Assembly (NCBI GenBank): GCA_003280025.1
Contig: QCGD01000004.1
Span: 62,001-126,000 of the forward strand
Source: Prochlorococcus sp. AG-363-P06
GTDB lineage: Bacteria > Cyanobacteriota > Cyanobacteriia > PCC-6307 > Cyanobiaceae
Length of the DNA: 64,000 nucleotides
Reading direction: 5' to 3'
In this document: one piece after another, positions 1 through 64,000 of the stretch
How the letters are laid out: each line of letters starts with the position of its first letter
Numbering within the stretch: position 1 is the first letter of the stretch
Made by a program: the position numbers and the translations under genes
Notes under the pieces: generated by a model
Seen by the model: only the letters and a program-made list of their open reading frames with translations
What the model was told of the DNA's origin: nothing
The model's database searches: none

Positions 1-12
1 TTCAAAGAGACG

Positions 13-993
13 ATGGTATCTAATCTAAACCTTGAATTAGACTTTTTTAAAAGTAGAGGAAATGAATATTTTAAAAATATGGATTATGAAGAAGATATTT
101 ATATTTATAATGGATCAAGAAAAGAAAACATAAAAAATTACTGGCCAACAACTATTATCAAGTCAAATTCTGAAACTTTTATACAGGTAATTATAAAGTT
201 TAATAATAGTGATTTTAGAAATAAGATAAAATATATTTGGTTAAAAGTGTTTTGGGAAAATTACGGACATTTTGGAATAACTAATAAAAAAGATTGTTTT
301 TTACTGAATTTAGATAGTAAAAAACTTAAGACAAAAGAAGTAATTGAAGTTCCTATTAATAATGATTATGATGCTTTAGCAATTAGAACAGACATACTTG
401 GATGTTTTGATGAGCCATTAGATACATTAATTAATTACAGCAAAGGAATTGTTCATAAAAATGATATTTTGACCATAGGAGAAAGTCCTCTAGCAATTAT
501 GCAAAGTAGATATATATCTCCACAAAATCTTGAATATAGTTTTTTTTCTAAATTACTTTGTTATTTTTTCAACCCTACAAGTAGTCTTGCGACAGCTTGC
601 GGAATGCAATTACTAATCAATAAAATCGGCGTTACCAGAATAACTCTTTCATTATTTATAGGATTTCTTTTTAAATTAATAGGTGTTAAAGGAATATTTT
701 ATAGATTAACTGGCTCTGAATCATCGCTAATTGACGATATAAGTGGCACAGTAACTCCTTATGATAAAAGCATCGTTATGGGCCCCAAAAATGTAAAATT
801 ATTCTGTAAGAACTTATCAAGATATCTTAATATAGAGGTAGCTGTAGTAGATGTTAATGATCTAGGAGGAGTAAAAATATTAGCCAGTTCAAATAAATCG
901 GTGAATAAAATACTCAAAAGAACCTTGAAATTTAATCCTGCAGGTAATGCCGATGAAAAAACGCCTATAGTATTAATAAGACATAAAGAATAA
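13..993 (+). CDS. CofE-like (F420-0:gamma-glutamyl ligase-like) protein
   Basis: This 326-residue protein resembles the CofE family, whose members add glutamate to coenzyme F420-0. The resemblance lies in a segment like the family's 'GDilvvaek' element (NDILTIGESPLAI, about residues 151-163) and in a C-terminal part with GPKNVKLFCKNL followed by VAVVDVNDLGG. The N-terminal third is not recognisable. A hydrophobic stretch near residues 205-225 may be buried core. Prochlorococcus is not known to make F420, so the true acceptor is probably different. The stop codon abuts the ATG of the next gene, so the two are probably co-transcribed. The ATG lies 12 bases from the window edge and an earlier start cannot be excluded. 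Confidence 0.6.
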   Translation: MVSNLNLELDFFKSRGNEYFKNMDYEEDIYIYNGSRKENIKNYWPTTIIKSNSETFIQVIIKFNNSDFRNKIKYIWLKVFWENYGHFGITNKKDCFLLNLDSKKLKTKEVIEVPINNDYDALAIRTDILGCFDEPLDTLINYSKGIVHKNDILTIGESPLAIMQSRYISPQNLEYSFFSKLLCYFFNPTSSLATACGMQLLINKIGVTRITLSLFIGFLFKLIGVKGIFYRLTGSESSLIDDISGTVTPYDKSIVMGPKNVKLFCKNLSRYLNIEVAVVDVNDLGGVKILASSNKSVNKILKRTLKFNPAGNADEKTPIVLIRHKE

Positions 994-2049
994 ATGAAAC
1001 TAAATAAAGCCAAATTTTTAAATTTTGAAAATGAAATTAAAGTGACTTATGAGGAACTTCATATACGTCACATTAACCTTTTAATAGATATTAAAAATAA
1101 GGAGTTAAATAATTGGTTTTTAAAAATGGCAATTATTAATACCTTTGATGACTTAAAAATTTTCTTAAATAATTTAAAAAAAAATAAGAATAAATGTATT
1201 ATTGCTATTGATGGAAACAAAATTATAGGTTATTTAAATATATTTCCTTTAAATACTAAAGAGACCTGCTTAAAAATATCTAAACCTAAGTTAATAAACA
1301 AAAACTGTTACTTAACTAGTAGGGAATTGACTTTAGGTCTGATAAAGAAATCAATCTCTATAACAGGTATTAAGACATCAAGTTGGTTAATTAACTCTGA
1401 AATAAATAATCATGACCTTATATCAACCGCTCGAGAATTAGGTTTTCAACCATCAGAGGAAATTAAACTTTGGATAAGAAATAATCACAATAGCTCTATG
1501 GGAAAAGCTATTCTAAAGGAAAATTTAATCAATGAATTTGAAGAGATAAATAAAGCAAATCTAATAAAAGTAGTAAATTTTATTAGATCAAATCAATCTC
1601 CTTTAATACGTAATATTTTAGATTTTGATCAAAAAGATATTCTTAAAAGAAACAACTCTAATAGTGGAGCATTAATTTTAAATAATTCAGTTTTATGTAC
1701 CATATTAAAAGATATCAATTATCAAAATTTAGAGATTTACACCTTAACTATAAGTAGATATTGGGATAACAGTTTTAATCCTATTTTGAAGAAATTTATC
1801 AATAAATTTTTTGTAAGATCACCTTTTTCAATTTTAAAAACTTATAAAGAAAATATTCAACTAAATTCCTTCCTTGAGGAATGTGAGTTAGAAGAAAAAT
1901 CTCAAGAGATTATTCTTTTAAGAAATACAATAATTAAAAATGAAGCTACGCAAGTTAATAAAATAAATAAATCTATAGAATCAATCTTTCAAAAATTGAA
2001 TCCTCAGGGAGATCCATATCCATCCCCTTTACCCTTAAAGTCTAAGTGA
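994..2049 (+). CDS. GNAT-like acetyltransferase, putative
   Basis: This 351-residue protein is encoded between the CofE-like gene and ruvX. Its N-terminal half has a pattern compatible with a GNAT fold: a strand [19 protein letters not shown] at about residues 68-86, then helices and a second strand after SSWLINSE. I see no clear acetyl-CoA Q/R-x-x-G-x-G/A signature, so catalytic activity is uncertain. The C-terminus ends in a proline-rich tail ([12 protein letters not shown]). It starts directly after the upstream stop and overlaps the GTG start of ruvX by four bases (GTGA), which indicates translational coupling. The acetyltransferase label is an inference from weak pattern and context. Confidence 0.5.
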
Positions 2050-2507
2050 AATTCTGCAAACCAAAACCGAGGTCAATATTAAGTTTAGATGTAGGAATAA
2101 AAAGGATAGGATTGGCTTATTGTGACCCTCTTTGCATTACTTCAAATATACTTCCAGCTGTAAATAGATTCAAAAATAATCAAGAGTTTAAGATTATTAG
2201 AAATCACATTAATAAGCTTAATTTAACTGGATTTATTGTTGGACTACCACTTGATGAAAATGGTAAGCCTACAAGCCAATCATTGGATTGTAAAGAATAC
2301 GGAGAATTACTATTTTATCAACTAAAACTTCCTTTTTCATTCGTTAACGAGCATAGTTCAACATGGGAATCTACTAATAGATTTGGGATTAAGAAAGACA
2401 AATCTGGTTTAATTGATAGTTTTTCTGCAAAGATAATTCTTGAACAATGGATTCAAGAAGGTCCTGAATTAAAAGAATTAATGGGTAAAGAGCATATAAA
2501 ATATTAG
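2046..2507 (+). CDS. ruvX: RuvX/YqgF putative Holliday junction resolvase
   Basis: YqgF-family proteins have an RNase H-like fold and act in Holliday junction resolution and/or pre-16S rRNA 5' processing. The N-terminal signature [17 protein letters not shown] (from about residue 13) carries the first catalytic Asp. The central [14 protein letters not shown] strand and loop and the later [10 protein letters not shown] element with the acidic residue are typical. The length of 153 residues is close to the family norm of about 140-155. The start is GTG, overlapping the upstream TGA by four bases. Confidence 0.93.
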
Positions 2508-2534
2508 TATAAAATTATATTTAGAAAAATTTAA

Positions 2535-3071
2535 ATGGAAGAAACTAATTCTAAAGATAACTATGAGGCTAAGACACTTATATTAAATGACTCAAATGGT
2601 AATGAACTTTTTTGCTATCTAGAGCAATTAGTAAATATTGAGGGTGAAGAATATGCATTATTAACCCCTGTTGATACCCCAGTAAGTCTTTTTAAAATTA
2701 ATGAAAAAGATGAACCTGAATTAATTGAAAAGATAGAAAAGAATGAACAAATTCTTAAGAATGCTGACGCTGTACTGCAAGAACATGATTTAAGACTAAT
2801 TAGGTCAGCAGTTACCTTGACGGTATCAGGTGAACTTGAAGAGCCAATATATGACGAATTAGAAGAAGATCCCCTTGAAGAAGATAGTGAAACCTATGAA
2901 TTACTCGTAAATTTTAATGTATTAGAACAAGAATATGGAATATATATCCCATTAGATCCATTTTTTATTGTTGGCAAATTAAAAGATAAAGGTGCCATCT
3001 TAATTGAAGATGACGATTTTGATAGACTTCAACCTTTAATTGAATCAGAACTTGAAAAGAATAGTTTTTAA
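2535..3071 (+). CDS. DUF3727 domain protein
   Basis: This 178-residue acidic protein of unknown function matches the DUF3727 (DUF1292-related) pattern conserved in cyanobacteria and plastid-bearing eukaryotes. Strands such as ETLILNDSNGNELFCYLEQL and GEEYALLTPVDTPVSLFKI are followed by a Glu/Asp-rich middle and a second domain ending with EDDDFDRLQPLIESEL. There is no signal peptide or membrane segment. It sits 27 bases after ruvX and 5 bases before the YqeG gene, in the same run. Confidence 0.8.
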   Translation: MEETNSKDNYEAKTLILNDSNGNELFCYLEQLVNIEGEEYALLTPVDTPVSLFKINEKDEPELIEKIEKNEQILKNADAVLQEHDLRLIRSAVTLTVSGELEEPIYDELEEDPLEEDSETYELLVNFNVLEQEYGIYIPLDPFFIVGKLKDKGAILIEDDDFDRLQPLIESELEKNSF

Positions 3072-3076
3072 AATTA

Positions 3077-3571
3077 ATGCGATCAATTGTAGAACCTTAT
3101 TGGGATACCAAATTACCAATATATGAAATAACTCTTTCAAAACTACAAAAAGAAGGTATTGATTGTTTATTAATTGATGTTGATGGAACCCTAATAAATA
3201 GAAACTCAACCACAATTCCTAAGGTTGTAAAAAATTGGATATTTGAATCCGAAATGTACTTCTCCTTATATTTAATTAGTAATAATCCTTCAGAAAAACG
3301 TATTAGTAAAATAGCTAAAGATTTAAAAATTAGATATAAGTTTAATGCTTTAAAACCAAGAAAAAAAGTCACCCTAGATGTAATCAATGAACTAAAATGT
3401 GAATCAAAAAAGATTGCTATTATTGGAGATAGAATTCTTACAGATATTGTTGTTGGGAATAGATGTAATATAAAAACAATATTAGTTAAGCGATTAGGGA
3501 AAGATGGCCTGCCAATTAAATTTAATTTAACTTTGTTATTAGAAAAATTAATTACTTTTTTTATAAAATGA
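3077..3571 (+). CDS. YqeG-family HAD-IIIA phosphatase
   Basis: This is a HAD-superfamily phosphatase of 164 residues. Motif I is [10 protein letters not shown] at residues 31-40 with Asp34 and Asp36. Motif II is LISNNPS near residue 70. A lysine-containing segment (NALKPRKK) is followed by motif [13 protein letters not shown] near residues 117-124. Family members act on small phosphorylated substrates, and the bacterial YqeG substrate is not settled (the eukaryotic relative PTPMT1/Gep4 class acts on phosphatidylglycerophosphate). The last bases overlap the proB start (ATGA), so it is coupled to proB. Confidence 0.88.
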
Positions 3572-4650
3572 AAATCTGGGTAATAAAAATTGGTACTAGT
3601 ATTTTAAGAGGAACAGATAAAATCTCTACAGAAGAAGTAATAGAAACCCTATGCAAATCGTTCACAAATTTTCTGTTAAAAGGAAATAAAATAGTTTTAG
3701 TAACGAGTGGTGCTGTTGGATTAGGTTGTAAGAAATTAAATTTAAAGGCAAGGCCCACTGACTTAAGTACATTGCAAGCTACTGCTGCAGTTGGACAAGT
3801 GAATTTAATGGCTATATACGATAAAACTTTTAAAAAATTAGGACATAATATTGCTCAAATACTTATAACAAAGGCAGATTTTAATTCGAGTAAATCATTC
3901 AATAACGCCTCTAAAACATTTAAGAAATTAATTGATTTGAATGTAATACCAATTGTTAATGAAAACGACTCTATTGCGAATGAAGAGCTTAAATATGGAG
4001 ATAACGATACTCTTTCTGCATTAGTAGCATTGGCTATAAATGCTAATAAGCTTATTTTATTAACAGATATAGAAAACTTATATTCAAAAGATCCAAGAAA
4101 GAATAAAGATGCTCATCCAATTAAAGAAGTACACAATAAACAATTAAAGGAAATTAAAGATAAAAACATAAATAACCTAAATAATGAATGGGGAACAGGT
4201 GGTATTTCAACAAAACTACTCGCAGCTGAAATTGCAACAAAAGGAGGAGTTGAAGTACAACTTGCTGATGGCAGGAATGAAAAAAATTTAATAAATATTT
4301 TTAACGGAAATAAAATTGGAACTCTATTTTATCCTATTGAAAAACCTATAAGGAACAAAAAAAGTTGGCTTTCACACGCAATTCAAACAGTTGGGAAAAT
4401 AATCCTAGATGATGGAGCTTGTCTAGCAATTGAGAAAAGAGGTGCCTCACTTTTGTCCGTTGGTGTAAAAGAAGTAGTAGGAAACTTTACAGTTAATCAA
4501 GCAGTTAAAATTGTAAATACAGATAATAAAGAAGTTGCAAAGGGTATAACATCAATAAGTAGCGACAATTTAAAAAGTATTTTAAATGATAAAGAAAATA
4601 CTAATTCATCCATAATTGTCGTACATAGGGATGTTCTGGCTCTCTCTTAA
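3568..4650 (+). CDS. proB: Glutamate 5-kinase
   Basis: ProB phosphorylates L-glutamate, the first step of proline synthesis. The amino-acid kinase domain (about residues 1-255) begins with [11 protein letters not shown] and contains [37 protein letters not shown] and the [13 protein letters not shown] substrate loop. A C-terminal PUA domain (about 270-350, [18 protein letters not shown]...) gives the long 360-residue form. The start codon overlaps the upstream stop by four bases. Confidence 0.96.
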
Positions 4651-4672
4651 AAAAAGAAATTTTAACTGAAAA

Positions 4673-5707
4673 ATGCTTTTAAGTGATTTAATTGATCTCA
4701 TAAAAAAAGGGAATTCAAAATTTATTAGTGCAAATATTGTTGATGATATAAATATAGAAAATGCAGCTTCTCTAGATAATGCCAAGAAGAATGAAATTTC
4801 ATTCTTAGAAGAAAATAATATCTTAAGAGAGAATTTAGGGAAAACGGAAGTTTCAGCTATAATCACAACAAATAATACTGAAATTCTTAATTCACTTAAG
4901 TTGTTAAAAATTTCAAATATAATTGTAGAAAATCCAAGAATTGCATTCGCAGAAGTATTAAACTTTTTATATAAAAAAATTACTTACAATCAAGGAATTG
5001 ATCATTCTGCCGTTATAGATAAAACTTCAAGAGTAGGACAAAATTGCTATATAGGACCTAATGTTTACATAGGACCAAATACTACTATTGGTGATAATAA
5101 TTATATTTTTCCTGGTACATCAATTTTAGGAAATATTCAAATTGGTAACGACAATATAATTCATCCAAATTGTGTTATATACGAAAACACCTCATTAGAA
5201 AATCATTGTGTAATAAACTCAAATACAGTTATTGGATCAGAAGGATTTGGTTTTATTCCTCAGGATGGTAAGTGGATAAAAATGCCTCAGAAAGGTAGTG
5301 TGAAGATTATGAGCTTTGTAGAAATTGGAACTAATTGTTGTATTGATAGACCTGCAGTAGGAGTTACTTTCATCGATGAAGGAACAAAAATGGATAATTT
5401 AGTACAAATTGGTCACGGGGTTAAAATTGGTAAAAATTGTGCTTTAGCTGCTCAAGTTGGTATCGCTGGAGGAGCTATAATTGGAGATGGGGTTATATTG
5501 GCTGGACAAGTAGGTGTTAATAATAGAGTTAAAGTTGGCAACAACGTAATTGCAAGTTCAAAATGTGGAATTCATTGTGATATAGAAGATGGAGAGGTAA
5601 TTAGTGGTTTCCCCGCTATGAAAAATAAATCCTGGTTAAGGAGTTCAAGTATTTTTAAAAAATTACCTGAATTAGCAAAAAAACTTAGACAATTAGACAA
5701 TAAATAA
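4673..5707 (+). CDS. lpxD: UDP-3-O-acylglucosamine N-acyltransferase
   Basis: LpxD transfers the second hydroxyacyl chain in lipid A synthesis. An N-terminal uridine-binding domain (about residues 1-105) is followed by a left-handed beta-helix of hexapeptide repeats from about 110 to 300 (for example YIGPNVYIGPNTTIGDN). The catalytic histidine is visible as His248 in VQIGHGVKIG. The length of 344 residues is normal. It shows that this organism keeps an LPS outer membrane. Confidence 0.95.
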   Translation: MLLSDLIDLIKKGNSKFISANIVDDINIENAASLDNAKKNEISFLEENNILRENLGKTEVSAIITTNNTEILNSLKLLKISNIIVENPRIAFAEVLNFLYKKITYNQGIDHSAVIDKTSRVGQNCYIGPNVYIGPNTTIGDNNYIFPGTSILGNIQIGNDNIIHPNCVIYENTSLENHCVINSNTVIGSEGFGFIPQDGKWIKMPQKGSVKIMSFVEIGTNCCIDRPAVGVTFIDEGTKMDNLVQIGHGVKIGKNCALAAQVGIAGGAIIGDGVILAGQVGVNNRVKVGNNVIASSKCGIHCDIEDGEVISGFPAMKNKSWLRSSSIFKKLPELAKKLRQLDNK

Positions 5708-5735
5708 TTTATTGTCTTACTAAACAAAAAATTAA

Positions 5736-6809
5736 ATGAAAAAATATAAAGTTGTTTTATTGTCAGGAGATGGGATTGGGCCAGAAATATCCGAAGTTTC
5801 AAAAAAGATATTAAAAAAAGTCTCAAGAAAATATTCTTTTGAAATTGAAATCAATGAACAATTATTTGGCGGGATAGCATATGAAAAAAAAGGATTTCCT
5901 GCACCAGAAGAGACATTAGATCAATGCAAAATAAGTGATGCAGTTCTATTAGCATGCGTAGGAGATATAAAATATGACTCTCTGCCAAGAGAATTAAGAC
6001 CCGAAAGTGGGTTACTTAAGTTAAGGTCTGCATTAAACCTATTTGCAAATATAAGACCAGTAAAGATAAGAAAATCACTAATAGGTTCAAGTACTTTAAA
6101 GAAAGAAATAGTTGAGAATGTAGATCTAGTTGTGGTGAGAGAATTAATAGGTGGTATTTATTTTGGTAATCCCAGAGGACATATAACTAACACTAAAGTT
6201 CCAAAAGCTTTCAATACAATGGTTTACGACGCTTCCGAAATAGAAAGAATAACTAATATTGCAATCAAAATAGCTAATCAAAGGAATAAGAAGATATGTT
6301 CTGTGGATAAATCAAACGTACTAGAGGTTAGCCAATTATGGAGAGATACAGTTTCTAATATCACCTCAAAAGATAAGAATTTGTCTTTTAGTAATATGTA
6401 TGTTGACAATGCAGCAATGCAGCTAGTTAGGGATCCCAGTCAATTTGATGTAATTTTAACAAGTAATTTATTTGGTGATATTTTGAGTGATCTAGCAGCA
6501 ATGTTAACCGGCTCTATTGGCATGCTACCTTCAGCATCTCTAAATAATAATGGACCAGGAGTTTTTGAACCGGTTCATGGTTCTGCACCCGATATAGCTG
6601 GCAAAAATATAGCAAATCCTATTGCAATGCTTTTATCTGCCTCAATGATGCTTAAAATCGGTTTAAATGAATCAGAAGCAGCAGAAAATATAGAAAATGC
6701 TATTGATAGAGTTTTATCAAGAGGATTTCGAACTGCAGATTTAAATAATGGTTCTTGCCAAATACTTTCATGCAGTGAAATTGGTGAAAAGATAATTAAT
6801 GAAATTTAA
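5736..6809 (+). CDS. leuB: 3-isopropylmalate dehydrogenase
   Basis: LeuB oxidatively decarboxylates 3-isopropylmalate in leucine synthesis. Signatures include the N-terminus VVLLSGDGIGPEIS, LRPESGLLKLRSALNLFANIRP, RELIGGIYFG, DNAAMQLVRDP, the metal site around LTSNLFGDILSDLAAML, and GVFEPVHGSAPDIAGKN for NAD binding. The length of 357 residues is full. An AT-rich dyad lies just downstream (about 6823-6844), before prk. Confidence 0.96.
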   Translation: MKKYKVVLLSGDGIGPEISEVSKKILKKVSRKYSFEIEINEQLFGGIAYEKKGFPAPEETLDQCKISDAVLLACVGDIKYDSLPRELRPESGLLKLRSALNLFANIRPVKIRKSLIGSSTLKKEIVENVDLVVVRELIGGIYFGNPRGHITNTKVPKAFNTMVYDASEIERITNIAIKIANQRNKKICSVDKSNVLEVSQLWRDTVSNITSKDKNLSFSNMYVDNAAMQLVRDPSQFDVILTSNLFGDILSDLAAMLTGSIGMLPSASLNNNGPGVFEPVHGSAPDIAGKNIANPIAMLLSASMMLKIGLNESEAAENIENAIDRVLSRGFRTADLNNGSCQILSCSEIGEKIINEI

Positions 6810-6897
6810 AAATAATTAATAAATTAAAATATATTTTTAATTTGAACAAAAAGATGGCAGATGACCTGTCAGAATCGATAGATATTGTTTTTTAAAA

Positions 6898-7797
6898 ATG
6901 TCTAAACGTCATCCAGTAGTCGCTGTAACAGGATCATCAGGAGCAGGAACAAGTACAGTAAAAAGAGCATTTGAGCATATTTTTGCTAGAGAAGATATTA
7001 TCCCTGCAGTTGTAGAAGGCGATAGTTACCACAGATTTGAGAGGATGCCTATGAAAAAAGCTATGGCAGAGGCTCTTTCAAAAGGAGAAAATTTTTCTCA
7101 CTTTGGACCGGAAGCGAACCTTTTTGACAAACTAGAGGAACTATTTAAAATCTATGGGGAAACTGGTGGAGGTAAGAAGAGATATTATCTTCATAGTCAA
7201 GAAGAAGCAGAAGAACATAATACAAGACTTGGCACATCCCTAGAACCAGGCCAATTCACACCATGGGAAGATATTCCAAAAGGAACAGATGTTCTGTTTT
7301 ATGAAGGATTACATGGAGGGGTTGAAGGTGAAGGATACAATGTCGCATCTTACGCTGACTTACTTGTTGGTGTTGTACCAATAACAAACTTAGAATGGAT
7401 TCAAAAAATACATAGAGACAATGCAGAAAGAGGTTATTCAGCTGAGACTATTGTTGATACTATTTTAAGAAGAATGCCTGATTATATAAATCATATATGT
7501 CCACAATTTAGTAAAACAGATATTAATTTTCAAAGAATTCCAACTATTGATACTTCCAATCCTTTTATCTGTAGAAACATCCCTACTCCAGATGAGAGTT
7601 TTGTAATAATACATTTCAGAAAAGGAGCAAGAGAAAAATGGGGGATTGATTTTCAATACCTACTTGGAATGATTCATGATTCGTTTATGTCTAGTCCAAC
7701 AAGCATAGTTGTAAATGGTGGGAAAATGGGTTTTGCCATGGAACTTATTCTTACCCCAATAATTCATAAGATGATAGAAGAAAAAAAACATGCTTAG
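6898..7797 (+). CDS. prk: Phosphoribulokinase, class I (proteobacterial type)
   Basis: This enzyme phosphorylates ribulose 5-phosphate to the Rubisco substrate. The P-loop GSSGAGTST lies at residues 12-20, and the EGDSYHRF segment at 40-47 carries the catalytic Asp42. The 299-residue length, the N-terminal sequence and the later REDIIPAVVEGD pattern match the short class I form of proteobacteria rather than the roughly 330-residue cyanobacterial and plant class II enzyme. Only two cysteines are visible (Cys201, Cys225), neither near the P-loop, so the classic thioredoxin and CP12 disulfide switch is absent. This fits the proteobacterial-type Rubisco of marine picocyanobacteria. Confidence 0.95.
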   Translation: MSKRHPVVAVTGSSGAGTSTVKRAFEHIFAREDIIPAVVEGDSYHRFERMPMKKAMAEALSKGENFSHFGPEANLFDKLEELFKIYGETGGGKKRYYLHSQEEAEEHNTRLGTSLEPGQFTPWEDIPKGTDVLFYEGLHGGVEGEGYNVASYADLLVGVVPITNLEWIQKIHRDNAERGYSAETIVDTILRRMPDYINHICPQFSKTDINFQRIPTIDTSNPFICRNIPTPDESFVIIHFRKGAREKWGIDFQYLLGMIHDSFMSSPTSIVVNGGKMGFAMELILTPIIHKMIEEKKHA

Positions 7798-7979
7798 ATT
7801 TATGATTAAAATATAAAAATCTCATAAATTTTATATTAATCAATTCCATAAAACTCGCAAAATCTTTGGCTAAAAAATATTTTTCAAGTCTTAAAGATCA
7901 AAAGAAATCTCAAATTTTTATATATCTTTCTTGATAAAAGGGCCATAGTTAGACTTTAATATAAAAAACAGATAATATT

Positions 7980-8858
7980 GTGTCTTTAATCGACTGGTTT
8001 GCCGCAAGGCGAAAGGATCAATTTGTTGGGAAAGTTTCTCAAGATACTGATGAAGGAGATGGTCTGTGGGTAAAATGTTCAGAATGTTCGCAAGTAGCCT
8101 ATAGAAAAGATCTAATATCAAATTTAAACGTATGTAGTAATTGTGGACATCACAATAGAATTAATAGCGATGAAAGGATAAGCATAATAGCTGATAAAGA
8201 TTCATTTAAGGAGTTTGACGGATTGTTGAGTCCGACAGATCCTTTAGGTTTCAAAGATAGAAGATCTTATGCCGATCGAATTAAAGAGAGTCAAGCTGGG
8301 ACTGGTTTAAGAGATGGGGTTATAACAGGTTTTTGTTCTATAAATTCAAGGCCTTTGGCATTAGCCGTGATGGATTTTAGATTTATGGGAGGATCAATGG
8401 GTTCTGTAGTTGGAGAAAAAATTACTAGAATAATTGAACGAGCAACTAAAGAAAACTACCCTATACTTATTGTCTGTGCATCGGGAGGTGCAAGAATGCA
8501 AGAAGGTATGTTAAGTCTGATGCAAATGGCGAAAATATCAGGAGCGCTTAAAAAACATAAAGAGAAAAATCTTCTATACATGCCCTTATTAACCCATCCA
8601 ACTACTGGAGGGGTAACAGCCAGCTTTGCAATGTTAGGTGATTTAATTTTAGCGGAACCAAAAGCTCTTATTGGATTTGCAGGCAGAAGAGTAATTGAAC
8701 AAACATTAAGAGAAAAATTACCTGATAATTTCCAAACAGCTGAATATCTTCTAGAACATGGTTTCGTTGATGTAATAGTGAAAAGGAAAGATCTAAAAAC
8801 AACTTTGACAAAAATTTTAAAAATTCATGGTGTAAAAGAACTTATAGAAAAAAACTGA
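7980..8858 (+). CDS. accD: Acetyl-CoA carboxylase carboxyltransferase, beta subunit
   Basis: AccD with AccA transfers the carboxyl group to acetyl-CoA, giving malonyl-CoA. A zinc ribbon with Cys33, Cys36, Cys52 and Cys55 is followed by the crotonase-like domain with [25 protein letters not shown] and [10 protein letters not shown]. The start is GTG at 7980, giving [12 protein letters not shown], the usual AccD N-terminus. About 180 bases of non-coding DNA lie upstream, so it may have its own promoter. Confidence 0.96.
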
Positions 8859-8863
8859 TAAGG

Positions 8864-9253
8864 ATGAAAATTATCTTAAATTTATTCTCTTTATCTTTAG
8901 CTCTTTTAATTGTAATTTTAAATTTTGCTGACTATACAAATGCAATAGGTAATGTTGATTGGGTTCTCCTAAAAGAGAATAAAGATGGGAAAGAATGGCT
9001 AGACAGAGGTAGTATTAAGCAACTTCGCAATGGAGAAATAAGTGTATTAACAAAGTTCTTTAAAAATCCAACAGAGTCAAATGATGATGGTGAGTTAAGA
9101 CTTTATGTAATGAGAATTAATTGTGATGATAAAAAGTTTAAAGATACTTCTATAAATGGAATTCCACAATTTAATTCAAAGTGGAAAACATCTAAAAATG
9201 ATGAACTATTAGATATTGTGATTGAAAATAGTTGTTCAGAATTCTTAAATTGA
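8864..9253 (+). CDS. Exported small protein, surface-adhesin E-like
   Basis: This 129-residue protein has an N-terminal signal peptide (about residues 1-27, hydrophobic core LFSLSLALLIVILNFA). The mature part starts GNVDWVLLKENKDGKEWLD and has paired cysteines (INCDDKKF and ENSCSEF). The layout is reminiscent of small periplasmic proteins of the surface-adhesin E-like family, but this is a weak assignment. It follows accD by five bases and precedes the oxidoreductase by five bases. Confidence 0.7.
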   Translation: MKIILNLFSLSLALLIVILNFADYTNAIGNVDWVLLKENKDGKEWLDRGSIKQLRNGEISVLTKFFKNPTESNDDGELRLYVMRINCDDKKFKDTSINGIPQFNSKWKTSKNDELLDIVIENSCSEFLN

Positions 9254-9258
9254 TAAAC

Positions 9259-10356
9259 ATGAAAATTAAACACAAGAAATTAAGAATAGCTATAGCTGGA
9301 TTAGGTTTTGGCAAGAAAGTACATCTAGAGGCTCTAAAAGAATCAGACTATTTAATTCCTAATGCAATTTTTCATTATAAAAAAGAGCAAAAATCAAATT
9401 TGGAGAAAGAGACTGGCTTAGATTTTTATCATGATTGGACAGCCTTAGTTAAATCCTCAGAAATTGACGGGATTATTATTGCAACTCCTCCTGAAACAAG
9501 ATTTAAATTAGCGAAAGAAGCTCTTGAGAATAATAAACATTTGCTTTTAGAAAAACCTGTAGCTATAAATTCTGCGGAAATTGAGGAATTACAAAGGATA
9601 TCATTGATTAAAAATTTAAGTGTTTGCGTTGACTTTGAATATAGAGTTGTTCCTCTATTTCTTCAAACGAAGAAACTGCTTGATGAAAATATTTTAGGAG
9701 AGATTTATTTAGTTAAATTAGATTGGTTAATGGGTAGCAGGTCTGATCCCAAAAGAGAGTGGAATTGGTATTCTTTGGATTCAAAAGGTGGAGGGGTAAT
9801 TGGAGCTTTAGGTACTCACGCATTTGATATGTTGAACTGGTTTTTTGGAGATTCCACAAAAGTATCTGGCAAGTTAGCAACATCTATTAAAAAGAGATGT
9901 TTGCCAAATTCCTCTGATTTGCTTCAAGTTACAAGCGAGGATGTCTGTCTAGCTAATTTGGAAATTAGCAACTACCATTCGGAATCAATTCCTTGTCAGG
10001 TTTCTTTATCATCAATTTCTAAAAACGGTAGAGGATTTAGTTTGGAAATATATGGAAGTGAAGGTTCTCTTATTCTTAAAAGCGAGAATCAAAAAGATTA
10101 TGTACACGGTTTTAATTTGAGTTTTTCAAACAAAGAAAATAAAATACAAAATTTAACAGCTGATTCTGTTTTTAATTTTGATAAAACATGGACTGATGGG
10201 AGGATTGCTCCAGTTATAAGAATTCAAGATTTATGGGCTGAAAGTATTATTAATAAAACACCTATAATACCTGGTTTATGCGAAGGACTTGCTAGTCATA
10301 GAATATGCGAGGCAATAAAAGAATCTTCAAAGAGTGGGATAAGTATAAAAATTTAG
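9259..10356 (+). CDS. Gfo/Idh/MocA-family oxidoreductase
   Basis: This is an NAD(P)-dependent sugar or polyol oxidoreductase. It has a Rossmann domain (IAIAGLGFGKKVHLEAL near residues 10-26), the IIIATPPETRF strand, the catalytic EKP motif in HLLLEKPVA, and a C-terminal alpha/beta domain with GGGVIGALGTHAFDMLNW. The substrate cannot be predicted. I chose the ATG at 9259, five bases after the previous stop. A TTG at 9232 would add nine residues inside the upstream gene and is less likely. Confidence 0.88.
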   Translation: MKIKHKKLRIAIAGLGFGKKVHLEALKESDYLIPNAIFHYKKEQKSNLEKETGLDFYHDWTALVKSSEIDGIIIATPPETRFKLAKEALENNKHLLLEKPVAINSAEIEELQRISLIKNLSVCVDFEYRVVPLFLQTKKLLDENILGEIYLVKLDWLMGSRSDPKREWNWYSLDSKGGGVIGALGTHAFDMLNWFFGDSTKVSGKLATSIKKRCLPNSSDLLQVTSEDVCLANLEISNYHSESIPCQVSLSSISKNGRGFSLEIYGSEGSLILKSENQKDYVHGFNLSFSNKENKIQNLTADSVFNFDKTWTDGRIAPVIRIQDLWAESIINKTPIIPGLCEGLASHRICEAIKESSKSGISIKI

Positions 10357-10398
10357 TGTCTACATTTATAAGTATCAATTAAAACTCGAAAAAGTATT

Positions 10399-10439
10399 AA
10401 ATTGATTTTATTTTTTCATCATATTCTGGAAAAATCAAT
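10399..10439 (+). repeat. Imperfect hairpin in the leader of the class I aldolase
   Basis: AATTGATTTT at 10399-10408 is complementary to AAAATCAATT at 10430-10439, with a loop of about 20 bases that can zip further through T-rich and A-rich arms. It ends 19 bases before the ATG of the aldolase gene. It may be a leader structure or a weak terminator for the upstream gene. It could be chance in AT-rich DNA. Confidence 0.3.
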
Positions 10440-10458
10440 TGAATTAAATTTTTAAATA

Positions 10459-11526
10459 ATGGCATTAAATTATTACAAAAAAGAGCTTAAAGAAAATGCT
10501 CAATTATTAGCTTCTAAAGGTAAAGGAATTTTAGCTGTAGATGAATCCACAAAGACAGTGGGAAAAAGATTAGCTGGCATAGGCATTGAGAATACAGAAG
10601 AAAATAGAAAGGCTTATAGAGGAATGCTTTTCACTACAGAAGGTCTTGGTGAATATATAAGTGGAGCAATCCTCTTTGAAGAAACTCTTTTTCAGAACCA
10701 CCAGGATGGTGAACCCATGGTTAAGAAGTTAAATGATTTAGGAATTATTCCAGGTATAAAAGTTGATAAAGGTTTAAATCCACTTCCTGGAGGAGGAGAT
10801 GTTGAAACTTTTTGTTCTGGCCTAGATGGATTAGTTGAGAGAGCAGCAAAATATTATGAACAAGGAGCAAGATTTGCAAAATGGAGAGCAGTTTTACAGA
10901 TAACAGATGATGGTTGTCCATCAAAACTATCAATACAAGAAAATGCTTGGGGCTTAGCAAGGTATGCAAGGTCGGTTCAAGAATCAGGTTTAGTTCCAAT
11001 AATTGAACCTGAAATCTTAATGGATGGGAGTCATAGTATTGAAAAAACTGCTGAGGTTCAAGAAGAAGTAATTAAACAGGTATATATAGCCTGTCAAGCA
11101 AATGGGGTCTTTCTAGAAGGAACACTTTTAAAGCCTTCTATGACTGTAAATGGAGCAGATTGTCCGACTAAGGCTGATCCTATGAAAGTAGCTGAAATGA
11201 CAATAAGAACTATGGAAAGATGTGTTCCCGCATCTGTTCCTGGGATAGTTTTCTTATCAGGAGGACTAAGTGAAGAGGCTGCTTCTGTTTACTTGAATAA
11301 TATGAATACTCTTTATAGAAAAGCGTTATGGAACGTTTCATTCTCTTATGGAAGAGCATTGCAGCACTCATGTTTAAAGGCCTGGGAAGGAAGTAATTTA
11401 GAAGGAGGTCAAAAGGCCTTAATAGCTAGAGCACAAGCAAACTCTGAAGCCTCAAAAGGTTGTTATGTAGCAGGATCTCAACCTTCGTCTGATGAGCAAT
11501 TATTTGTTGCAGGTTACACTTACTAA
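10459..11526 (+). CDS. fda: Fructose-bisphosphate aldolase, class I
   Basis: This is a Schiff-base aldolase for cleavage or synthesis of fructose 1,6-bisphosphate. Family landmarks are GKGILAVDEST (residues 21-31), FAKWRAV with Lys141, IIEPEILMDG (181-190) and the Schiff-base lysine Lys225 in LEGTLLKPSMT. The length of 355 residues matches the eukaryotic-like class I enzyme. It is followed within 150 bases by a class II aldolase, so both chemically unrelated aldolases are encoded side by side. Confidence 0.95.
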   Translation: MALNYYKKELKENAQLLASKGKGILAVDESTKTVGKRLAGIGIENTEENRKAYRGMLFTTEGLGEYISGAILFEETLFQNHQDGEPMVKKLNDLGIIPGIKVDKGLNPLPGGGDVETFCSGLDGLVERAAKYYEQGARFAKWRAVLQITDDGCPSKLSIQENAWGLARYARSVQESGLVPIIEPEILMDGSHSIEKTAEVQEEVIKQVYIACQANGVFLEGTLLKPSMTVNGADCPTKADPMKVAEMTIRTMERCVPASVPGIVFLSGGLSEEAASVYLNNMNTLYRKALWNVSFSYGRALQHSCLKAWEGSNLEGGQKALIARAQANSEASKGCYVAGSQPSSDEQLFVAGYTY

Positions 11527-11600
11527 ATCAATATCTTAAGCAAATTACACGCTGGGTCATAAAATAGTACATCGATTTAGGATTTTGTATCTCTAATAAC

Positions 11601-11625
11601 GTGACAGTTGATACCTCTTTATACT
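11601..11625 (+). promoter_or_regulatory. Possible promoter of the class II aldolase gene
   Basis: A good -10 hexamer, TATACT, lies at 11620-11625, about 49 bases before the aldolase ATG. No convincing -35 is seen at 17 bases. A dyad-like GTGACAGTTGATAC (11601-11614, a GT-N10-AC arrangement) sits five bases upstream of the -10 and might be an operator. The assignment rests on pattern only. Confidence 0.3.
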
Positions 11626-11673
11626 AAACTCTCGAAATCAATGTGCTTATTTAGCATTTAATTTATTTTAATT

Positions 11674-12747
11674 ATGGCCCTCGTACCACTAAGACTACTT
11701 TTAGATCATGCTGCGGAGAATGGTTACGGCATCCCAGCATTCAATGTTAATAATCTTGAACAAGTTCAAGCAATCATGGAAGCAGCCCATGAAACTGATA
11801 GTCCTGTAATTCTCCAAGCTTCAAGAGGGGCAAGAAGCTATGCTGGAGAAATTTTTCTTCGTCATCTTATTCTTGCTGCTACTGAAACATATCCAAATAT
11901 TCCAGTTGTAATGCACCAAGACCATGGTAATGAGCCATCAACATGTTACTCAGCAGCAATTAATGGTTTTACATCAGTAATGATGGATGGTTCTTTAGAA
12001 GCTGATGCAAAAACACCGGCCAGTTACGAATATAATGTTGCAGTCACTAAAAAGGTTGTAGATTTCGCTCATTCTGTTGGAGTTAGTGTGGAAGGTGAGT
12101 TGGGCTGCTTAGGTTCATTAGAAACAGGGAAAGGAGAGGCAGAAGATGGTCATGGATTTGAAGGTGAACTTTCTACAGATATGCTACTAACTGATCCTGA
12201 AGAGGCTGCAGACTTTGTTGCTAAAACTAAAGTTGATGCTTTAGCTATAGCTATAGGTACAAGTCATGGTGCATATAAATTCACAAGAAAACCTACAGGA
12301 GAAGTTCTTGCAATAAGTAGAATAGCAGAAATTCATAAGGCACTTCCTAATACTCACCTAGTAATGCACGGATCAAGTTCTGTTCCTCAAGAATGGCTAG
12401 ACATTATCAATAAGTATGGTGGTGAAATTCCTCAGACATATGGTGTACCTGTTGAAGAAATTCAAGAAGGAATCAGAAATGGGGTAAGGAAAGTAAACAT
12501 CGATACAGATAATAGACTTGCATTTACTGCTGCTGTTAGAGAAGCTGCATTTGCAGATAAAGCGAACTTCGATCCAAGACATTTCAACAAACCAGCTAGA
12601 AAATATATGAAGCAAGTTTGTCTTGATAGATATAAGCAGTTCTGGTGTGAAGGTCAAGCTAGTAAGATCAAACAAAATAGTACAAATTATTATGCTGATC
12701 TATACGCCAAAGGTGATTTAGATTCAAAAGTAAAGGCAACTGTTTAA
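11674..12747 (+). CDS. fba: Fructose-bisphosphate aldolase, class II
   Basis: This zinc-dependent aldolase of the CbbA/FbaA type acts on fructose 1,6-bisphosphate and, in cyanobacteria, sedoheptulose 1,7-bisphosphate in the Calvin cycle. Visible landmarks are [12 protein letters not shown] with the metal and catalytic histidine/aspartate region near residue 85, the [15 protein letters not shown] loop, [13 protein letters not shown], and [10 protein letters not shown]. The length of 357 residues is full. A strong terminator follows directly. Confidence 0.96.
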
Positions 12748-12773
12748 AGTTCTAAAACAATTCCAGAGATTAG

Positions 12774-12803
12774 AAAAGGCCTCCAAATTAGGAGGCCTTT
12801 TTT
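12774..12803. terminator. Bidirectional rho-independent terminator
   Basis: There is a perfect 11-bp stem: AAAAGGCCTCC (12774-12784), a six-base loop AAATTA, then GGAGGCCTTTT running into a T tract. The reverse strand also shows an A/T-flanked stem. It separates the + strand aldolase gene from the convergent purQ, and its T tract touches the purQ stop codon. It is the most GC-rich hairpin I noticed in the window. Confidence 0.92.
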
Positions 12804-13467
12804 AATACCTAATTAATGACTTCAAAGTATAAAGGCCATCGATTCCACCTATTTTCTCATCACATGCTCTTTCTGGATGAGGCATCAATCCAAAAACATT
12901 TCCCTGTTCATTTGTTATGCCTGCAATATCGAAAGTAGAACCATTAGGATTATTCCTATATCTTATAGCAATTAAATCATTATCAATTAGTTTTTTTAAA
13001 GTATCTAAATCACAATGATACCTCCCTTCCCCATGCGCAATTGGTAATTTAATACCTTTCTTTTGATGTTCTTTATTTAACCAACCTCCTTTGGATGAAA
13101 TAACATTCAATTCAACATCATCACAAATAAAATTAAGGTTTTTATTCGCGACAAGGGCTCCTGGTAAAAAACCAGACTCGGTTAGAATCTGGAATCCATT
13201 ACATATTCCTAATACTCTTCTGCCGCTTTTCACAAAGTCATGCAAGGCATTAATTAATGGAGAGAATCTAGCAATTGCTCCACATCGTAAATAATCACCA
13301 TAACTGAAACCTCCCGGTAAAACAATTGCATCTACATCTCCTAAATCTGAAGATTCATGCCATAAGTATTTTGTTTTTATATCTAAACATGCTTCCAATG
13401 ACCAAGATACATCTCGATCACAATTTGAACCGGGGAAAACAACTATTCCTACAGTGAATCTTTCCAT
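12802..13467 (-). CDS. purQ: Phosphoribosylformylglycinamidine synthase, glutaminase subunit
   Basis: PurQ is the class I glutamine amidotransferase subunit of FGAM synthase in purine synthesis. The oxyanion and nucleophile elbow is GICNGFQIL with the catalytic Cys near residue 93. The His/Glu pair is in [10 protein letters not shown] near the C-terminus. The N-terminus [14 protein letters not shown] is diagnostic. It is followed upstream, with one base between, by purS. Confidence 0.96.
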
Positions 13468-13468
13468 C

Positions 13469-13723
13469 CTATATCGTTTCTATTGAATACTCATAATCTT
13501 CGATTACTGTATTAGCAAATAACCTATCGCATAATAAATCAATCTTTTCTCTTACCTCATTTTCTGTTTCACTTTCTATTTTCACTTCAATCATTTTTCC
13601 TATTCTTAAAGACTTAATGCCTTCTACTCCAAGTTTACTAGATGCAGATTTAGTAGCTTCGCCGGCAGGATCAAGAACAGATGGTCTTAATCTTATAAAA
13701 ACTTTTACAGAAAATTGATCCAA
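13469..13723 (-). CDS. purS: Phosphoribosylformylglycinamidine synthase, PurS subunit
   Basis: This is the small bridging subunit that joins PurL and PurQ for ammonia channelling. The 84-residue length and the pattern [20 protein letters not shown], followed by the helix with LRIGKMIEV, are typical of PurS. It is co-directional with purQ with a one-base gap. It is the first gene of this purine unit in the window. Confidence 0.95.
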
Positions 13724-13820
13724 TTAAAAAATAATTTCTAATAAAAGATTAGTTTAAATTTAAATAAAAAGTACTGATAATTAATAAACAAATATTTTTA
13801 AAATGATTATTTAAAATCTA

Positions 13821-13985
13821 TCAACCATTTACATAACCTTTTCCAAAACAAACAAGACAAGTTCTTCTAAAATTTTCTTGTGTTTTAAAATTCCCTGACC
13901 CTCCACATTTGGAACACCTAACTTTATAAGTAGAAGCTGAATCATCAGAAATTATTTCTTTGAAAGCAATTTTTGGGTTTTCCAT
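13821..13985 (-). CDS. Tiny DnaJ-type zinc-finger protein
   Basis: A 54-residue ORF starts at ATG 13985 and ends at TGA 13821. It has two Cys pairs, CSKCGGSGNF and CLVCFGKGYVNG. The CxxCxGxG spacing is like one zinc-binding module of the DnaJ cysteine-rich domain. Such free-standing mini-domains occur in cyanobacteria and plants and are linked to thylakoid protein assembly or redox chaperoning. There is no transmembrane segment. The role here is inferred. Confidence 0.75.
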   Translation of the reverse strand: MENPKIAFKEIISDDSASTYKVRCSKCGGSGNFKTQENFRRTCLVCFGKGYVNG

Positions 13986-14031
13986 TTAAAGCTTTATAAT
14001 CAGCTAAATATATCGACAGCTAACTATAAAA

Positions 14032-15096
14032 TCAAATCGTTATTTTTGGGTCACTTAAAACCTTAAATTTCTCTTTAATTTTTCCTTTAAAGGTTTCTAT
14101 CGACTTCTCATCAAAGGAAATTATTACCAATTCAAGACCTGCACTATCAATTGGTTTCCAACATTTATCTGGAGATTCTTCAAACCAAGTATTAATTTTT
14201 TTTCCAACGATTTGTATTTGTAAAGGCAATGATTTATTTGGTATCCATATGCGTCCTTTAATTCGAAGAATATTTAATTCTTCTATAATTTCAGACATTT
14301 CTTTTTCAAATTCATTTTTCCCAAGGAAATAATTCATTTTAATTGAATCAGAAAAAAGCTCAACATGATTATGTTCATGATCTTCAGTTAGATATGATTT
14401 ATAATTCTCTTTTTTAAAATCAATATCAAATAAATAATTTAAATCAATTCTTCCATTATGTGATTTAAGAACTGGTGTAGAAGAATTTAACTTTCCTTGG
14501 AGATTCTTTTTTATAAGTTCAAATTGGTTATCACTTAATAAATCTGATCTAGAAACTAAAACGATATCAGAAACTTCTAATTGCTCTTCGAAAAGTTCAT
14601 CTATAGAAGCATTATGATCAATCTTATTTGTTTCATTATATTGATTAGTTATTTTATTTAAATCATTAATTGGCGAACCATTAACCATTGATTCTCCATT
14701 AACTATGCAAACAACAATATCAAGATATATAGATGTTTTTAACTCAGGCCAGTTAAGCGCTTGAATTAAGGGAATTGGCATAGCTAATCCACTTGTCTCT
14801 ATAATTATTGATTCGATATTAGGGTTATATTCAATAAGAGATTTTATTGATGGAACAAAATCTTCTTGAACAGTACAACATAAACAACCATTATTTAATT
14901 CGACAACACATTGATCTTCTGAATCGTCGCATTTATTACAACTTTTAATTAAATCGCCATCTATTCCAACATCCCCAAACTCATTAATTATTAAACCAAA
15001 TTTTTTATTACTCTCTTTCAGCAAATATCTCAGGAAGGTGGTTTTCCCTGAGCCAAGAAATCCAGAAACAACTATTACAGGTATTTTCCTTTTCAT
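14032..15096 (-). CDS. CobW/P47K-family GTPase (metallochaperone-like)
   Basis: This is a G3E-family GTPase of 354 residues. The Walker A is GFLGSGKTT at residues 12-20. The family metal motif CLCC is at residues 71-74 in NNGCLCCTVQED. An additional cysteine cluster (CNKCDDSEDQC, 53-63) precedes it, and a His-rich segment DHEHNH lies in the middle. A C-terminal CobW_C domain follows (RIKGRIWIPNKSLPLQIQ). Family members insert or deliver metals such as zinc or cobalt. The metal is not predictable here. Confidence 0.9.
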   Translation of the reverse strand: MKRKIPVIVVSGFLGSGKTTFLRYLLKESNKKFGLIINEFGDVGIDGDLIKSCNKCDDSEDQCVVELNNGCLCCTVQEDFVPSIKSLIEYNPNIESIIIETSGLAMPIPLIQALNWPELKTSIYLDIVVCIVNGESMVNGSPINDLNKITNQYNETNKIDHNASIDELFEEQLEVSDIVLVSRSDLLSDNQFELIKKNLQGKLNSSTPVLKSHNGRIDLNYLFDIDFKKENYKSYLTEDHEHNHVELFSDSIKMNYFLGKNEFEKEMSEIIEELNILRIKGRIWIPNKSLPLQIQIVGKKINTWFEESPDKCWKPIDSAGLELVIISFDEKSIETFKGKIKEKFKVLSDPKITI

Positions 15097-15106
15097 TTTT
15101 TTAGAA

Positions 15107-15619
15107 CTAACACCCTAAACTGTACTCTGTACTTTCACCAGTAGAACTATTTGTACCATTTGCGATAGCACATAGTTCTTTTTGTTGGATACGACTAATA
15201 ACTGCATCAGTAAAATCAGCACCGTCTATTTTTGCTCCTTCAAAATTACTCTCCATTAATAAAGCATTTGTAAAATTCACATCTGAAAGATCAGCATCAG
15301 TAAAGTCTGTCGCATAAGCTAGTGCATCCCTTAGATTCGCACCTTTAAAAGTTGCATTTTGCAATTTACTATTATTAAAAACTGCCCCCTCTAAATTACT
15401 TTGACTAAAATCAAAACCATTCAAGTCAAATTTTACAAATTCATTACCGCTTAAATCTTGTCCATGCATATCTTGTTCTAAATCAAGGTCTTGTTGATTT
15501 CTAATCTCAGGAGGGCGTTTAGCCCAAGCTGTATTTACAGAATTAAAAAATATGATTCCAACAAATAGTATTGTTATTAAAGCATTCTTTAGGGAAGGTA
15601 AAATAATTGATTTAATCAT
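15107..15619 (-). CDS. Exported pentapeptide-repeat protein
   Basis: An N-terminal signal peptide (about residues 1-33, hydrophobic ALITILFVGIIFFNSV and AWAKRPPE cleavage region) precedes tandem A(D/N)LXX-type pentapeptide repeats from about residue 65 to 145 (AVFNNSKLQNATFKGANLRD and so on). Cys150 and Cys170 lie in the C-terminal tail and could form a disulfide. Cyanobacterial proteins of this type are often in the thylakoid lumen. It is co-directional with and 10 bases upstream of the CobW gene. Confidence 0.88.
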   Translation of the reverse strand: MIKSIILPSLKNALITILFVGIIFFNSVNTAWAKRPPEIRNQQDLDLEQDMHGQDLSGNEFVKFDLNGFDFSQSNLEGAVFNNSKLQNATFKGANLRDALAYATDFTDADLSDVNFTNALLMESNFEGAKIDGADFTDAVISRIQQKELCAIANGTNSSTGESTEYSLGC

Positions 15620-15682
15620 AATAAGAATGTATTTTAGAACTTAAGTAATTAAAGTTTGTAAGACTATTTTAAAGTAAAATAT

Positions 15683-16300
15683 ATGGCAATGTCACTAAAG
15701 GTTATTGTTCCTCCTCATCCATTAATAAAACATTGGCTTTCAATATTACGAGAACCAAATACTCCAAATGTTTTATATTCCACTGGTTATGAACAGTTAG
15801 GTAAGTGGATAACTTATGAAGCATTAAGAAATTGGCTGCCTTATAAAAAAGAAATAATAAATACTGATAATGGAGATGCAGATGGTTTTTTTATTGACAA
15901 TAATTATCCCATAAAAGTTTTAGCAATGATGCCCGAAGGTCTATCGCTTTGGTTCGGAGCCAAAGAAGTAATTCCAAATTCGACATTATCATTAGGAGAA
16001 TTACCTAATAGAATCGATAAAAATGAAGGAATTATTATTTTTTCGGACCAAATAACAACAAACTCAATAACTTTAGAAACCTTAAAAAAATTAAATAACT
16101 TGGGCGTTGATTCTAATAGGATTTTATTGATAGCTTCTATTTGCAGTAATAAAGGGTTAAATCAAATTGCAAAGTCATTCCCTAATCAAGTGATCTACAC
16201 TTCTTGTATTGATGAAGAGGATGAAGGAGAAAATGTATTGAAGCCTGGAATTGGAGATCCATTATTGCGATTGAGTACTTTATTCCTTGATAAGAACTAA
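15683..16300 (+). CDS. upp: Uracil phosphoribosyltransferase-like protein, PRPP loop degenerate
   Basis: Overall the 205-residue sequence aligns with UPRT. The N-terminal HPLIKHWLSILRE and ITYEAL elements and the C-terminal YTSCIDEE...PGIGDP segment are recognisable. The canonical PRPP-binding loop (DPMLATGGS) is replaced by SDQITTNSI, and the uracil-site PGLGDAGDR is only partly kept as PGIGDPLLR. The usual activity may therefore be lost or changed. The start is ATG 15683, with an alternative ATG two codons later. Confidence 0.75.
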   Translation: MAMSLKVIVPPHPLIKHWLSILREPNTPNVLYSTGYEQLGKWITYEALRNWLPYKKEIINTDNGDADGFFIDNNYPIKVLAMMPEGLSLWFGAKEVIPNSTLSLGELPNRIDKNEGIIIFSDQITTNSITLETLKKLNNLGVDSNRILLIASICSNKGLNQIAKSFPNQVIYTSCIDEEDEGENVLKPGIGDPLLRLSTLFLDKN

Positions 16301-16329
16301 TATATAATATATAAGTAAAGAATTTACCA

Positions 16330-16620
16330 ATGTCTGAATACAGAGATTCGTCTTCAAATAATCTTTTTTCATTAATAAGTGGTGCTTTTATTGGTGCTGC
16401 AGGTTTAGCATGGTGGTTAATATCAGAAGCTGATAGGAGAAAAGTAGAAAAGAAGCAAAAGGCAATGATGTATTCCTCAAGAATACAAGATGGATCTGAG
16501 GCAATTGATGCTAATCAGAACATAAAGGAAGATGAAGGAGAAAAGCTAGAGCAGAAAGTAGAACAACTAAATTCTGCAATTGCTGATGTAAGGAGGCAAC
16601 TTGAAGAGTTGGGGCAATAG
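16330..16620 (+). CDS. Membrane-anchored coiled-coil protein, unknown function
   Basis: This 96-residue protein has one hydrophobic segment near residues 12-31 (LFSLISGAFIGAAGLAWWLI), a basic stop-transfer stretch (RRKVEKKQK) and a C-terminal heptad-rich coiled coil (EKLEQKVEQLNSAIADVRRQLEEL). It lies 23 bases upstream of ilvD. I do not recognise a named family. Confidence 0.75.
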   Translation: MSEYRDSSSNNLFSLISGAFIGAAGLAWWLISEADRRKVEKKQKAMMYSSRIQDGSEAIDANQNIKEDEGEKLEQKVEQLNSAIADVRRQLEELGQ

Positions 16621-16643
16621 AATAAAAAAGGTTCTCAAATAAT

Positions 16644-18317
16644 ATGAATAAACTAAGATCATCAGCAATAACTCAAGGTGTCCAAAGATCTCCAAACAGA
16701 TCGATGTTAAGAGCAGTAGGATTTAATGATGAAGATTTTAATAAACCTATTATTGGAGTAGCAAATGGTTATAGTACGATAACCCCATGCAATATAGGGC
16801 TAAACAAATTAGCACTAAAGGCTGAAGATTCAATAAGAAGATCCGGAGGAATGCCTCAAATGTTTGGCACTATTACTGTAAGTGATGGGATTTCTATGGG
16901 AACAGAAGGAATGAAATATTCATTAGTTTCAAGAGAAGTTATAGCTGACTCAATAGAAACAGCATGCAACGCTCAGAGTATGGATGGTGTACTGGCTATA
17001 GGTGGTTGTGATAAGAATATGCCAGGAGCCATGATAGCTATTGCAAGAATGAATATTCCCTCAATATTTATTTATGGTGGAACAATTAAACCAGGAAAAT
17101 TAAATGGGGAAGATCTCACGGTTGTTAGTGCATTTGAAGCTGTTGGACAATTAACCTCAGGCAAAATTAATGAAGAAAGGTTAATCGAAGTTGAAAAAAA
17201 TTGTATACCAGGTGCTGGCAGCTGTGGAGGAATGTTTACCGCTAATACAATGTCTGCAGTTATAGAAGTTTTAGGTTTAAGTCTTCCTCACAGTTCAACT
17301 ATGGCTGCAGAAGATTTTGAAAAAGAACTTAGTGCCGAAAAAAGTGCTGATATATTAGTCTCTGCAATTAAAAAAGATATAAGACCTCTTGATTTGATGA
17401 CTAAAAAAGCATTTGAAAATGCAATATCCGTAATTATGGCAATTGGAGGATCAACAAATGCGGTATTACACATATTAGCCATAGCTAATACTGCAGGAAT
17501 TGATATTAAAATAGATGATTTTGAGAGGATAAGACAAAAAGTTCCCGTTATTTGTGACCTTAAGCCAAGTGGTAAATATGTAACGGTAGATCTTCATAAT
17601 GCTGGTGGTATTCCACAAGTAATGAAAATACTTTTGAATGCAGGATTAATTCATGGAGAATGCAAAAACATTGAAGGCAAAACCATATCAGAATACTTAG
17701 AAGGCATTCCAGATGAACCTCCAGCGAATCAAAATGTCATAAGACAGATAACCGACCCTCTATATAAAAAAGGACATCTAGCAATTTTAAAAGGCAACTT
17801 GGCAAGCGAAGGTTCTGTCGCGAAAATTAGCGGAGTAAAAAATCCTGTTTTAAAAGGGCCCGCGAGAATTTTCGAAAGTGAAGAGGAATGTTTAAAATCC
17901 ATTTTAAATAACCAGATTAAAGCTGGTGATGTGGTTGTTATTAGAAACGAAGGGCCGGTCGGAGGGCCTGGCATGAGAGAGATGTTAGCCCCAACATCAG
18001 CAATAGTTGGCCAAGGACTAGGTGAGAAAGTAGCTTTAATTACGGATGGAAGATTTAGTGGTGGTACTTATGGACTTGTTGTGGGTCATATCGCTCCAGA
18101 GGCTGCCGTTGGCGGAAACATTGCTTTTATAAAAGAAGGTGATTTGATTACCGTAGATGCTGTAAGACAATTAATTGAAGTTGATTTGTCTGACAAAGAA
18201 TTAGAAAGAAGAAAAAAAGATTGGGAAAAACCTAAATCAAAATATAAAAGAGGTATACTTTCAAAATATTCAAAAATCGTAAGCACATCAAGTTTAGGTG
18301 CAGTTACTGATTTATAA
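16644..18317 (+). CDS. ilvD: Dihydroxy-acid dehydratase
   Basis: IlvD dehydrates 2,3-dihydroxy acids in branched-chain amino acid synthesis using an Fe-S cluster. Cluster cysteines are visible at Cys49 (TPCNIG), Cys122 (GGCDKNMPG) and Cys194 ([12 protein letters not shown]), the three-cysteine pattern of the [2Fe-2S] class. Full length is 557 residues, with the C-terminal domain carrying [12 protein letters not shown] and [11 protein letters not shown]. Confidence 0.97.
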
Positions 18318-18341
18318 GGTAGCTAAAAGTTTATTACCTTA
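18315..18341. terminator. Short hairpin between convergent genes
   Basis: AAGGTA just after the ilvD stop (18316-18321) pairs with TACCTT (18335-18340) across a 13-base loop. This is the right place for a shared terminator between ilvD and the convergent gene. The stem is only six base pairs, so confidence is modest. Confidence 0.45.
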
Positions 18342-18725
18342 ATCAATAAAACTTTTTATTCTGTTTGCAAGATTCTCGAGTCTATTAAAGTATTTTGGAG
18401 GTAAACATTTTTTTCCATTATTACTATCCATCCATAATATTTTCGATCCACACCATAAGATTGGTTCATTAGGGAAATTAAGCTTAGAAATGACTAAAAC
18501 CAACTCTTCATTTGATTTAAAGAGTTCTAATTCAAGATCATAAATTTCTAATCTTTTACCTTCTTTATCTCTACAAAAAATATTAACTGTTAAATCATTA
18601 TCTTCTTCACCAATTTCGTATTTACCTGTTATTTTTACAACAGAGTGAATAAAAGGCTTATTTGTTAAATCTGCTGATTTAGCAATTAAGCATTCAATAT
18701 TCTCATGTGAATTTTCAAATAACAC
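18339..18725 (-). CDS. Conserved-looking hypothetical protein
   Basis: This 128-residue soluble protein starts inside the last codons of the CIA30 gene (11-base overlap), so the two are translationally coupled. The sequence alternates strands and short helices (VVKITGKYEIGEEDNDLTVNIF, LELELFKSNEELVLVISKL) and could be a beta-rich domain. There are no catalytic motifs and no membrane segment. I do not recognise the family. Confidence 0.7.
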   Translation of the reverse strand: MLFENSHENIECLIAKSADLTNKPFIHSVVKITGKYEIGEEDNDLTVNIFCRDKEGKRLEIYDLELELFKSNEELVLVISKLNFPNEPILWCGSKILWMDSNNGKKCLPPKYFNRLENLANRIKSFID

Positions 18726-19263
18726 TTATTGATTTTATTAAAACTTTAATTGAACCAGGCTTAAATTCATTATTTAAAAGGCCATCATCACCAAACTTGG
18801 AGTGTAGTAGTTGCAATCTTTTAATTTTAGATGGTTTAAATTTAAATGGGAAGCGCACTTTATTAGCTCTTACTGAGGGCTTAAGCGAAATAAAAGGAAT
18901 TTGAACATTTGTTGTTCCAAATTTCTTTGTTGGGAATGATTTAATCCACCTAAGACCACTTGGAATAAATTCCGTAATCCCAAGGAAATCATCTTCACAA
19001 GCAACTGCAAATTTAAAAGTTCGTCCCTGTCCATCTATATTTAATTCAAACGATTTAAATTCATTAACATTTAAAGAAGGTTTGAAGAGAGATGATCTAC
19101 AACTAATAAATCCTCCTGCTTTCTCAACAATATTACCCTTTAATAACAACCCAGAATTTGAAATTTCACAAAGAGCGGAGCTTGATCCGCCCATAACAGT
19201 ATCATTTAATGTTTCCCAACCATCAAATTCGTTTTTATGGAATAAAATTTTTTTCTTATTCAT
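18715..19263 (-). CDS. CIA30-family protein (NADH:ubiquinone oxidoreductase intermediate-associated)
   Basis: This 182-residue protein has the CIA30 (galactose-binding-like, NDUFAF1-related) pattern. It starts with WETLNDTVMGGSSSALCEISNSG and has the FISCRSSLFKPSLN strand and the C-terminal IKRLQLLHSK..FKPGSIKVLIKSISVI end. In eukaryotes the family assists complex I assembly. In cyanobacteria a role with NDH-1 is an inference. It overlaps the downstream gene by 11 bases. Confidence 0.88.
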   Translation of the reverse strand: MNKKKILFHKNEFDGWETLNDTVMGGSSSALCEISNSGLLLKGNIVEKAGGFISCRSSLFKPSLNVNEFKSFELNIDGQGRTFKFAVACEDDFLGITEFIPSGLRWIKSFPTKKFGTTNVQIPFISLKPSVRANKVRFPFKFKPSKIKRLQLLHSKFGDDGLLNNEFKPGSIKVLIKSISVI

Positions 19264-19293
19264 TAATGCATAAAGATTTTTAACAGACTTTAA

Positions 19294-20031
19294 CTAAATG
19301 AATAATTCCTTTGCTGATTCTTGATCACAAAATATTAAAATTTGATGACTAGATTTGATTAATTTTGAGGGAGTTCTATCGCTAGGTTCTTTTTGATCTA
19401 ATAACCTCTTAAGAGCAAGTTGTTTAGATATACCACTGACCAAAAATACTATCTTTGAAGAAGCCGAAAAAACTTTTGGGGTTAATGAAATTCTTTTCAA
19501 ACCTTTACCTTGGTTATAAATAACAAAATCATCTACATTATTATTTTCTTGATAAGGAAATAGTGAAGCTGTATGACCATCATCTCCAAGTCCTAATAAA
19601 GTCAAATCGAAAGATGGGAGGTTTGTTCCACATTTTTCTAGTAGTTTTGAAATAAATAGTTGTTTTATAGATTCTTCATTAAAATTTAAGTCTCTAAAAA
19701 TTTCATAAAAAAAAGCTTTTGATCCATAATTAGTTAGTAATGATTTTTTCAACATTAGAGAATTACTTAATTCTGAATTTGGATCAACACATCTCTCATC
19801 TCCCAAAAATACATCAACATTTTCCCATCCTATATCACTTTTTGAGAGGAGCTGATAAACAGACTTAGGAGTTGTACCTCCACTAACACAAAGTTTAAAC
19901 CTGTCTTTATTCTTAAGTTTTTGAATAATTTGGCTCTCTATATACTTAAAAACTGCTGAAGATAATTCTGACTTATCTTTGTATATCTTTAGGGAATATC
20001 CATTTTTAGTTTTTTCAATCATTTCACCCAT
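19294..20031 (-). CDS. pgl: 6-phosphogluconolactonase
   Basis: Pgl hydrolyses 6-phosphogluconolactone in the oxidative pentose phosphate pathway. Landmarks are LCVSGGTTPKSVYQLL, VDVFLGDERCVDPNSELSN and LLGLGDDGHTASLFP. The length is 245 residues. The start overlaps the end of gnd by 13 bases, so the two steps are coupled in translation. Confidence 0.95.
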   Translation of the reverse strand: MGEMIEKTKNGYSLKIYKDKSELSSAVFKYIESQIIQKLKNKDRFKLCVSGGTTPKSVYQLLSKSDIGWENVDVFLGDERCVDPNSELSNSLMLKKSLLTNYGSKAFFYEIFRDLNFNEESIKQLFISKLLEKCGTNLPSFDLTLLGLGDDGHTASLFPYQENNNVDDFVIYNQGKGLKRISLTPKVFSASSKIVFLVSGISKQLALKRLLDQKEPSDRTPSKLIKSSHQILIFCDQESAKELFI

Positions 20032-21437
20032 TTAGTATGAAAACTTCCCTCTTTATCAATTCTTTCATAAGTATGAGATCCAAAGCAATCTCTCATTGCT
20101 TGAACCAAATTTTGTGGAAGCCTATTTGTTCTATAACTATTAAAATAATCTAAAGTACTTGATAGACATGGTACTGGTATTCCTGCATTTGTAGATAAAG
20201 ATACTACGTTGGCTAAGTTATCTAATCTTGTTGCTATTTCATTATTGAACCATTCATCAAAAATTAAATTCTTTAAATTAGGATTTTTGTTATATGCATC
20301 TTGAATTTTACTTAGTAATTTTGATCTAATAATACAGCCACCTTTCCATATTTGAGCAATTGATGGCATATTCAAACCATAATTGTATACCGAAGATGCT
20401 TCTCTTAATATGTCCATTCCCTGGGCATAACTAGCTATAGTCGCAAGAACAACTGCGTCAAAAAGAGGTTTCATCCCATTTGAAACATCTCCTAAATCAA
20501 AATCTTCTATTTCTTGCGTTTGCATAGTTTTTTCAATTTCGATACGTTGATCTTTAAGAGAACTCATTACCCTGGCATTTAAAGAAGCATAAATTGTCGG
20601 AACTGATACACCAAGCTCTAATGCGCTAACGACAGTCCATAGTCCAGTACCTTTTTGTCCGGCTTTATCCAATATTTTTTCCACAACATCATCCCCTGTT
20701 ATCTCATCCTTTGTTTTTAGACATATCTCTGTTATCTCAACCAAATATGATGATAATTCATCAGTATTATTCCAGATACCAAAAACTTCCGACATCTTAG
20801 TGCAATCCATACCTTTAACCCTTTTCATAAGGTCATAAGCTTCGGCAAGTATCTGTTCAATTCCGTATTCGATTCCATTATGAACAGTTTTAACAAAATG
20901 ACCTGACCCCCCTGGACCAACATATGCAACACATGGTCCATCTTCAACTTTGGCTGCCATCGTAGTTAATAAACTTTCAATTGCATCATAAGAAGCCTTA
21001 GTCCCACCAGGCATCATACTTGGGCCTTCCAAAGCCCCTTTAGCGCCGCCAGAGACTCCCATTCCTATGTATCCGAAGCTTTTGCTTTCGAGAGTATTTA
21101 CTCTTCTTTCTGTATCTTTAAACTGTGAATTACCGCCATCAATTAATAAATCACCTTCTTCTAGATATCCAGAAATATTATCAATAACAGCATCAGTTGC
21201 AGATCCTGCTTTTACCATCATTAAAATTCTTCTAGGTCTCTCAAGTTTACTTACAAATTCTTGAAGGGTTTTAGCTCCCTCTATATTCTTCCCTAGACCT
21301 CTACCCTTTAGAAATTCTTCAGTTTTTGAATAGGTTCTATTAAAAACAACACTAGAAAATCCATTCCTTTCTGCATTAAGTACTAAATTTTCACCCATAA
21401 CTCCAAGACCGATTAAACCAAAATGTGCCTTGGACAT
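20019..21437 (-). CDS. gnd: 6-phosphogluconate dehydrogenase (decarboxylating)
   Basis: Gnd makes ribulose 5-phosphate and NADPH. The Rossmann motif GLIGLGVMGENLVLNAERNG is at the N-terminus, followed by LIDGGNSQFKDT, the signature YIGMGVSGGAKGALEGPS, HFVKTVHNGIEYG and the DKAGQKGTGLWT substrate loop. I set the start at ATG 21437 (472 residues). A further in-frame start at 21455 would add six residues and is less likely. Confidence 0.96.
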   Translation of the reverse strand: MSKAHFGLIGLGVMGENLVLNAERNGFSSVVFNRTYSKTEEFLKGRGLGKNIEGAKTLQEFVSKLERPRRILMMVKAGSATDAVIDNISGYLEEGDLLIDGGNSQFKDTERRVNTLESKSFGYIGMGVSGGAKGALEGPSMMPGGTKASYDAIESLLTTMAAKVEDGPCVAYVGPGGSGHFVKTVHNGIEYGIEQILAEAYDLMKRVKGMDCTKMSEVFGIWNNTDELSSYLVEITEICLKTKDEITGDDVVEKILDKAGQKGTGLWTVVSALELGVSVPTIYASLNARVMSSLKDQRIEIEKTMQTQEIEDFDLGDVSNGMKPLFDAVVLATIASYAQGMDILREASSVYNYGLNMPSIAQIWKGGCIIRSKLLSKIQDAYNKNPNLKNLIFDEWFNNEIATRLDNLANVVSLSTNAGIPVPCLSSTLDYFNSYRTNRLPQNLVQAMRDCFGSHTYERIDKEGSFHTKWVK

Positions 21438-21533
21438 AAATAATAAAAAACTCAATAAATATAGTTTGCATGCAACTTTAGAAAATTGCTCAAAAAAAAC
21501 TACTTATGTCAGCGAAAAACGATCGAAAATGAA

Positions 21534-22829
21534 TTAAATAATAGTTCCATTTGCAATAGTTGCATTCTTTACTACTACTACAATTCCATTTCTAATATAA
21601 AATCCTAGTTCTGGCTTATCAGCGTCTTCTACTCGATCTTTATTTATTATTACTACATTATCGCCTATCCTTGTGTTCTTATCTAAAATAGCTCTTTTAA
21701 CTGTTGTTCCCTCTCCTACACCAAGAGGAGTGCCACCACCTTTTCTTAATTCAACTCTCTCTTCAGGTGACTCAAAGAAATCCGCCCCCATTACCAATGT
21801 GTCCTCAAGAACAGAATCACTTTCAATCCTACTCCTTACCCCTAAAACACAATGCAAAATACTACATGACTTCAAAATTGTTCCTTCACAAACTATTGAA
21901 TCAGTAATTTGAGCATCTACAAGTTTTGAAGGAGGAAGAAATCTTGGCCTTGTATATATTGGAAATTTTTCATCATAAAAGCTAAACGGAGGTTTCGGTT
22001 GCTGTGTTAGAGCTAAATTAGATTCAAAAAATGCTCCAATAGTTCCAATATCTTCCCAGTAATCATTAAATACATAACTCTTTAAAGTATCTCCCCTAAG
22101 AAGAGCTTCAGGAATTATATCTTTACCAAAATCTGTATAAGTAGGAAACTTGTTTAAAAGGTCAAAAAGGGTATTTCTGCTAAAAACATAAATGCCCATT
22201 GAAGCAAGATATGGTTTTTCTGAGGCAGATTCCTTAGTTAATCCAAATTGAGAGGTATCTACAGCCATCGCCTTCAATTTTTCTCCAGTAGGCTTTTCAC
22301 TGAATTCTTTAATATTTCCAAAATCATCTGTTCTCATAAGTCCAAAGCCTTCAGCTTGAGCTTCATCTACAGGTAATGCAGCAACAGTTAAATCAGAATT
22401 ATTATCTCTATGATGCTGAACGAATAAACTGTAATCCATTCTGTAAAGTTGATCTCCTGATAATATTAAATACTCATCAACATCCCATTCTTGAAATAAC
22501 CATTGGTATTTTCTTACAGCATCTGCAGTACCTTCAAACCATTTTGGACTTTCAGGTGTCTGTTGGGCAGCTAATACCTCTACAAATCCTTGTCCAAAAG
22601 GGCCATTTAGATTGTAAGTTCTTCCTATATGCCTATTAAGTGATGCACTATTGAACTGAGTCAATACGTACATTTTTTCAATACCTGAATTAATACAATT
22701 ACTAATTGGTATATCAATTAAACGATATTTTCCTGCTAATGGAACAGCAGGTTTCGCCCTCATTTTAGTTAAGGGATAAAGTCTAGAACCTTTTCCTCCT
22801 CCGAGGATGATTGCCAACACACGCTTCAT
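21534..22829 (-). CDS. glgC: Glucose-1-phosphate adenylyltransferase
   Basis: GlgC makes ADP-glucose for glycogen. The nucleotidyltransferase signature [20 protein letters not shown] is at residues 10-29, followed by [14 protein letters not shown], the substrate site around SEKPTGEKL, and a C-terminal left-handed beta-helix. The length of 431 residues is the cyanobacterial and plant-like size, allosterically controlled by 3-phosphoglycerate and phosphate in the family. Confidence 0.97.
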
Positions 22830-22958
22830 TCAATCTACATGGAGGTATATACAACTATTAAACGTAGCTGATAATGTGCAAATTTAGAAAGAGGAATGGT
22901 CAGTTTTTAAAGGTATTTCAAAAAAATCCATGAAAAACTTAATATAAATGAGTAATTT

Positions 22959-24269
22959 TTAATTAATTTGCTCTTCATCTACTAAAGAAAACAATTTTTC
23001 TACTATTTTCAATGAAGCTTGTCTTTCCTCTCTTGACTGAGGACTTCTTAATTTCGTTACAGGAGTATGCAGAATCTTATTAATGATTCCTTTCGTAAGA
23101 GCTTCTACCACTTTTCTTTCGCGAGCAGAAAAATCAGGTCCCATTCTACTAAGAGCTTTTTGAAGTTCTTCCTTTCTAATCAATTCCAAATCTGATCTTA
23201 GTTTATTTATAACAGGGACAGCTTCTAAACTCGCCCACCATTCTAAAAAAATTATTCTCTCTTCATCAACTAAAGATTCAGCTTCTTGTGCTATTTTTTG
23301 TCTGAATTCTTGATTCCTAGAAACAACCTCTTGCAAGTCGTCAACATCAAAAGACTTAACAAACTGATGTTGTTTAACATCACTAGATATATTTCTTGGT
23401 ACACCAATATCAATAAATTTAAGTTTGTTATTTAATTTTATGTTTTTAACTCTTTCTAAATCAATCAACGGATCTTCGGAGGCCGTACTTGTAAAAACAA
23501 GAGAGGATATAGAGATATTATCGTTTAATTCATTTAAACCTTTACAGAGAATTTTAAGATCTGGGAAATCTCCAGCAAGATTTCTTGCTCTATCGATATT
23601 TCTATTGATAAGAATTAGTTCATGACAACCTTTAGATTTCAAATGAGTAATTAAAAGTCTACTCATACGACCAGCTCCAACAACAAGAACTTTTTCTGAT
23701 TCCAAAGTTACTAGGCCATCAACACCATTTTCCTGACCAATTTTCAATTGAGCCAGTTCTACAGCTGCTGAGCTTATTGATACAGCACCAGTTCCTAAAT
23801 TAGTTTCAGATCTAACTTTTTTACCTGTACTAACTGATTGACTTAATAATCTATTAAGTATAGGCCCTGTAGATTGATTCTCCTGACCTAATCGCATCAT
23901 TTTTTTTACTTGCGAAAGGATTTGACCTTCACCTAATACAAGGCTATCTAAGCCAGCCGATACTTTCATTAAATGTAATACCGCCTCTTCTTGTTTAAAA
24001 TCGAAAAGATGAGGATTTAAATCTTCAAAAATTACTCCAGAATATTCTGAAATAAATTCTTTAATAGATGAAATACCAAGATTCTTATCTTTAACAAGCG
24101 CATAGATTTCTAATCTATTACAAGTACTTAAAATAGAGACCTCCAAAATATCATTGAAAGCTTTCAACACTTTCAATGATTCTGGGATCGATTGATCAGG
24201 GATACTTAACTTCTCACGCACTTCGACAGGTGCCGTGCGATGACTTAGTCCGACGACAACAATATGCAT
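22959..24269 (-). CDS. hemA: Glutamyl-tRNA reductase
   Basis: HemA makes glutamate-1-semialdehyde, the committed step to haem, chlorophyll and bilins. The N-terminus HIVVVGLSHRTAPVEVREKL and the catalytic Cys50 in ILSTCNRLEIYA are clear. An NADPH-binding domain (VLVVGAGRMSRLLITHL) and a C-terminal dimerisation helix domain follow. The length of 436 residues is full. It lies between glpX and glgC. Confidence 0.97.
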   Translation of the reverse strand: MHIVVVGLSHRTAPVEVREKLSIPDQSIPESLKVLKAFNDILEVSILSTCNRLEIYALVKDKNLGISSIKEFISEYSGVIFEDLNPHLFDFKQEEAVLHLMKVSAGLDSLVLGEGQILSQVKKMMRLGQENQSTGPILNRLLSQSVSTGKKVRSETNLGTGAVSISSAAVELAQLKIGQENGVDGLVTLESEKVLVVGAGRMSRLLITHLKSKGCHELILINRNIDRARNLAGDFPDLKILCKGLNELNDNISISSLVFTSTASEDPLIDLERVKNIKLNNKLKFIDIGVPRNISSDVKQHQFVKSFDVDDLQEVVSRNQEFRQKIAQEAESLVDEERIIFLEWWASLEAVPVINKLRSDLELIRKEELQKALSRMGPDFSARERKVVEALTKGIINKILHTPVTKLRSPQSREERQASLKIVEKLFSLVDEEQIN

Positions 24270-24286
24270 ATAATCAATAGTAAATT

Positions 24287-25288
24287 TTAGAGGCTGATGC
24301 TTTTTGCACCGTCTTTTATATGTATTGTATTAGTGAATCGAGCAGTACTATCTAAAGTACTAATTACTAGACTACTTGTTCTAACGCAATCCTTCTCAAA
24401 TTTAACACCATCAAATAACAATCCGTCAGTTATTCCACTTCCAGCGAAAACAACATTTTCTCCAGATGCAAGTTCGTTAGCCTCATAAATTCTATCTATA
24501 TCAGTTATGCCCATCTCATTTAGACGCTTGATATTACCTTCTTTTGTGTAATCTGCCCACTCAGATGTTTGAGCAATTGCCGGGTCATATACCAGCTGTC
24601 CTTGAAAATGACCTCCTAAAGCTCTCATTGCAGCCGCTGAAATTACGCCCTCTGGAGCAGCTCCAATTCCCATTAAGCAATGTGTTCCAGTTCCTGCAAA
24701 TCCACAGGCAATTGCTGCCTGAACATCTCCATCAGAAATGGGTTGAACTTTAGCTCCACATTGACGTATCTCTCTAATTAAGTCCTTATGCCTTGTTCTA
24801 TCCATCACAACTACTGTAAGCTCGCTAATTGAGAGATCTAAACAACTACTTAGAATCTTTAAATTTTCAGTAGCAGAATTTCTAATATCTACCTTTCCTT
24901 TAGCCGCTGGTGGTGCTGCTAGTTTGTTCATATAAAAATCAGGAGCATTAAATAGTCCTCCAGTATCAGAAGCAGCTAAAACTGCCATTGATCCACGTTG
25001 ATTATTAGCACATAGATTAGTACCCTCACAAGGATCCACAGCAAAATCAACTCCTGGACCACTACCGCTTCCAACTTCTTCACCGATATAGAGCATAGGT
25101 GCCTCATCACGTTCACCTTCTCCAATAACTATTTTCCCTTTCATATCAATTTTGCCCATTCGCAATCTCATTGCTTCAACAGCAGCAGCATCAGCTTCAT
25201 CTTTTTGACCAAGTCCTGTAAGTTTCGCTGATGCGATTGCGGCCTGCTCGACTACTTCGAGAATTTCTTGAATTAAAGTTTGATTCAC
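24287..25288 (-). CDS. glpX: Class II fructose-1,6-/sedoheptulose-1,7-bisphosphatase
   Basis: GlpX-type phosphatase, in cyanobacteria usually a dual FBPase/SBPase of the Calvin cycle. Metal and substrate motifs are [35 protein letters not shown] and [20 protein letters not shown]. The length is 333 residues. The start codon is GTG. The divergent rpe starts 186 bases away, across a region with a perfect dyad. Confidence 0.96.
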
Positions 25289-25328
25289 AATTAAATTTTT
25301 AAAGTTTTTCTTAGAGGTTTAAATTATG

Positions 25329-25357
25329 TTCTCATAAAAATTACATTTTTATGAGAA
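25329..25357. repeat. Perfect 13-bp inverted repeat between glpX and rpe
   Basis: TTCTCATAAAAAT (25329-25341), a three-base spacer TAC, then ATTTTTATGAGAA (25345-25357). The two arms are exactly complementary. It lies about 41 bases upstream of the glpX start and 118 bases upstream of the rpe start in a divergent intergenic region. There is no T tract typical of a terminator, so a protein-binding dyad or a small-RNA hairpin is possible. Confidence 0.7.
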
Positions 25358-25474
25358 TTATTATGCTAATAAGCTTTTTTTAACTCTTTACAGCTGTTAC
25401 TTTATCAGGCCATGACTTTAAATTAGGAATAAACAACTAAATATAGTATCTTTATTAAATATTTTCAAAATAAA

Positions 25475-26233
25475 ATGACCGAGACTAATCAAACAAATTC
25501 AGATGGTGCTAATAGACCAATTCAAATAATCCCTTCCGTACTACCAGCAGATTGGGCGAACATGGGTAGCTGTGTAAAAGAACTTGAAGAAGCAGGCGTT
25601 GATAGAATTCAATTTGATGTTATGGATGGAAATTTCGTCCCTAATCTCACATTCGGACCGGAAATGATTGCCGCATGTAGAAAATATTGTAACGTCCCTT
25701 TTGAAACCCAATTAATGGTAAGTCAATATAACTGTGAAACAATGCTTGAATCTTATGTCAAAGCAACAAAAGGGGCTAATGGAGAACCTGGTGTAGTAAT
25801 TGCACATGCAGAATCTAATATACATCTCCATAGAGTTCTTGGAAGGATAAGAGACCTTGGAGGGTCTCCATCAGTTGCATTAAATCCTCATACACCATTT
25901 GAAATGATAGAAAACATAATGGACATGGTAGATCATGTTTTGGTTATGACAGTTAATCCAGGTTTTGGAGGGCAAGCATATATACCAACGATGTTAAATA
26001 AAATCAGAAAGATAAGAAAATTTGTTATTGAAAAGAATTTAAATGTGGATATCGAAGTTGATGGGGGCATAAAAGCAAATTGGACTATTTCCCAATGTGC
26101 AGCGGCTGGAGCAAATTGCTTCATTGCAGGGAGTGGAATGTTTGCCTACCCTTCTTTAAAAGAAGGGTGTGATGATTTAAGAAAAGTTGCCCAAGACGCA
26201 CAAAATGGCAAGGTAATTTCAGAACCTCAATAA
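25475..26233 (+). CDS. rpe: Ribulose-phosphate 3-epimerase
   Basis: Rpe interconverts ribulose 5-phosphate and xylulose 5-phosphate. This is a TIM-barrel enzyme with IIPSVLPADWANMG, FDVMDGNFVPNLTFGP, VLVMTVNPGFGGQAYIP, the IEVDGGIKANW strand and a FIAGSGMFAYP phosphate-binding end. The length is 252 residues with a short extra N-terminus (TETNQTNSDGANRP). Confidence 0.97.
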   Translation: MTETNQTNSDGANRPIQIIPSVLPADWANMGSCVKELEEAGVDRIQFDVMDGNFVPNLTFGPEMIAACRKYCNVPFETQLMVSQYNCETMLESYVKATKGANGEPGVVIAHAESNIHLHRVLGRIRDLGGSPSVALNPHTPFEMIENIMDMVDHVLVMTVNPGFGGQAYIPTMLNKIRKIRKFVIEKNLNVDIEVDGGIKANWTISQCAAAGANCFIAGSGMFAYPSLKEGCDDLRKVAQDAQNGKVISEPQ

Positions 26234-26253
26234 AAAAATAAAAATTGATTTAA

Positions 26254-27183
26254 CTACCCAAAAATCCAGCCATAACTATGTAAGCCAATACCTAAAAAAT
26301 TGACTCCTACATAACATATCAAGACAACAAAGAAGCCAGTAGTGGCTAACAACGCAGGTCTTCTACCTTGCCACCCTTTACTAATTCTCATATGAAGATA
26401 GGCAGCGTAAAACAACCATGTAATAAATGCCCATGTTTCTTTTGGATCCCAACTCCACCAAGTTCCCCAGGCCTCATTGGCCCAAACAGCACCAGAAATT
26501 AAACCAAGAGTTAAAAGAACAAATCCTACCAATATTGATCGATAACTTAATGTATCTAATTCTTCTGAATGTGAAAATTCAATAGGCTGTATTATGTTTT
26601 TCAAAGCATATGAATTTGATATTTTAAATCCTCCTATACCTGTAGAACTACTTCTTATTTGTAGAGGTTGATTTTTATTGATAAATAATACAGAAGCTGA
26701 AAGCAGAGAACCAATAATAAGAGCCGCATAACTAAGCATTACAACACTTACATGCATAATTAACCAACTAGATCTTAATGCAGGCACCAAATTAGATGAT
26801 AATTTCAAATCATCAGGTAAAACAAAACAAGCAAACGCAATAGTCAGCAACTCAATTGGTATAGCTATTGAAGGAATAATTGGAGACTGATATTCCCTCT
26901 CAATTAACAACTGCCCCAAAGAGATTCCCCAAACAAGAAAATAAAGTGATTCATATAAATTACTTATTGGAAAATGTCCAGATATAGACCATCTAAAGAT
27001 TAATTGTAAAGCTATGAAAAGATTTACTAAAATAGTAAGAATTCGAACAATAGAAGATGATTTCTTAGTAAAAACATTAAATAAAGATATTGGTAGATTA
27101 ATTAAAAGAATATAAAAGACTAAAAGTCCTATAGTAGATACAGGATCATATATTAAATTTTTTAAAACATTATTAAATATCAT
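26254..27183 (-). CDS. ccsA: c-type cytochrome biogenesis protein CcsA (Ycf5)
   Basis: CcsA is the membrane haem-handling subunit of system II cytochrome c maturation, acting with CcsB on the lumenal side of the thylakoid. There are several hydrophobic membrane segments. The tryptophan-rich haem-binding WWD motif WGTWWSWDPKETW lies near the C-terminal third, and conserved histidines follow (YLHMRI, GLHSYGW). The length of 309 residues matches Ycf5. Confidence 0.95.
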   Translation of the reverse strand: MIFNNVLKNLIYDPVSTIGLLVFYILLINLPISLFNVFTKKSSSIVRILTILVNLFIALQLIFRWSISGHFPISNLYESLYFLVWGISLGQLLIEREYQSPIIPSIAIPIELLTIAFACFVLPDDLKLSSNLVPALRSSWLIMHVSVVMLSYAALIIGSLLSASVLFINKNQPLQIRSSSTGIGGFKISNSYALKNIIQPIEFSHSEELDTLSYRSILVGFVLLTLGLISGAVWANEAWGTWWSWDPKETWAFITWLFYAAYLHMRISKGWQGRRPALLATTGFFVVLICYVGVNFLGIGLHSYGWIFG

Positions 27184-27294
27184 TTTAAGGGTTAAAAACT
27201 TAATTTAATTTCTATTAAAAATCAAATAATAATTGGAATCAATAATAAATGAGTAAAGTTTTAATAATTACGTTTTATTTTTTTAGTTAGTCTT

Positions 27295-28023
27295 TCAAAG
27301 TTGAAAATTATCACCTAAATAATATTTTTTTACTATCGCATCATTTGCTAATTCACTTGATGATCCATAAGCTAAAATTCTTCCTTCACTCATAACATAT
27401 GACTTATTAGTTATTAAAAGTGTCTCTCTTACGTTATGGTCTGTAATAAGGATACCAACTCCAGTATTACTTAATTTAAGAATAAGTTTCTTTAAATCAT
27501 TAACTGCTAAAGGGTCTATTCCTGCAAATGGTTCGTCTAACAATAAATATTTAGGACCTTTTCTACCAACAGAAAGCGCTCTAGCTATTTCACACCTCCT
27601 TCTTTCACCTCCCGATAGTTGAAAACCAAAATTATCTACAAAATTATTTAAATTGAATTCATTAATTATTTTCTCTCTCCTATTTCGTATTACTGCAGTA
27701 CTAGAAGATGAGTTTTGCAAAGCCAAATCAATATTTTCCTTAACTGTTAGATCTCTAAATATACTTGCCTCCTGAGTTAAATATCCCAAACCTATTCTCG
27801 CTCTAGAATGCAGAGGCAAATTTGTAATGTATTTGTTATTCATCAAAATATCACCTTTTTCAGCCTTGAGATTTCCTACTGCAAGATTAAAAGTCGTAGT
27901 TTTCCCAGCTCCATTAGGACCCATAAGACCAACGACTTCTCCTGGTTTAACCGTTATTGAAACATCATCAACTATTAATCTTCCTTCAATGGTCAAAGAT
28001 ACGTTTTTAATTCTTAAACTCAT
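27295..28023 (-). CDS. lptB: LPS-export ABC transporter ATPase LptB
   Basis: LptB powers lipopolysaccharide transport to the outer membrane. The Walker A is GPNGAGKTT (residues 35-43), the signature is LSGGERRRCEIARAL, Walker B is YLLLDEPFAGIDP, and the C-terminal YYLGDNFQL end is characteristic of LptB. The length is 242 residues. It fits with lpxD elsewhere in the window. Confidence 0.92.
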   Translation of the reverse strand: MSLRIKNVSLTIEGRLIVDDVSITVKPGEVVGLMGPNGAGKTTTFNLAVGNLKAEKGDILMNNKYITNLPLHSRARIGLGYLTQEASIFRDLTVKENIDLALQNSSSSTAVIRNRREKIINEFNLNNFVDNFGFQLSGGERRRCEIARALSVGRKGPKYLLLDEPFAGIDPLAVNDLKKLILKLSNTGVGILITDHNVRETLLITNKSYVMSEGRILAYGSSSELANDAIVKKYYLGDNFQL

Positions 28024-28172
28024 TTTTCTTATAACTGCAGAAGTATCTTTTTTTCATAAAGACAATTTTTATTAACTCTTTTATTTCATTCTAAAACAAA
28101 TTCAAACATTTTTTCTATAAGAAGTAGATAATTTCTTCTACTTTAATCTTACTAGAATTACTTCTAAAAAAT

Positions 28173-28541
28173 TCAAACACGCCTTAAATAGGGTTTATCA
28201 TTCTCATTTAGCTTCTCTTTATATTGAAGCTTTATTAACAATTCCTCTAAACATTTACAAAAAGATTCAAGATCAATTCCTAAATTAATATTTGTCCTAG
28301 TTTTTATCCTACCTAAACCTTCACCAAGCAGAATAGTGGCTCCATTTAAATTTCCTTTACTTAAGTGAAATTGTGAAACTGATACTTGAAGTATTCCTTG
28401 AATCACTTGTCTTTGATCTCCGTCAACAGTATTCCATATGTCTTCAAAAGCATCATGAGCTTCATACCATTTTTGATCATTAAAGAGATTCAAAGCAAAA
28501 AAAAGGGAATCTTGAAAACTTTTTGTGTTTTCTTCATTCAT
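28173..28541 (-). CDS. DUF309 protein
   Basis: This 122-residue helical protein has the DUF309 signature: ALNLFNDQKWYEAHDAFEDIW, followed by QVIQGILQVSVSQFHLSKGN. The family has a conserved E-x-H pair (WYEAHDAFE) that may bind metal. No biochemical function is established. It lies seven bases downstream of typA on the same strand (start at 28541, typA stop at 28548). Confidence 0.88.
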   Translation of the reverse strand: MNEENTKSFQDSLFFALNLFNDQKWYEAHDAFEDIWNTVDGDQRQVIQGILQVSVSQFHLSKGNLNGATILLGEGLGRIKTRTNINLGIDLESFCKCLEELLIKLQYKEKLNENDKPYLRRV

Positions 28542-28547
28542 AAATAC

Positions 28548-30350
28548 TTAATTTTTAAAATTTTTCTTCTTGTTTAGCTTTCTCATTCTTATTGAATCTG
28601 GCGTTACTTCTAACATCTCATCGGGGCCTATATATTCGAGTGCTCTTTCAAGCGTAATATCCACTGGAGACTGCAAAGTATCAAGTTCTTCAGCACCTGC
28701 AGATCTCATATTAGTCAATTGCTTAGTTTTACATATATTCAACTCTAAATCTTGTGGCCTGTTATTCTCTCCAATTATCATACCTTTGTAAACTTTTACT
28801 CCGGGTTTAATAAAATAAACCCCTCTATCTTCAGCATTTTTTAATGCATAGAATGTTGCCACGCCTTCTTCAAAAGCAATAAGTACTCCGTTTCTCCTTG
28901 TTTCAAAGTCTCCAGATTTAGGCTTATATTCATAAAAGGAGTGACTCATGATACCTTCTCCTCTTGTTATGCGAACAAATTCACCACGAAACCCAATCAG
29001 TCCTCTTGATGGTACAAGAAATTCTAGTTGAGTTCTTCCATCTGAAGTTGTCTGCATATTTTTCATCTCAGCCTTTCTTGATCCAAGTTTTTCGATACAA
29101 GAACCAACAGCAACTTCAGGGACATCTAAAACTAAAGTCTCTATAGGTTCACATTGAACATTATCAATTTCCCTAAATATAACTTGGGGTTGTGAAATCT
29201 GGAATTCAAATCCCTCTCTTCGCATAGTTTCAATCAAAATCCCCAAATGTAGTTCTCCTCTTCCCGAAACAGAAAATCTATCTGGAGAATCAGTTTCTTC
29301 AACCCTTAGAGCTACATTTGTTAAAAGCTCTCTCTCTAATCTATTTTTTAATTGTCTACTAGTAACAAATTTTCCTTCTTTACCTGCGAATGGGGAATCA
29401 TTTACAACGAAAGTCATATTTAGCGTAGGTTCATCAACCTTTATTAAAGGAAGAGGTTGAGGAGAATCTGGGCAAGCTATCGTTTCTCCAATATTTACGT
29501 CATCGAAGCCTGAAATAGCAACAATATCTCCTGCAAAGGCCTCATTTATATCAATTCTTTGTAATCCCTCAAATCCCAATAACTTACTAACTTTACCCTT
29601 AATGGTTTTTCCATTCTCTTTAATTAAACTAGCTTGCTGGCCACTTTTTATAGTTCCATTATGTATTTTGCCTATTACAATCCTCCCTAAGAAGTCAGAA
29701 TAATCCAATGTTGTAATTTGCAACTGAAGTGGCTTTTCTGAGTCTCCAACAGGAGGTGGGACATGTCTCAGAATAGCTTCAAATAGAGGCATCATATTGT
29801 CACTATTTAATTCCATTTCTTCTTTTGCGAATCCTGACAGACCACTTCCAAAAAGATATGGAAAATCGCATTGATCATCATCAGCACCTAATTCTAAAAA
29901 CAAATCAAGAACTTTATCGATTGCTATTTCTGGTATTACTCTGGGTCTATCAATTTTATTTACGAAAACTATGGGTCTGAGTCCTTTCTCTAATGCTTTT
30001 TTTAAAACAAATCTTGTTTGAGGCATTGGTCCTTCATTTGCATCAACTATTAATAAACATCCATCTACCATACCTAAAACCCTTTCCACTTCTCCTCCAA
30101 AATCAGCATGACCTGGAGTATCGATAATATTAATTCTGGTGTTTTTGTAATTAACAGCAGTATTCTTTGAAAGTATTGTGATTCCCCTCTCTCTCTCGAG
30201 ATCATTAGAATCCATAACACATGTAGGAACCACTTCATTATCCCTAAATATTCCTGATTGAGATAACAATGCATCCACAAGAGTTGTTTTCCCATGATCA
30301 ACGTGAGCGATAATTGCTACATTTCTAATTTCTTTTATTGAAGATGACAT
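28548..30350 (-). CDS. typA: Ribosome-associated GTPase TypA/BipA
   Basis: This is a translational GTPase of the EF-G/LepA class. The G1 motif is AHVDHGKTT (residues 15-23), G3 is DTPGHADFGGEVER and G4 is NKIDRP, with the switch segment DLERERGITI. Later EF-G-like domains and the BipA-specific C-terminal domain follow (NMRSAGAEELDTLQSP). The length of 600 residues is complete. It is linked to stress adaptation and ribosome assembly in other bacteria. Confidence 0.97.
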   Translation of the reverse strand: MSSSIKEIRNVAIIAHVDHGKTTLVDALLSQSGIFRDNEVVPTCVMDSNDLERERGITILSKNTAVNYKNTRINIIDTPGHADFGGEVERVLGMVDGCLLIVDANEGPMPQTRFVLKKALEKGLRPIVFVNKIDRPRVIPEIAIDKVLDLFLELGADDDQCDFPYLFGSGLSGFAKEEMELNSDNMMPLFEAILRHVPPPVGDSEKPLQLQITTLDYSDFLGRIVIGKIHNGTIKSGQQASLIKENGKTIKGKVSKLLGFEGLQRIDINEAFAGDIVAISGFDDVNIGETIACPDSPQPLPLIKVDEPTLNMTFVVNDSPFAGKEGKFVTSRQLKNRLERELLTNVALRVEETDSPDRFSVSGRGELHLGILIETMRREGFEFQISQPQVIFREIDNVQCEPIETLVLDVPEVAVGSCIEKLGSRKAEMKNMQTTSDGRTQLEFLVPSRGLIGFRGEFVRITRGEGIMSHSFYEYKPKSGDFETRRNGVLIAFEEGVATFYALKNAEDRGVYFIKPGVKVYKGMIIGENNRPQDLELNICKTKQLTNMRSAGAEELDTLQSPVDITLERALEYIGPDEMLEVTPDSIRMRKLNKKKNFKN

Positions 30351-30476
30351 TTATAAATCTATAAAAACAAATTTAGTAATTATATAAGGCTAACTCAAAG
30401 AATGCTTATTCTGAAAATTCTCGTTTAAGAATTTGGAAAAAATAAAAATATTGAATAAATTATTTAATCCTTCAAA

Positions 30477-31196
30477 TTAATTAGATTTTCTATTTGAATT
30501 TTCGAAAATTTTCAAAGCTTCTACTGAGCCCTCATACCTCCAATGCCAGGGTTCGTAATCAATATATTTATTATTTCTGTTAAAGGATAACTTAAAGTGA
30601 TACTTAGCTGCATGCCTTTGAAGCCATTTAAAAGCTTCAGTATCCTCAAATTCAACTTCAAAGTCTGTCTCTCTTTGCATATAATCCCCAATATCAATTG
30701 CGAAACCAGTACTATGCTCAGAATACCCTGGAGGAGCTGATACTCTAGCTCTTTCTGATGCTATTTGATTTCTAATAGACTTTAAAGAATAAAAAATATC
30801 TTTTTGCAAATTTGTTGATCTATAACCACTTAAGAAGACCAAATATACTCCATCCCTTTTAGCCGCTTCCCTCATTTTCAGAAGAGATTCACTCATATCA
30901 ATATGAACTTTAATATTGGGTTCAATAAAAACCAATTTATCTTTAGAAATTTCCGGATAGGGTAAATGACCTAAAAGTCTTTGGCCGTCTTTACTATCAA
31001 TTTTTATATCCAAAAATCTTGAAGATACTATTTTAGAATCTCGAATCAATCTCAATCCGGCAAATGAAAAAAGGAGTAACAAAAAAGGTGATATTAATAA
31101 TATTCTGATAAATAATTTTGAATTGGAATTGTATAAGTATGTTCTTTTAGCAAAAGGGATATCAAGTAATTGATTTATATCTTCTTTTCTTTCCAA
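30477..31196 (-). CDS. VanY-type D-alanyl-D-alanine carboxypeptidase
   Basis: This M15B-family peptidase acts on cell-wall stem peptides. There is one N-terminal membrane segment near residues 30-50 (LFIRILLISPFLLLLFSFAG). Zinc and catalytic residues are in SGYRSTNLQ, SEHSTGFAIDIGD (SxHxxGxAxD motif) and EPWHWRYEG. The start is TTG at 31196. The length is 239 residues. Confidence 0.9.
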   Translation of the reverse strand: MERKEDINQLLDIPFAKRTYLYNSNSKLFIRILLISPFLLLLFSFAGLRLIRDSKIVSSRFLDIKIDSKDGQRLLGHLPYPEISKDKLVFIEPNIKVHIDMSESLLKMREAAKRDGVYLVFLSGYRSTNLQKDIFYSLKSIRNQIASERARVSAPPGYSEHSTGFAIDIGDYMQRETDFEVEFEDTEAFKWLQRHAAKYHFKLSFNRNNKYIDYEPWHWRYEGSVEALKIFENSNRKSN

Positions 31197-31308
31197 AATT
31201 AATAGTATTCATTAAAAACATATTTCGATATTAACTATTATTTTAAGAAATGCACTTTTATAAGCAAAAAAGATGTAGTTTTTATATACGGTTTTATCAT
31301 TTTTAAAT

Positions 31309-32649
31309 ATGTTGAGAGTTGCAGTTATCGGTGGAGGTCCGAGTGGCTCATGTGCTGCTGAAATACTTGCTAAATCTGGAATACAAACTTGGCTTTTTGA
31401 GAGAAAATTAGACAATGCCAAACCATGTGGTGGGGCAATTCCTCTTTGCATGGTAGAAGAATTTGACTTGCCAGAGTCAATTATCGATAGGAAAGTAAGA
31501 CATATGCGAATGATTTCCCCTTCAAATAGAGAAGTAGATATAAGTTTAGATGAGGTTTACGGAAAAAGTGATAATGAATTTATAGGAATGTGCAGAAGAG
31601 AAGTAATGGATGCTTTCATGAGAAACAGGGCTGCTGATCTTGGAGCCACCTTAATAAATGGATTAGTCACTTCAATTGACACAGGCAATAACAACCAAGG
31701 ACCATATAAACTTACATATTCTGATTATTCTTCTGGAGAAAAGAAAGCAGAACTGAAAGAAATTACAGTTGATATTTTAATTGGTGCAGATGGAGCCAAT
31801 AGCAGAGTTGCTAAAGCTATGGATGCAGGGGATTACAAAGTGGCTATAGCATTTCAGGAAAGAATTAAATTACCAAAAAAAGAAATGAGTTACTATGAGG
31901 ACCTTGCTGAAATGTATGTAGGAACAGATGTTTCTCCTGACTTTTATGGGTGGGTATTCCCTAAATATGACCATGTTGCGGTAGGAACAGGGACAATGCA
32001 GAAAAATCAATTATTAATAAAGGGTCTTCAGGAAGGAGTAAGGAATAGAGCAAAAAAAAGGCTTGTAAATGGTGAGGTTATAAAAGTGGAGGCTCATCCA
32101 ATTCCTGAGCACCCCAGGCCTAGAAGAGTTGTTGGAAGAATGGCTTTAGTAGGAGATGCTGCAGGTTATGTTACTAAGAGTTCGGGAGAGGGAATATATT
32201 TTGCCGCAAAGAGCGGAAGAATGTGTGCAGAAGAAATTGTTGAAGCTTCAAAAAATGGAGAGGTTATACCTTCAGAAAACGATTTAAAAAATTACTTGAA
32301 AAAATGGGATAAAAAATATGGGGCAACATATAAGGTACTAGAAATTCTACAAAATATTTTTTACAGAAATGATTCAGCCAGAGAAGCTTTTGTAGAAATG
32401 TGTGATGATATGGATGTTCAAAGACTCACTTTTGATAGTTATTTATACAAAAAAGTTGTTGCAATGAAACCAATACAACAAATAAAACTTACGATGCTTA
32501 CTTTAGGATCAATTTTAAGAGGGAAAGCACTTGCGCCATTAAATTACAAACCAGTTGATAGTGCTGTAAGAGAAGAAAAAGAAGTTGAAAAAATGCTTAA
32601 AAACTATTCAATTAAAGGGGGCATTAAAGTTAAGAGTTCAAAAGAGTAA
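31309..32649 (+). CDS. chlP: Geranylgeranyl diphosphate/geranylgeranyl-chlorophyll reductase
   Basis: ChlP reduces the geranylgeranyl chain to phytol for chlorophyll and tocopherol. The FAD-binding motif VAVIGGGPSGSCAAEILAKSG is at the N-terminus, with GADGANSRVAKAMD and VGDAAGYVTKSSGEGIYFAA later. The length is 446 residues. The last 20 bases overlap the convergent glyS, so the two genes share their 3' ends. Confidence 0.96.
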   Translation: MLRVAVIGGGPSGSCAAEILAKSGIQTWLFERKLDNAKPCGGAIPLCMVEEFDLPESIIDRKVRHMRMISPSNREVDISLDEVYGKSDNEFIGMCRREVMDAFMRNRAADLGATLINGLVTSIDTGNNNQGPYKLTYSDYSSGEKKAELKEITVDILIGADGANSRVAKAMDAGDYKVAIAFQERIKLPKKEMSYYEDLAEMYVGTDVSPDFYGWVFPKYDHVAVGTGTMQKNQLLIKGLQEGVRNRAKKRLVNGEVIKVEAHPIPEHPRPRRVVGRMALVGDAAGYVTKSSGEGIYFAAKSGRMCAEEIVEASKNGEVIPSENDLKNYLKKWDKKYGATYKVLEILQNIFYRNDSAREAFVEMCDDMDVQRLTFDSYLYKKVVAMKPIQQIKLTMLTLGSILRGKALAPLNYKPVDSAVREEKEVEKMLKNYSIKGGIKVKSSKE

Positions 32650-34792
32650 AGTCAGCAATTCTTAAGGAGTAATTTCTAATAAGACTTAGTAAATTAAGTC
32701 GATTATTTCTTATTTTTAGATCATCTGACATTACTAAAATCCCATTTTCATTATCGAACAAATCCTTAATATTGTTAGCATTAATTTCAAATAAAGTAAG
32801 AAGTTTCATATAGTCAAAATTACCTGAGTAAAAAAGCTTTTCTAATTCTCCAACAAATTTAAAAACTTTTGATTCGCACTCTTTTTCAAAAAGATCCGGT
32901 GTGACATAATTTTTTGATAAAAAAATATCTTTATCTAAATTACCTTTATTAGCTAGTTTACTAACCCTTGTAATTACAGTCTGAATTTTATCAAACTCAT
33001 CTTTTTCTTTTAAAAGAGCAATACATTTAATTCTATTTTTTAAATCAACAATATTTATTATTCTTTGTTTATAAAGTTCATCAGAGGAACATATTGCTTT
33101 AACGATTTCTTTATCTAGCAGAATTTCTTCAAGGTGACTAATAATTCTTTGAATTAAAAACTCAATTAAATCATCTAAAACTTTCTGTTTTATAAAATTC
33201 AGATTAGGCAATGAAATTTTCCATAAATCAAGAAGATCATCAAATACTTTTTCTAAAGACAAATCAAGTTCAAAATCCCAAATTATTTTAATCACTCCAT
33301 TTAAATTTCTTCTTAATGCATAAGGGTCAGAAGATCCAGTTGGTCGTTTACCAGAAATAAAAATACTTATTAAAGTTTCAATCTTATCTGAAAGAGAAAC
33401 TATTGCTCCATATTTTGAAGAAGGCAAACTATCTTTATAAAAAGAAGGTAAATAATGTTCTGATACAGCTAAACAAACTTCTTCACTAAAACCTTCATTT
33501 TTAAGATATTTACCTCCCATTATTCCCTGCAACTCTGGAAATTCATAAACAATTTCACTACATAAGTCATTCTTACAGTATTTAGCAGCTTCTATTAATT
33601 TTTTAATATCTAAAGATTCATTATTTAAGCATTTAAAAACCATTTTTGTCACGTCCTCAATTCTCTCCACTCTCTGAAAAACATTGCCCATCCCTTTCAA
33701 ATAAGAAACAGATTTAAGTTTTTGATTTCTTTCATTTGAAGATACTTTTTTATCAGTTTCTACAAAAAACTTTGCGTCAGAGAATCTGGCCTTTAAAACC
33801 TTCTCATTACCTTTAGCAATATTCTTATTAGATTCACTAAGGCCATTTGAGATTACGAAGAAATTTGTACTTATTATCTTTTCAGAGCTTAAGTCTAATT
33901 TAGAAAAAGTTTTATCTTTTTGCAAGAGTGGAATATACCTTTGATGAGTCTTCATCACCGTAGAAAGAACTTCAACTGGTATATCAAGAAATTCTTCACT
34001 AAATTTACCTATAATTAAATCTGGTGATTCAACTAAATCTGTTAATTCGTTAAGTAATTCCTCAGAAAGATCCGGCTTTAAATCTAGGGATTCAGATGAT
34101 TGATTTATAATACTCAAGATTTTTTCTTTTCTATCTATTCGATTAACTAATACTCCATTATCAGTCATTAATTCAAAATAATTATCAGGATTATGAATTT
34201 TAATCTCTTGATTAAATAGTCTATGACTTTTTGATTTATTGCCTATTACAATCTCAGGATCACATTCATCCAATTCAAAGTCAAGAATTTCATCATTGTA
34301 GAGTGAGACAACCCACCTAATAGGCCTTGAAAATTTAAAGTTACCATAGCCCCATTTCATAAATCTAGGGCCCTGTAAATTCTTTATTGCTTTTGGAAGT
34401 ATCAAAGACAAGGATTTCCTTGTAGATTCTCCTTTCTCAACTGTCTTCCCGAAAACGAACTCGCCCTTTTCTGTATTTTTTATTTCTAGATCATCTACAT
34501 TCATACCTAAACTATTAGCAAAACCTAGTGCAGCATTAGTTGGAGCTCCGTTTAAAAATGCAGAAATTGCTTTAGGACCCTTTCTTATAATCGACTTATC
34601 TTCAGCATAATCAACCAATCCATCTACAAAGAGGACTATTCTCCTTGGTGTAGAAGTGCAAAAAACACGATTGTATTTGATAAGTTTTTTATCAAATTCA
34701 AATTCTATTAGAGATTTAAATTGATTAAGAACAGAATGAGAAAAATTTGCTGGTAACTCTTCTGTTCCTATCTCAAGTAGATATTTAGACAA
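32630..34792 (-). CDS. glyS: Glycyl-tRNA synthetase, beta subunit
   Basis: This is the beta subunit of the alpha2-beta2 bacterial glycyl-tRNA synthetase. The N-terminus YLLEIGTEELPANFSHSVL, then the segment GPRFMKWGYGNFKFSRPIRW and the HD-like SDPYALRRNLNGVIKI region are typical. The length is 720 residues. It starts with TTG. Its 3' end overlaps chlP by 20 bases. The alpha subunit (glyQ) is not in this window. Confidence 0.96.
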   Translation of the reverse strand: MSKYLLEIGTEELPANFSHSVLNQFKSLIEFEFDKKLIKYNRVFCTSTPRRIVLFVDGLVDYAEDKSIIRKGPKAISAFLNGAPTNAALGFANSLGMNVDDLEIKNTEKGEFVFGKTVEKGESTRKSLSLILPKAIKNLQGPRFMKWGYGNFKFSRPIRWVVSLYNDEILDFELDECDPEIVIGNKSKSHRLFNQEIKIHNPDNYFELMTDNGVLVNRIDRKEKILSIINQSSESLDLKPDLSEELLNELTDLVESPDLIIGKFSEEFLDIPVEVLSTVMKTHQRYIPLLQKDKTFSKLDLSSEKIISTNFFVISNGLSESNKNIAKGNEKVLKARFSDAKFFVETDKKVSSNERNQKLKSVSYLKGMGNVFQRVERIEDVTKMVFKCLNNESLDIKKLIEAAKYCKNDLCSEIVYEFPELQGIMGGKYLKNEGFSEEVCLAVSEHYLPSFYKDSLPSSKYGAIVSLSDKIETLISIFISGKRPTGSSDPYALRRNLNGVIKIIWDFELDLSLEKVFDDLLDLWKISLPNLNFIKQKVLDDLIEFLIQRIISHLEEILLDKEIVKAICSSDELYKQRIINIVDLKNRIKCIALLKEKDEFDKIQTVITRVSKLANKGNLDKDIFLSKNYVTPDLFEKECESKVFKFVGELEKLFYSGNFDYMKLLTLFEINANNIKDLFDNENGILVMSDDLKIRNNRLNLLSLIRNYSLRIADFTLLNS

Positions 34793-34879
34793 GAAAAAAT
34801 TATGAATAATATAACTATAATTTACTACCGGTTAAATAAGCTTTTCGCTAATGTATAAAAAGAGATATGTTTTGGTCCT

Positions 34880-36667
34880 TTGATCAAGGTTGAGAAAGTT
34901 AAAAAGAAAAAAGCTGCAGCTAAAGAAGAAACTGTTTGCTTAGCAAATGGATTAGAAGTATCTAAATTTGAAGAATTTAAAAAAAGTAGCCAATTTCTTA
35001 AAGAGCCACTTGCTACTGAATTAATTAATGACAGTGATCATTTCACTAATGATTCAGTTCAGTTGTTGAAATTCCATGGAAGTTACCAACAGGATAATAG
35101 AGAGAATAGAAAACCTGGAAAGAGCAAAGATTGGCAGATGATGCTGAGGTTAAGAAGTCCAGGGGGAGAAATTCCTGGAAAATTATTTTTATCTTTAAAT
35201 GAATTATCTGACAAACTTGGTAATGGAACTCTACGGGCTACTACTAGACAAGCCTTCCAAATGCATGGAATTAGAAAGGAGAACCTAAAGGAGGTCATTC
35301 GGACTATTGTTAATTCAATGGGCTCAACATTAGCTGCATGTGGGGACATAAATAGAAATGTTATGGCTCCAGCCGCGCCATTTGAATCATCAGAATACAA
35401 AATAGCAAGAGAATTAGCGGTTAAGGTTGCTGACCTTCTTACACCTGTCGCCGGTCAGGGTACATTTTTAGAGCTTTGGGCAGATGGAGATTTAGAATAC
35501 ACAATAAAACCTGACAAAGAAATTGCAGATATTAGAAAATTACAATTTAAAGATAATGTTTTTAGTGGAGTAAAAGATGAACCTCTCTATGGTTCATCTT
35601 ATTTACCTAGAAAATTTAAATGTGCCGTTACGGTTCCTGGTGATAATTCCGTTGATCTTCTTTCCAATGATATTGGAATAGTGGCATTCACCTCCAAAGA
35701 CGGAGATTTAGAAGGCTGCAATTTTTATGTTGGAGGAGGTATGGGACGTACTCATAATAATGAAGAAACTTTTGCAAGAATTGCAGACCCTTTGGGATAT
35801 GTAGGGAAAGAAGATATTTATGAATTAATACAAAGTATTGTGGCTATTCAAAGAGATTATGGAGACAGGAAATCAAGGAAAAATTCAAGAATGAAATACC
35901 TACTTCATAGAAAAGGTATTAAATGGTTCAAAAAGTTGCTTATAGAAAAGTACTTCAAAAAAGAAATTAAAAAAATCAGAAAAGAACCGAATCAAGTTCT
36001 TATTGATTATCTAGGTTGGCATAAACAAAATAAAACTTCTTATTTCGTAGGTTTACCTTTATTATCGGGGAGATTATCCGGAGAAAAGAAAAATACCATT
36101 ACTAGTATCGTAAAAAAATATAATCTTGATTTAAGACTTACACCTAATCAAGATATCTTACTTTGTAATATCGCCAATAAAAACAAAACTCAAATTAAAA
36201 AAGCTCTATCAAAAATTGGATACGACAATTTAGATAACATTAATGAAATACAAAGGCATGCCTTAGCATGTCCAGCTTTACCTCTTTGTGGTCTTGCGAT
36301 GACTGAAGCAGAAAGAATTTTACCTGATGTACTTAAAAGGATTGAAAAATTACTATTAGATCTAAAAATAGAAAAGACAATATTATTTAGAATGACAGGG
36401 TGTCCGAATGGATGTACAAGGCCTTACATGGCGGAATTAGCACTTGTAGGGAGTGGGCAAAACAAATACCAATTATGGTTGGGGGGAAGTAAGAATCTAC
36501 AAAGGTTGGCGAAACCATTCCTACAAAGAATGGAACTAAACGATTTAGAAAAAACTCTTCAACCGTTATTTGAATATTGGAAAAGTAGTAAAGATTTAGA
36601 TTTTGGAGATTTTATAAATACACAAGATCAAAGTTCTATTTTTAATTTACTAAATGAAATTCAATAG
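34880..36667 (+). CDS. sir: Ferredoxin-sulfite reductase
   Basis: Sir reduces sulfite to sulfide with ferredoxin. The [4Fe-4S]-sirohaem cysteines are visible in CPALPLCG and TGCPNGCTRPYMAEL in the C-terminal part (about residues 470-520). The N-terminal half has QMMLRLRSPGGEIPG and TLRATTRQAFQMHG. The length is 595 residues, with a basic N-terminal tail (KVEKVKKKKAAAKEE). The start is TTG. An ATG at 34867 is out of frame. Confidence 0.95.
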   Translation: MIKVEKVKKKKAAAKEETVCLANGLEVSKFEEFKKSSQFLKEPLATELINDSDHFTNDSVQLLKFHGSYQQDNRENRKPGKSKDWQMMLRLRSPGGEIPGKLFLSLNELSDKLGNGTLRATTRQAFQMHGIRKENLKEVIRTIVNSMGSTLAACGDINRNVMAPAAPFESSEYKIARELAVKVADLLTPVAGQGTFLELWADGDLEYTIKPDKEIADIRKLQFKDNVFSGVKDEPLYGSSYLPRKFKCAVTVPGDNSVDLLSNDIGIVAFTSKDGDLEGCNFYVGGGMGRTHNNEETFARIADPLGYVGKEDIYELIQSIVAIQRDYGDRKSRKNSRMKYLLHRKGIKWFKKLLIEKYFKKEIKKIRKEPNQVLIDYLGWHKQNKTSYFVGLPLLSGRLSGEKKNTITSIVKKYNLDLRLTPNQDILLCNIANKNKTQIKKALSKIGYDNLDNINEIQRHALACPALPLCGLAMTEAERILPDVLKRIEKLLLDLKIEKTILFRMTGCPNGCTRPYMAELALVGSGQNKYQLWLGGSKNLQRLAKPFLQRMELNDLEKTLQPLFEYWKSSKDLDFGDFINTQDQSSIFNLLNEIQ

Positions 36668-36670
36668 AAT

Positions 36671-37354
36671 TTAAATTTTTCCATAAAGGGCATTTGCTTT
36701 TTTATTTTTCCAAGCCCATAATTGATCACCATAACTAAAATGCCACCATTCATTTGGATGTTGAGCAAACCCAAATTTATTCATAATTTCCCTTAATAGA
36801 TTTCTTCTACTATTCCAAATAATTGCTTCTTTATTCTTTTTGTTTTTATAAAAATCAGGGTTTGAAGTCTCATCCATTTGATCAACTTTACTTCCCATTT
36901 CAACAAGATTGCCGTGTTTATCAGATAAACAAACATCCAATGCGCCTCCAGTTGAGTGAGGGGGAGGACACCTAGAATCAAAAGAAGGATATGCCCAAAA
37001 TTTTTCAACTTTTTTTAAAATAGATGGATAAGATTTCATATTTTTTATAGGAGCATCAATATTCAATTTTTCGCACTCTAATAAAAATGCTCTTTTAAAC
37101 ATAAATTCTTGGACTTCTAAAGGGCGCCAACTGTCATAAATTAAAAGGTAAAAACTATTCTGTGATATCAAATAATCATTTACCATTACTAATCTATTTA
37201 CAACCTCCTTTCTTAATTTCCAAATAGAAGTTTTTTCTTTGTAAGGAGCTCCTAAATGAGAGTAAGGATGCGGGTCAACAAGGTTTAAGTAGCTAGGAAT
37301 AGCTATTAATTTATCTCCATTCTCATTAATTGGTATTTTATTCCAAATTTTCAA
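36671..37354 (-). CDS. VanX-like D-alanyl-D-alanine dipeptidase
   Basis: This M15D-family zinc dipeptidase has LLIYDSWRPLEVQEFMF with the catalytic Arg, the zinc site PPPHSTGGALDVCLSD (SxHxxGxAxD-like), and the C-terminal EWWHFSYGDQLWAW. The length of 227 residues is full. It probably recycles cell-wall D-Ala-D-Ala rather than giving vancomycin resistance. It starts with TTG and stops four bases from the convergent sir stop. Confidence 0.9.
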   Translation of the reverse strand: MKIWNKIPINENGDKLIAIPSYLNLVDPHPYSHLGAPYKEKTSIWKLRKEVVNRLVMVNDYLISQNSFYLLIYDSWRPLEVQEFMFKRAFLLECEKLNIDAPIKNMKSYPSILKKVEKFWAYPSFDSRCPPPHSTGGALDVCLSDKHGNLVEMGSKVDQMDETSNPDFYKNKKNKEAIIWNSRRNLLREIMNKFGFAQHPNEWWHFSYGDQLWAWKNKKANALYGKI

Positions 37355-37411
37355 TTAAAATTTGCAATTGATTTATACTTGCATATATTTTAAAAATGAC
37401 AATATTAGTTT

Positions 37412-39868
37412 TCAATTCAAGAAATCATGAATGAATTTATTATCAGAATTATCAATTAGTATATTTCTTAAAACTGTGTTTTCTTTTAAATCTGGATCAT
37501 TGCTAACAACCTTAATAGCCTCTTCACGAGCCTTTTCAATTAGTAATTTATTGTTTGGTAAATTTTGCAGTACAAAATCAGGCAATCCAGATTGTCTATA
37601 TCCTAAAATCTGCCCTGGGCCTCTAATCTCCAAGTCTTTTTCTGCAATATAAAAACCATCATTAGATTTTTGCAAAACACATAGTCGCTTATTTTCTAAT
37701 CCATTCTTATCGGAGGTTACTAGATAACAAAAAGACTTAGTTGATCCCCTACCAACTCTCCCCCTTAATTGATGTAGCTGGGACAATCCAAATCTTTCCG
37801 AATTATAAATAATCATAATTGTGGCATTAGGCACATCAATTCCAACCTCTATTACAGTAGTTGAAACCAATATATTTATTTCATTTTTTAAAAAAGAATT
37901 AATTACTTCGTTCTTTTCTTGTGAATTTAATTTGCCATGTAATAAACCAACTTTTTTCGTAAAAAAGACCTCTTCTGATAAATATTTAAATGTTTTCTTT
38001 GCAGAACTTAAATTCAATTTTTCTGAATCTTCTATAAGTGGCAAAATCACATAAGCTTGCCTTCCATTTGTGATCTCATCATCAACAATCTTGAACAAGT
38101 TTGTTAAATCATCCTCTGAAATAATTTTTGTCGTTATAGGAACTCTTCCAGGAGGAAGTTCTGTAATTTGGCTAACATCCAAATCACCATAAATAGAAAG
38201 CGCAAGAGTTCTTGGAATTGGTGTTGCTGTCATTGATAACAAATTAGTATTATCCCCTTTATTAAGTAATCTATTTCTTTGAGTAACTCCAAACCTATGT
38301 TGTTCATCAATTACTACCATCCCTAATGAATTAAAAATAACTTTATCTTCAAATAATGCATGAGTACCTACAAGGATATCAACTAGTCCATTTTTCAAAT
38401 TCGAGAGAATTTCTTTTCTCTTTTTTTGAGTAGTATTTCCAGTAAGAAGTTCAACAGAGACTAAAAGTGGATTTAAATATTTTAATAAATTTTTATAATG
38501 TTGTTCAGCTAGTACTTCCGTAGGAACCATAAAAGCACCTTGGAAATTTTTCTCAATAACAATTAAAAGAGATGCTATTGCAATGATAGTTTTACCGCTT
38601 CCCACATCTCCCTGAAGCAATCTCGACATTGGTAAGGGATTAGATAAATCTTTCTTAATTTCTTTTAAAACTTTGACTTGAGAATTTGTTAATTCAAAAG
38701 GAAAAGTATTTAAAAATTCCTTTAGTAAAGATTTTTTTTGGGGAAATTGTTTGGGAACTATATTTTTATTCGTCTTTCTTTTTCTAAGTAGGAACTTTAT
38801 TTGCAGTAGGTATAACTCATCAAAAACCAAACGTTTTTTTGACTCAATAAGTGCCTGTTGATTTGGTGGTAAATGAATATTAATCAAAGACTCTCCTTTA
38901 GGTAATAAAGATAATGAATCAAGTTGCTTTTGGTTTAAAATATCTGGATACTGCTTTGAATAAATTAGTACCTTTTTCATGAGCTTGATAAAACTCATAT
39001 TTGATAATGCTTCAGCTAATGAATACAAGGGTAATATTCTTCCTGAGAAATTAAAATTATCATTATTATCCTTAAGAATTTCAATCTGAGGATCTACAAA
39101 ACTTTTGCCATACTCTGTCAATTTAACCTTACCTGATATTGCTAATTTAGTTCCAGGAGTATACAAAGATTTTTGAGAAGAAAAGAATGAATAAGATCTA
39201 AATCTCCGTCCTAAAAAAAATTTTGTAACTTTGATGGAAGAAGTTTCATCAGAAACTACAAAATTCATTATTGATAAATTACTATTCTTTTTGCTCTTAT
39301 AAATATAAAATCTTTTAATATTAGCTATGCATGTATATAAATTATCTGGTTTTAAACTTATTATCTTAACTCTATTCGTATAGTCTAAATATGTTCGTGG
39401 AAAATAATTAATTAAATCTTTTATATTAAAAACACCTAATTCATTAAGTTTATTTTTATAAACTTTGCCAACATTTTTTATTAATGAAATATCTGAATCA
39501 AGAGACAAACTTGAATGATTTACATTAGAAAAACATTCCTTGGAAATTTTGCTAAATTTTATTATATCTATTTTTTTTACAAGTTTATATAACGTTTTTC
39601 TAGTATCAATTATTAACCTTTTTCTTTGATTAAAATCTAATTTATTATATTGATAGTATTTTTCAGAAAAATCTTTGAATAATTTTATATATTCATCTGT
39701 AAGATTTAGCTTATCTAGTTTAGTCAATGATTCATATAAATAATCATTAAAATGCCTTTGCTTTCCTAAAATATTAGTAAAATTACTTTCCGTTTCTATT
39801 GTTAGAGACTTTTGAAGAGGTCTTATCCAGTCCTTTACTAATTTAATATATTCTTCACTATAGGTCAC
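37412..39868 (-). CDS. recG: ATP-dependent DNA helicase RecG
   Basis: RecG remodels branched DNA and stalled forks. A long N-terminal extension (about 115 residues) and wedge/OB domain (TRVKIISLKPDNLYTCIANI) precede the helicase core with RLLQGDVGSGKTIIA, the DEQH box in VVIDEQHRFGVTQRN, MTATPIPRTLALS, and QLRGRVGRG. The length of 818 residues is close to the cyanobacterial norm. It starts with GTG, 21 bases after the stop of the unknown gene upstream. Confidence 0.96.
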   Translation of the reverse strand: MTYSEEYIKLVKDWIRPLQKSLTIETESNFTNILGKQRHFNDYLYESLTKLDKLNLTDEYIKLFKDFSEKYYQYNKLDFNQRKRLIIDTRKTLYKLVKKIDIIKFSKISKECFSNVNHSSLSLDSDISLIKNVGKVYKNKLNELGVFNIKDLINYFPRTYLDYTNRVKIISLKPDNLYTCIANIKRFYIYKSKKNSNLSIMNFVVSDETSSIKVTKFFLGRRFRSYSFFSSQKSLYTPGTKLAISGKVKLTEYGKSFVDPQIEILKDNNDNFNFSGRILPLYSLAEALSNMSFIKLMKKVLIYSKQYPDILNQKQLDSLSLLPKGESLINIHLPPNQQALIESKKRLVFDELYLLQIKFLLRKRKTNKNIVPKQFPQKKSLLKEFLNTFPFELTNSQVKVLKEIKKDLSNPLPMSRLLQGDVGSGKTIIAIASLLIVIEKNFQGAFMVPTEVLAEQHYKNLLKYLNPLLVSVELLTGNTTQKKRKEILSNLKNGLVDILVGTHALFEDKVIFNSLGMVVIDEQHRFGVTQRNRLLNKGDNTNLLSMTATPIPRTLALSIYGDLDVSQITELPPGRVPITTKIISEDDLTNLFKIVDDEITNGRQAYVILPLIEDSEKLNLSSAKKTFKYLSEEVFFTKKVGLLHGKLNSQEKNEVINSFLKNEINILVSTTVIEVGIDVPNATIMIIYNSERFGLSQLHQLRGRVGRGSTKSFCYLVTSDKNGLENKRLCVLQKSNDGFYIAEKDLEIRGPGQILGYRQSGLPDFVLQNLPNNKLLIEKAREEAIKVVSNDPDLKENTVLRNILIDNSDNKFIHDFLN

Positions 39869-39888
39869 ATTAGAAAAATAAAAAATAT

Positions 39889-40968
39889 TTATATAAATAT
39901 TTTATTTAAGTTTTTTTCTTTTTGTCTCCAGTATTTTTCCTTTTTAATCAAAATTTTAAATTTATTTTTTAATTCATTTATTTTATTCCTATGTATTGAA
40001 AGCTTTAAATTATTAAATTCCAATTCAACAGTACTAATATTCATCATATAAATACTTGGTAATTTCAAACCATCATTGAATAATTGATTTATGTTAAGGT
40101 CAAACTCTATTATAAAAGGACTTGGATGCTTTATTATAAATTTTTTGTTGAATAGAAACTTAAACGTATTTTCTGAAATTATTTTTTTAATTAGTTTTGA
40201 TTCAAATAATTCTACATTAATTTGGTAAGAAAGATTCAGTAATAAATTAGCTAGTGAATTATCTATTAAATCAAAGCAATTAAGTTTTTGATTCGAAGGA
40301 GATATCACTTGAAAGGGTTTATTTAAATTTTGAGAATCTTTAAATTTATTATCACTAGCCTCTTGGGATATTTCTAGCAAAGAGTTTATGATATATTCTT
40401 CTGAATCTATTTTTTTATTTGAATTTAGATTTTGGAAATCATTTAAATCTTGACTGCAATCTAAATCTATAGATGAAAACTTTTCATTATTTATTGATCG
40501 ATAATATTCATTACTATTAGAAATATCTTGATTGATAGAAAAATGAAGAGATTCCTCAGCAATTAAAGAATCTTGGGAATTCAGTTGGACTGACTGATGG
40601 CTTTTTAATTCAACGACTTCTTTAAAACTATTAAAATCTATCTCTAGATTTTCTGTATTAATAGAATCGTTAATTTTTAATTGTTCAATAGTTATTAAAG
40701 GGAGTTTTGAATTGATTAAATAACTGATTTTATTTTCTAAATGGTTGCTTAATTCTTTTGTATTAATTGTCTTATCATTTCTTGAAAAGTCTGAAATAAA
40801 TCTATCAATAGTTTTTTCAACTGAAGTAAAAATTAATTCCCTAACCAGTTTAAGGTAAGATTCATATTCCTTATAAATATTATTTATTAATTTATTTTTA
40901 TTTACTTCTGCACGACTTAGCTGAGAGTTTATTTCTTCTAGTTCTAAATCATTAATCAATTTTTTCAA
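39889..40968 (-). CDS. Unknown protein between tsf and recG
   Basis: This 359-residue protein has no recognised domain. The N-terminal third is helical and charged, with coiled-coil character (residues 1-75). The middle (about 100-230) is low-complexity, rich in Ser, Asn and Glu and probably disordered. The C-terminus (about 250-359) is ordered, with strands NTFKFLFNKKFIIKHPSPFI and a basic helix ending KEKYWRQKEKNLNKIFI. It starts with TTG, four bases after the tsf stop, so it is likely in the rpsB-tsf transcript. Confidence 0.75.
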   Translation of the reverse strand: MKKLINDLELEEINSQLSRAEVNKNKLINNIYKEYESYLKLVRELIFTSVEKTIDRFISDFSRNDKTINTKELSNHLENKISYLINSKLPLITIEQLKINDSINTENLEIDFNSFKEVVELKSHQSVQLNSQDSLIAEESLHFSINQDISNSNEYYRSINNEKFSSIDLDCSQDLNDFQNLNSNKKIDSEEYIINSLLEISQEASDNKFKDSQNLNKPFQVISPSNQKLNCFDLIDNSLANLLLNLSYQINVELFESKLIKKIISENTFKFLFNKKFIIKHPSPFIIEFDLNINQLFNDGLKLPSIYMMNISTVELEFNNLKLSIHRNKINELKNKFKILIKKEKYWRQKEKNLNKIFI

Positions 40969-40972
40969 GTTT

Positions 40973-41629
40973 TTATTTTGATTGTAATGATGCTACTTCA
41001 TCAGCAAAGTCCATTTCATTTTTTTCAATACCTTCTCCTAAAGTATATCTAGTAAAACGTCTTACTTTAATATTTTCTCCAATTTTTGCTGCTGCTTGCT
41101 TCACAAGATCCTCTACAGTTAGAGAACTGTCTTTGATATATGGTTGAGATAACAATACTAACTCGTTAAGTCTTTTAGCTATTCTTCCTTCTACTATTTT
41201 TTCTTTTATTTGTTCTGGTTTTCCAGATAAATCGTCTCTACCCATTTCAATCTGTTTTTCTTTGTCGACTACATCTGAAGGGATCTCGTCAATTGATACG
41301 TACTCAACATTAGGACAAGCAGCTACTTGCATAGAAACATCCTTTAAGAGAGATTGAAAAATATCTCCTCTGGCTACGAAATCAGTTTCACAATTTAATT
41401 CTAAAAGTACTCCCACCCTGGATCCAGTATGAATATAGCTACCTATAGAGCCCTCAGTTGCAATTCGTCCTGATTTTTTTTCGGCACTAGCTATACCTTT
41501 TTTTCTTAGCCATTCTAAAGCCTTCTCAACATTCCCATCTGTTTCATTGAGAGCTTTTTTGCAATCCATCATTCCTGCACCAGTCTGATCTCTAAGATCT
41601 TTAACGAGTTTTGCTGTAATGTTTCCCAT
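40973..41629 (-). CDS. tsf: Elongation factor Ts
   Basis: EF-Ts exchanges nucleotide on EF-Tu. The UBA-like N-terminus [40 protein letters not shown] and [22 protein letters not shown] are diagnostic. The length of 218 residues is the short single-core form common in cyanobacteria. It lies 43 bases downstream of rpsB, the classic order. Confidence 0.97.
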
Positions 41630-41672
41630 TTAGTTAATAAATAATAGTAATTTGTAAAATTTAAGTCTGAAA

Positions 41673-42377
41673 TTAATTCTTTCTATCATTATTAGAACCT
41701 TTTCTTCCCTCATTTATTGCATCTGCTAATCGTCCTAATATAAGTTGAACAGATCTAACTGCATCATCATTACAAGGAATAGGAACTTCACACAGATCGG
41801 GATCACAATTAGTATCCAACATTGATACTAATGAAATATCTAATTTCCTAGCTTCAAGAACCGCATTGGATTCTCTTCTTTGATCTACTAAAACTACAAC
41901 GTCTGGCAATCTTCTCATATCCTTCAGTCCGCCTAAATACTTTTGTAAACGCTCCAGCTCTCTTCTTAAGACAGCTGCCTCCTTCTTAGGTCTCATTGCG
42001 ATAGAACCACTACTTTCCATTCTTTCTAGATCTTTCAATCTTTCAATCCTTGCTTTCATAGTTGTCCAATTTGTAAGCATTCCCCCAAGCCACCTTTGAT
42101 TAACATATGCAGCTCCGCACCTAGTGGCTTCTTGAGCAACAACATCTGAAGCTTGCTTTTTGGTTCCTACAAATAGAAATCTTTTTCCACTTTTAGCGGC
42201 GTTTCTTGTCCATTTATATGCATTATTCATACATAATGCAGTTTTAACTAGATCAATAATATGAACCCCATTTCTCGCACAGTATATATACTTAGACATT
42301 TTGGGGTTCCAACGTCTAGTTTGGTGCCCAAAGTGAGCACCTGCTTCCATCATTTCAGATAGTGATACAACAGCCAT
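41673..42377 (-). CDS. rpsB: 30S ribosomal protein S2
   Basis: Ribosomal protein uS2. Signatures are [40 protein letters not shown] and the DIPCNDDA-like [14 protein letters not shown] segment. The length is 234 residues. A structured leader with interleaved complementary segments lies immediately upstream. Confidence 0.97.
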
Positions 42378-42470
42378 AATTTAGTGGTTTCGGGTTAGCC
42401 TCCACCTGACGGGAAATTTATAAATTTAAATCACCCGAAACAGTCAGATGTGTGGTTTTAATTTTTTATA
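42378..42470 (-). promoter_or_regulatory. rpsB 5' leader with pseudoknot-forming potential
   Basis: In the sense (minus) direction the order is CTGAC (42443-42447), GTTTCGGGT (42433-42441), then GTCAG (42406-42410) and ACCCGAAAC (42387-42395). CTGAC pairs with GTCAG and GTTTCGGGT pairs with ACCCGAAAC. The pairs interleave, which is the topology of a pseudoknot. The first pairing also extends through CCAC/GTGG across a bulge and would cover a GGTGGAGG Shine-Dalgarno-like segment. In other bacteria S2 represses its own operon through a leader, so this is a plausible autoregulatory site. Confidence 0.75.
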
Positions 42471-42503
42471 TTATATCAATGAATAGGTATTTCTAAAAGT
42501 TTT

Positions 42504-43415
42504 TCATTTTAATTTGTTTAGGTGTTTAATGTAAATCAAATTTAGAGGTATCCTTAAGATCTCAAGTGCTAACTTATCTCTTTTTGAATTAACTAGAAAT
42601 CTTAATAATGGTAATAATCTCTGAATGCTTATAAGACCTCCTAAACAAAGCAGTTGCCAAAGCAAATTATTAAGAGGAGTTAGTTGAATCATAAATCTAA
42701 CCCTTAAATTAGGATGTTTCTTAAAGAAAACCATTGCCATCCTTGCCCGCTCCTTTTCTTGGGCTATTAATGATTCAATCTGCTCGCAATTAAAAGGTGG
42801 ATGCCAATGAAAACCTACAGCCTTTGGGCATTTAATTAATTTTGTACCAACTTTTTTTAATCGTTCTCCTAATTCTAAATCCTCCCAACCATAAAGTTCA
42901 AAAGAGGTGTCAAACAAACCAACACTTAAAATTAATTCTTTTGATATAGCAACATTTCCAGTCGCAAAGTAAGCAAATGAAGTGTCCAATAATTTAAATT
43001 TTTCACTCTGCGGCTTATCAAAATTAGAAGTATTAATAACTGAACCATAAGTAAAACACTTTTTGTTATTTTTGCTCCAATAGATTTGTAATTTATCAAT
43101 ATGTCTAATTATAAAATCATCTAAAACGATAAGATCACTATCAATAAATATAATAATTTCATATTTTGACTTAATTACTCCAAGATTTCTGCCTAATGCA
43201 GGTCCCCCGTGTTCTTGTTCATATAATACGACGTGAGGAAGATTGTCCTTATTATTTTTTATCCACGAGCTTGTTCCATCAGTTGAACCATCATCTACTA
43301 CAACAACTTCATACTTACCAACATTTTTATTTAATTTCTGTTTTTCTAGTGCTTTAAGACATTTCTCCAATATAGGTTTTCTATTGTAGGTTGGAATAAC
43401 AATACTGACATTCAT
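42504..43415 (-). CDS. Glycosyltransferase family 2
   Basis: This GT-A fold glycosyltransferase of 303 residues has VSIVIPTYNRKPILEKCLKAL at the N-terminus, VVVVDDGSTDGTSSW, a DxD-like IIFIDSDLIVLDD, and the acceptor-side FELYGWEDLELGERL element. The C-terminal 80 residues (helical, hydrophobic patches) may contact the membrane. The sugar is not predictable. It is separated from rpsB by about 126 bases that include the rpsB leader. Confidence 0.9.
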   Translation of the reverse strand: MNVSIVIPTYNRKPILEKCLKALEKQKLNKNVGKYEVVVVDDGSTDGTSSWIKNNKDNLPHVVLYEQEHGGPALGRNLGVIKSKYEIIIFIDSDLIVLDDFIIRHIDKLQIYWSKNNKKCFTYGSVINTSNFDKPQSEKFKLLDTSFAYFATGNVAISKELILSVGLFDTSFELYGWEDLELGERLKKVGTKLIKCPKAVGFHWHPPFNCEQIESLIAQEKERARMAMVFFKKHPNLRVRFMIQLTPLNNLLWQLLCLGGLISIQRLLPLLRFLVNSKRDKLALEILRIPLNLIYIKHLNKLK

Positions 43416-43474
43416 AATATTTTCTTATTTGAGCAGTAAAAAAATGCATGGATAAAATAAATCAAACTTATAAG

Positions 43475-43627
43475 CTAATCTGCTGCTCCACCATTACTTG
43501 CCGTACCTGTTACATTCCCACCACCATCTGGTCTACCGTCAGTTCTCAGTTTTCTTTTTTTAAACTTTCTAGCATATGCACGATTTCTTTCTTGCTTTTC
43601 TTTTTTTAGATTCCTTCTCTTAGACAT
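43475..43627 (-). CDS. Tiny basic protein, unknown
   Basis: A 50-residue ORF starts at ATG 43627 and stops at TAG 43475. It is very basic in its first 30 residues (MSKRRNLKKEKQERNRAYAR and on through KFKKRKLRTDGR) and ends in a Gly/Asn-rich neutral tail. The composition suggests RNA or ribosome binding. It fills the space between devA and the glycosyltransferase gene and is too short for ordinary gene calling. Coding is inferred from the biased composition. Confidence 0.6.
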   Translation of the reverse strand: MSKRRNLKKEKQERNRAYARKFKKRKLRTDGRPDGGGNVTGTASNGGAAD

Positions 43628-43646
43628 AAAAAAATATAACTTTTAA

Positions 43647-44366
43647 CTATACTAGCTCACTATGAGCACTAAATATTTTCCCATCTTCCATATTTAATAT
43701 CCTGTCCGCCATATCAGTAATTCTTGGATCATGCGTAACCATCAAAACCGAACAGTTTTGTTCTTTTGCTAATTTTCTTAAAAGAGTAACTATTTCTCTT
43801 CCGGTAACGCTATCTAATGCAGAAGTAGGTTCATCAGCAAGTAATAATTTTGGATTTGCAGATAATGCTCTTGCTATTGCAACCCTCTGTTTCTGACCGC
43901 CAGATAAATCACTAGGTAATTTCTTATAATGTTCTTCTAAACCAACTGCATATAACCATTTTCTAGCAATTTCTCTTCTTTGTAAATAAGTTAACCCTTT
44001 TATTAAATCTGCTCCCATTTGAACATTTTGTTCGGCTGTTAAACATCTCAGTAAATTATGTCCCTGAAAAATCATCCCAATACTTCTTCTAAGTTTCTGC
44101 CTTGTTTTTCTTGATGCTCCATTTAATTGATTATTTAAAACCTTTAAATCTCCACTTTGGCATGTTCTTAATGCACCAATAAGAGTTAAAAGAGTTGTTT
44201 TACCACAACCTGAGGGTCCTTTTAAAAGAACTAGTTCGCTTTTCAGAATATTTAAATTTACATTATTAAGAACTTGTTTTTTAGTTTCATTTATCCCATA
44301 AAAATGACTCAAATTATTGATTGAAACAGTCTTTGAGTAATTAAATTTATTACTAACTTTATTCAT
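43647..44366 (-). CDS. devA: DevA-like ABC transporter ATPase
   Basis: This ATP-binding subunit of a MacB/LolD-like exporter has Walker A KGPSGCGKTTLLTLIGAL, signature LSGGQKQRVAIARAL and Walker B LLLADEPTSALDS. The length is 239 residues. It follows devC on the same strand, giving a pcyA-devB-devC-devA order. Family members in heterocyst formers export envelope glycolipids, while here the cargo is unknown. Confidence 0.93.
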   Translation of the reverse strand: MNKVSNKFNYSKTVSINNLSHFYGINETKKQVLNNVNLNILKSELVLLKGPSGCGKTTLLTLIGALRTCQSGDLKVLNNQLNGASRKTRQKLRRSIGMIFQGHNLLRCLTAEQNVQMGADLIKGLTYLQRREIARKWLYAVGLEEHYKKLPSDLSGGQKQRVAIARALSANPKLLLADEPTSALDSVTGREIVTLLRKLAKEQNCSVLMVTHDPRITDMADRILNMEDGKIFSAHSELV

Positions 44367-44395
44367 AGTTTTAAAAATATCTAATTATCAAAATA

Positions 44396-45568
44396 TTAAA
44401 AAATCTCTGCAGGATCTGCATCAACTAATTTACGCATAGCAATCCCAGCAGATCCCATGCACATAATTAAAACTAATATAAAAATTAAAATAGTTTTATC
44501 AGCATCCATTATTATTGGAAGCCTAGTTGACTGTCTGATAATTGAATAAAGTACTTGTCCAGAAAAATAGGCAGGTAAATAACCAAACAATGCAAGTAAA
44601 AATCCTTCTCTAGCTACAACAAAGAAAAGAGAATTTAACTTATACCCCATTGCTAATAAAGTTGCATACTCAGGAAGATGATCTGTAACGTCACTATAGA
44701 GAATCTGATAAACAACAACACAACCAACTACGAAACCCATCAAAGCTCCCAAACTAAAAATAAAACCTATGGCTGTACTATTTTTCCAATAATTCTTTTC
44801 AAATTCTATAAACTGATTTTTTGTAAGAACACGTACATCATTTGGAAGAGAATTATTTAAGATTCTAGACAAAAATTCAGGATTAGAACCTTTTCTAAGC
44901 TTGACCAATCCAATTTCAATACTTCCTCTAGGATTCGCAGGAAAAAGCCTTAAGAATGTTTCTCGACTTGTTATTAAGTTACCATCTGCACCAAAAGAAG
45001 GTCCCAATTCAACAAGTCCTGAGACGACTACTCTTTTGCCTGCAACCTCAGTTTCAATTTTCTTACCAGAATAAAACCATTCTTCAATTGGTCCAAATTC
45101 AGGTCTAGAGAGTTTATCAAAAAGTACTCTTCCTGGATTATTCAATGAATAAGCTTTTCTTGAGAATCCATCATTTAAAAGAAGAGAATCAGAAGGATTG
45201 AATCCTAAAGCAAGTATTGATCTAGTCCGAAGATTTTCTGGATTTTTCCAGAGTAGGTAATTTAAGTTAACAGGAGCAGTCTTTTCTACTTCATCTAAAG
45301 CAAGAGTTTGAATCAGTCTTCTTTTAGGGAATCCACTCATACTGATAGAACTCTTCGATCTAGGACTTATTAATATAAGGTCAGCGTCTAAAAGTTTATG
45401 AATAGTCACACTAGTATCAAATAATCCATCTCGAAAACCTAATTGCATAAACATTAGAATTCCAGCAAAACTTATTCCTGCAATCGCTACTAATAGTCTT
45501 AGTGGTTGTCTAGTTAGCAACAACCAAGCTAATGGGATTTTTCTATATTTAAAAAAAGAAAAATTCAT
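44396..45568 (-). CDS. devC: DevC-like ABC transporter permease
   Basis: This FtsX/MacB-type permease has 390 residues. One N-terminal membrane segment (LLVAIAGISFAGILMFMQ) precedes a large periplasmic domain (about residues 45-265), then three C-terminal segments (IGFIFSLGALMGFVVGCVVV and following). It ends in the typical VDADPAEIF. Its start codon overlaps the devB stop by one base. Confidence 0.93.
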   Translation of the reverse strand: MNFSFFKYRKIPLAWLLLTRQPLRLLVAIAGISFAGILMFMQLGFRDGLFDTSVTIHKLLDADLILISPRSKSSISMSGFPKRRLIQTLALDEVEKTAPVNLNYLLWKNPENLRTRSILALGFNPSDSLLLNDGFSRKAYSLNNPGRVLFDKLSRPEFGPIEEWFYSGKKIETEVAGKRVVVSGLVELGPSFGADGNLITSRETFLRLFPANPRGSIEIGLVKLRKGSNPEFLSRILNNSLPNDVRVLTKNQFIEFEKNYWKNSTAIGFIFSLGALMGFVVGCVVVYQILYSDVTDHLPEYATLLAMGYKLNSLFFVVAREGFLLALFGYLPAYFSGQVLYSIIRQSTRLPIIMDADKTILIFILVLIMCMGSAGIAMRKLVDADPAEIF

Positions 45569-46467
45569 TAAGGTAGAAATTTTGCAATTACCTTCATGCC
45601 GGCATAATTTTGAACCAACTTTATCGATTCCTTATTTAGTTCTACAAGCACCTCAATAATTCGAGAATCAGCATCACCAGTTGGATCAGTTGATAAAACC
45701 TTCCTTTGTTTAACCTGCGGACTAATTCTAATTACTTTACCCTTTAGTATTTTTTTGAAACCGCCATTTTCACTACTTAATTCAACATTTTGAGAAATGA
45801 AGACTCTTTCAATATCGGATTCATAAACTTCTATAAGAGCTTCCATATTCTGGCTAGATCCTATATCTAGGATTCCTTCATTTGTAGGCCTCTCACCAAC
45901 TCTTGTATTGATTGAAAGTATAAAACCATCGATAGGGCTTCTAAGTTTTGAATTAAAGAGATCTATCTCAATATTTTTTTTATCGCCTAAAATATTAATT
46001 TTTTGTTTTTTTAACTTCAATAATTCATCTTTCCTCTGAGATAAATCCACTAAAGAATAAGCATTCTTCTCTACAGCTAATTCGTATCTTTTTATTTGAT
46101 CTTCCTTTAATGCTATTTCAAGGTTAATAGTCTTAATCAAATTATCCATTTTTTCAAGATCTGCATATAATTTCTCACTATTGTCGAAAATTGCAAGAAT
46201 AGTTCCTTTTTTTACGAAATCTCCTTCAGATACTAAAAGTTCATTTATTCTTGGGGATGAACCAAACTGACTTATAGGTGGTGCCAATTTTCTAATCTCT
46301 CCAGCTGGTGAGAGTTGACCTAATGCTGCTACTGAATTAATGGGAGGGATGAAATCTTCAAATATTTCTTCCTTTGATTTATTATTTGAACAAGCAATAA
46401 TCCCAAGAGATAAAGGTGACAGTAATAATAAAAAAATAATTAGATTTTGAAACTTATTTCTATTCAT
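45568..46467 (-). CDS. devB: DevB-like membrane fusion protein (HlyD family)
   Basis: This is the periplasmic adaptor of the DevBCA exporter. A lipoprotein-like N-terminus has a lipobox near [11 protein letters not shown] biotinyl-lipoyl-like part ([19 protein letters not shown]), a coiled-coil hairpin (about 95-150) and a second lipoyl half ([18 protein letters not shown]) follow. I chose ATG 46467 over a TTG at 46476. The start lies eight bases inside the end of pcyA. Confidence 0.92.
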
Positions 46468-47191
46468 AAAAATCAAATAATACTTTTTTTATATACTCAT
46501 CAACCCATTCTTCATCGAAATACTTTAAAAGAACAATCCTTGTCTTATCATTTTTCATTTGTTGCACACAATAATTTTTTTGATAATCTATTCTTTCTTG
46601 AATAATTTTCTTATCTACATCAGGATTAGCTTTGCGACTTAAATCAATTAGAACTGAAAGATATATATCAACAATCTTGAAAAAAGAATTCTTTTCAGAT
46701 TCATTTTTTAAAGAAGCAAAAAATACATTCTTGGAGAAGATACCCCCCCAGCTTGGAATTTCCCTTAAAGAGGCAAAACCACTTTTATCAACTTTAGCTA
46801 GAATTTTTTCATACTTTTTCTCTTGATTTTTAGATACAGGAGATAGATCAACAATAGCGGCCGAGACTATCTCATTAATTTTTACTAAATCCATACCAAA
46901 AATTGGAATATCAAATTTCGGATCTGGGAAAAAAACACAATGTAAAATTTTTAGATTTCTTGAGAATTCGGCCACTTCAATATGCAACTTTCTAAACCCT
47001 GTTGCTTTATGAAATTCGTTTTCTATATATATTTCTCTGTCTTTCTCGTTAAGAATGATATTTGAAAGCTTTGGATCTATTTTTATACATTTAAGTTTTT
47101 CCAGCGTAGATCTATGCCCTCTAATATTTTGTAACAACTCCAAAATAAAAGAATCCGTTAATTTAGTTTTGCTTAAAGTATCAGACAACAA
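46460..47191 (-). CDS. pcyA: Phycocyanobilin:ferredoxin oxidoreductase
   Basis: PcyA reduces biliverdin IX-alpha to phycocyanobilin. The substrate-pocket residues of the Synechocystis enzyme are all kept with a -4 offset: His70 and Glu72 (LHIEVAEF), His84 (LHCVFFPDP), and Asp101 (FGMDLV). The length is 243 residues. The start is TTG, with no nearby ATG. Since HL Prochlorococcus lacks phycobilisomes, the bilin likely serves a residual phycobiliprotein or signalling role. Confidence 0.94.
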
Positions 47192-47231
47192 GGTAAAAAA
47201 GGACCAAAATAAAGGTTAAAGAGAGATTTTA

Positions 47232-48494
47232 ATGAATTTAGGAGAAATTCACTATTACAACCATTTAAGCAATACTAAATGTGTATTTGTGGATAATAAG
47301 GAATTACCCCTAATAAGCATAGATATTTGGTGTAAGGCAGGATCTTCATTTGAAGATGTTAATAAGAATGGAACAGCTCATTTTTTAGAACATATGATTT
47401 TTAAAGGGACTAGCACTATAATGCCAGGTGAATTTGATCATAAAATTGAATCACTTGGTGGGATGAGCAATGCATCCACAGGATATGATGATGTACACTA
47501 CTACGTCCTCATACCTCCAAGTAACTTTAAAGAATCACTTGGTCTTTTGACAAATATTGTTCTATCACCAAAGATTAACATTAATGAATTTAATAAAGAA
47601 AAAAGTGTCGTTATTGATGAGATAAAGCAACAAAATGATCAACCTGAAGAGAAACTTTATAATTATTTTCTAGAAAGAGTTTGGCAAAGTGATAAATACT
47701 CTAAACCAATCTTAGGGACTGAAGAAAGTATAAAATTATTGGAGAAAGCTGATCTGGAGAAATTCCATAGTAAGCATTATTTAAATGAAGGAATATGTTT
47801 TTCAATTGCTGGCAATCTCTGCAAAGATATTTATAAGGCTTTTGAGGATAACGATTTATCAGGAATAATCAGGCAGACGCCTAATATAAATTCTAATCTT
47901 AAAAATGACGTAAATAAAAAATTTAATGTTATAGCAAGAACAGGAAGGGAGGAGGTTGTTTTTGACAATTTAGAATTTTCAAGAATATTTATGGCCTGGA
48001 GCATACCAAGCCTAAATGATCAAAAAATAATTATTGGATTGGAAATATTAGCATCCATACTTTCAGTAGGAAGAAACAGTAGACTAGTAAAAGTATTGAG
48101 AGAAGAAAAGGATCTTGTGGAATCAGTATATGTTGATGTTAATGCTGGAGAATTAGGTGGACTGTTAATTATTGAAGCTTGTTGTGAAAAAGAAGATTTA
48201 AAAAAGGTAGAGAAACAAATCAATCAAATAATATATGAAATTTCAGACTATGATAACTTGAGTCACGATGAGATCAGAAAAGCAATCAATATTGTTAAGA
48301 GCAATTACATCTTTAATCTAGAAACATCAACTCAACTTTCTTCATTTTTTGGAAATGAACTTTTGTGGGGAAGAAAAAATTCTCTAAAAAATTTAGATAG
48401 TGATCTTAAATACTGGAATAATTTAAATAATTTTAAAGAAATTATCAACTTTTTATCAAAGGAAAATTTTACACTTCTTGCATCACCCGATTAA
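47232..48494 (+). CDS. M16 zinc peptidase, active-type subunit
   Basis: This pitrilysin/processing-peptidase-family protein has 420 residues. The inverted zinc motif HxxEH is present at His50-Glu53-His54 (AHFLEHMIF), and the distal zinc-ligand glutamate is probably Glu130 in VVIDEIKQQ. It is followed with a one-base overlap by a second M16 protein. Such pairs typically form a heterodimer. Confidence 0.93.
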   Translation: MNLGEIHYYNHLSNTKCVFVDNKELPLISIDIWCKAGSSFEDVNKNGTAHFLEHMIFKGTSTIMPGEFDHKIESLGGMSNASTGYDDVHYYVLIPPSNFKESLGLLTNIVLSPKININEFNKEKSVVIDEIKQQNDQPEEKLYNYFLERVWQSDKYSKPILGTEESIKLLEKADLEKFHSKHYLNEGICFSIAGNLCKDIYKAFEDNDLSGIIRQTPNINSNLKNDVNKKFNVIARTGREEVVFDNLEFSRIFMAWSIPSLNDQKIIIGLEILASILSVGRNSRLVKVLREEKDLVESVYVDVNAGELGGLLIIEACCEKEDLKKVEKQINQIIYEISDYDNLSHDEIRKAINIVKSNYIFNLETSTQLSSFFGNELLWGRKNSLKNLDSDLKYWNNLNNFKEIINFLSKENFTLLASPD

Positions 48495-49711
48495 TGATAA
48501 AAAAGTATTTCCGGAGTCATCTAAATAGAAATTTCTCGATTGCCATAATCTGGATAAATGGAGGAAGTAATTTTGATGCTAATGGAAAAAAGGGCATAAA
48601 TAAAGTTCTTTGTTCATTGATGACAAAAGGATGTGAGGGATTTGATAATTTAGAACTTTCAGATTTCATAGAATCTCATGGAGCAGAACTAAATCATGAA
48701 GTATTTGAAGATGGAATGTTTATTAGCCTCAAATCATTGGATGCGCATTTCACGAAATTATTTCCTTTATTAGATTTAATAATTAATAAGCCACTTCTTT
48801 CCGAAGGCCAATTTCAATTAGTTAAAAAATCAATTTTAAATTCAATAAAAAAAGATAAGGAGAATCCTTTTAATATTTCTTTTGAGAAATGGAGGAAGAT
48901 TGTTTACTCACCACATCCATATGCTTTTAATTCGGAGGGTTATGAGAAAGATGTTATAAGCATCAAATATAGTGATGTTTTATCTGAATATAAAGATTTT
49001 AATTGCAGAGAAAAATATCTAATTTCTAACAATTTAGAAATAAATGGAAATTGCTCAAAAGATTTTGATAAAAAAATATTTACAACAAAAATAAATTCTC
49101 TAAATTACGATCTATGTCCAGAGTCTAGATTTGTGAGCTCACATAACAAATCAAATCAATTAATCCTAATGTTTGGGAACCAAACTTGTTCTAGGAAAAG
49201 TATTGAATATTGGCCATTAAAAATCCTTGAGTCGCATCTTTCATTTGGCATGAGTTCTATTCTCTTTAAACTTTTTAGAGAAAACAATGGTTTAACTTAC
49301 GATGTAGGAGTTTTTAATCCCATAAGGAAAGAGAATGCCCCTTTTCTAATTTATTTATCTGTTTCTAATAAAAACGCAATAATTGCATTTGAACTTTTAT
49401 ACAAATTATGGAAAGAATTATTATTTTCATTAATATCTGATGAAGAAATTTTCTTAGCTAAAAAAAAATTAAAAAGTGCTTTTCTTATAAGCAATCAATC
49501 TTTAGATGAAATTTTTAAAAGAGATCTTCATTTAATTAGTTGTGGAATATATCCAAGTTCAAAAAATAATTCTTTTAAAGAGATAGAAGAAATATCGCCA
49601 AAGGATATACAGAAATTAACTAATAAATATTTCGCTAAGCCTTTCTTGAGTATTACTGGTGATAAAAAAATTTGTAATGATATAAAAAATAATTGGTTAA
49701 ACAATTTTTAG
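48494..49711 (+). CDS. M16 peptidase-like protein, inactive-type partner
   Basis: The 405-residue sequence has M16 fold features: INGGSNFDANGKKGINKVL at the N-terminus, the YSPHPYAFNSEGYEKDV segment and the substrate-binding R/Y region FRENNGLTYDVGVFNP in the second half. The HxxEH motif is absent: the aligned position reads KVLCSLMTKG. It is therefore likely the regulatory partner of the preceding gene, to which it is coupled by a one-base overlap. Confidence 0.9.
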   Translation: MIKKYFRSHLNRNFSIAIIWINGGSNFDANGKKGINKVLCSLMTKGCEGFDNLELSDFIESHGAELNHEVFEDGMFISLKSLDAHFTKLFPLLDLIINKPLLSEGQFQLVKKSILNSIKKDKENPFNISFEKWRKIVYSPHPYAFNSEGYEKDVISIKYSDVLSEYKDFNCREKYLISNNLEINGNCSKDFDKKIFTTKINSLNYDLCPESRFVSSHNKSNQLILMFGNQTCSRKSIEYWPLKILESHLSFGMSSILFKLFRENNGLTYDVGVFNPIRKENAPFLIYLSVSNKNAIIAFELLYKLWKELLFSLISDEEIFLAKKKLKSAFLISNQSLDEIFKRDLHLISCGIYPSSKNNSFKEIEEISPKDIQKLTNKYFAKPFLSITGDKKICNDIKNNWLNNF

Positions 49712-49921
49712 TTAGATTCTTTCAATTTTATCAATATCAATTAAAAAGCATCCTCTTCTGAACTTTATTTCCACTGTTTCAGGGGATCTAATAGACATAA
49801 TTTCACCAACCTCATCAATTGCTACTAAATCTGGAGGTCTTAGCATTGGCATGTTATCAGAAGTTTTAAGATATGATAGTGGCAAAATTAATTTAACTTT
49901 GTCTTTAATTTTAAATTTCAT
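49712..49921 (-). CDS. sipA: SipA-like regulator (DUF3148)
   Basis: This 69-residue SH3-like beta protein has the DUF3148/SipA pattern: KIKDKVKLILPLSYLKTSDN, then MPMLRPPDLVAIDEVGEI and VEIKFRRGCFLID. In Synechococcus, SipA binds the NblS histidine kinase and tunes high-light gene expression. Its stop codon abuts the stop of the convergent M16 gene with no gap. Its divergent neighbour is ftsH. Confidence 0.9.
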   Translation of the reverse strand: MKFKIKDKVKLILPLSYLKTSDNMPMLRPPDLVAIDEVGEIMSIRSPETVEIKFRRGCFLIDIDKIERI

Positions 49922-50023
49922 TATTCAATATTATACAAAGATGGTAATCATAATATTACTGGGAATATCAACGAAAAGAAAGAATTACTTCTAGAATATT
50001 AGATAATAATCTGAAATAAATTA

Positions 50024-51937
50024 ATGAACCCAAAATTTAAAACAATAATTCTATGGGCTTTACCTATATTCTTAATAATTGCACTTTCTTATCAATTTTT
50101 ATCCTCAAATAATACTGTTTCTTTAAAATCAAACAGTTCAATTGTTGCTCCTATGAATTCAGCTGTAGCAAGGGTTAGCTATGGAAGATTTTTAGATTAC
50201 ATTAATTCAGGAAGAGTAACTTCTGTAGATATTTTTGATGGAGGAAGAAATGCAGTTGTAGAAACTATAGATTCTGATTTAGATAATAAAGTACAAAGAT
50301 TGAGGGTGGATTTACCAGGGTTAACTCCCGAACTAATAAATAATTTAAAGAATGAAGGAATAAGTTTTGATGTACATCCAGTTAAGACAGCTCCTCCAGC
50401 ATTAGGTATTCTAGGAAATCTTCTCTTTCCAGCAATTTTAATAGGAGGTTTAATATTATTAGCTAGAAGATCAAATGGAATGCCTGGTGGGCCTGGCCAA
50501 GCAATGCAATTTGGTAAGACAAAAGCTAGATTTGCAATGGAAGCAGAAACAGGAGTTGTCTTCGATGATGTAGCGGGAGTTAATGAAGCAAAAGAAGACT
50601 TAGAGGAGGTCGTTACTTTTTTAAAAAAACCTGAAAAATTTACATCAGTTGGAGCAAGGATACCTAAAGGAGTTTTGTTAGTTGGCCCTCCTGGCACAGG
50701 GAAAACTCTTTTAGCAAAGGCTATTGCGGGAGAAGCGGGGGTACCATTCTTCTCTCTTTCAGGTTCTGAGTTTGTTGAAATGTTTGTTGGCGTTGGAGCT
50801 AGTAGGGTAAGGGATCTTTTTAAGAGAGCCAAAGAAAATAGTCCATGTTTAATTTTTATTGATGAGATAGATGCTGTAGGGAGACAAAGGGGAGCAGGTA
50901 TTGGAGGAGGTAACGATGAGAGAGAGCAGACACTTAACCAATTACTTACAGAAATGGATGGATTTGAAGGCAATAGCGGAATAATAATAATTGCAGCAAC
51001 AAATAGACCAGATGTCTTAGACTCTGCTTTAATGAGACCAGGAAGATTTGACAGGCAAGTAACAGTAGATGCTCCTGATATTAAGGGCAGATTATCTATA
51101 CTTGAGGTTCACTCAAGAAACAAAAAACTCCAAGAAGAACTAACTTTGGAAAGTATTGCTAGAAGAACCCCTGGTTTTACGGGAGCAGATTTAGCAAACT
51201 TGCTCAATGAAGCTGCAATATTAACGGCCAGAAGAAGAAAAGATTCAATAACCATTGCTGAAATAGATGATTCAGTGGACAGAATTATTGCTGGAATGGA
51301 AGGAACTCCGCTAACTGATGGAAGAAGTAAAAGATTAATTGCTTATCATGAAGTTGGTCATGCCCTAATAGGATCATTAGTTAAGGCTCATGATCCAGTT
51401 CAAAAAGTAACAGTTATTCCAAGAGGTCAAGCTAAAGGTTTGACCTGGTTTACTCCAGATGATGAGCAAACTCTTGTTAGCAGAGCTCAGTTAAAAGCAA
51501 GGATAATGGGTGCTCTTGGAGGCAGAGCTGCCGAAGACGTGGTTTTTGGAAAAGGAGAAGTAACAACTGGTGCTGGTGGAGATTTTCAACAAGTTGCTTC
51601 TATGGCCAGACAAATGGTTACTAGATTTGGCATGAGTAATTTAGGTCCTATAGCTCTTGAAGGAGGTAATCAGGAAGTTTTTGTTGGAAGAGATTTAATG
51701 ACAAGAAGTGAGGTTTCAGACTCAATCTCGAAACAAATTGATGAAAGCGTAAGAGTAATGGTAAAAGATTGCTATAAAGAGACTTATTCTTTAGTTAGTA
51801 AAAATAGAGAAGCCATGGATAAAATAGTTGATGTTTTAATTGAAAAAGAGACTTTAGATGGCAATGAATTTGTTGAGATACTTTCCAAATACACTTCAAT
51901 TCCTAAGAAAGAAAGAACACCTCAATTACTCAATTAA
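50024..51937 (+). CDS. ftsH: ATP-dependent zinc metalloprotease FtsH
   Basis: This membrane AAA+ protease acts in photosystem II repair in cyanobacteria. One membrane segment lies near residues 7-25 and a second near 128-147. Walker A is GPPGTGKT (221-228), Walker B is [11 protein letters not shown] (276-286), the SRH segment has [20 protein letters not shown] (325-344), and the protease zinc motif is HEVGH (442-446). The length of 637 residues is complete. The stop codon overlaps the clpP stop on the other strand. Confidence 0.97.
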
Positions 51938-52524
51938 GTATTACTAATCGGTTTTTTATCTAACACCAAGTCTATCAATCCATATTCAACCGCCTCTTTT
52001 GGAGACATGTAAAAGTCCCTATCAGTATCTTCCTTTATAGTCTCATAATCTTTACCAGTTCTTTCTGATAATTCTGTATTTAAGCGTTCTTTTAAAAATA
52101 AGATTTCATCAGCTTGAATTCTTATATCACTAGCTTGTCCTCTGGCACCACCAAGTGGTTGATGTATCATAATTCTTGAATGCCTTAAACTGCTTCTTTT
52201 TCCTTTAGTGCCTGCAGCTAATAAAAATGCTCCCATGCTAGCTGCAAGTCCTACACAAACGGTATGTATATCAGGCTTTACATGTTGCATTGTGTCAAAG
52301 ATACCTAAGCCATCATAAACTGACCCTCCTGGAGAATTTATATACATATAAATATCCTTTTCAGGATCTTCTGCCTCTAAGAAAAGCAATTGAGCAACAA
52401 TTCTATTAGCAGTATCACTCGTAACTTGTTCTCCTAGGAAAATTATCCTCTCCCTCAGTAGTCTTGAATAAATATCAAAGACTCTTTCACTTCCTCCGGA
52501 TTCTTCTAAAACTAAAGGGATCAT
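51934..52524 (-). CDS. clpP: ATP-dependent Clp protease proteolytic subunit
   Basis: This is a serine peptidase with the catalytic triad Ser96 (LAASMGAF), His121 (MIHQPLGG) and Asp170 (DTDRDFYMS). The length is 196 residues. The N-terminus MIPLVLEES is the mature-like form. It converges on ftsH with a stop-codon overlap and diverges from thf1 across a short gap. Confidence 0.96.
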
Positions 52525-52604
52525 AATAATATTTATTCGTTTACTAGATATTAACGATTTTGAGTCAACATACGCTATGGTTATTAAGGTTTACATATAA
52601 AAAA

Positions 52605-53210
52605 TTGAAAGAAAAATTGACTGTCTCAGATAGCAAAAAATTATTTCACGAAAAGTTCCCTTATGTCATCCCTGGTTTATATAAAACTATAGTTGATGAG
52701 ATGCTAGTTGAACTAAATCTTTTGAGCCATCAAAGTGAATTCAGTCAGGATTATTTGTTTTGTATTGGTTTTACAGAAATCTTCAAGGAACTTTTGAAAG
52801 GCTACAAGCCAGAAGAACATCTAGATCTTCTTTTTGATTCTTTATGTAGTTCTACTAATTTTGATTCAAAAAAAATCAAATCAATTTCCTATAAGTCATT
52901 AGAAGAATTCAAAAATAAATCATCAAAAGATATTAAAAAATTATTAAAAGATAAAAATAGCAATAATCTTTACCCATCAAGAATAGTTAACTTAGGAGTA
53001 TATAAAACTATTTCTAATTCTGCTAATTTCGAAGGAAATAGTGAATCTGAAAAGAATAAAATAATTTCTGATATATTTGCAAGTATAAATCTACCCGTAA
53101 CAAAGGCAGAAAAAGAAATTGGAATTTATAAAACAACCATAACAAAAATGAATCAAGCTAAAGAACTGCTTGATGAACTTAAAATCAAAGATAAGAAAAG
53201 AAAGAAATAA
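52605..53210 (+). CDS. thf1: Psb29/Thf1, photosystem II biogenesis and FtsH-associated protein
   Basis: Thf1 (Psb29) stabilises FtsH complexes and supports PSII assembly. The family start TVSDSKKLFHEKFPYVIPGLY, the helix VDEMLVELNLLSHQ and FTEIFKELLKGYKPEEHLD are clear. The C-terminus is basic and may be coiled coil. No ATG is available. TTG codons at 52560, 52605 and 52617 are in frame. I prefer 52605 because family members begin just before TVSD, but 52560 is possible. Confidence 0.88.
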   Translation: MKEKLTVSDSKKLFHEKFPYVIPGLYKTIVDEMLVELNLLSHQSEFSQDYLFCIGFTEIFKELLKGYKPEEHLDLLFDSLCSSTNFDSKKIKSISYKSLEEFKNKSSKDIKKLLKDKNSNNLYPSRIVNLGVYKTISNSANFEGNSESEKNKIISDIFASINLPVTKAEKEIGIYKTTITKMNQAKELLDELKIKDKKRKK

Positions 53211-53226
53211 ATTTTTAAAGTTAAAT

Positions 53227-53385
53227 TTATTTACCTATCCTTTTCTTATCTTTCCAAGAAACATATGAAATATAAATCACTGCGATGGTTATAAGTATAA
53301 GCAAAATAAATGATGAAAAAACAAGAAAACTATTTAAATTAACTTCATTTTTTAAAAAGAAATAATCAGATATCAATTGAGCCAT
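53227..53385 (-). CDS. Small membrane protein overlapping petN
   Basis: This 52-residue ORF begins at ATG 53385, inside the petN 3' end in another frame (20-base overlap). It has one strong hydrophobic segment ([20 protein letters not shown], about residues 20-39) and a basic C-terminus (WKDKKRIGK). In-frame starts further upstream at 53391 (ATG) and 53415 are possible. The function is unknown. Position and membrane character suggest a thylakoid or cytoplasmic membrane miniprotein. Confidence 0.55.
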
Positions 53386-53467
53386 CACCATTTCTTCCCC
53401 AAACAACCATGGCAATTGAAAAAGTAAAAATTGCGGCTAAAGCTGCCCAACCTATTTGATAAATCAT
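53366..53467 (-). CDS. petN: Cytochrome b6-f complex subunit PetN
   Basis: A 33-residue ORF starts at ATG 53467 and stops at TGA 53366. The sequence [20 protein letters not shown] followed by [10 protein letters not shown] is a near-canonical PetN (subunit VIII): one membrane helix and the conserved WGRNGDG end. It is essential for b6-f stability in other phototrophs. It is often missed because of its size. It is divergent from the DUF2103 gene. Confidence 0.95.
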
Positions 53468-53480
53468 TAGAGTTAAATCG

Positions 53481-53870
53481 TTGATATTAAATATAACAGA
53501 ACTTCAAAACCTTTTTATAAATTCTAAATTAAAATTAATTTCTCACGAAATTAATTTAGTAAATTATAATAAAATTCAAATATTAATAATTTTGGGAAGA
53601 TTAGTATTAAATCATAGCTCAAATATAGAAGGGTTAATTCCAATTCTTAAGAACCTAGCATTAAATATAAATATCAGGTCAGTTACTCCCGCAATAATTT
53701 CAAGAGTAAAAGGAAGATCGTCTAAACTCAATATAAGATTATCCGTAAAAACCATCAGTGGATATAAAGCAATTGCTAGGAAAGGGAAAACAGCTCAAGA
53801 AGTTTTTATTTCAACAGACTTAAGTAAAGATGAATTAAAAAGTCTTTTAGATGAATACAATCGAAGTTAA
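53481..53870 (+). CDS. DUF2103 protein
   Basis: This 129-residue protein has the DUF2103 signature [22 protein letters not shown], then [24 protein letters not shown] and the [21 protein letters not shown] end. Family members are predicted metal-binding proteins and are widespread in cyanobacteria, but the function is unknown. The start is TTG at 53481, only 13 bases from the divergent petN ATG, so control regions overlap. Confidence 0.85.
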
Positions 53871-53916
53871 TATATAAAAAATCAATAATTTGACTAATAA
53901 TTAAAACTATTAATTA

Positions 53917-54123
53917 ATGAAATATTTATTATTTACATTTTTATTTCTATCAGCATTTTTCATAAAAGATAATAAATTATCTGCATTGAATGATTATGAA
54001 ATAATAAAAATTTGTAAAAAGGAAAGAAAACAAAGAAATTGTATCGCAAATTTGAAAGAAAGAAATTTTAATTTATTAAAAGGAAAAAGAATAAAAATAC
54101 CCATAATACAATTTAAAAAATAG
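53917..54123 (+). CDS. Small exported protein, unknown
   Basis: This 68-residue protein has an N-terminal signal-like segment (LLFTFLFLSAFFI). The rest is basic with two cysteines (KICKKERKQRNCIANLK) that could form a disulfide in the periplasm. No family is recognised. It is the first gene of the accessory zone. Confidence 0.5.
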   Translation: MKYLLFTFLFLSAFFIKDNKLSALNDYEIIKICKKERKQRNCIANLKERNFNLLKGKRIKIPIIQFKK

Positions 54124-54131
54124 TTTAAATT

Positions 54132-54401
54132 TTAAATTTCAAACTCTGACTCAAATAGATTGAACGAGTTCTGGTAATTGGCCATCAATTTTTCAGAATC
54201 TTTATTAAAACCTATTGACTCATAATCATCCTTTAACTGATCAAATAAAAAAACAACTTTATTAAAGGAACTAAAGTAATCCTTTTGTATATCTTCATCA
54301 TCAATGTCATAAATCTTGGCTAAAACCAATTCAACATCTTTTTTTGAGGAATATATTTTTTTCTCAAAATCTTTATTTAGCTTTCTTCTTCTTTTTGCCA
54401 T
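54132..54401 (-). CDS. Small helical protein, unknown
   Basis: This 89-residue protein has a basic N-terminus (AKRRRKLNKDFEKKI) followed by acidic, helix-forming sequence (VELVLAKIYDIDDEDIQKDY and later). There is no signal or membrane segment. The function is unknown. Its 3' end lies eight bases from the convergent small exported gene. Confidence 0.55.
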   Translation of the reverse strand: MAKRRRKLNKDFEKKIYSSKKDVELVLAKIYDIDDEDIQKDYFSSFNKVVFLFDQLKDDYESIGFNKDSEKLMANYQNSFNLFESEFEI

Positions 54402-54536
54402 TAATAACTGATATATTCAAAATATAAATTTACAATAATCAAATTGATAGATAAATTAAATTAAAACTTAAAAAATAAAAATATAGTTTTCAAATCAAAA
54501 TAAAACTACTATATTCCAATTAAGTCATTTGATTAA

Positions 54537-54974
54537 ATGGAGAAAAAAGAATCAAATAATGCAAAAGATATGAAAAATCAAAGCTTTGAAGCAAAAAAAA
54601 TGAAAAGTTCTTCAAAATCGAATATTCAAAAAGATAAATCTCTTCCTTGGTGGGTAGAATTCTTATTTGTCCAAATAGGGTTGCCAGATAAGTTTCTTAT
54701 AACAATATTAAAAAACAAGAAAAAACTAAAAGATTTTTTCAAAAATGATAAAAAATCAATATTTGTATTTTTATTTTTTATAACATTTCTGGCTTATTTC
54801 TATCCAGTAGTTAGACAATCAAAAAATAAATTAGAATGTCAAACAATTGCAAAAGATTATATTAGTAAAAATAAAAATCTAATGAAAATCTCTAGGAAAG
54901 AGTTAAGTATGCTTTCAACCAATTTTTGTAATGGAGGAGAGGAAATTTATGAAATTGACAATATAAAAAGATAA
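54537..54974 (+). CDS. Membrane-anchored small protein, unknown
   Basis: This 145-residue protein has a long lysine/serine-rich cytoplasmic N-terminus (1-35), an amphipathic PWWVEFLFVQIGLP region, one membrane segment near residues 74-92 (SIFVFLFFITFLAYFYPVV) and a short C-terminal domain with Cys101 and Cys131. No known family is recognised. It has about 135 bases of AT-rich upstream DNA. Confidence 0.6.
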   Translation: MEKKESNNAKDMKNQSFEAKKMKSSSKSNIQKDKSLPWWVEFLFVQIGLPDKFLITILKNKKKLKDFFKNDKKSIFVFLFFITFLAYFYPVVRQSKNKLECQTIAKDYISKNKNLMKISRKELSMLSTNFCNGGEEIYEIDNIKR

Positions 54975-55043
54975 CAATTTTTATAGTCAAAAAAACAACT
55001 ATAATATAAACTTTAAATTTGAAATGTTTTTAAATTATTAAAC

Positions 55044-55220
55044 ATGACTGACATAATAGAAAAGAAAGAAAATGTAAAAATGCATTTAAAGGAATTGAGA
55101 CAGAACTTAAAAGAAATGCATCTTGCAGTTACAGAAGAATTAATATTACCGCAGCCAGAAGAAGTTAAAACACTAATGTATAAAATGGATCAACTTTTAA
55201 AGGTAATAGAATCAAAATAA
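55044..55220 (+). CDS. Small helical protein A (LxxxRxxLxEMH family)
   Basis: A 58-residue ORF runs from ATG 55044 to TAA 55220. It is highly charged and all-helical in pattern, with HLKELRQNLKEMH followed by LPQPEEVKTLMYKMDQLLKV. The same pattern recurs in the gene at 56470-56676 (HLRYIRLELREMH, LPDLNHVKEVHAQLDALHEI), so the two look like members of one small family. That recurrence supports real coding. Function is unknown. Confidence 0.65.
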   Translation: MTDIIEKKENVKMHLKELRQNLKEMHLAVTEELILPQPEEVKTLMYKMDQLLKVIESK

Positions 55221-55279
55221 ACTATAATTATTTTAAATAGGATAAAATTTCAAGAGTTTATTTAAAACTCCATTAAAAA

Positions 55280-55630
55280 ATGAAAAATATAATAAGACTT
55301 TTTCCTCTCTTTGCTGGTTTACTAATAATAAGTTCATGCAAAATATTAACGCCAAAAGATACATTTATAGATGAGCCAAAAGAAAATATCAAAAAAAATT
55401 CTAGCTCAGAAAAAAAACAACTTGAAATACGATTCTCCTGTGGAGAAGATGGGATATCAAAATATACTAATGATGGCTGGGTGGTAGTTAAACAATATTC
55501 TGAAGAAAAAATATGTACTTGGAAATCAGTTCCTGCCACGAAAAATTGTAAAATGGAAAAAGATAAAGGATGTAAAATAACAATGCCAGATAAAATTGGT
55601 CAAGAAAAAATTTATTTATTAGAAAGATAA
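55280..55630 (+). CDS. Small lipoprotein, unknown
   Basis: This 116-residue protein has a lipoprotein signal with lipobox LIISSC (Cys20). The mature part has a charged linker and a compact domain with three further cysteine regions (IRFSCGEDGIS, EKICTWKS, NCKMEKDKGCK), probably disulfide-linked. It is likely anchored to a membrane facing the periplasm. The family is not recognised. Confidence 0.6.
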   Translation: MKNIIRLFPLFAGLLIISSCKILTPKDTFIDEPKENIKKNSSSEKKQLEIRFSCGEDGISKYTNDGWVVVKQYSEEKICTWKSVPATKNCKMEKDKGCKITMPDKIGQEKIYLLER

Positions 55631-55639
55631 TTAGATATT

Positions 55640-55768
55640 ATGACAATCAAATCAGAATATTTAATAGAAAAGATTTTTGAAAAATTAAAAAAGATAAAAA
55701 CAAAAAAAATAATTTTGACAAAAGCTGAATTTAAAAAGTTTATTTATTTTCTTATAAAAAATAATTAA
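55640..55768 (+). CDS. Very small basic ORF
   Basis: A 42-residue ORF (ATG 55640, TAA 55768), lysine and isoleucine rich, with the pattern of an amphipathic helix followed by KAEFKKFIYFLIKNN. It starts 10 bases after the lipoprotein stop, so it may be the last gene of that transcript. Coding potential is uncertain in such AT-rich DNA. Confidence 0.3.
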   Translation: MTIKSEYLIEKIFEKLKKIKTKKIILTKAEFKKFIYFLIKNN

Positions 55769-55826
55769 ATTAACATAATTTCTAATTTGAATTTGTTAGC
55801 ATTTTTAATACAATATTTTACTAAAA

Positions 55827-55913
55827 ATGTATAATTTCTCATCATTAACTATTGCTCTAGTAATTGTATTTATTGTTAGTCTTTATTTCTTATATAAAAT
55901 AACTAGTAATTAA
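55827..55913 (+). CDS. Tiny hydrophobic peptide ORF
   Basis: A 28-residue ORF (ATG 55827, TAA 55911-55913) encodes almost nothing but a membrane helix (LTIALVIVFIVSLYFLYKI). Its size and form resemble photosynthetic-complex miniproteins or small membrane regulators or toxins. I find no match to a known photosystem or b6-f subunit. It could be chance. Confidence 0.3.
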   Translation: MYNFSSLTIALVIVFIVSLYFLYKITSN

Positions 55914-56259
55914 AAATAAAAAACACTCTAGATATTTTTATAAATAATAGTTTCTTAGAATAAAAGTAAAAATGATTAAAATCATACCATTATTTCTCCT
56001 ATATCTATATTCCTATAAAACACATTTTCGATAAGAAATATCTAATAATTAAATTCTATTTTTTGATATCAAGTACCTAGCTAATGCATAATTTATAATC
56101 TTTTAAGTTTTATTCCTTCTAACTTTTTCATACTTATTTTATTGAAGGATTAATCCTGTTTTGTATAGCTTTTAACATTAAAAAGCATTCATTTTATAAG
56201 AGTATCAAGCAATACCGAAATATACAGATTATATTTGTGATAATAAAATTTTTAAAATC
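55914..56259. other. 346-base AT-rich intergenic region with no recognised gene
   Basis: No ORF longer than about 20 codons with a sensible start and no tRNA-like cloverleaf or strong hairpin is visible here. It is one of the longest gene-free stretches in the window. Small RNAs or promoters for the flanking small genes may lie here, but nothing specific is seen. Confidence 0.5.
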
Positions 56260-56439
56260 ATGTCATACGAAGCAGGAAGTAAAGAATGTAGACATTTGAT
56301 TGAAGCTAAGGATAGTCTTTTATCTGCAATGGAATCCTTAAGTAATATCAATTCAACCGACCTACTACAAAGCCAAATAAAGGAGATATATAACGAGTTA
56401 GAAGTAATGCATGATAATCGCAAGGAAATAGAATCTTAA
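56260..56439 (+). CDS. Small helical protein, unknown
   Basis: A 59-residue ORF runs from ATG 56260 to TAA 56439. It is hydrophilic and helical (LIEAKDSLLSAMESLSNI, LQSQIKEIYNELEVMHDN). An overlapping ORF on the other strand (56229-56423) is hydrophobic and cysteine-rich and looks like a shadow. The composition of this frame matches the other small helical proteins nearby. Confidence 0.5.
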   Translation: MSYEAGSKECRHLIEAKDSLLSAMESLSNINSTDLLQSQIKEIYNELEVMHDNRKEIES

Positions 56440-56469
56440 ACTAAACATTTCTAACTGCACCAAAAATAT

Positions 56470-56676
56470 TTAAATACCACCAAATTCACTGTTTATCTTT
56501 TTATTTCCTTTATTTAATAGTATTTCATGAAGAGCATCAAGTTGTGCATGTACTTCCTTAACATGATTTAAGTCCGGTAACAAATCATCCTTAATAAGCA
56601 TTTGATGCATCTCTCTTAACTCTAACCTTATATATCGAAGGTGAGAAACAACTTCTTCTCTCTTAGATGCACTCAT
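56470..56676 (-). CDS. Small helical protein B (LxxxRxxLxEMH family)
   Basis: This 68-residue protein is related in pattern to the 58-residue protein at 55044. Shared positions include H-L-x(3)-R-x(2)-L-x-E-M-H, then L-x-P and V-K, and a C-terminal D-x-L-x(2)-I. It is predicted to be two helices with a turn at the LLPDLN segment, and to dimerise. There is no membrane segment or catalytic motif. Confidence 0.7.
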   Translation of the reverse strand: MSASKREEVVSHLRYIRLELREMHQMLIKDDLLPDLNHVKEVHAQLDALHEILLNKGNKKINSEFGGI

Positions 56677-56811
56677 AGAAGCTTTTCAACATAATTTATT
56701 ATACAATATTGGGTATTTTGTATTTATCAGTTTAAAAACTAAACCAACTTTTAAAATCCAAAAAATTAATCTTGAATTAATAAAATTTTATTTTAATGTA
56801 ATATCATATTT

Positions 56812-56985
56812 ATGAAGAAGAAAAAGTCTAAAAAAAATAAAAAGGAATTCATTCAAAAAAGAAATGAACTAAGGCAAACAAAAAATTCGGCCAAATTAGT
56901 TTTATTTATATTTGGAATAGGACCAATAATTGGAATAATAATATTTTTGTATAGTAAGGGATTTTTTAATTCTCCAAATATTTAG
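56812..56985 (+). CDS. Small basic membrane protein
   Basis: A 57-residue ORF runs from ATG 56812 to TAG 56985. A lysine-rich N-terminus (MKKKKSKKNKKEF) precedes one membrane segment near residues 30-48 (LVLFIFGIGPIIGIIIFLY). The positive-inside pattern predicts a cytoplasmic N-terminus. The layout is like that of small cyanobacterial single-helix proteins. Function is unknown. Confidence 0.55.
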   Translation: MKKKKSKKNKKEFIQKRNELRQTKNSAKLVLFIFGIGPIIGIIIFLYSKGFFNSPNI

Positions 56986-57037
56986 TCTAAAATCCAAACA
57001 TAAAAAAAATCAATTTACTTATTTTCTTAAAAATAAA

Positions 57038-57241
57038 TCATTGAAACTTTTTTAATGAAAAAATTCTAAATTCAGCTATTTTTCTAGCATTAACCGGGTT
57101 AGAAGATACAAATGGGTGATTAGACATATTTTCAATTACTTTTTCTATTTTGATTTTTATATCATCACAGCTTATTTTTTGCCATTCTTCATCAAAACAG
57201 ATAGCAAAACTATCTGCGTTGTCATAAGTTTTATCTTTCAT
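57038..57241 (-). CDS. Small soluble protein, unknown
   Basis: This 67-residue protein (ATG 57241) has a mixed acidic sequence with SFAICFDEEWQKISCDDIKI and a helical middle (KIEKVIENMSNHPFV). No family is recognised. A TTG two codons upstream (57247) is a less likely start. Confidence 0.5.
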   Translation of the reverse strand: MKDKTYDNADSFAICFDEEWQKISCDDIKIKIEKVIENMSNHPFVSSNPVNARKIAEFRIFSLKKFQ

Positions 57242-57413
57242 GAGCAAAAATAATTTAGATAAAAAAAATCAAAGAAGAATGTAAAAAGACAAATAGATAC
57301 TTATCAGAAAATCTTTTTTATTAAAAAATAAACTACAATAAAAAATGTTTAGATTTATATTTTTTTTGCATTACTTAACCCTTTGATTAAGGCGACCTTA
57401 CAAACCAGAGCGT

Positions 57414-57445
57414 TTGACAGAAGTGTTACAATAGTGATGTATAAC
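57414..57445 (+). promoter_or_regulatory. Possible promoter for the ribbon-helix-helix gene
   Basis: A consensus -35 TTGACA (57414-57419) lies upstream of TACAAT (57427-57432) and TATAAC (57440-57445). The spacings are 7 and 20 bases, so neither is ideal. The region is more GC-rich than its surroundings (57390-57430). It is 9 bases or more upstream of the ATG, so a short or leaderless transcript would result. Confidence 0.3.
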
Positions 57446-57453
57446 TATTCTTT

Positions 57454-57822
57454 ATGGAAGCCAAAGTAAAGAGGATCGGATATTTACCTAGGAAAAGGGT
57501 TCTTGAAATAATAGATGAAATATCCAAAAATGAATCTATAAGCAGATCAAAAGTTGTTGGATTATTAGTTGAAGAAGCATTAGATGCAAGGGGGATAGTA
57601 AATTTCGGATATAGCAATTTAAATAAACCCAAACAATACAAATCTGATAATTATTCCAATATTCAAAAAAATAATGGAAACTTAACAACTGCAGAAGACG
57701 AGTTTGTGGATGATAGCGGATATACAATTTCTTCAAACAAATATTCAGATAGTTCTATCTCTTCCTCTGATATTGAGTTAGCTAAAAAAATTAATATTCT
57801 TAAAGAATCCGGTTTAATTTAA
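57454..57822 (+). CDS. Ribbon-helix-helix-like protein, putative regulator
   Basis: This 122-residue protein has an N-terminal segment (residues 1-50) fitting a CopG/MetJ-like ribbon-helix-helix: a strand VKRIGYLPRK, helix RVLEIIDEISKNES, turn ISRSK and helix VVGLLVEEALDARG. The C-terminal 70 residues are Ser/Asn/Asp-rich and probably disordered, ending in a short helix (LAKKINILKESG). It may bind DNA as a dimer. It precedes the DUF2130 gene by 121 bases. Confidence 0.65.
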   Translation: MEAKVKRIGYLPRKRVLEIIDEISKNESISRSKVVGLLVEEALDARGIVNFGYSNLNKPKQYKSDNYSNIQKNNGNLTTAEDEFVDDSGYTISSNKYSDSSISSSDIELAKKINILKESGLI

Positions 57823-57943
57823 CTTAGTGGTGAGAATTCAATGCATTATATTTAAACATTGTTTATCGTAGTTCAAGAACTATATTTTTTTAAAACAAAT
57901 TGAATAAAAAACAATTTCAAAATATAAATTTTTTAATTAAAAA

Positions 57944-59245
57944 ATGAAAGAAATAAAATGCCCCTCTTGCGGTAAAACCTTTGGAATAGATCCAAGCAGC
58001 TTTCAAGAAATACTTGGCCAAATAAAAAACGAAGAATTTAATAAACAAATACAAGAAAGACTTCTATTAGCAGAAGAGGATAATAAAAAAGGAATGGAGA
58101 TCTTAAAACAAGAATTAAAGATAAAATTGTTGGAACAAAATCGGATAAAAGAAACAAAAATTCAAGCACTTGAATCTAAGTTGAAGGTAGTAGAGGAACA
58201 AAAATTAAATACTATAAATGAATTAAAAAATCAGTCGTCAAATAAAATTAATTTACTTAATAATGAAATCAATAATTTAAGAGAAGATATTACTAAACAA
58301 TCAGTAATTACTGAATTGTCCTTAAAAAACAAAGTTAATGAGGCAGTAAATAATTTAGAAAAAGATAACTCTAATTTAGTAAACTCAATTGAAAAGTTGA
58401 AATTAGAACAATCAATTAATGAAAAATTAATTGAAGAAAAATATAAAAACAAAATAAGTGAAAGAGATATAACCATTCAAGAGCTCAGAGACATGAAATC
58501 AAAATTATCTACAAAGATGATTGGTGAATCACTAGAAATTCATTGTGAAACGCAGTTTAATCTTAATCGTTCTACTGCATTTCAAAATTCATATTTTGAA
58601 AAAGATAATGATGTAACTTCAGGAAGTAAAGGCGATTATATATTTAGGGAATTTGATGAAAATAAAATTGAAATTGTTTCTATAATGTTTGAGATGAAAA
58701 ATGAAAGTATTAATAGTACTTATAAAAGAAAGAACGAAGAATTTCTAAAAGAATTAGATAAAGATAGAAGAGAAAAGTCATGTGAATATGGAGTATTAGT
58801 TTCATTACTCGAACCAGATAGCGAATTATACAATTCTGGTATTGTTGATGTTTCACATAGGTTCCCAAAGATGTATGTTATTAGGCCTCAATTCTTTATT
58901 CCAATTATTTCTATACTTAGAAATGCTTCTTTGGAATCTTTAAAATACAAATCTCAAATTGATTTGATGAAACGCGAGAATTATGACATCACAAATTTTG
59001 AAAATACTCTTGCACAATTTAAAAATGCAGTTGGCAAAAATGTTTCACTAGCACAAGACAGATTTAATGATGCAATCTCCGAAATAGATAAATCAATAAA
59101 TCATTTACAAAAGACTAAAGAAGCATTACTTTTATCCAAAAAACACCTTTTAACAGCAGATAGTAAGTCTCAAGACCTAACAGTTAAAAAGTTAACTAAA
59201 AATAATTCTACTATGAAGAAAAAATTTAATGATTTAAATACCTAA
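57944..59245 (+). CDS. DUF2130 coiled-coil, nuclease-like protein
   Basis: This 433-residue protein has a zinc-knuckle-like start CPSCGKTF (Cys6, Cys9), a long coiled coil (about residues 25-190) and a C-terminal DUF2130 domain. The domain shows a PD-(D/E)xK-like set: GESLE at 194-198, Asp231 in SKGDYIF and ExK at 250-252 (FEMKNE). This pattern suggests DNA or RNA cleavage or binding, but no activity is established for the family. The tail after about residue 350 is helical and basic. Confidence 0.88.
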   Translation: MKEIKCPSCGKTFGIDPSSFQEILGQIKNEEFNKQIQERLLLAEEDNKKGMEILKQELKIKLLEQNRIKETKIQALESKLKVVEEQKLNTINELKNQSSNKINLLNNEINNLREDITKQSVITELSLKNKVNEAVNNLEKDNSNLVNSIEKLKLEQSINEKLIEEKYKNKISERDITIQELRDMKSKLSTKMIGESLEIHCETQFNLNRSTAFQNSYFEKDNDVTSGSKGDYIFREFDENKIEIVSIMFEMKNESINSTYKRKNEEFLKELDKDRREKSCEYGVLVSLLEPDSELYNSGIVDVSHRFPKMYVIRPQFFIPIISILRNASLESLKYKSQIDLMKRENYDITNFENTLAQFKNAVGKNVSLAQDRFNDAISEIDKSINHLQKTKEALLLSKKHLLTADSKSQDLTVKKLTKNNSTMKKKFNDLNT

Positions 59246-59351
59246 AAGATTAAAAAATTAAATTCAGATAATAATAATTTGAAAATAATTGCATATTTAA
59301 TGATTTATGAGTCAGTAAAGATATAATATAATCAAGTTTTATGATGAAATA

Positions 59352-59639
59352 ATGTCTTTAAACACTCCTATTTACGCTATTGCAAAGGAACTGAATATTG
59401 ATAGTGATAAAGTTATACTCGCTTGCAAAGCTCTTGGTATAAATGCAAAAGGAGCAACTAAACAATTAAATAAAGAAGATTTAGCAAGAGTAAAAAGTTA
59501 TTTCGAAAACGGCAAAGATGCTTCTCAAGAAATAATTGATCTAAACAAAAGTAAAGTTAAAACAAAGACTAAATCAAAAAAAGTTGAAATTAAAACAAAA
59601 CAAAGTTATTTCCCCAATAGACTGACAGGTAAATCTTAA
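59352..59639 (+). CDS. Free-standing IF-2 N-terminal-like domain protein
   Basis: This 95-residue protein is like the small N-terminal domain of translation initiation factor IF-2. TPIYAIAKELNIDSDKVILA is followed by CKALGINAKGATKQLNKEDLARVKSYF. There is no GTPase domain. The C-terminus is a lysine-rich basic tail (KSKVKTKTKSKKVEIKTKQS). It could bind the ribosome, RNA or nucleic acid. It follows the DUF2130 gene by 106 bases on the same strand. Confidence 0.7.
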   Translation: MSLNTPIYAIAKELNIDSDKVILACKALGINAKGATKQLNKEDLARVKSYFENGKDASQEIIDLNKSKVKTKTKSKKVEIKTKQSYFPNRLTGKS

Positions 59640-59880
59640 ATTTACCTAAGTAGAAATAGAAACTAAATTTTTCCAAAGATAATCAAATACTCAAATATAA
59701 AAATAACAATATACTAATTTATATATATAAAAACGCACTTAATATTTTTATCAATTATCTTGTAAATAATCATATTGACTTCATTATTAAAATAATAAGA
59801 AAGAAGAAGCAAATTTATCCTATGTACCTTTCCTCAACAGAAAATACACGTTATAAAAAAAATAAACATCTTTTGTAAAA

Positions 59881-60186
59881 ATGAAAAAATTAATACCCTT
59901 TATTTTATTTGAAATACTTTTTACTCCTTTTGTTTTAAAAGCTAATGAGAACTTTTCTGTTGAGATAGAGGCTCTTACACTCGTAATGGAACAATATAAA
60001 AATAATAACGCTGATTCAGAAATCGAATTAGATTTAAAGAATAAAAACCCAAGCTATCTGGCTCTTAAACAAGATGAATGCCATGCTACTGTTAAAGTTA
60101 CAGAAAAAACAGGGATTGAGATTGTAAATACTGAATTATTTGATGTAAATATTTGCAAGAAAGAAATCAATAAGGTTATTAACTAA
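59881..60186 (+). CDS. Small exported protein, unknown
   Basis: This 101-residue protein has a signal peptide (about residues 1-21, hydrophobic LIPFILFEILFTPFVL). The mature part is acidic, with two cysteines (DECHATVKV and NICKKEINK) likely to form a disulfide. No family is recognised. About 240 bases of AT-rich DNA with no gene lie upstream. Confidence 0.6.
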   Translation: MKKLIPFILFEILFTPFVLKANENFSVEIEALTLVMEQYKNNNADSEIELDLKNKNPSYLALKQDECHATVKVTEKTGIEIVNTELFDVNICKKEINKVIN

Positions 60187-60345
60187 TATTAAATAAAATC
60201 TTCATAAAATAAATAAAAGAGACATTTTACATTAAGAAGATAAGACCCATAGACCTATTTAAAAACTTAGGAAAGGGTTCTAATTAATGAATAACAATGC
60301 TGAAAATCAGAAGATGTAATAAAAAGTAGAAAATAATATGTATCT

Positions 60346-60498
60346 TTAGTAATTATTTTTCTTTGATAGTGTTTTTGATTCTTCCCTGGACATAAGAGCT
60401 TCAATCTGTGCAAGAACCTTATGCAGTTCATCTGTCTTAGTTAAAGAAGCCTCAGCGACTTCTCTAAGTTTTTCTAATTGTTCTTTAGTTTTATCCAT
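60346..60498 (-). CDS. Small helical protein, unknown
   Basis: A 50-residue ORF runs from ATG 60498 to TAA 60346. It is highly helical and charged (KEQLEKLREVAEASLTKTDE, LHKVLAQIEALMSREE). It resembles the other short helical proteins of this zone in style but without clear alignment. Confidence 0.6.
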   Translation of the reverse strand: MDKTKEQLEKLREVAEASLTKTDELHKVLAQIEALMSREESKTLSKKNNY

Positions 60499-60509
60499 AA
60501 AAAATTTAA

Positions 60510-60659
60510 TTAAAAAAACACACTAGTGGTGGTTTTAAAAGCAAATTTCTCACTCACACACATATTCATATTCTCTCTATTTTTTATAAAGTCAAATAAA
60601 TTTCCTTTTATTATTGTTTTATGAGGAGTTCCAATTAAATCTTTTTTTATAGAAATCAT
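60510..60659 (-). CDS. Very small ORF, uncertain
   Basis: A 49-residue ORF (ATG 60657-60659, TAA 60510-60512) on the same strand and 11 bases upstream of the helical-protein gene. The composition is mixed (ISIKKDLIGTPHKTIIKGNL), with no recognisable features. Its coding status is doubtful. Confidence 0.25.
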   Translation of the reverse strand: MISIKKDLIGTPHKTIIKGNLFDFIKNRENMNMCVSEKFAFKTTTSVFF

Positions 60660-60691
60660 GGGATTACCTAAAATCAAAAAAATATTTAATA

Positions 60692-60781
60692 TTATGAAGT
60701 AAAAAATGGTAGACCTATAGTGGCCGTTGTAATTAAAGCACCGGCAAAAATTAAGAAAGGGAGAAGAGGGTATTTTTTCAA
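60692..60781 (-). CDS. Tiny membrane peptide ORF, uncertain
   Basis: A 29-residue ORF with a TTG start (60779-60781) and TAA at 60692-60694. The product is a single Gly/Ala/Thr-rich hydrophobic helix (LPFLIFAGALITTATIGLPF) after a short KKYP start. The local GC content is higher than the neighbours (CGGCCACTATAGG region), which favours real selection. It is similar in style to small thylakoid subunits, but I cannot match it to one. Confidence 0.35.
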   Translation of the reverse strand: MKKYPLLPFLIFAGALITTATIGLPFFTS

Positions 60782-60831
60782 ATCAAAGAATATTAATTCC
60801 TAATAACTATATAGGTATTTATACCTTTTGT

Positions 60832-60895
60832 CTACTCTTTAGTGTTTGAGGTTAATTCCTACTCTTTAGTGTTTGAGGTTAATTCCTACTCTTTT
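60832..60895. repeat. 27-bp tandem direct repeat downstream of pstB
   Basis: Two exact 27-bp units (60832-60858 and 60859-60885) are followed by a partial third of 9 bases (60886-60894). Each unit starts CTACTCTTTAG and ends GGTTAATTC. The last copy ends about 18 bases from the pstB stop codon. Exact tandem duplication in a compact genome is rare and recent. The role is unknown. Confidence 0.9.
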
Positions 60896-60911
60896 ATTGC
60901 AAAAGATAAAA

Positions 60912-61721
60912 CTAACCAAATTTACCAGATATATATTCCTGAGTAATTTTTTCCTTGGGAGAATTAAATATCTTCTTTGTCGAATTAAATTCTGCAAGAT
61001 AGCCAACCTTACCACCATCTCCATCTTCATATTCTATTGCATTGAAAAATGCAGTCATGTCACTAACTCTTAAGGCCTGTTGCATATTATGAGTAACGAT
61101 TATTATTGTGTAATTCATCTTAAGTTCATGCATAGTTTCCTCTATTTTCAAAGTTGAGATTGGATCCAAAGCTGAACATGGCTCATCCATTAAAATTATT
61201 TCAGGTTCAATTGCTATAGTTCTCGCAATACATAATCTTTGCTGTTGCCCTCCAGACAACGAATAACCACTATCATTAAGTTTATCCTTACACTCATCCC
61301 ATAAAGCAGCTTTTTTTAGCGAACTTTCCACTAAATTATCCATATCTCCAGAAAAGCCATTAATTCTTGCACCAAATGCAATATTTTCATAGATAGATTT
61401 AGGGAAAGGATTAGGTTGTTGAAAAACCATTCCAATTCTTCTTCTTACTTCAACTGGATCTACTCTTTTGTCATAAATATTAGTTCCTTTGAACATAACA
61501 GTCCCTTTCAGTGAACAATTAGGGATTAAATCGTTCATTCTATTTAAAGATCTAAGAACAGTTGATTTACCACAGCCTGAAGGTCCAATAAGGGATGTTA
61601 TATTTCCTTTTTTAAAATCACAAAAAATATTTCTTACGGCTTCAAACTTTCCATAGCTAATAGATACATTATCGAGAGATAAAATGATATTCTTAGGTGT
61701 TTTTTTATTAGTTTTAATCAT
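60912..61721 (-). CDS. pstB: Phosphate ABC transporter ATPase PstB
   Basis: This ATPase belongs to the high-affinity phosphate importer. Walker A is [20 protein letters not shown], signature [16 protein letters not shown] and Walker [15 protein letters not shown]. The length is 269 residues. The pstB start abuts the pstA stop, so the genes are translationally linked. Confidence 0.97.
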
Positions 61722-62615
61722 TTATACTCTCTTAGTTTTCTCATTAAAAGCTGCTAATATCCTTGCAAATATATTTACTGATAGTATTGATAAAACAAGA
61801 ATAAAGGAAGCTGCCCAAGCAAGTTTATTTTGAGCATCGTAAGGTTCTAGAGCAAAATTGTAAATCAAAACAGCTAGAGATCCCATCTCGTAGAACAAGT
61901 CTCCAAATCCTGTTATGTAGTAATAAGAGAATAAAGCTGTAAAAATTAAAGGTGCTGTTTCTCCTGCTGCTCTTGCTATACCAAGTACAACACCAGTTGC
62001 AATAGACCTAAAGGCAGAAGGTATCGTGACTTTTAATATAGTTGTATACATACTTGCACCAACACCAAGAGAAGCATACCTTAAGTCATTCGGAACTAAC
62101 TTTAAACCTTCATCAGTTGTTTTAATTACAGTAGGCAGCATCAATATTGAAAGTGCTATCCCTCCAGCAAAGCCGCTATACATACTTCCAAATAAAATCT
62201 TTGTTGAAACAATTAATGCATAAATAAATACACCAGCAATTATTGAGGGAACTCCAGCAAGAACATTAACCCCAAACCTGATAAACCTGGAGAAAGCTCC
62301 GCCTTTAGAATATTCAGCTAAATATATACCACCGCCAACACCTACTGGTATGGCTATAATTGAAGCTATGCTAGTAATTATTAATGTTCCGACTAACGCA
62401 GGATTAATACCTCCTGCATCTAAATCATCTCCGGGAGGATTTGGTTCTAAATTAAATAATTCTGGGGTAATTTGAGATCCACCCTTTATAAGAATATATG
62501 TCACCAAGAAAATTAAAGGAAGTGTTGCTATCAGTGCACAAATTACGGATAAACAAGTAAAGAATTTATCTCCTATATTTCTTGAAAGTCTTTTCTGGTA
62601 ATAGAGAGAATTCAT
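61722..62615 (-). CDS. pstA: Phosphate ABC transporter permease PstA
   Basis: Inner membrane permease, 297 residues, about six membrane segments. The EAA-like cytoplasmic loop shows SLGVGASMYTTILKVTIPSA and IARAAGETAPLIFTALFS. The lipid-side start has FFTCLSVICALIATLPLIFL. It follows pstC by six bases. Confidence 0.96.
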   Translation of the reverse strand: MNSLYYQKRLSRNIGDKFFTCLSVICALIATLPLIFLVTYILIKGGSQITPELFNLEPNPPGDDLDAGGINPALVGTLIITSIASIIAIPVGVGGGIYLAEYSKGGAFSRFIRFGVNVLAGVPSIIAGVFIYALIVSTKILFGSMYSGFAGGIALSILMLPTVIKTTDEGLKLVPNDLRYASLGVGASMYTTILKVTIPSAFRSIATGVVLGIARAAGETAPLIFTALFSYYYITGFGDLFYEMGSLAVLIYNFALEPYDAQNKLAWAASFILVLSILSVNIFARILAAFNEKTKRV

Positions 62616-62621
62616 AATTAT

Positions 62622-63569
62622 CTAATATTTGAGACTAAATTTCTTAACTAGCCATTGAGCAAATATATTTACTACTAAAGATAGGATCATCAGTACAAAA
62701 GCCGCGTAAAACAGAGACGAAACCTGACTTCCGTCAGCTTCACCAAACTGATTTGCGAGCATTGAGGAAATAGTATATCCAGGTGACAATAGTGACCAAC
62801 TAAAGGCATTAGAATTACCAATAATCATTGTCACAGCCATAGTTTCTCCCATGGCCCTTCCTAAAGCCAATAGAACACCTGCCATAATTCCTGATAATGC
62901 AGCTGGCAAAATTACTGAAAATATTGTTTTCCATCTACTTGCTCCAATCCCATAGGCTGCATTTCTTAGCTTTTTTGGAACTTGGTTAAAAGAATCCCTT
63001 GCAATGGAAGTCACTATTGGCAAAAGCATTACAACTAAAATCAATATAGCCAAAAGTGAATTCCTACCTGTAGGTTCTGTACTAAATAAAGGTATCCATC
63101 CAAAGAAACTATGTAAAAAGACAAAAAAGTCTCTTAAAAATGGTTCAATAACAAATATTGCCCAAAGGCCCAATACAACTGATGGTATAGCTGCCAATAA
63201 TTCAACAAAGGATCCTATTATTTCTCTGCAAACCTTCGGCACAAAGTCCTCGGTAATAAATATGGCAGTTCCAACTCCCAAAGGAATAGTTATTAATAAC
63301 GAAAGAAATGAGGTAACTAATGTGCCATATATTGCAGTAAAAGCTCCGTATTCATCTTTTACGGGATTCCATTCAGAGGTTACTAGAAACTTCAAGCCAT
63401 ACCTTGAAAATGATTCAAATGACTTAAAAAAGACTACTAAAATAATTCCTAAAAGTATTATTGCTACGAAACTAGACAATACTAGAGCAGTATTCTTGAA
63501 GATAATATCTATATTTTTTTCGATACCGAATCTTTTACGATTCTTGAAAAGAATTAATTTCTCTTCCAT
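62622..63569 (-). CDS. pstC: Phosphate ABC transporter permease PstC
   Basis: Inner membrane permease, 315 residues. A cytoplasmic lead (first 25 residues) is followed by about six membrane segments. The EAA-like loop is AAYGIGASRWKTIFSVILPA, with the GRAMGETMAVTMIIGNS segment after it. It is the first gene of pstC-pstA-pstB, and the substrate-binding gene pstS is not in this window. Confidence 0.96.
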   Translation of the reverse strand: MEEKLILFKNRKRFGIEKNIDIIFKNTALVLSSFVAIILLGIILVVFFKSFESFSRYGLKFLVTSEWNPVKDEYGAFTAIYGTLVTSFLSLLITIPLGVGTAIFITEDFVPKVCREIIGSFVELLAAIPSVVLGLWAIFVIEPFLRDFFVFLHSFFGWIPLFSTEPTGRNSLLAILILVVMLLPIVTSIARDSFNQVPKKLRNAAYGIGASRWKTIFSVILPAALSGIMAGVLLALGRAMGETMAVTMIIGNSNAFSWSLLSPGYTISSMLANQFGEADGSQVSSLFYAAFVLMILSLVVNIFAQWLVKKFSLKY

Positions 63570-63789
63570 TTAAAAAATAATATCTCTATAAATCTACTAC
63601 TAAATGTTGTAATTGGATAGTTTATAGTTTCAGTCGGCTGGATAATATGTTTTAGAAATCTTTTCCTCTTAGCACTGGCTAGGAAATCTAAAAATACTTC
63701 TGATTTTTGATATATTTTTAAAGTATTTTCCAATTCAATTTTAATTTTAATTATTTTTTACTTATCTTAAAATTCGGAAATTGATTTTA

Positions 63790-63830
63790 CTTTAAGAATT
63801 CTTTAAAAACTCTTTAAAATATCACTTTAA
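63790..63830. promoter_or_regulatory. Pho-box-like 11-bp-periodic CTTTAA array upstream of pstC
   Basis: CTTTAA occurs at 63790, 63801 and 63812 with exact 11-base spacing, and a fourth copy is at 63825. PhoB sites consist of direct repeats with an 11-bp period and a TTAA-like core in cyanobacteria. The array lies about 220 bases upstream of pstC and overlaps the 3' end of the upstream TrkA-C gene. The exact cyanobacterial consensus is only partly met. Confidence 0.5.
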
Positions 63831-64000
63831 TAATTCAACTGCTACAACAAGATCACCTAATAAACCGTTTAAGATATTTAGTTGTTCTTTGCTACCAAAT
63901 GCAATTAATACTTGTCCTGGCTGCAGTATAAAATCACCTCCAGGATTGGTTACTAACTTTTCATTTTCCTTAATGGCTAATATTTTTGCTCCACTTTTTT
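63822..64000 (-). CDS. TrkA-C domain protein, 3' end (potassium channel or transporter, partial)
   Basis: The gene runs off the window. The visible C-terminal 58 residues (ending TGA at 63822-63824) fit a TrkA-C/RCK_C domain: SGAKILAIKENEKLVTNPGG followed by LQPGQVLIAFGSKEQLNIL. Such domains bind nucleotides or ions and regulate potassium channels or KtrAB-type transporters. The rest is outside the window, so the class is unknown. Confidence 0.75.
   Translation of the reverse strand, partial: KSGAKILAIKENEKLVTNPGGDFILQPGQVLIAFGSKEQLNILNGLLGDLVVAVELLK

Follow-up and report, generated by a model that had tools for sequence, protein, structure and literature searches.

A structured RNA preceding rpsB has been described before. 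The rpsB motif (Meyer et al. 2009, PMC2704228), which includes Cyanobacteria, is presented in the available text of that report as lying upstream of rpsB and consisting of a helix P1 capped by P2 and P3, with a junction that pairs with the 3' extension of P1 to form a pseudoknot. According to the same text, P2 is absent or very short in Cyanobacteria and the pseudoknot comprises five base pairs outside Firmicutes; the relation of the motif to the Shine-Dalgarno (SD) sequence goes unmentioned there. In E. coli, S2 represses translation of rpsB-tsf through the leader and needs S1 to repress effectively, as stated in passages of PMC10931766, which place the ribosome binding site outside the operator and hence describe the S2 mechanism as unclear. 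Further parallels in these passages are the pseudoknots of the mycobacterial rpsO (S15) leader and of the E. coli alpha operon (S4), which lie upstream of or over the start site and through which a protein represses its own translation; they involve other genes and other proteins, and the likeness is one of architecture. A survey published in 2020, which presents 20 new ribosomal leaders (PMC7247131), names rpsB once in its available text, under the Bacteroidia L13 leader, and the word "cyanobacteria" nowhere in it.

We analysed a stretch of 64,000 nucleotides from Prochlorococcus (hereafter the window), in which a pseudoknot leader occupies positions 42470-42378 of the minus strand, directly upstream of the rpsB ATG at 42377. 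This element is the rpsB motif, or S2 leader, already known. A preliminary description of the locus had proposed two interleaved pairings in the order of an H-type pseudoknot upstream of rpsB; both were recovered, on the minus strand, and both show covariation in a structure-free alignment of relatives (alignment A1, below). The parts of the locus are listed here, with the evidence for each in brackets.

42470..42478, minus strand: extended -10-like promoter box TGATATAAT (sequence and conservation in leaders)
42451..42456, minus strand: ACCACA, conserved stretch before P1, an ACACA-like element being present also in E. coli (alignment A1 and E. coli leader)
42443..42450, minus strand: P1 5' arm CAUCUGAC (8 of 8 P1 pairs changed on both sides)
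42433..42441, minus strand: pseudoknot 5' arm GUUUCGGGU (4 of 9 pairs changed on both sides)
42411..42432, minus strand: loop L2, 22 nt, probably a P3 hairpin, weakly supported in the genus (shuffles of each loop)
42403..42410, minus strand: P1 3' arm GUCAGGUG (sequence, relatives, covariation)
42396..42402, minus strand: loop L3, GAGGCUA, conserved, the SD-like segment of the preliminary description (alignment A1 and E. coli leader)
42387..42395, minus strand: pseudoknot 3' arm ACCCGAAAC (sequence, relatives, covariation)
42378..42386, minus strand: 9-nt spacer from the pseudoknot to the ATG, without an SD-like 4-mer (sequence)
41673..42377, minus strand: rpsB, ribosomal protein S2, 234 aa (ATG at 42377-42375)
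40973..41629, minus strand: tsf, elongation factor Ts, 218 aa (open reading frame, name from reading of the translation)

Matches to rpsB were found in 163 of 200 genomes of the same genus. The next gene 3' of rpsB, on the same strand, is tsf, and on the other side a glycosyltransferase-like open reading frame (so named from its translation), also on the minus strand, ends at 42504 and leaves a 126-nt gap to rpsB. An additional open reading frame of 359 aa with a TTG start (39889-40968, minus strand) is situated between tsf and a recG-like frame (names again from reading) and possibly belongs to the same operon.

P1 joins CAUCUGAC (42450-42443) to GUCAGGUG (42410-42403) in 8 bp, with one U-G pair and no bulge. 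The CTGAC/GTCAG pairing of the preliminary description stands as the core of this helix, whereas the CCAC/GTGG extension that it drew across a bulge does not: the helix is continuous, with a CAU/GUG extension, and relatives change this continuous extension in step, which rules out the bulged form. The pseudoknot helix joins GUUUCGGGU (42441-42433) to ACCCGAAAC (42395-42387) in 9 bp, and a single base (L1) separates the P1 5' arm from the pseudoknot 5' arm, so that there is no room for P2 in the window leader. Position, P1 and pseudoknot are like those given for the rpsB motif in the available text of PMC2704228, from which this leader differs in having a 9-bp rather than a five-bp pseudoknot. 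As for P3, loops within the lowest 5% of their own shuffles amounted to 7 of 24 in the genus, 59 of 74 in the rest of the family and 32 of 65 in other families; the hairpin is supported in the family and class, and weakly in the genus Prochlorococcus. Two leaders of one family (L174 and L179, family f16) kept both helices with an L3 of only TTTGA, the conserved GAGG being absent.

When the 126-nt leader was dinucleotide-shuffled 2000 times, interleaved helices of at least 8 and at least 9 bp (G-U allowed) appeared twice, and the same bare geometry was found in 38 entries across both strands of the AT-rich window, the rpsB leader among them; geometry alone is thus not decisive. After we merged overlapping entries among the 38 into 23 scored sites, the rpsB leader had the lowest relative helix energy, -22.2 versus -11.8 for the next site (a gap of about 10 kcal/mol), and only such differences count because every score contains dummy hairpin loops. 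The nested part alone, evaluated by a program without pseudoknot modelling, was modestly stable (z -1.93, a value equalled or bettered by 9 of 200 shuffles).

For comparison with relatives, we used 180 rpsB upstream regions. Of these, 36 belong to the same genus (that of the window among them), 75 to other members of the family and 69 to the class outside the family. We read the family as that of Prochlorococcus and marine Synechococcus, a reading helped by closely similar leaders in Prochlorococcus loci. This sample is not random: 30 of the 36 same-genus leaders are the best-scoring matches, and the family and class leaders come from returned loci together with entries picked for spread over genera and families. 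Under our pairing rules both interleaved helices were present in 176 of the 180 leaders. The four lacking P1 and the pseudoknot under these rules were L094, which has one mismatch in ACCC; L156 and L167, in which the start was seemingly misplaced by the script, hence the apparent lack of helices; and L180, which in our reading seems to have gained sequence that separates P1 from the pseudoknot arm. P1 was rewritten repeatedly with pairing kept, as in CAUCUGAC/GUCAGAUG, CACCUGUC/GACAGGUG, CAUCCAGG/CCUGGAUG, CAUUCGUCC/GGACGAAUG and CGCUCGAC/GUCGAGCG. The pseudoknot, which reached at least 7 bp in 169 of the 176 leaders, varied less than P1 (UUUCGGGU/ACCCGAAA, AUUCGGGU/ACCCGAAU, CUACGGGU/ACCCGUAG and UGGGU/ACCCA). 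Its GGGU/ACCC core is almost invariant and, because it hardly varies, is supported by conservation with little covariation.

Since the search for leaders had itself required pairing, an alignment made without structure served as an independent test. This alignment, A1, was generated with MAFFT from 78 hand-picked cyanobacterial sequences (that of the window plus 77 loci, with L094 included and L156, L167 and L180 left out); three sequences that were misaligned by eye (L078, L080 and L169) count against the structure. In A1, 96.4% of cells pair compared to 84.8% in shuffles, with 97.1% in P1 and 95.8% in the pseudoknot. Changes on both sides were detected in 12 of the 17 pairs, comprising all 8 pairs of P1 and 4 of the 9 of the pseudoknot, and the cells with a both-side change numbered 178 compared to 51.6 in shuffles. 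The observed value of any of five measures was reached by 0 of 500 shuffles, and pairing fell to 51.7% or 46.6% when partners were slid by one base. The compensatory changes that the preliminary description had proposed to look for in relatives are thus present, and in both helices. A nested GGG/CCC competitor from the minimum-energy fold was rejected: it had no both-side changes, 74.8% of its cells paired, and it paired better (84.2%) when slid by -1. Conservation and covariation settle the pseudoknot as real, and a chance arrangement is ruled out by covariation, shuffles and helix energy.

At the gathering level, Rfam gave no match in the window. In the covariance search against Rfam that had been suggested earlier, the best match to the leader was t44 (RF00127), at 28.7 bits and E 1.7e-4, below the cut-off of 44. 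Neither the 96 cyanobacterial genomes searched with t44 (stricter filters; one match at E 0.12) nor 11 cyanobacterial loci yielded a match over the cut-off. We therefore file the element as the rpsB motif, which Meyer et al. described, and not as a member of t44 by the Rfam cut-off. In E. coli, t44 covers the rpsB leader and overlaps the RNA annotated as tff/T44. We also built a model from A1 with only P1 as structure (R1), which correctly locates the rpsB leader of E. coli K-12 (27.4 bits, E 1.5e-7) and also picks up leaders in Marinobacter (34.2 bits) and in a Pseudomonadales metagenome-assembled genome (MAG; 27.1 bits). Both of the latter precede rpsB, and both are matched by t44 over its cut-off (61.9 and 63.9 bits). 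Judged from these sequence matches, the cyanobacterial leader is homologous to the gammaproteobacterial S2 leader. In our reading, the E. coli leader has the same order of parts, namely ACACA, CACGUAUC/GAUACGUG, GGGGU/ACCCC and GAGGCAUA. However, its pseudoknot has 5 bp compared to 9 bp here, and its pseudoknot arm ends approximately 24 nt before the ATG and is followed by a separate AGAGG approximately 12 nt after the arm, whereas here the arm ends 9 nt before the ATG and no SD is present. The preliminary description had called the structure an rpsB leader by analogy with E. coli S2, an assignment strengthened by the covariation of both helices, by the recovery of the E. coli leader with R1 and by t44 being the best sub-threshold match.

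In the source genome, R1 identified one strong copy (78.2 bits, E 1.6e-18), the next match having E 2.8. In a sample of 194 genomes of the phylum, 94 were matched, 88 of them in the same class and 6, weakly, outside it. Among the unmatched genomes listed, apparently in order of kinship (80 others being unlisted), only one belonged to the same class, and with filters off it proved to have a leader with a long loop (40.6 bits). Based on the 88 class matches and this additional leader, the element appears to be general in the class within the phylum sample. The weak matches outside the oxygenic class, 6 of approximately 105 phylum genomes, had E values of 0.006-0.09. A pattern scan of genome contigs gave at least 117 stretches, largely from unrelated organisms; when R1 was applied to 80 loci among the scan matches listed, 11 had E below 1e-10, and these were from Prochlorococcus or other cyanobacteria. 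In one Trichormus locus (L247, 2914-3001, plus strand), the S2-like reading after the leader soon diverges, and in our reading this copy may be broken or a second one.

The leader is located between a -10-like box and the start codon. Of 176 leaders, 171 had the element TGNTANNNT in the interval 8-45 nt upstream of P1, and in 162 it stood 18-24 nt before P1, compared to approximately 6% of shuffled stretches. As a rule, transcripts start about 7 nt downstream of the -10 box. The predicted transcript start would thus be near 42463, approximately 12 nt upstream of P1, and both arms would be kept in the transcript; a start inside the leader that removes one arm, which the preliminary description had named as evidence against its proposal, is not what this -10-like box suggests. 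No mapped rpsB transcript start was found in the literature searched, and rpsB is absent from the available main text of PMC5607370 and PMC3219970. Across the class the TGNTANNNT box lies at a nearly fixed distance from P1, as though promoter and leader had evolved jointly.

The preliminary description also placed a Shine-Dalgarno-like segment, GGTGGAGG, inside the structure. This segment belongs partly to P1 and partly to L3, and its GGAGG, formed by the last P1 base and L3, ends 21 nt before the ATG. GGAGG was found in 103 of 110 leaders of the family, with a median distance to the ATG of 22 nt (18-28), and in 51 of 66 leaders of the other class families; leaders with GGAGG outside the Prochlorococcus family also have a separate SD-like site, and E. 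coli has a separate AGAGG. An ordinary SD role for GGTGGAGG is ruled out by the distance to the ATG and by the separate SD in other-class leaders and E. coli. The GGAGG within the structure is conserved loop sequence, and its distance from the start codon is too great for an ordinary SD.

We then defined an SD-like 4-mer as GGAG, GAGG or AGGA and sought it between the ACCC core of the pseudoknot and the ATG. It was present in all 66 other-class leaders, its first base lying anywhere between 3 nt inside the pseudoknot and 4 nt past its end; it overlapped the pseudoknot in 25 and abutted it exactly in 12. By contrast, it was detected before rpsB in none of the 110 leaders of the Prochlorococcus family, in which 6-15 nt separate the end of the pseudoknot from the ATG. 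Nor is the SD lost from rpsB alone in this family: before tsf (41590-41650 in the window), the 4-mer occurred in 0 of 71 family loci versus 2 of 5 outside the family. Its absence before both genes agrees with the statement, in the available text of PMC5607370, that Prochlorococcus is probably not dependent on SD sequences. The closeness of pseudoknot and SD in most of the cyanobacterial families sampled, together with the loss of the SD in the Prochlorococcus family, was not found in the open-licence literature searched. In the Pseudomonadales MAG (L230, 2571-2677, minus strand), the pseudoknot arm in our reading leads straight to an AGGA-like site ahead of the ATG of rpsB, an arrangement shared by many cyanobacteria.

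As in E. coli, the leader most likely serves S2 feedback on rpsB-tsf through the pseudoknot, with S2 as the putative ligand, repression as the presumed outcome and blocking of ribosome entry as the proposed means. The rpsB-tsf mRNA would start approximately 12 nt upstream of P1, and its 5' UTR would fold in the order of ACACA-like stretch, P1, pseudoknot arm, P3 hairpin, P1', GAGG loop, pseudoknot arm and AUG. S2 in excess of 30S sites would bind the leader RNA, probably with S1, and the bound S2 would stabilise the pseudoknot beside the start codon, such that translation of rpsB and, through rpsB, that of tsf would drop. With the pseudoknot ending at or next to the SD in other families, and shortly before the ATG in the Prochlorococcus family, the simplest mechanism would be that ribosome entry is blocked. 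Such blocking is not the known E. coli mechanism, since the ribosome binding site is said in passages of PMC10931766 to be outside the operator.

It is also conceivable, although unlikely, that the pseudoknot is real in the mRNA and acts as a ligand-free element for translation or stability, for example as a docking platform for 30S or S1 that replaces the missing SD. Such a role would suit the complete lack of SD-like 4-mers before rpsB in the family and the view that Prochlorococcus does not rely on SD sequences (available text of PMC5607370), and pseudoknots are described as high-affinity S1 targets in passages of PMC10931766. However, the same core is present where a normal SD exists, and also in E. 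coli, whose leader is the S2 operator. We regard as more doubtful still a leader that responds to another protein of the operon or to an S1-S2 complex only, S2 alone being insufficient, which would leave the feedback on rpsB-tsf unchanged; the need of E. coli S2 for S1 (passages of PMC10931766) and the position of tsf directly after rpsB are compatible with it, but the gammaproteobacterial relative responds to S2, and the available texts of the literature searched contained no report of EF-Ts binding the leader. A DNA-level origin of the arms, whether as an inverted-repeat binding site of a regulator or by chance in AT-rich sequence, is highly improbable, for although the bare geometry recurs in the window and the pseudoknot arms are nearly invariant in sequence, P1 changes in sequence with pairing kept, a covariation that largely contradicts such an origin, and the arms are preceded by a conserved -10-like box and follow the same order of parts in E. 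coli.

If S2 feedback operates through this leader, the cyanobacterial form may tentatively be viewed as a mechanistic variant whose operator is coupled to the start site, a view we hold with less than even confidence. Competition between pseudoknot and SD would then be possible outside the Prochlorococcus family; within it, the SD is gone and the pseudoknot is kept approximately 10 nt from the AUG, and control might have given up SD blocking for a form that is independent of the SD and perhaps based on S1. E. coli would differ from such a variant in that its ribosome binding site is said, in passages of PMC10931766, to lie outside the operator. Because t44 misses its cut-off in all 96 cyanobacterial genomes searched, the element is likely missing from the annotation of these genomes. 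A natural comparison for S2 repression is offered by the cyanobacterial leaders, in which one operator occurs with an SD in contact with or close to the pseudoknot in other families and without an SD in the Prochlorococcus family.
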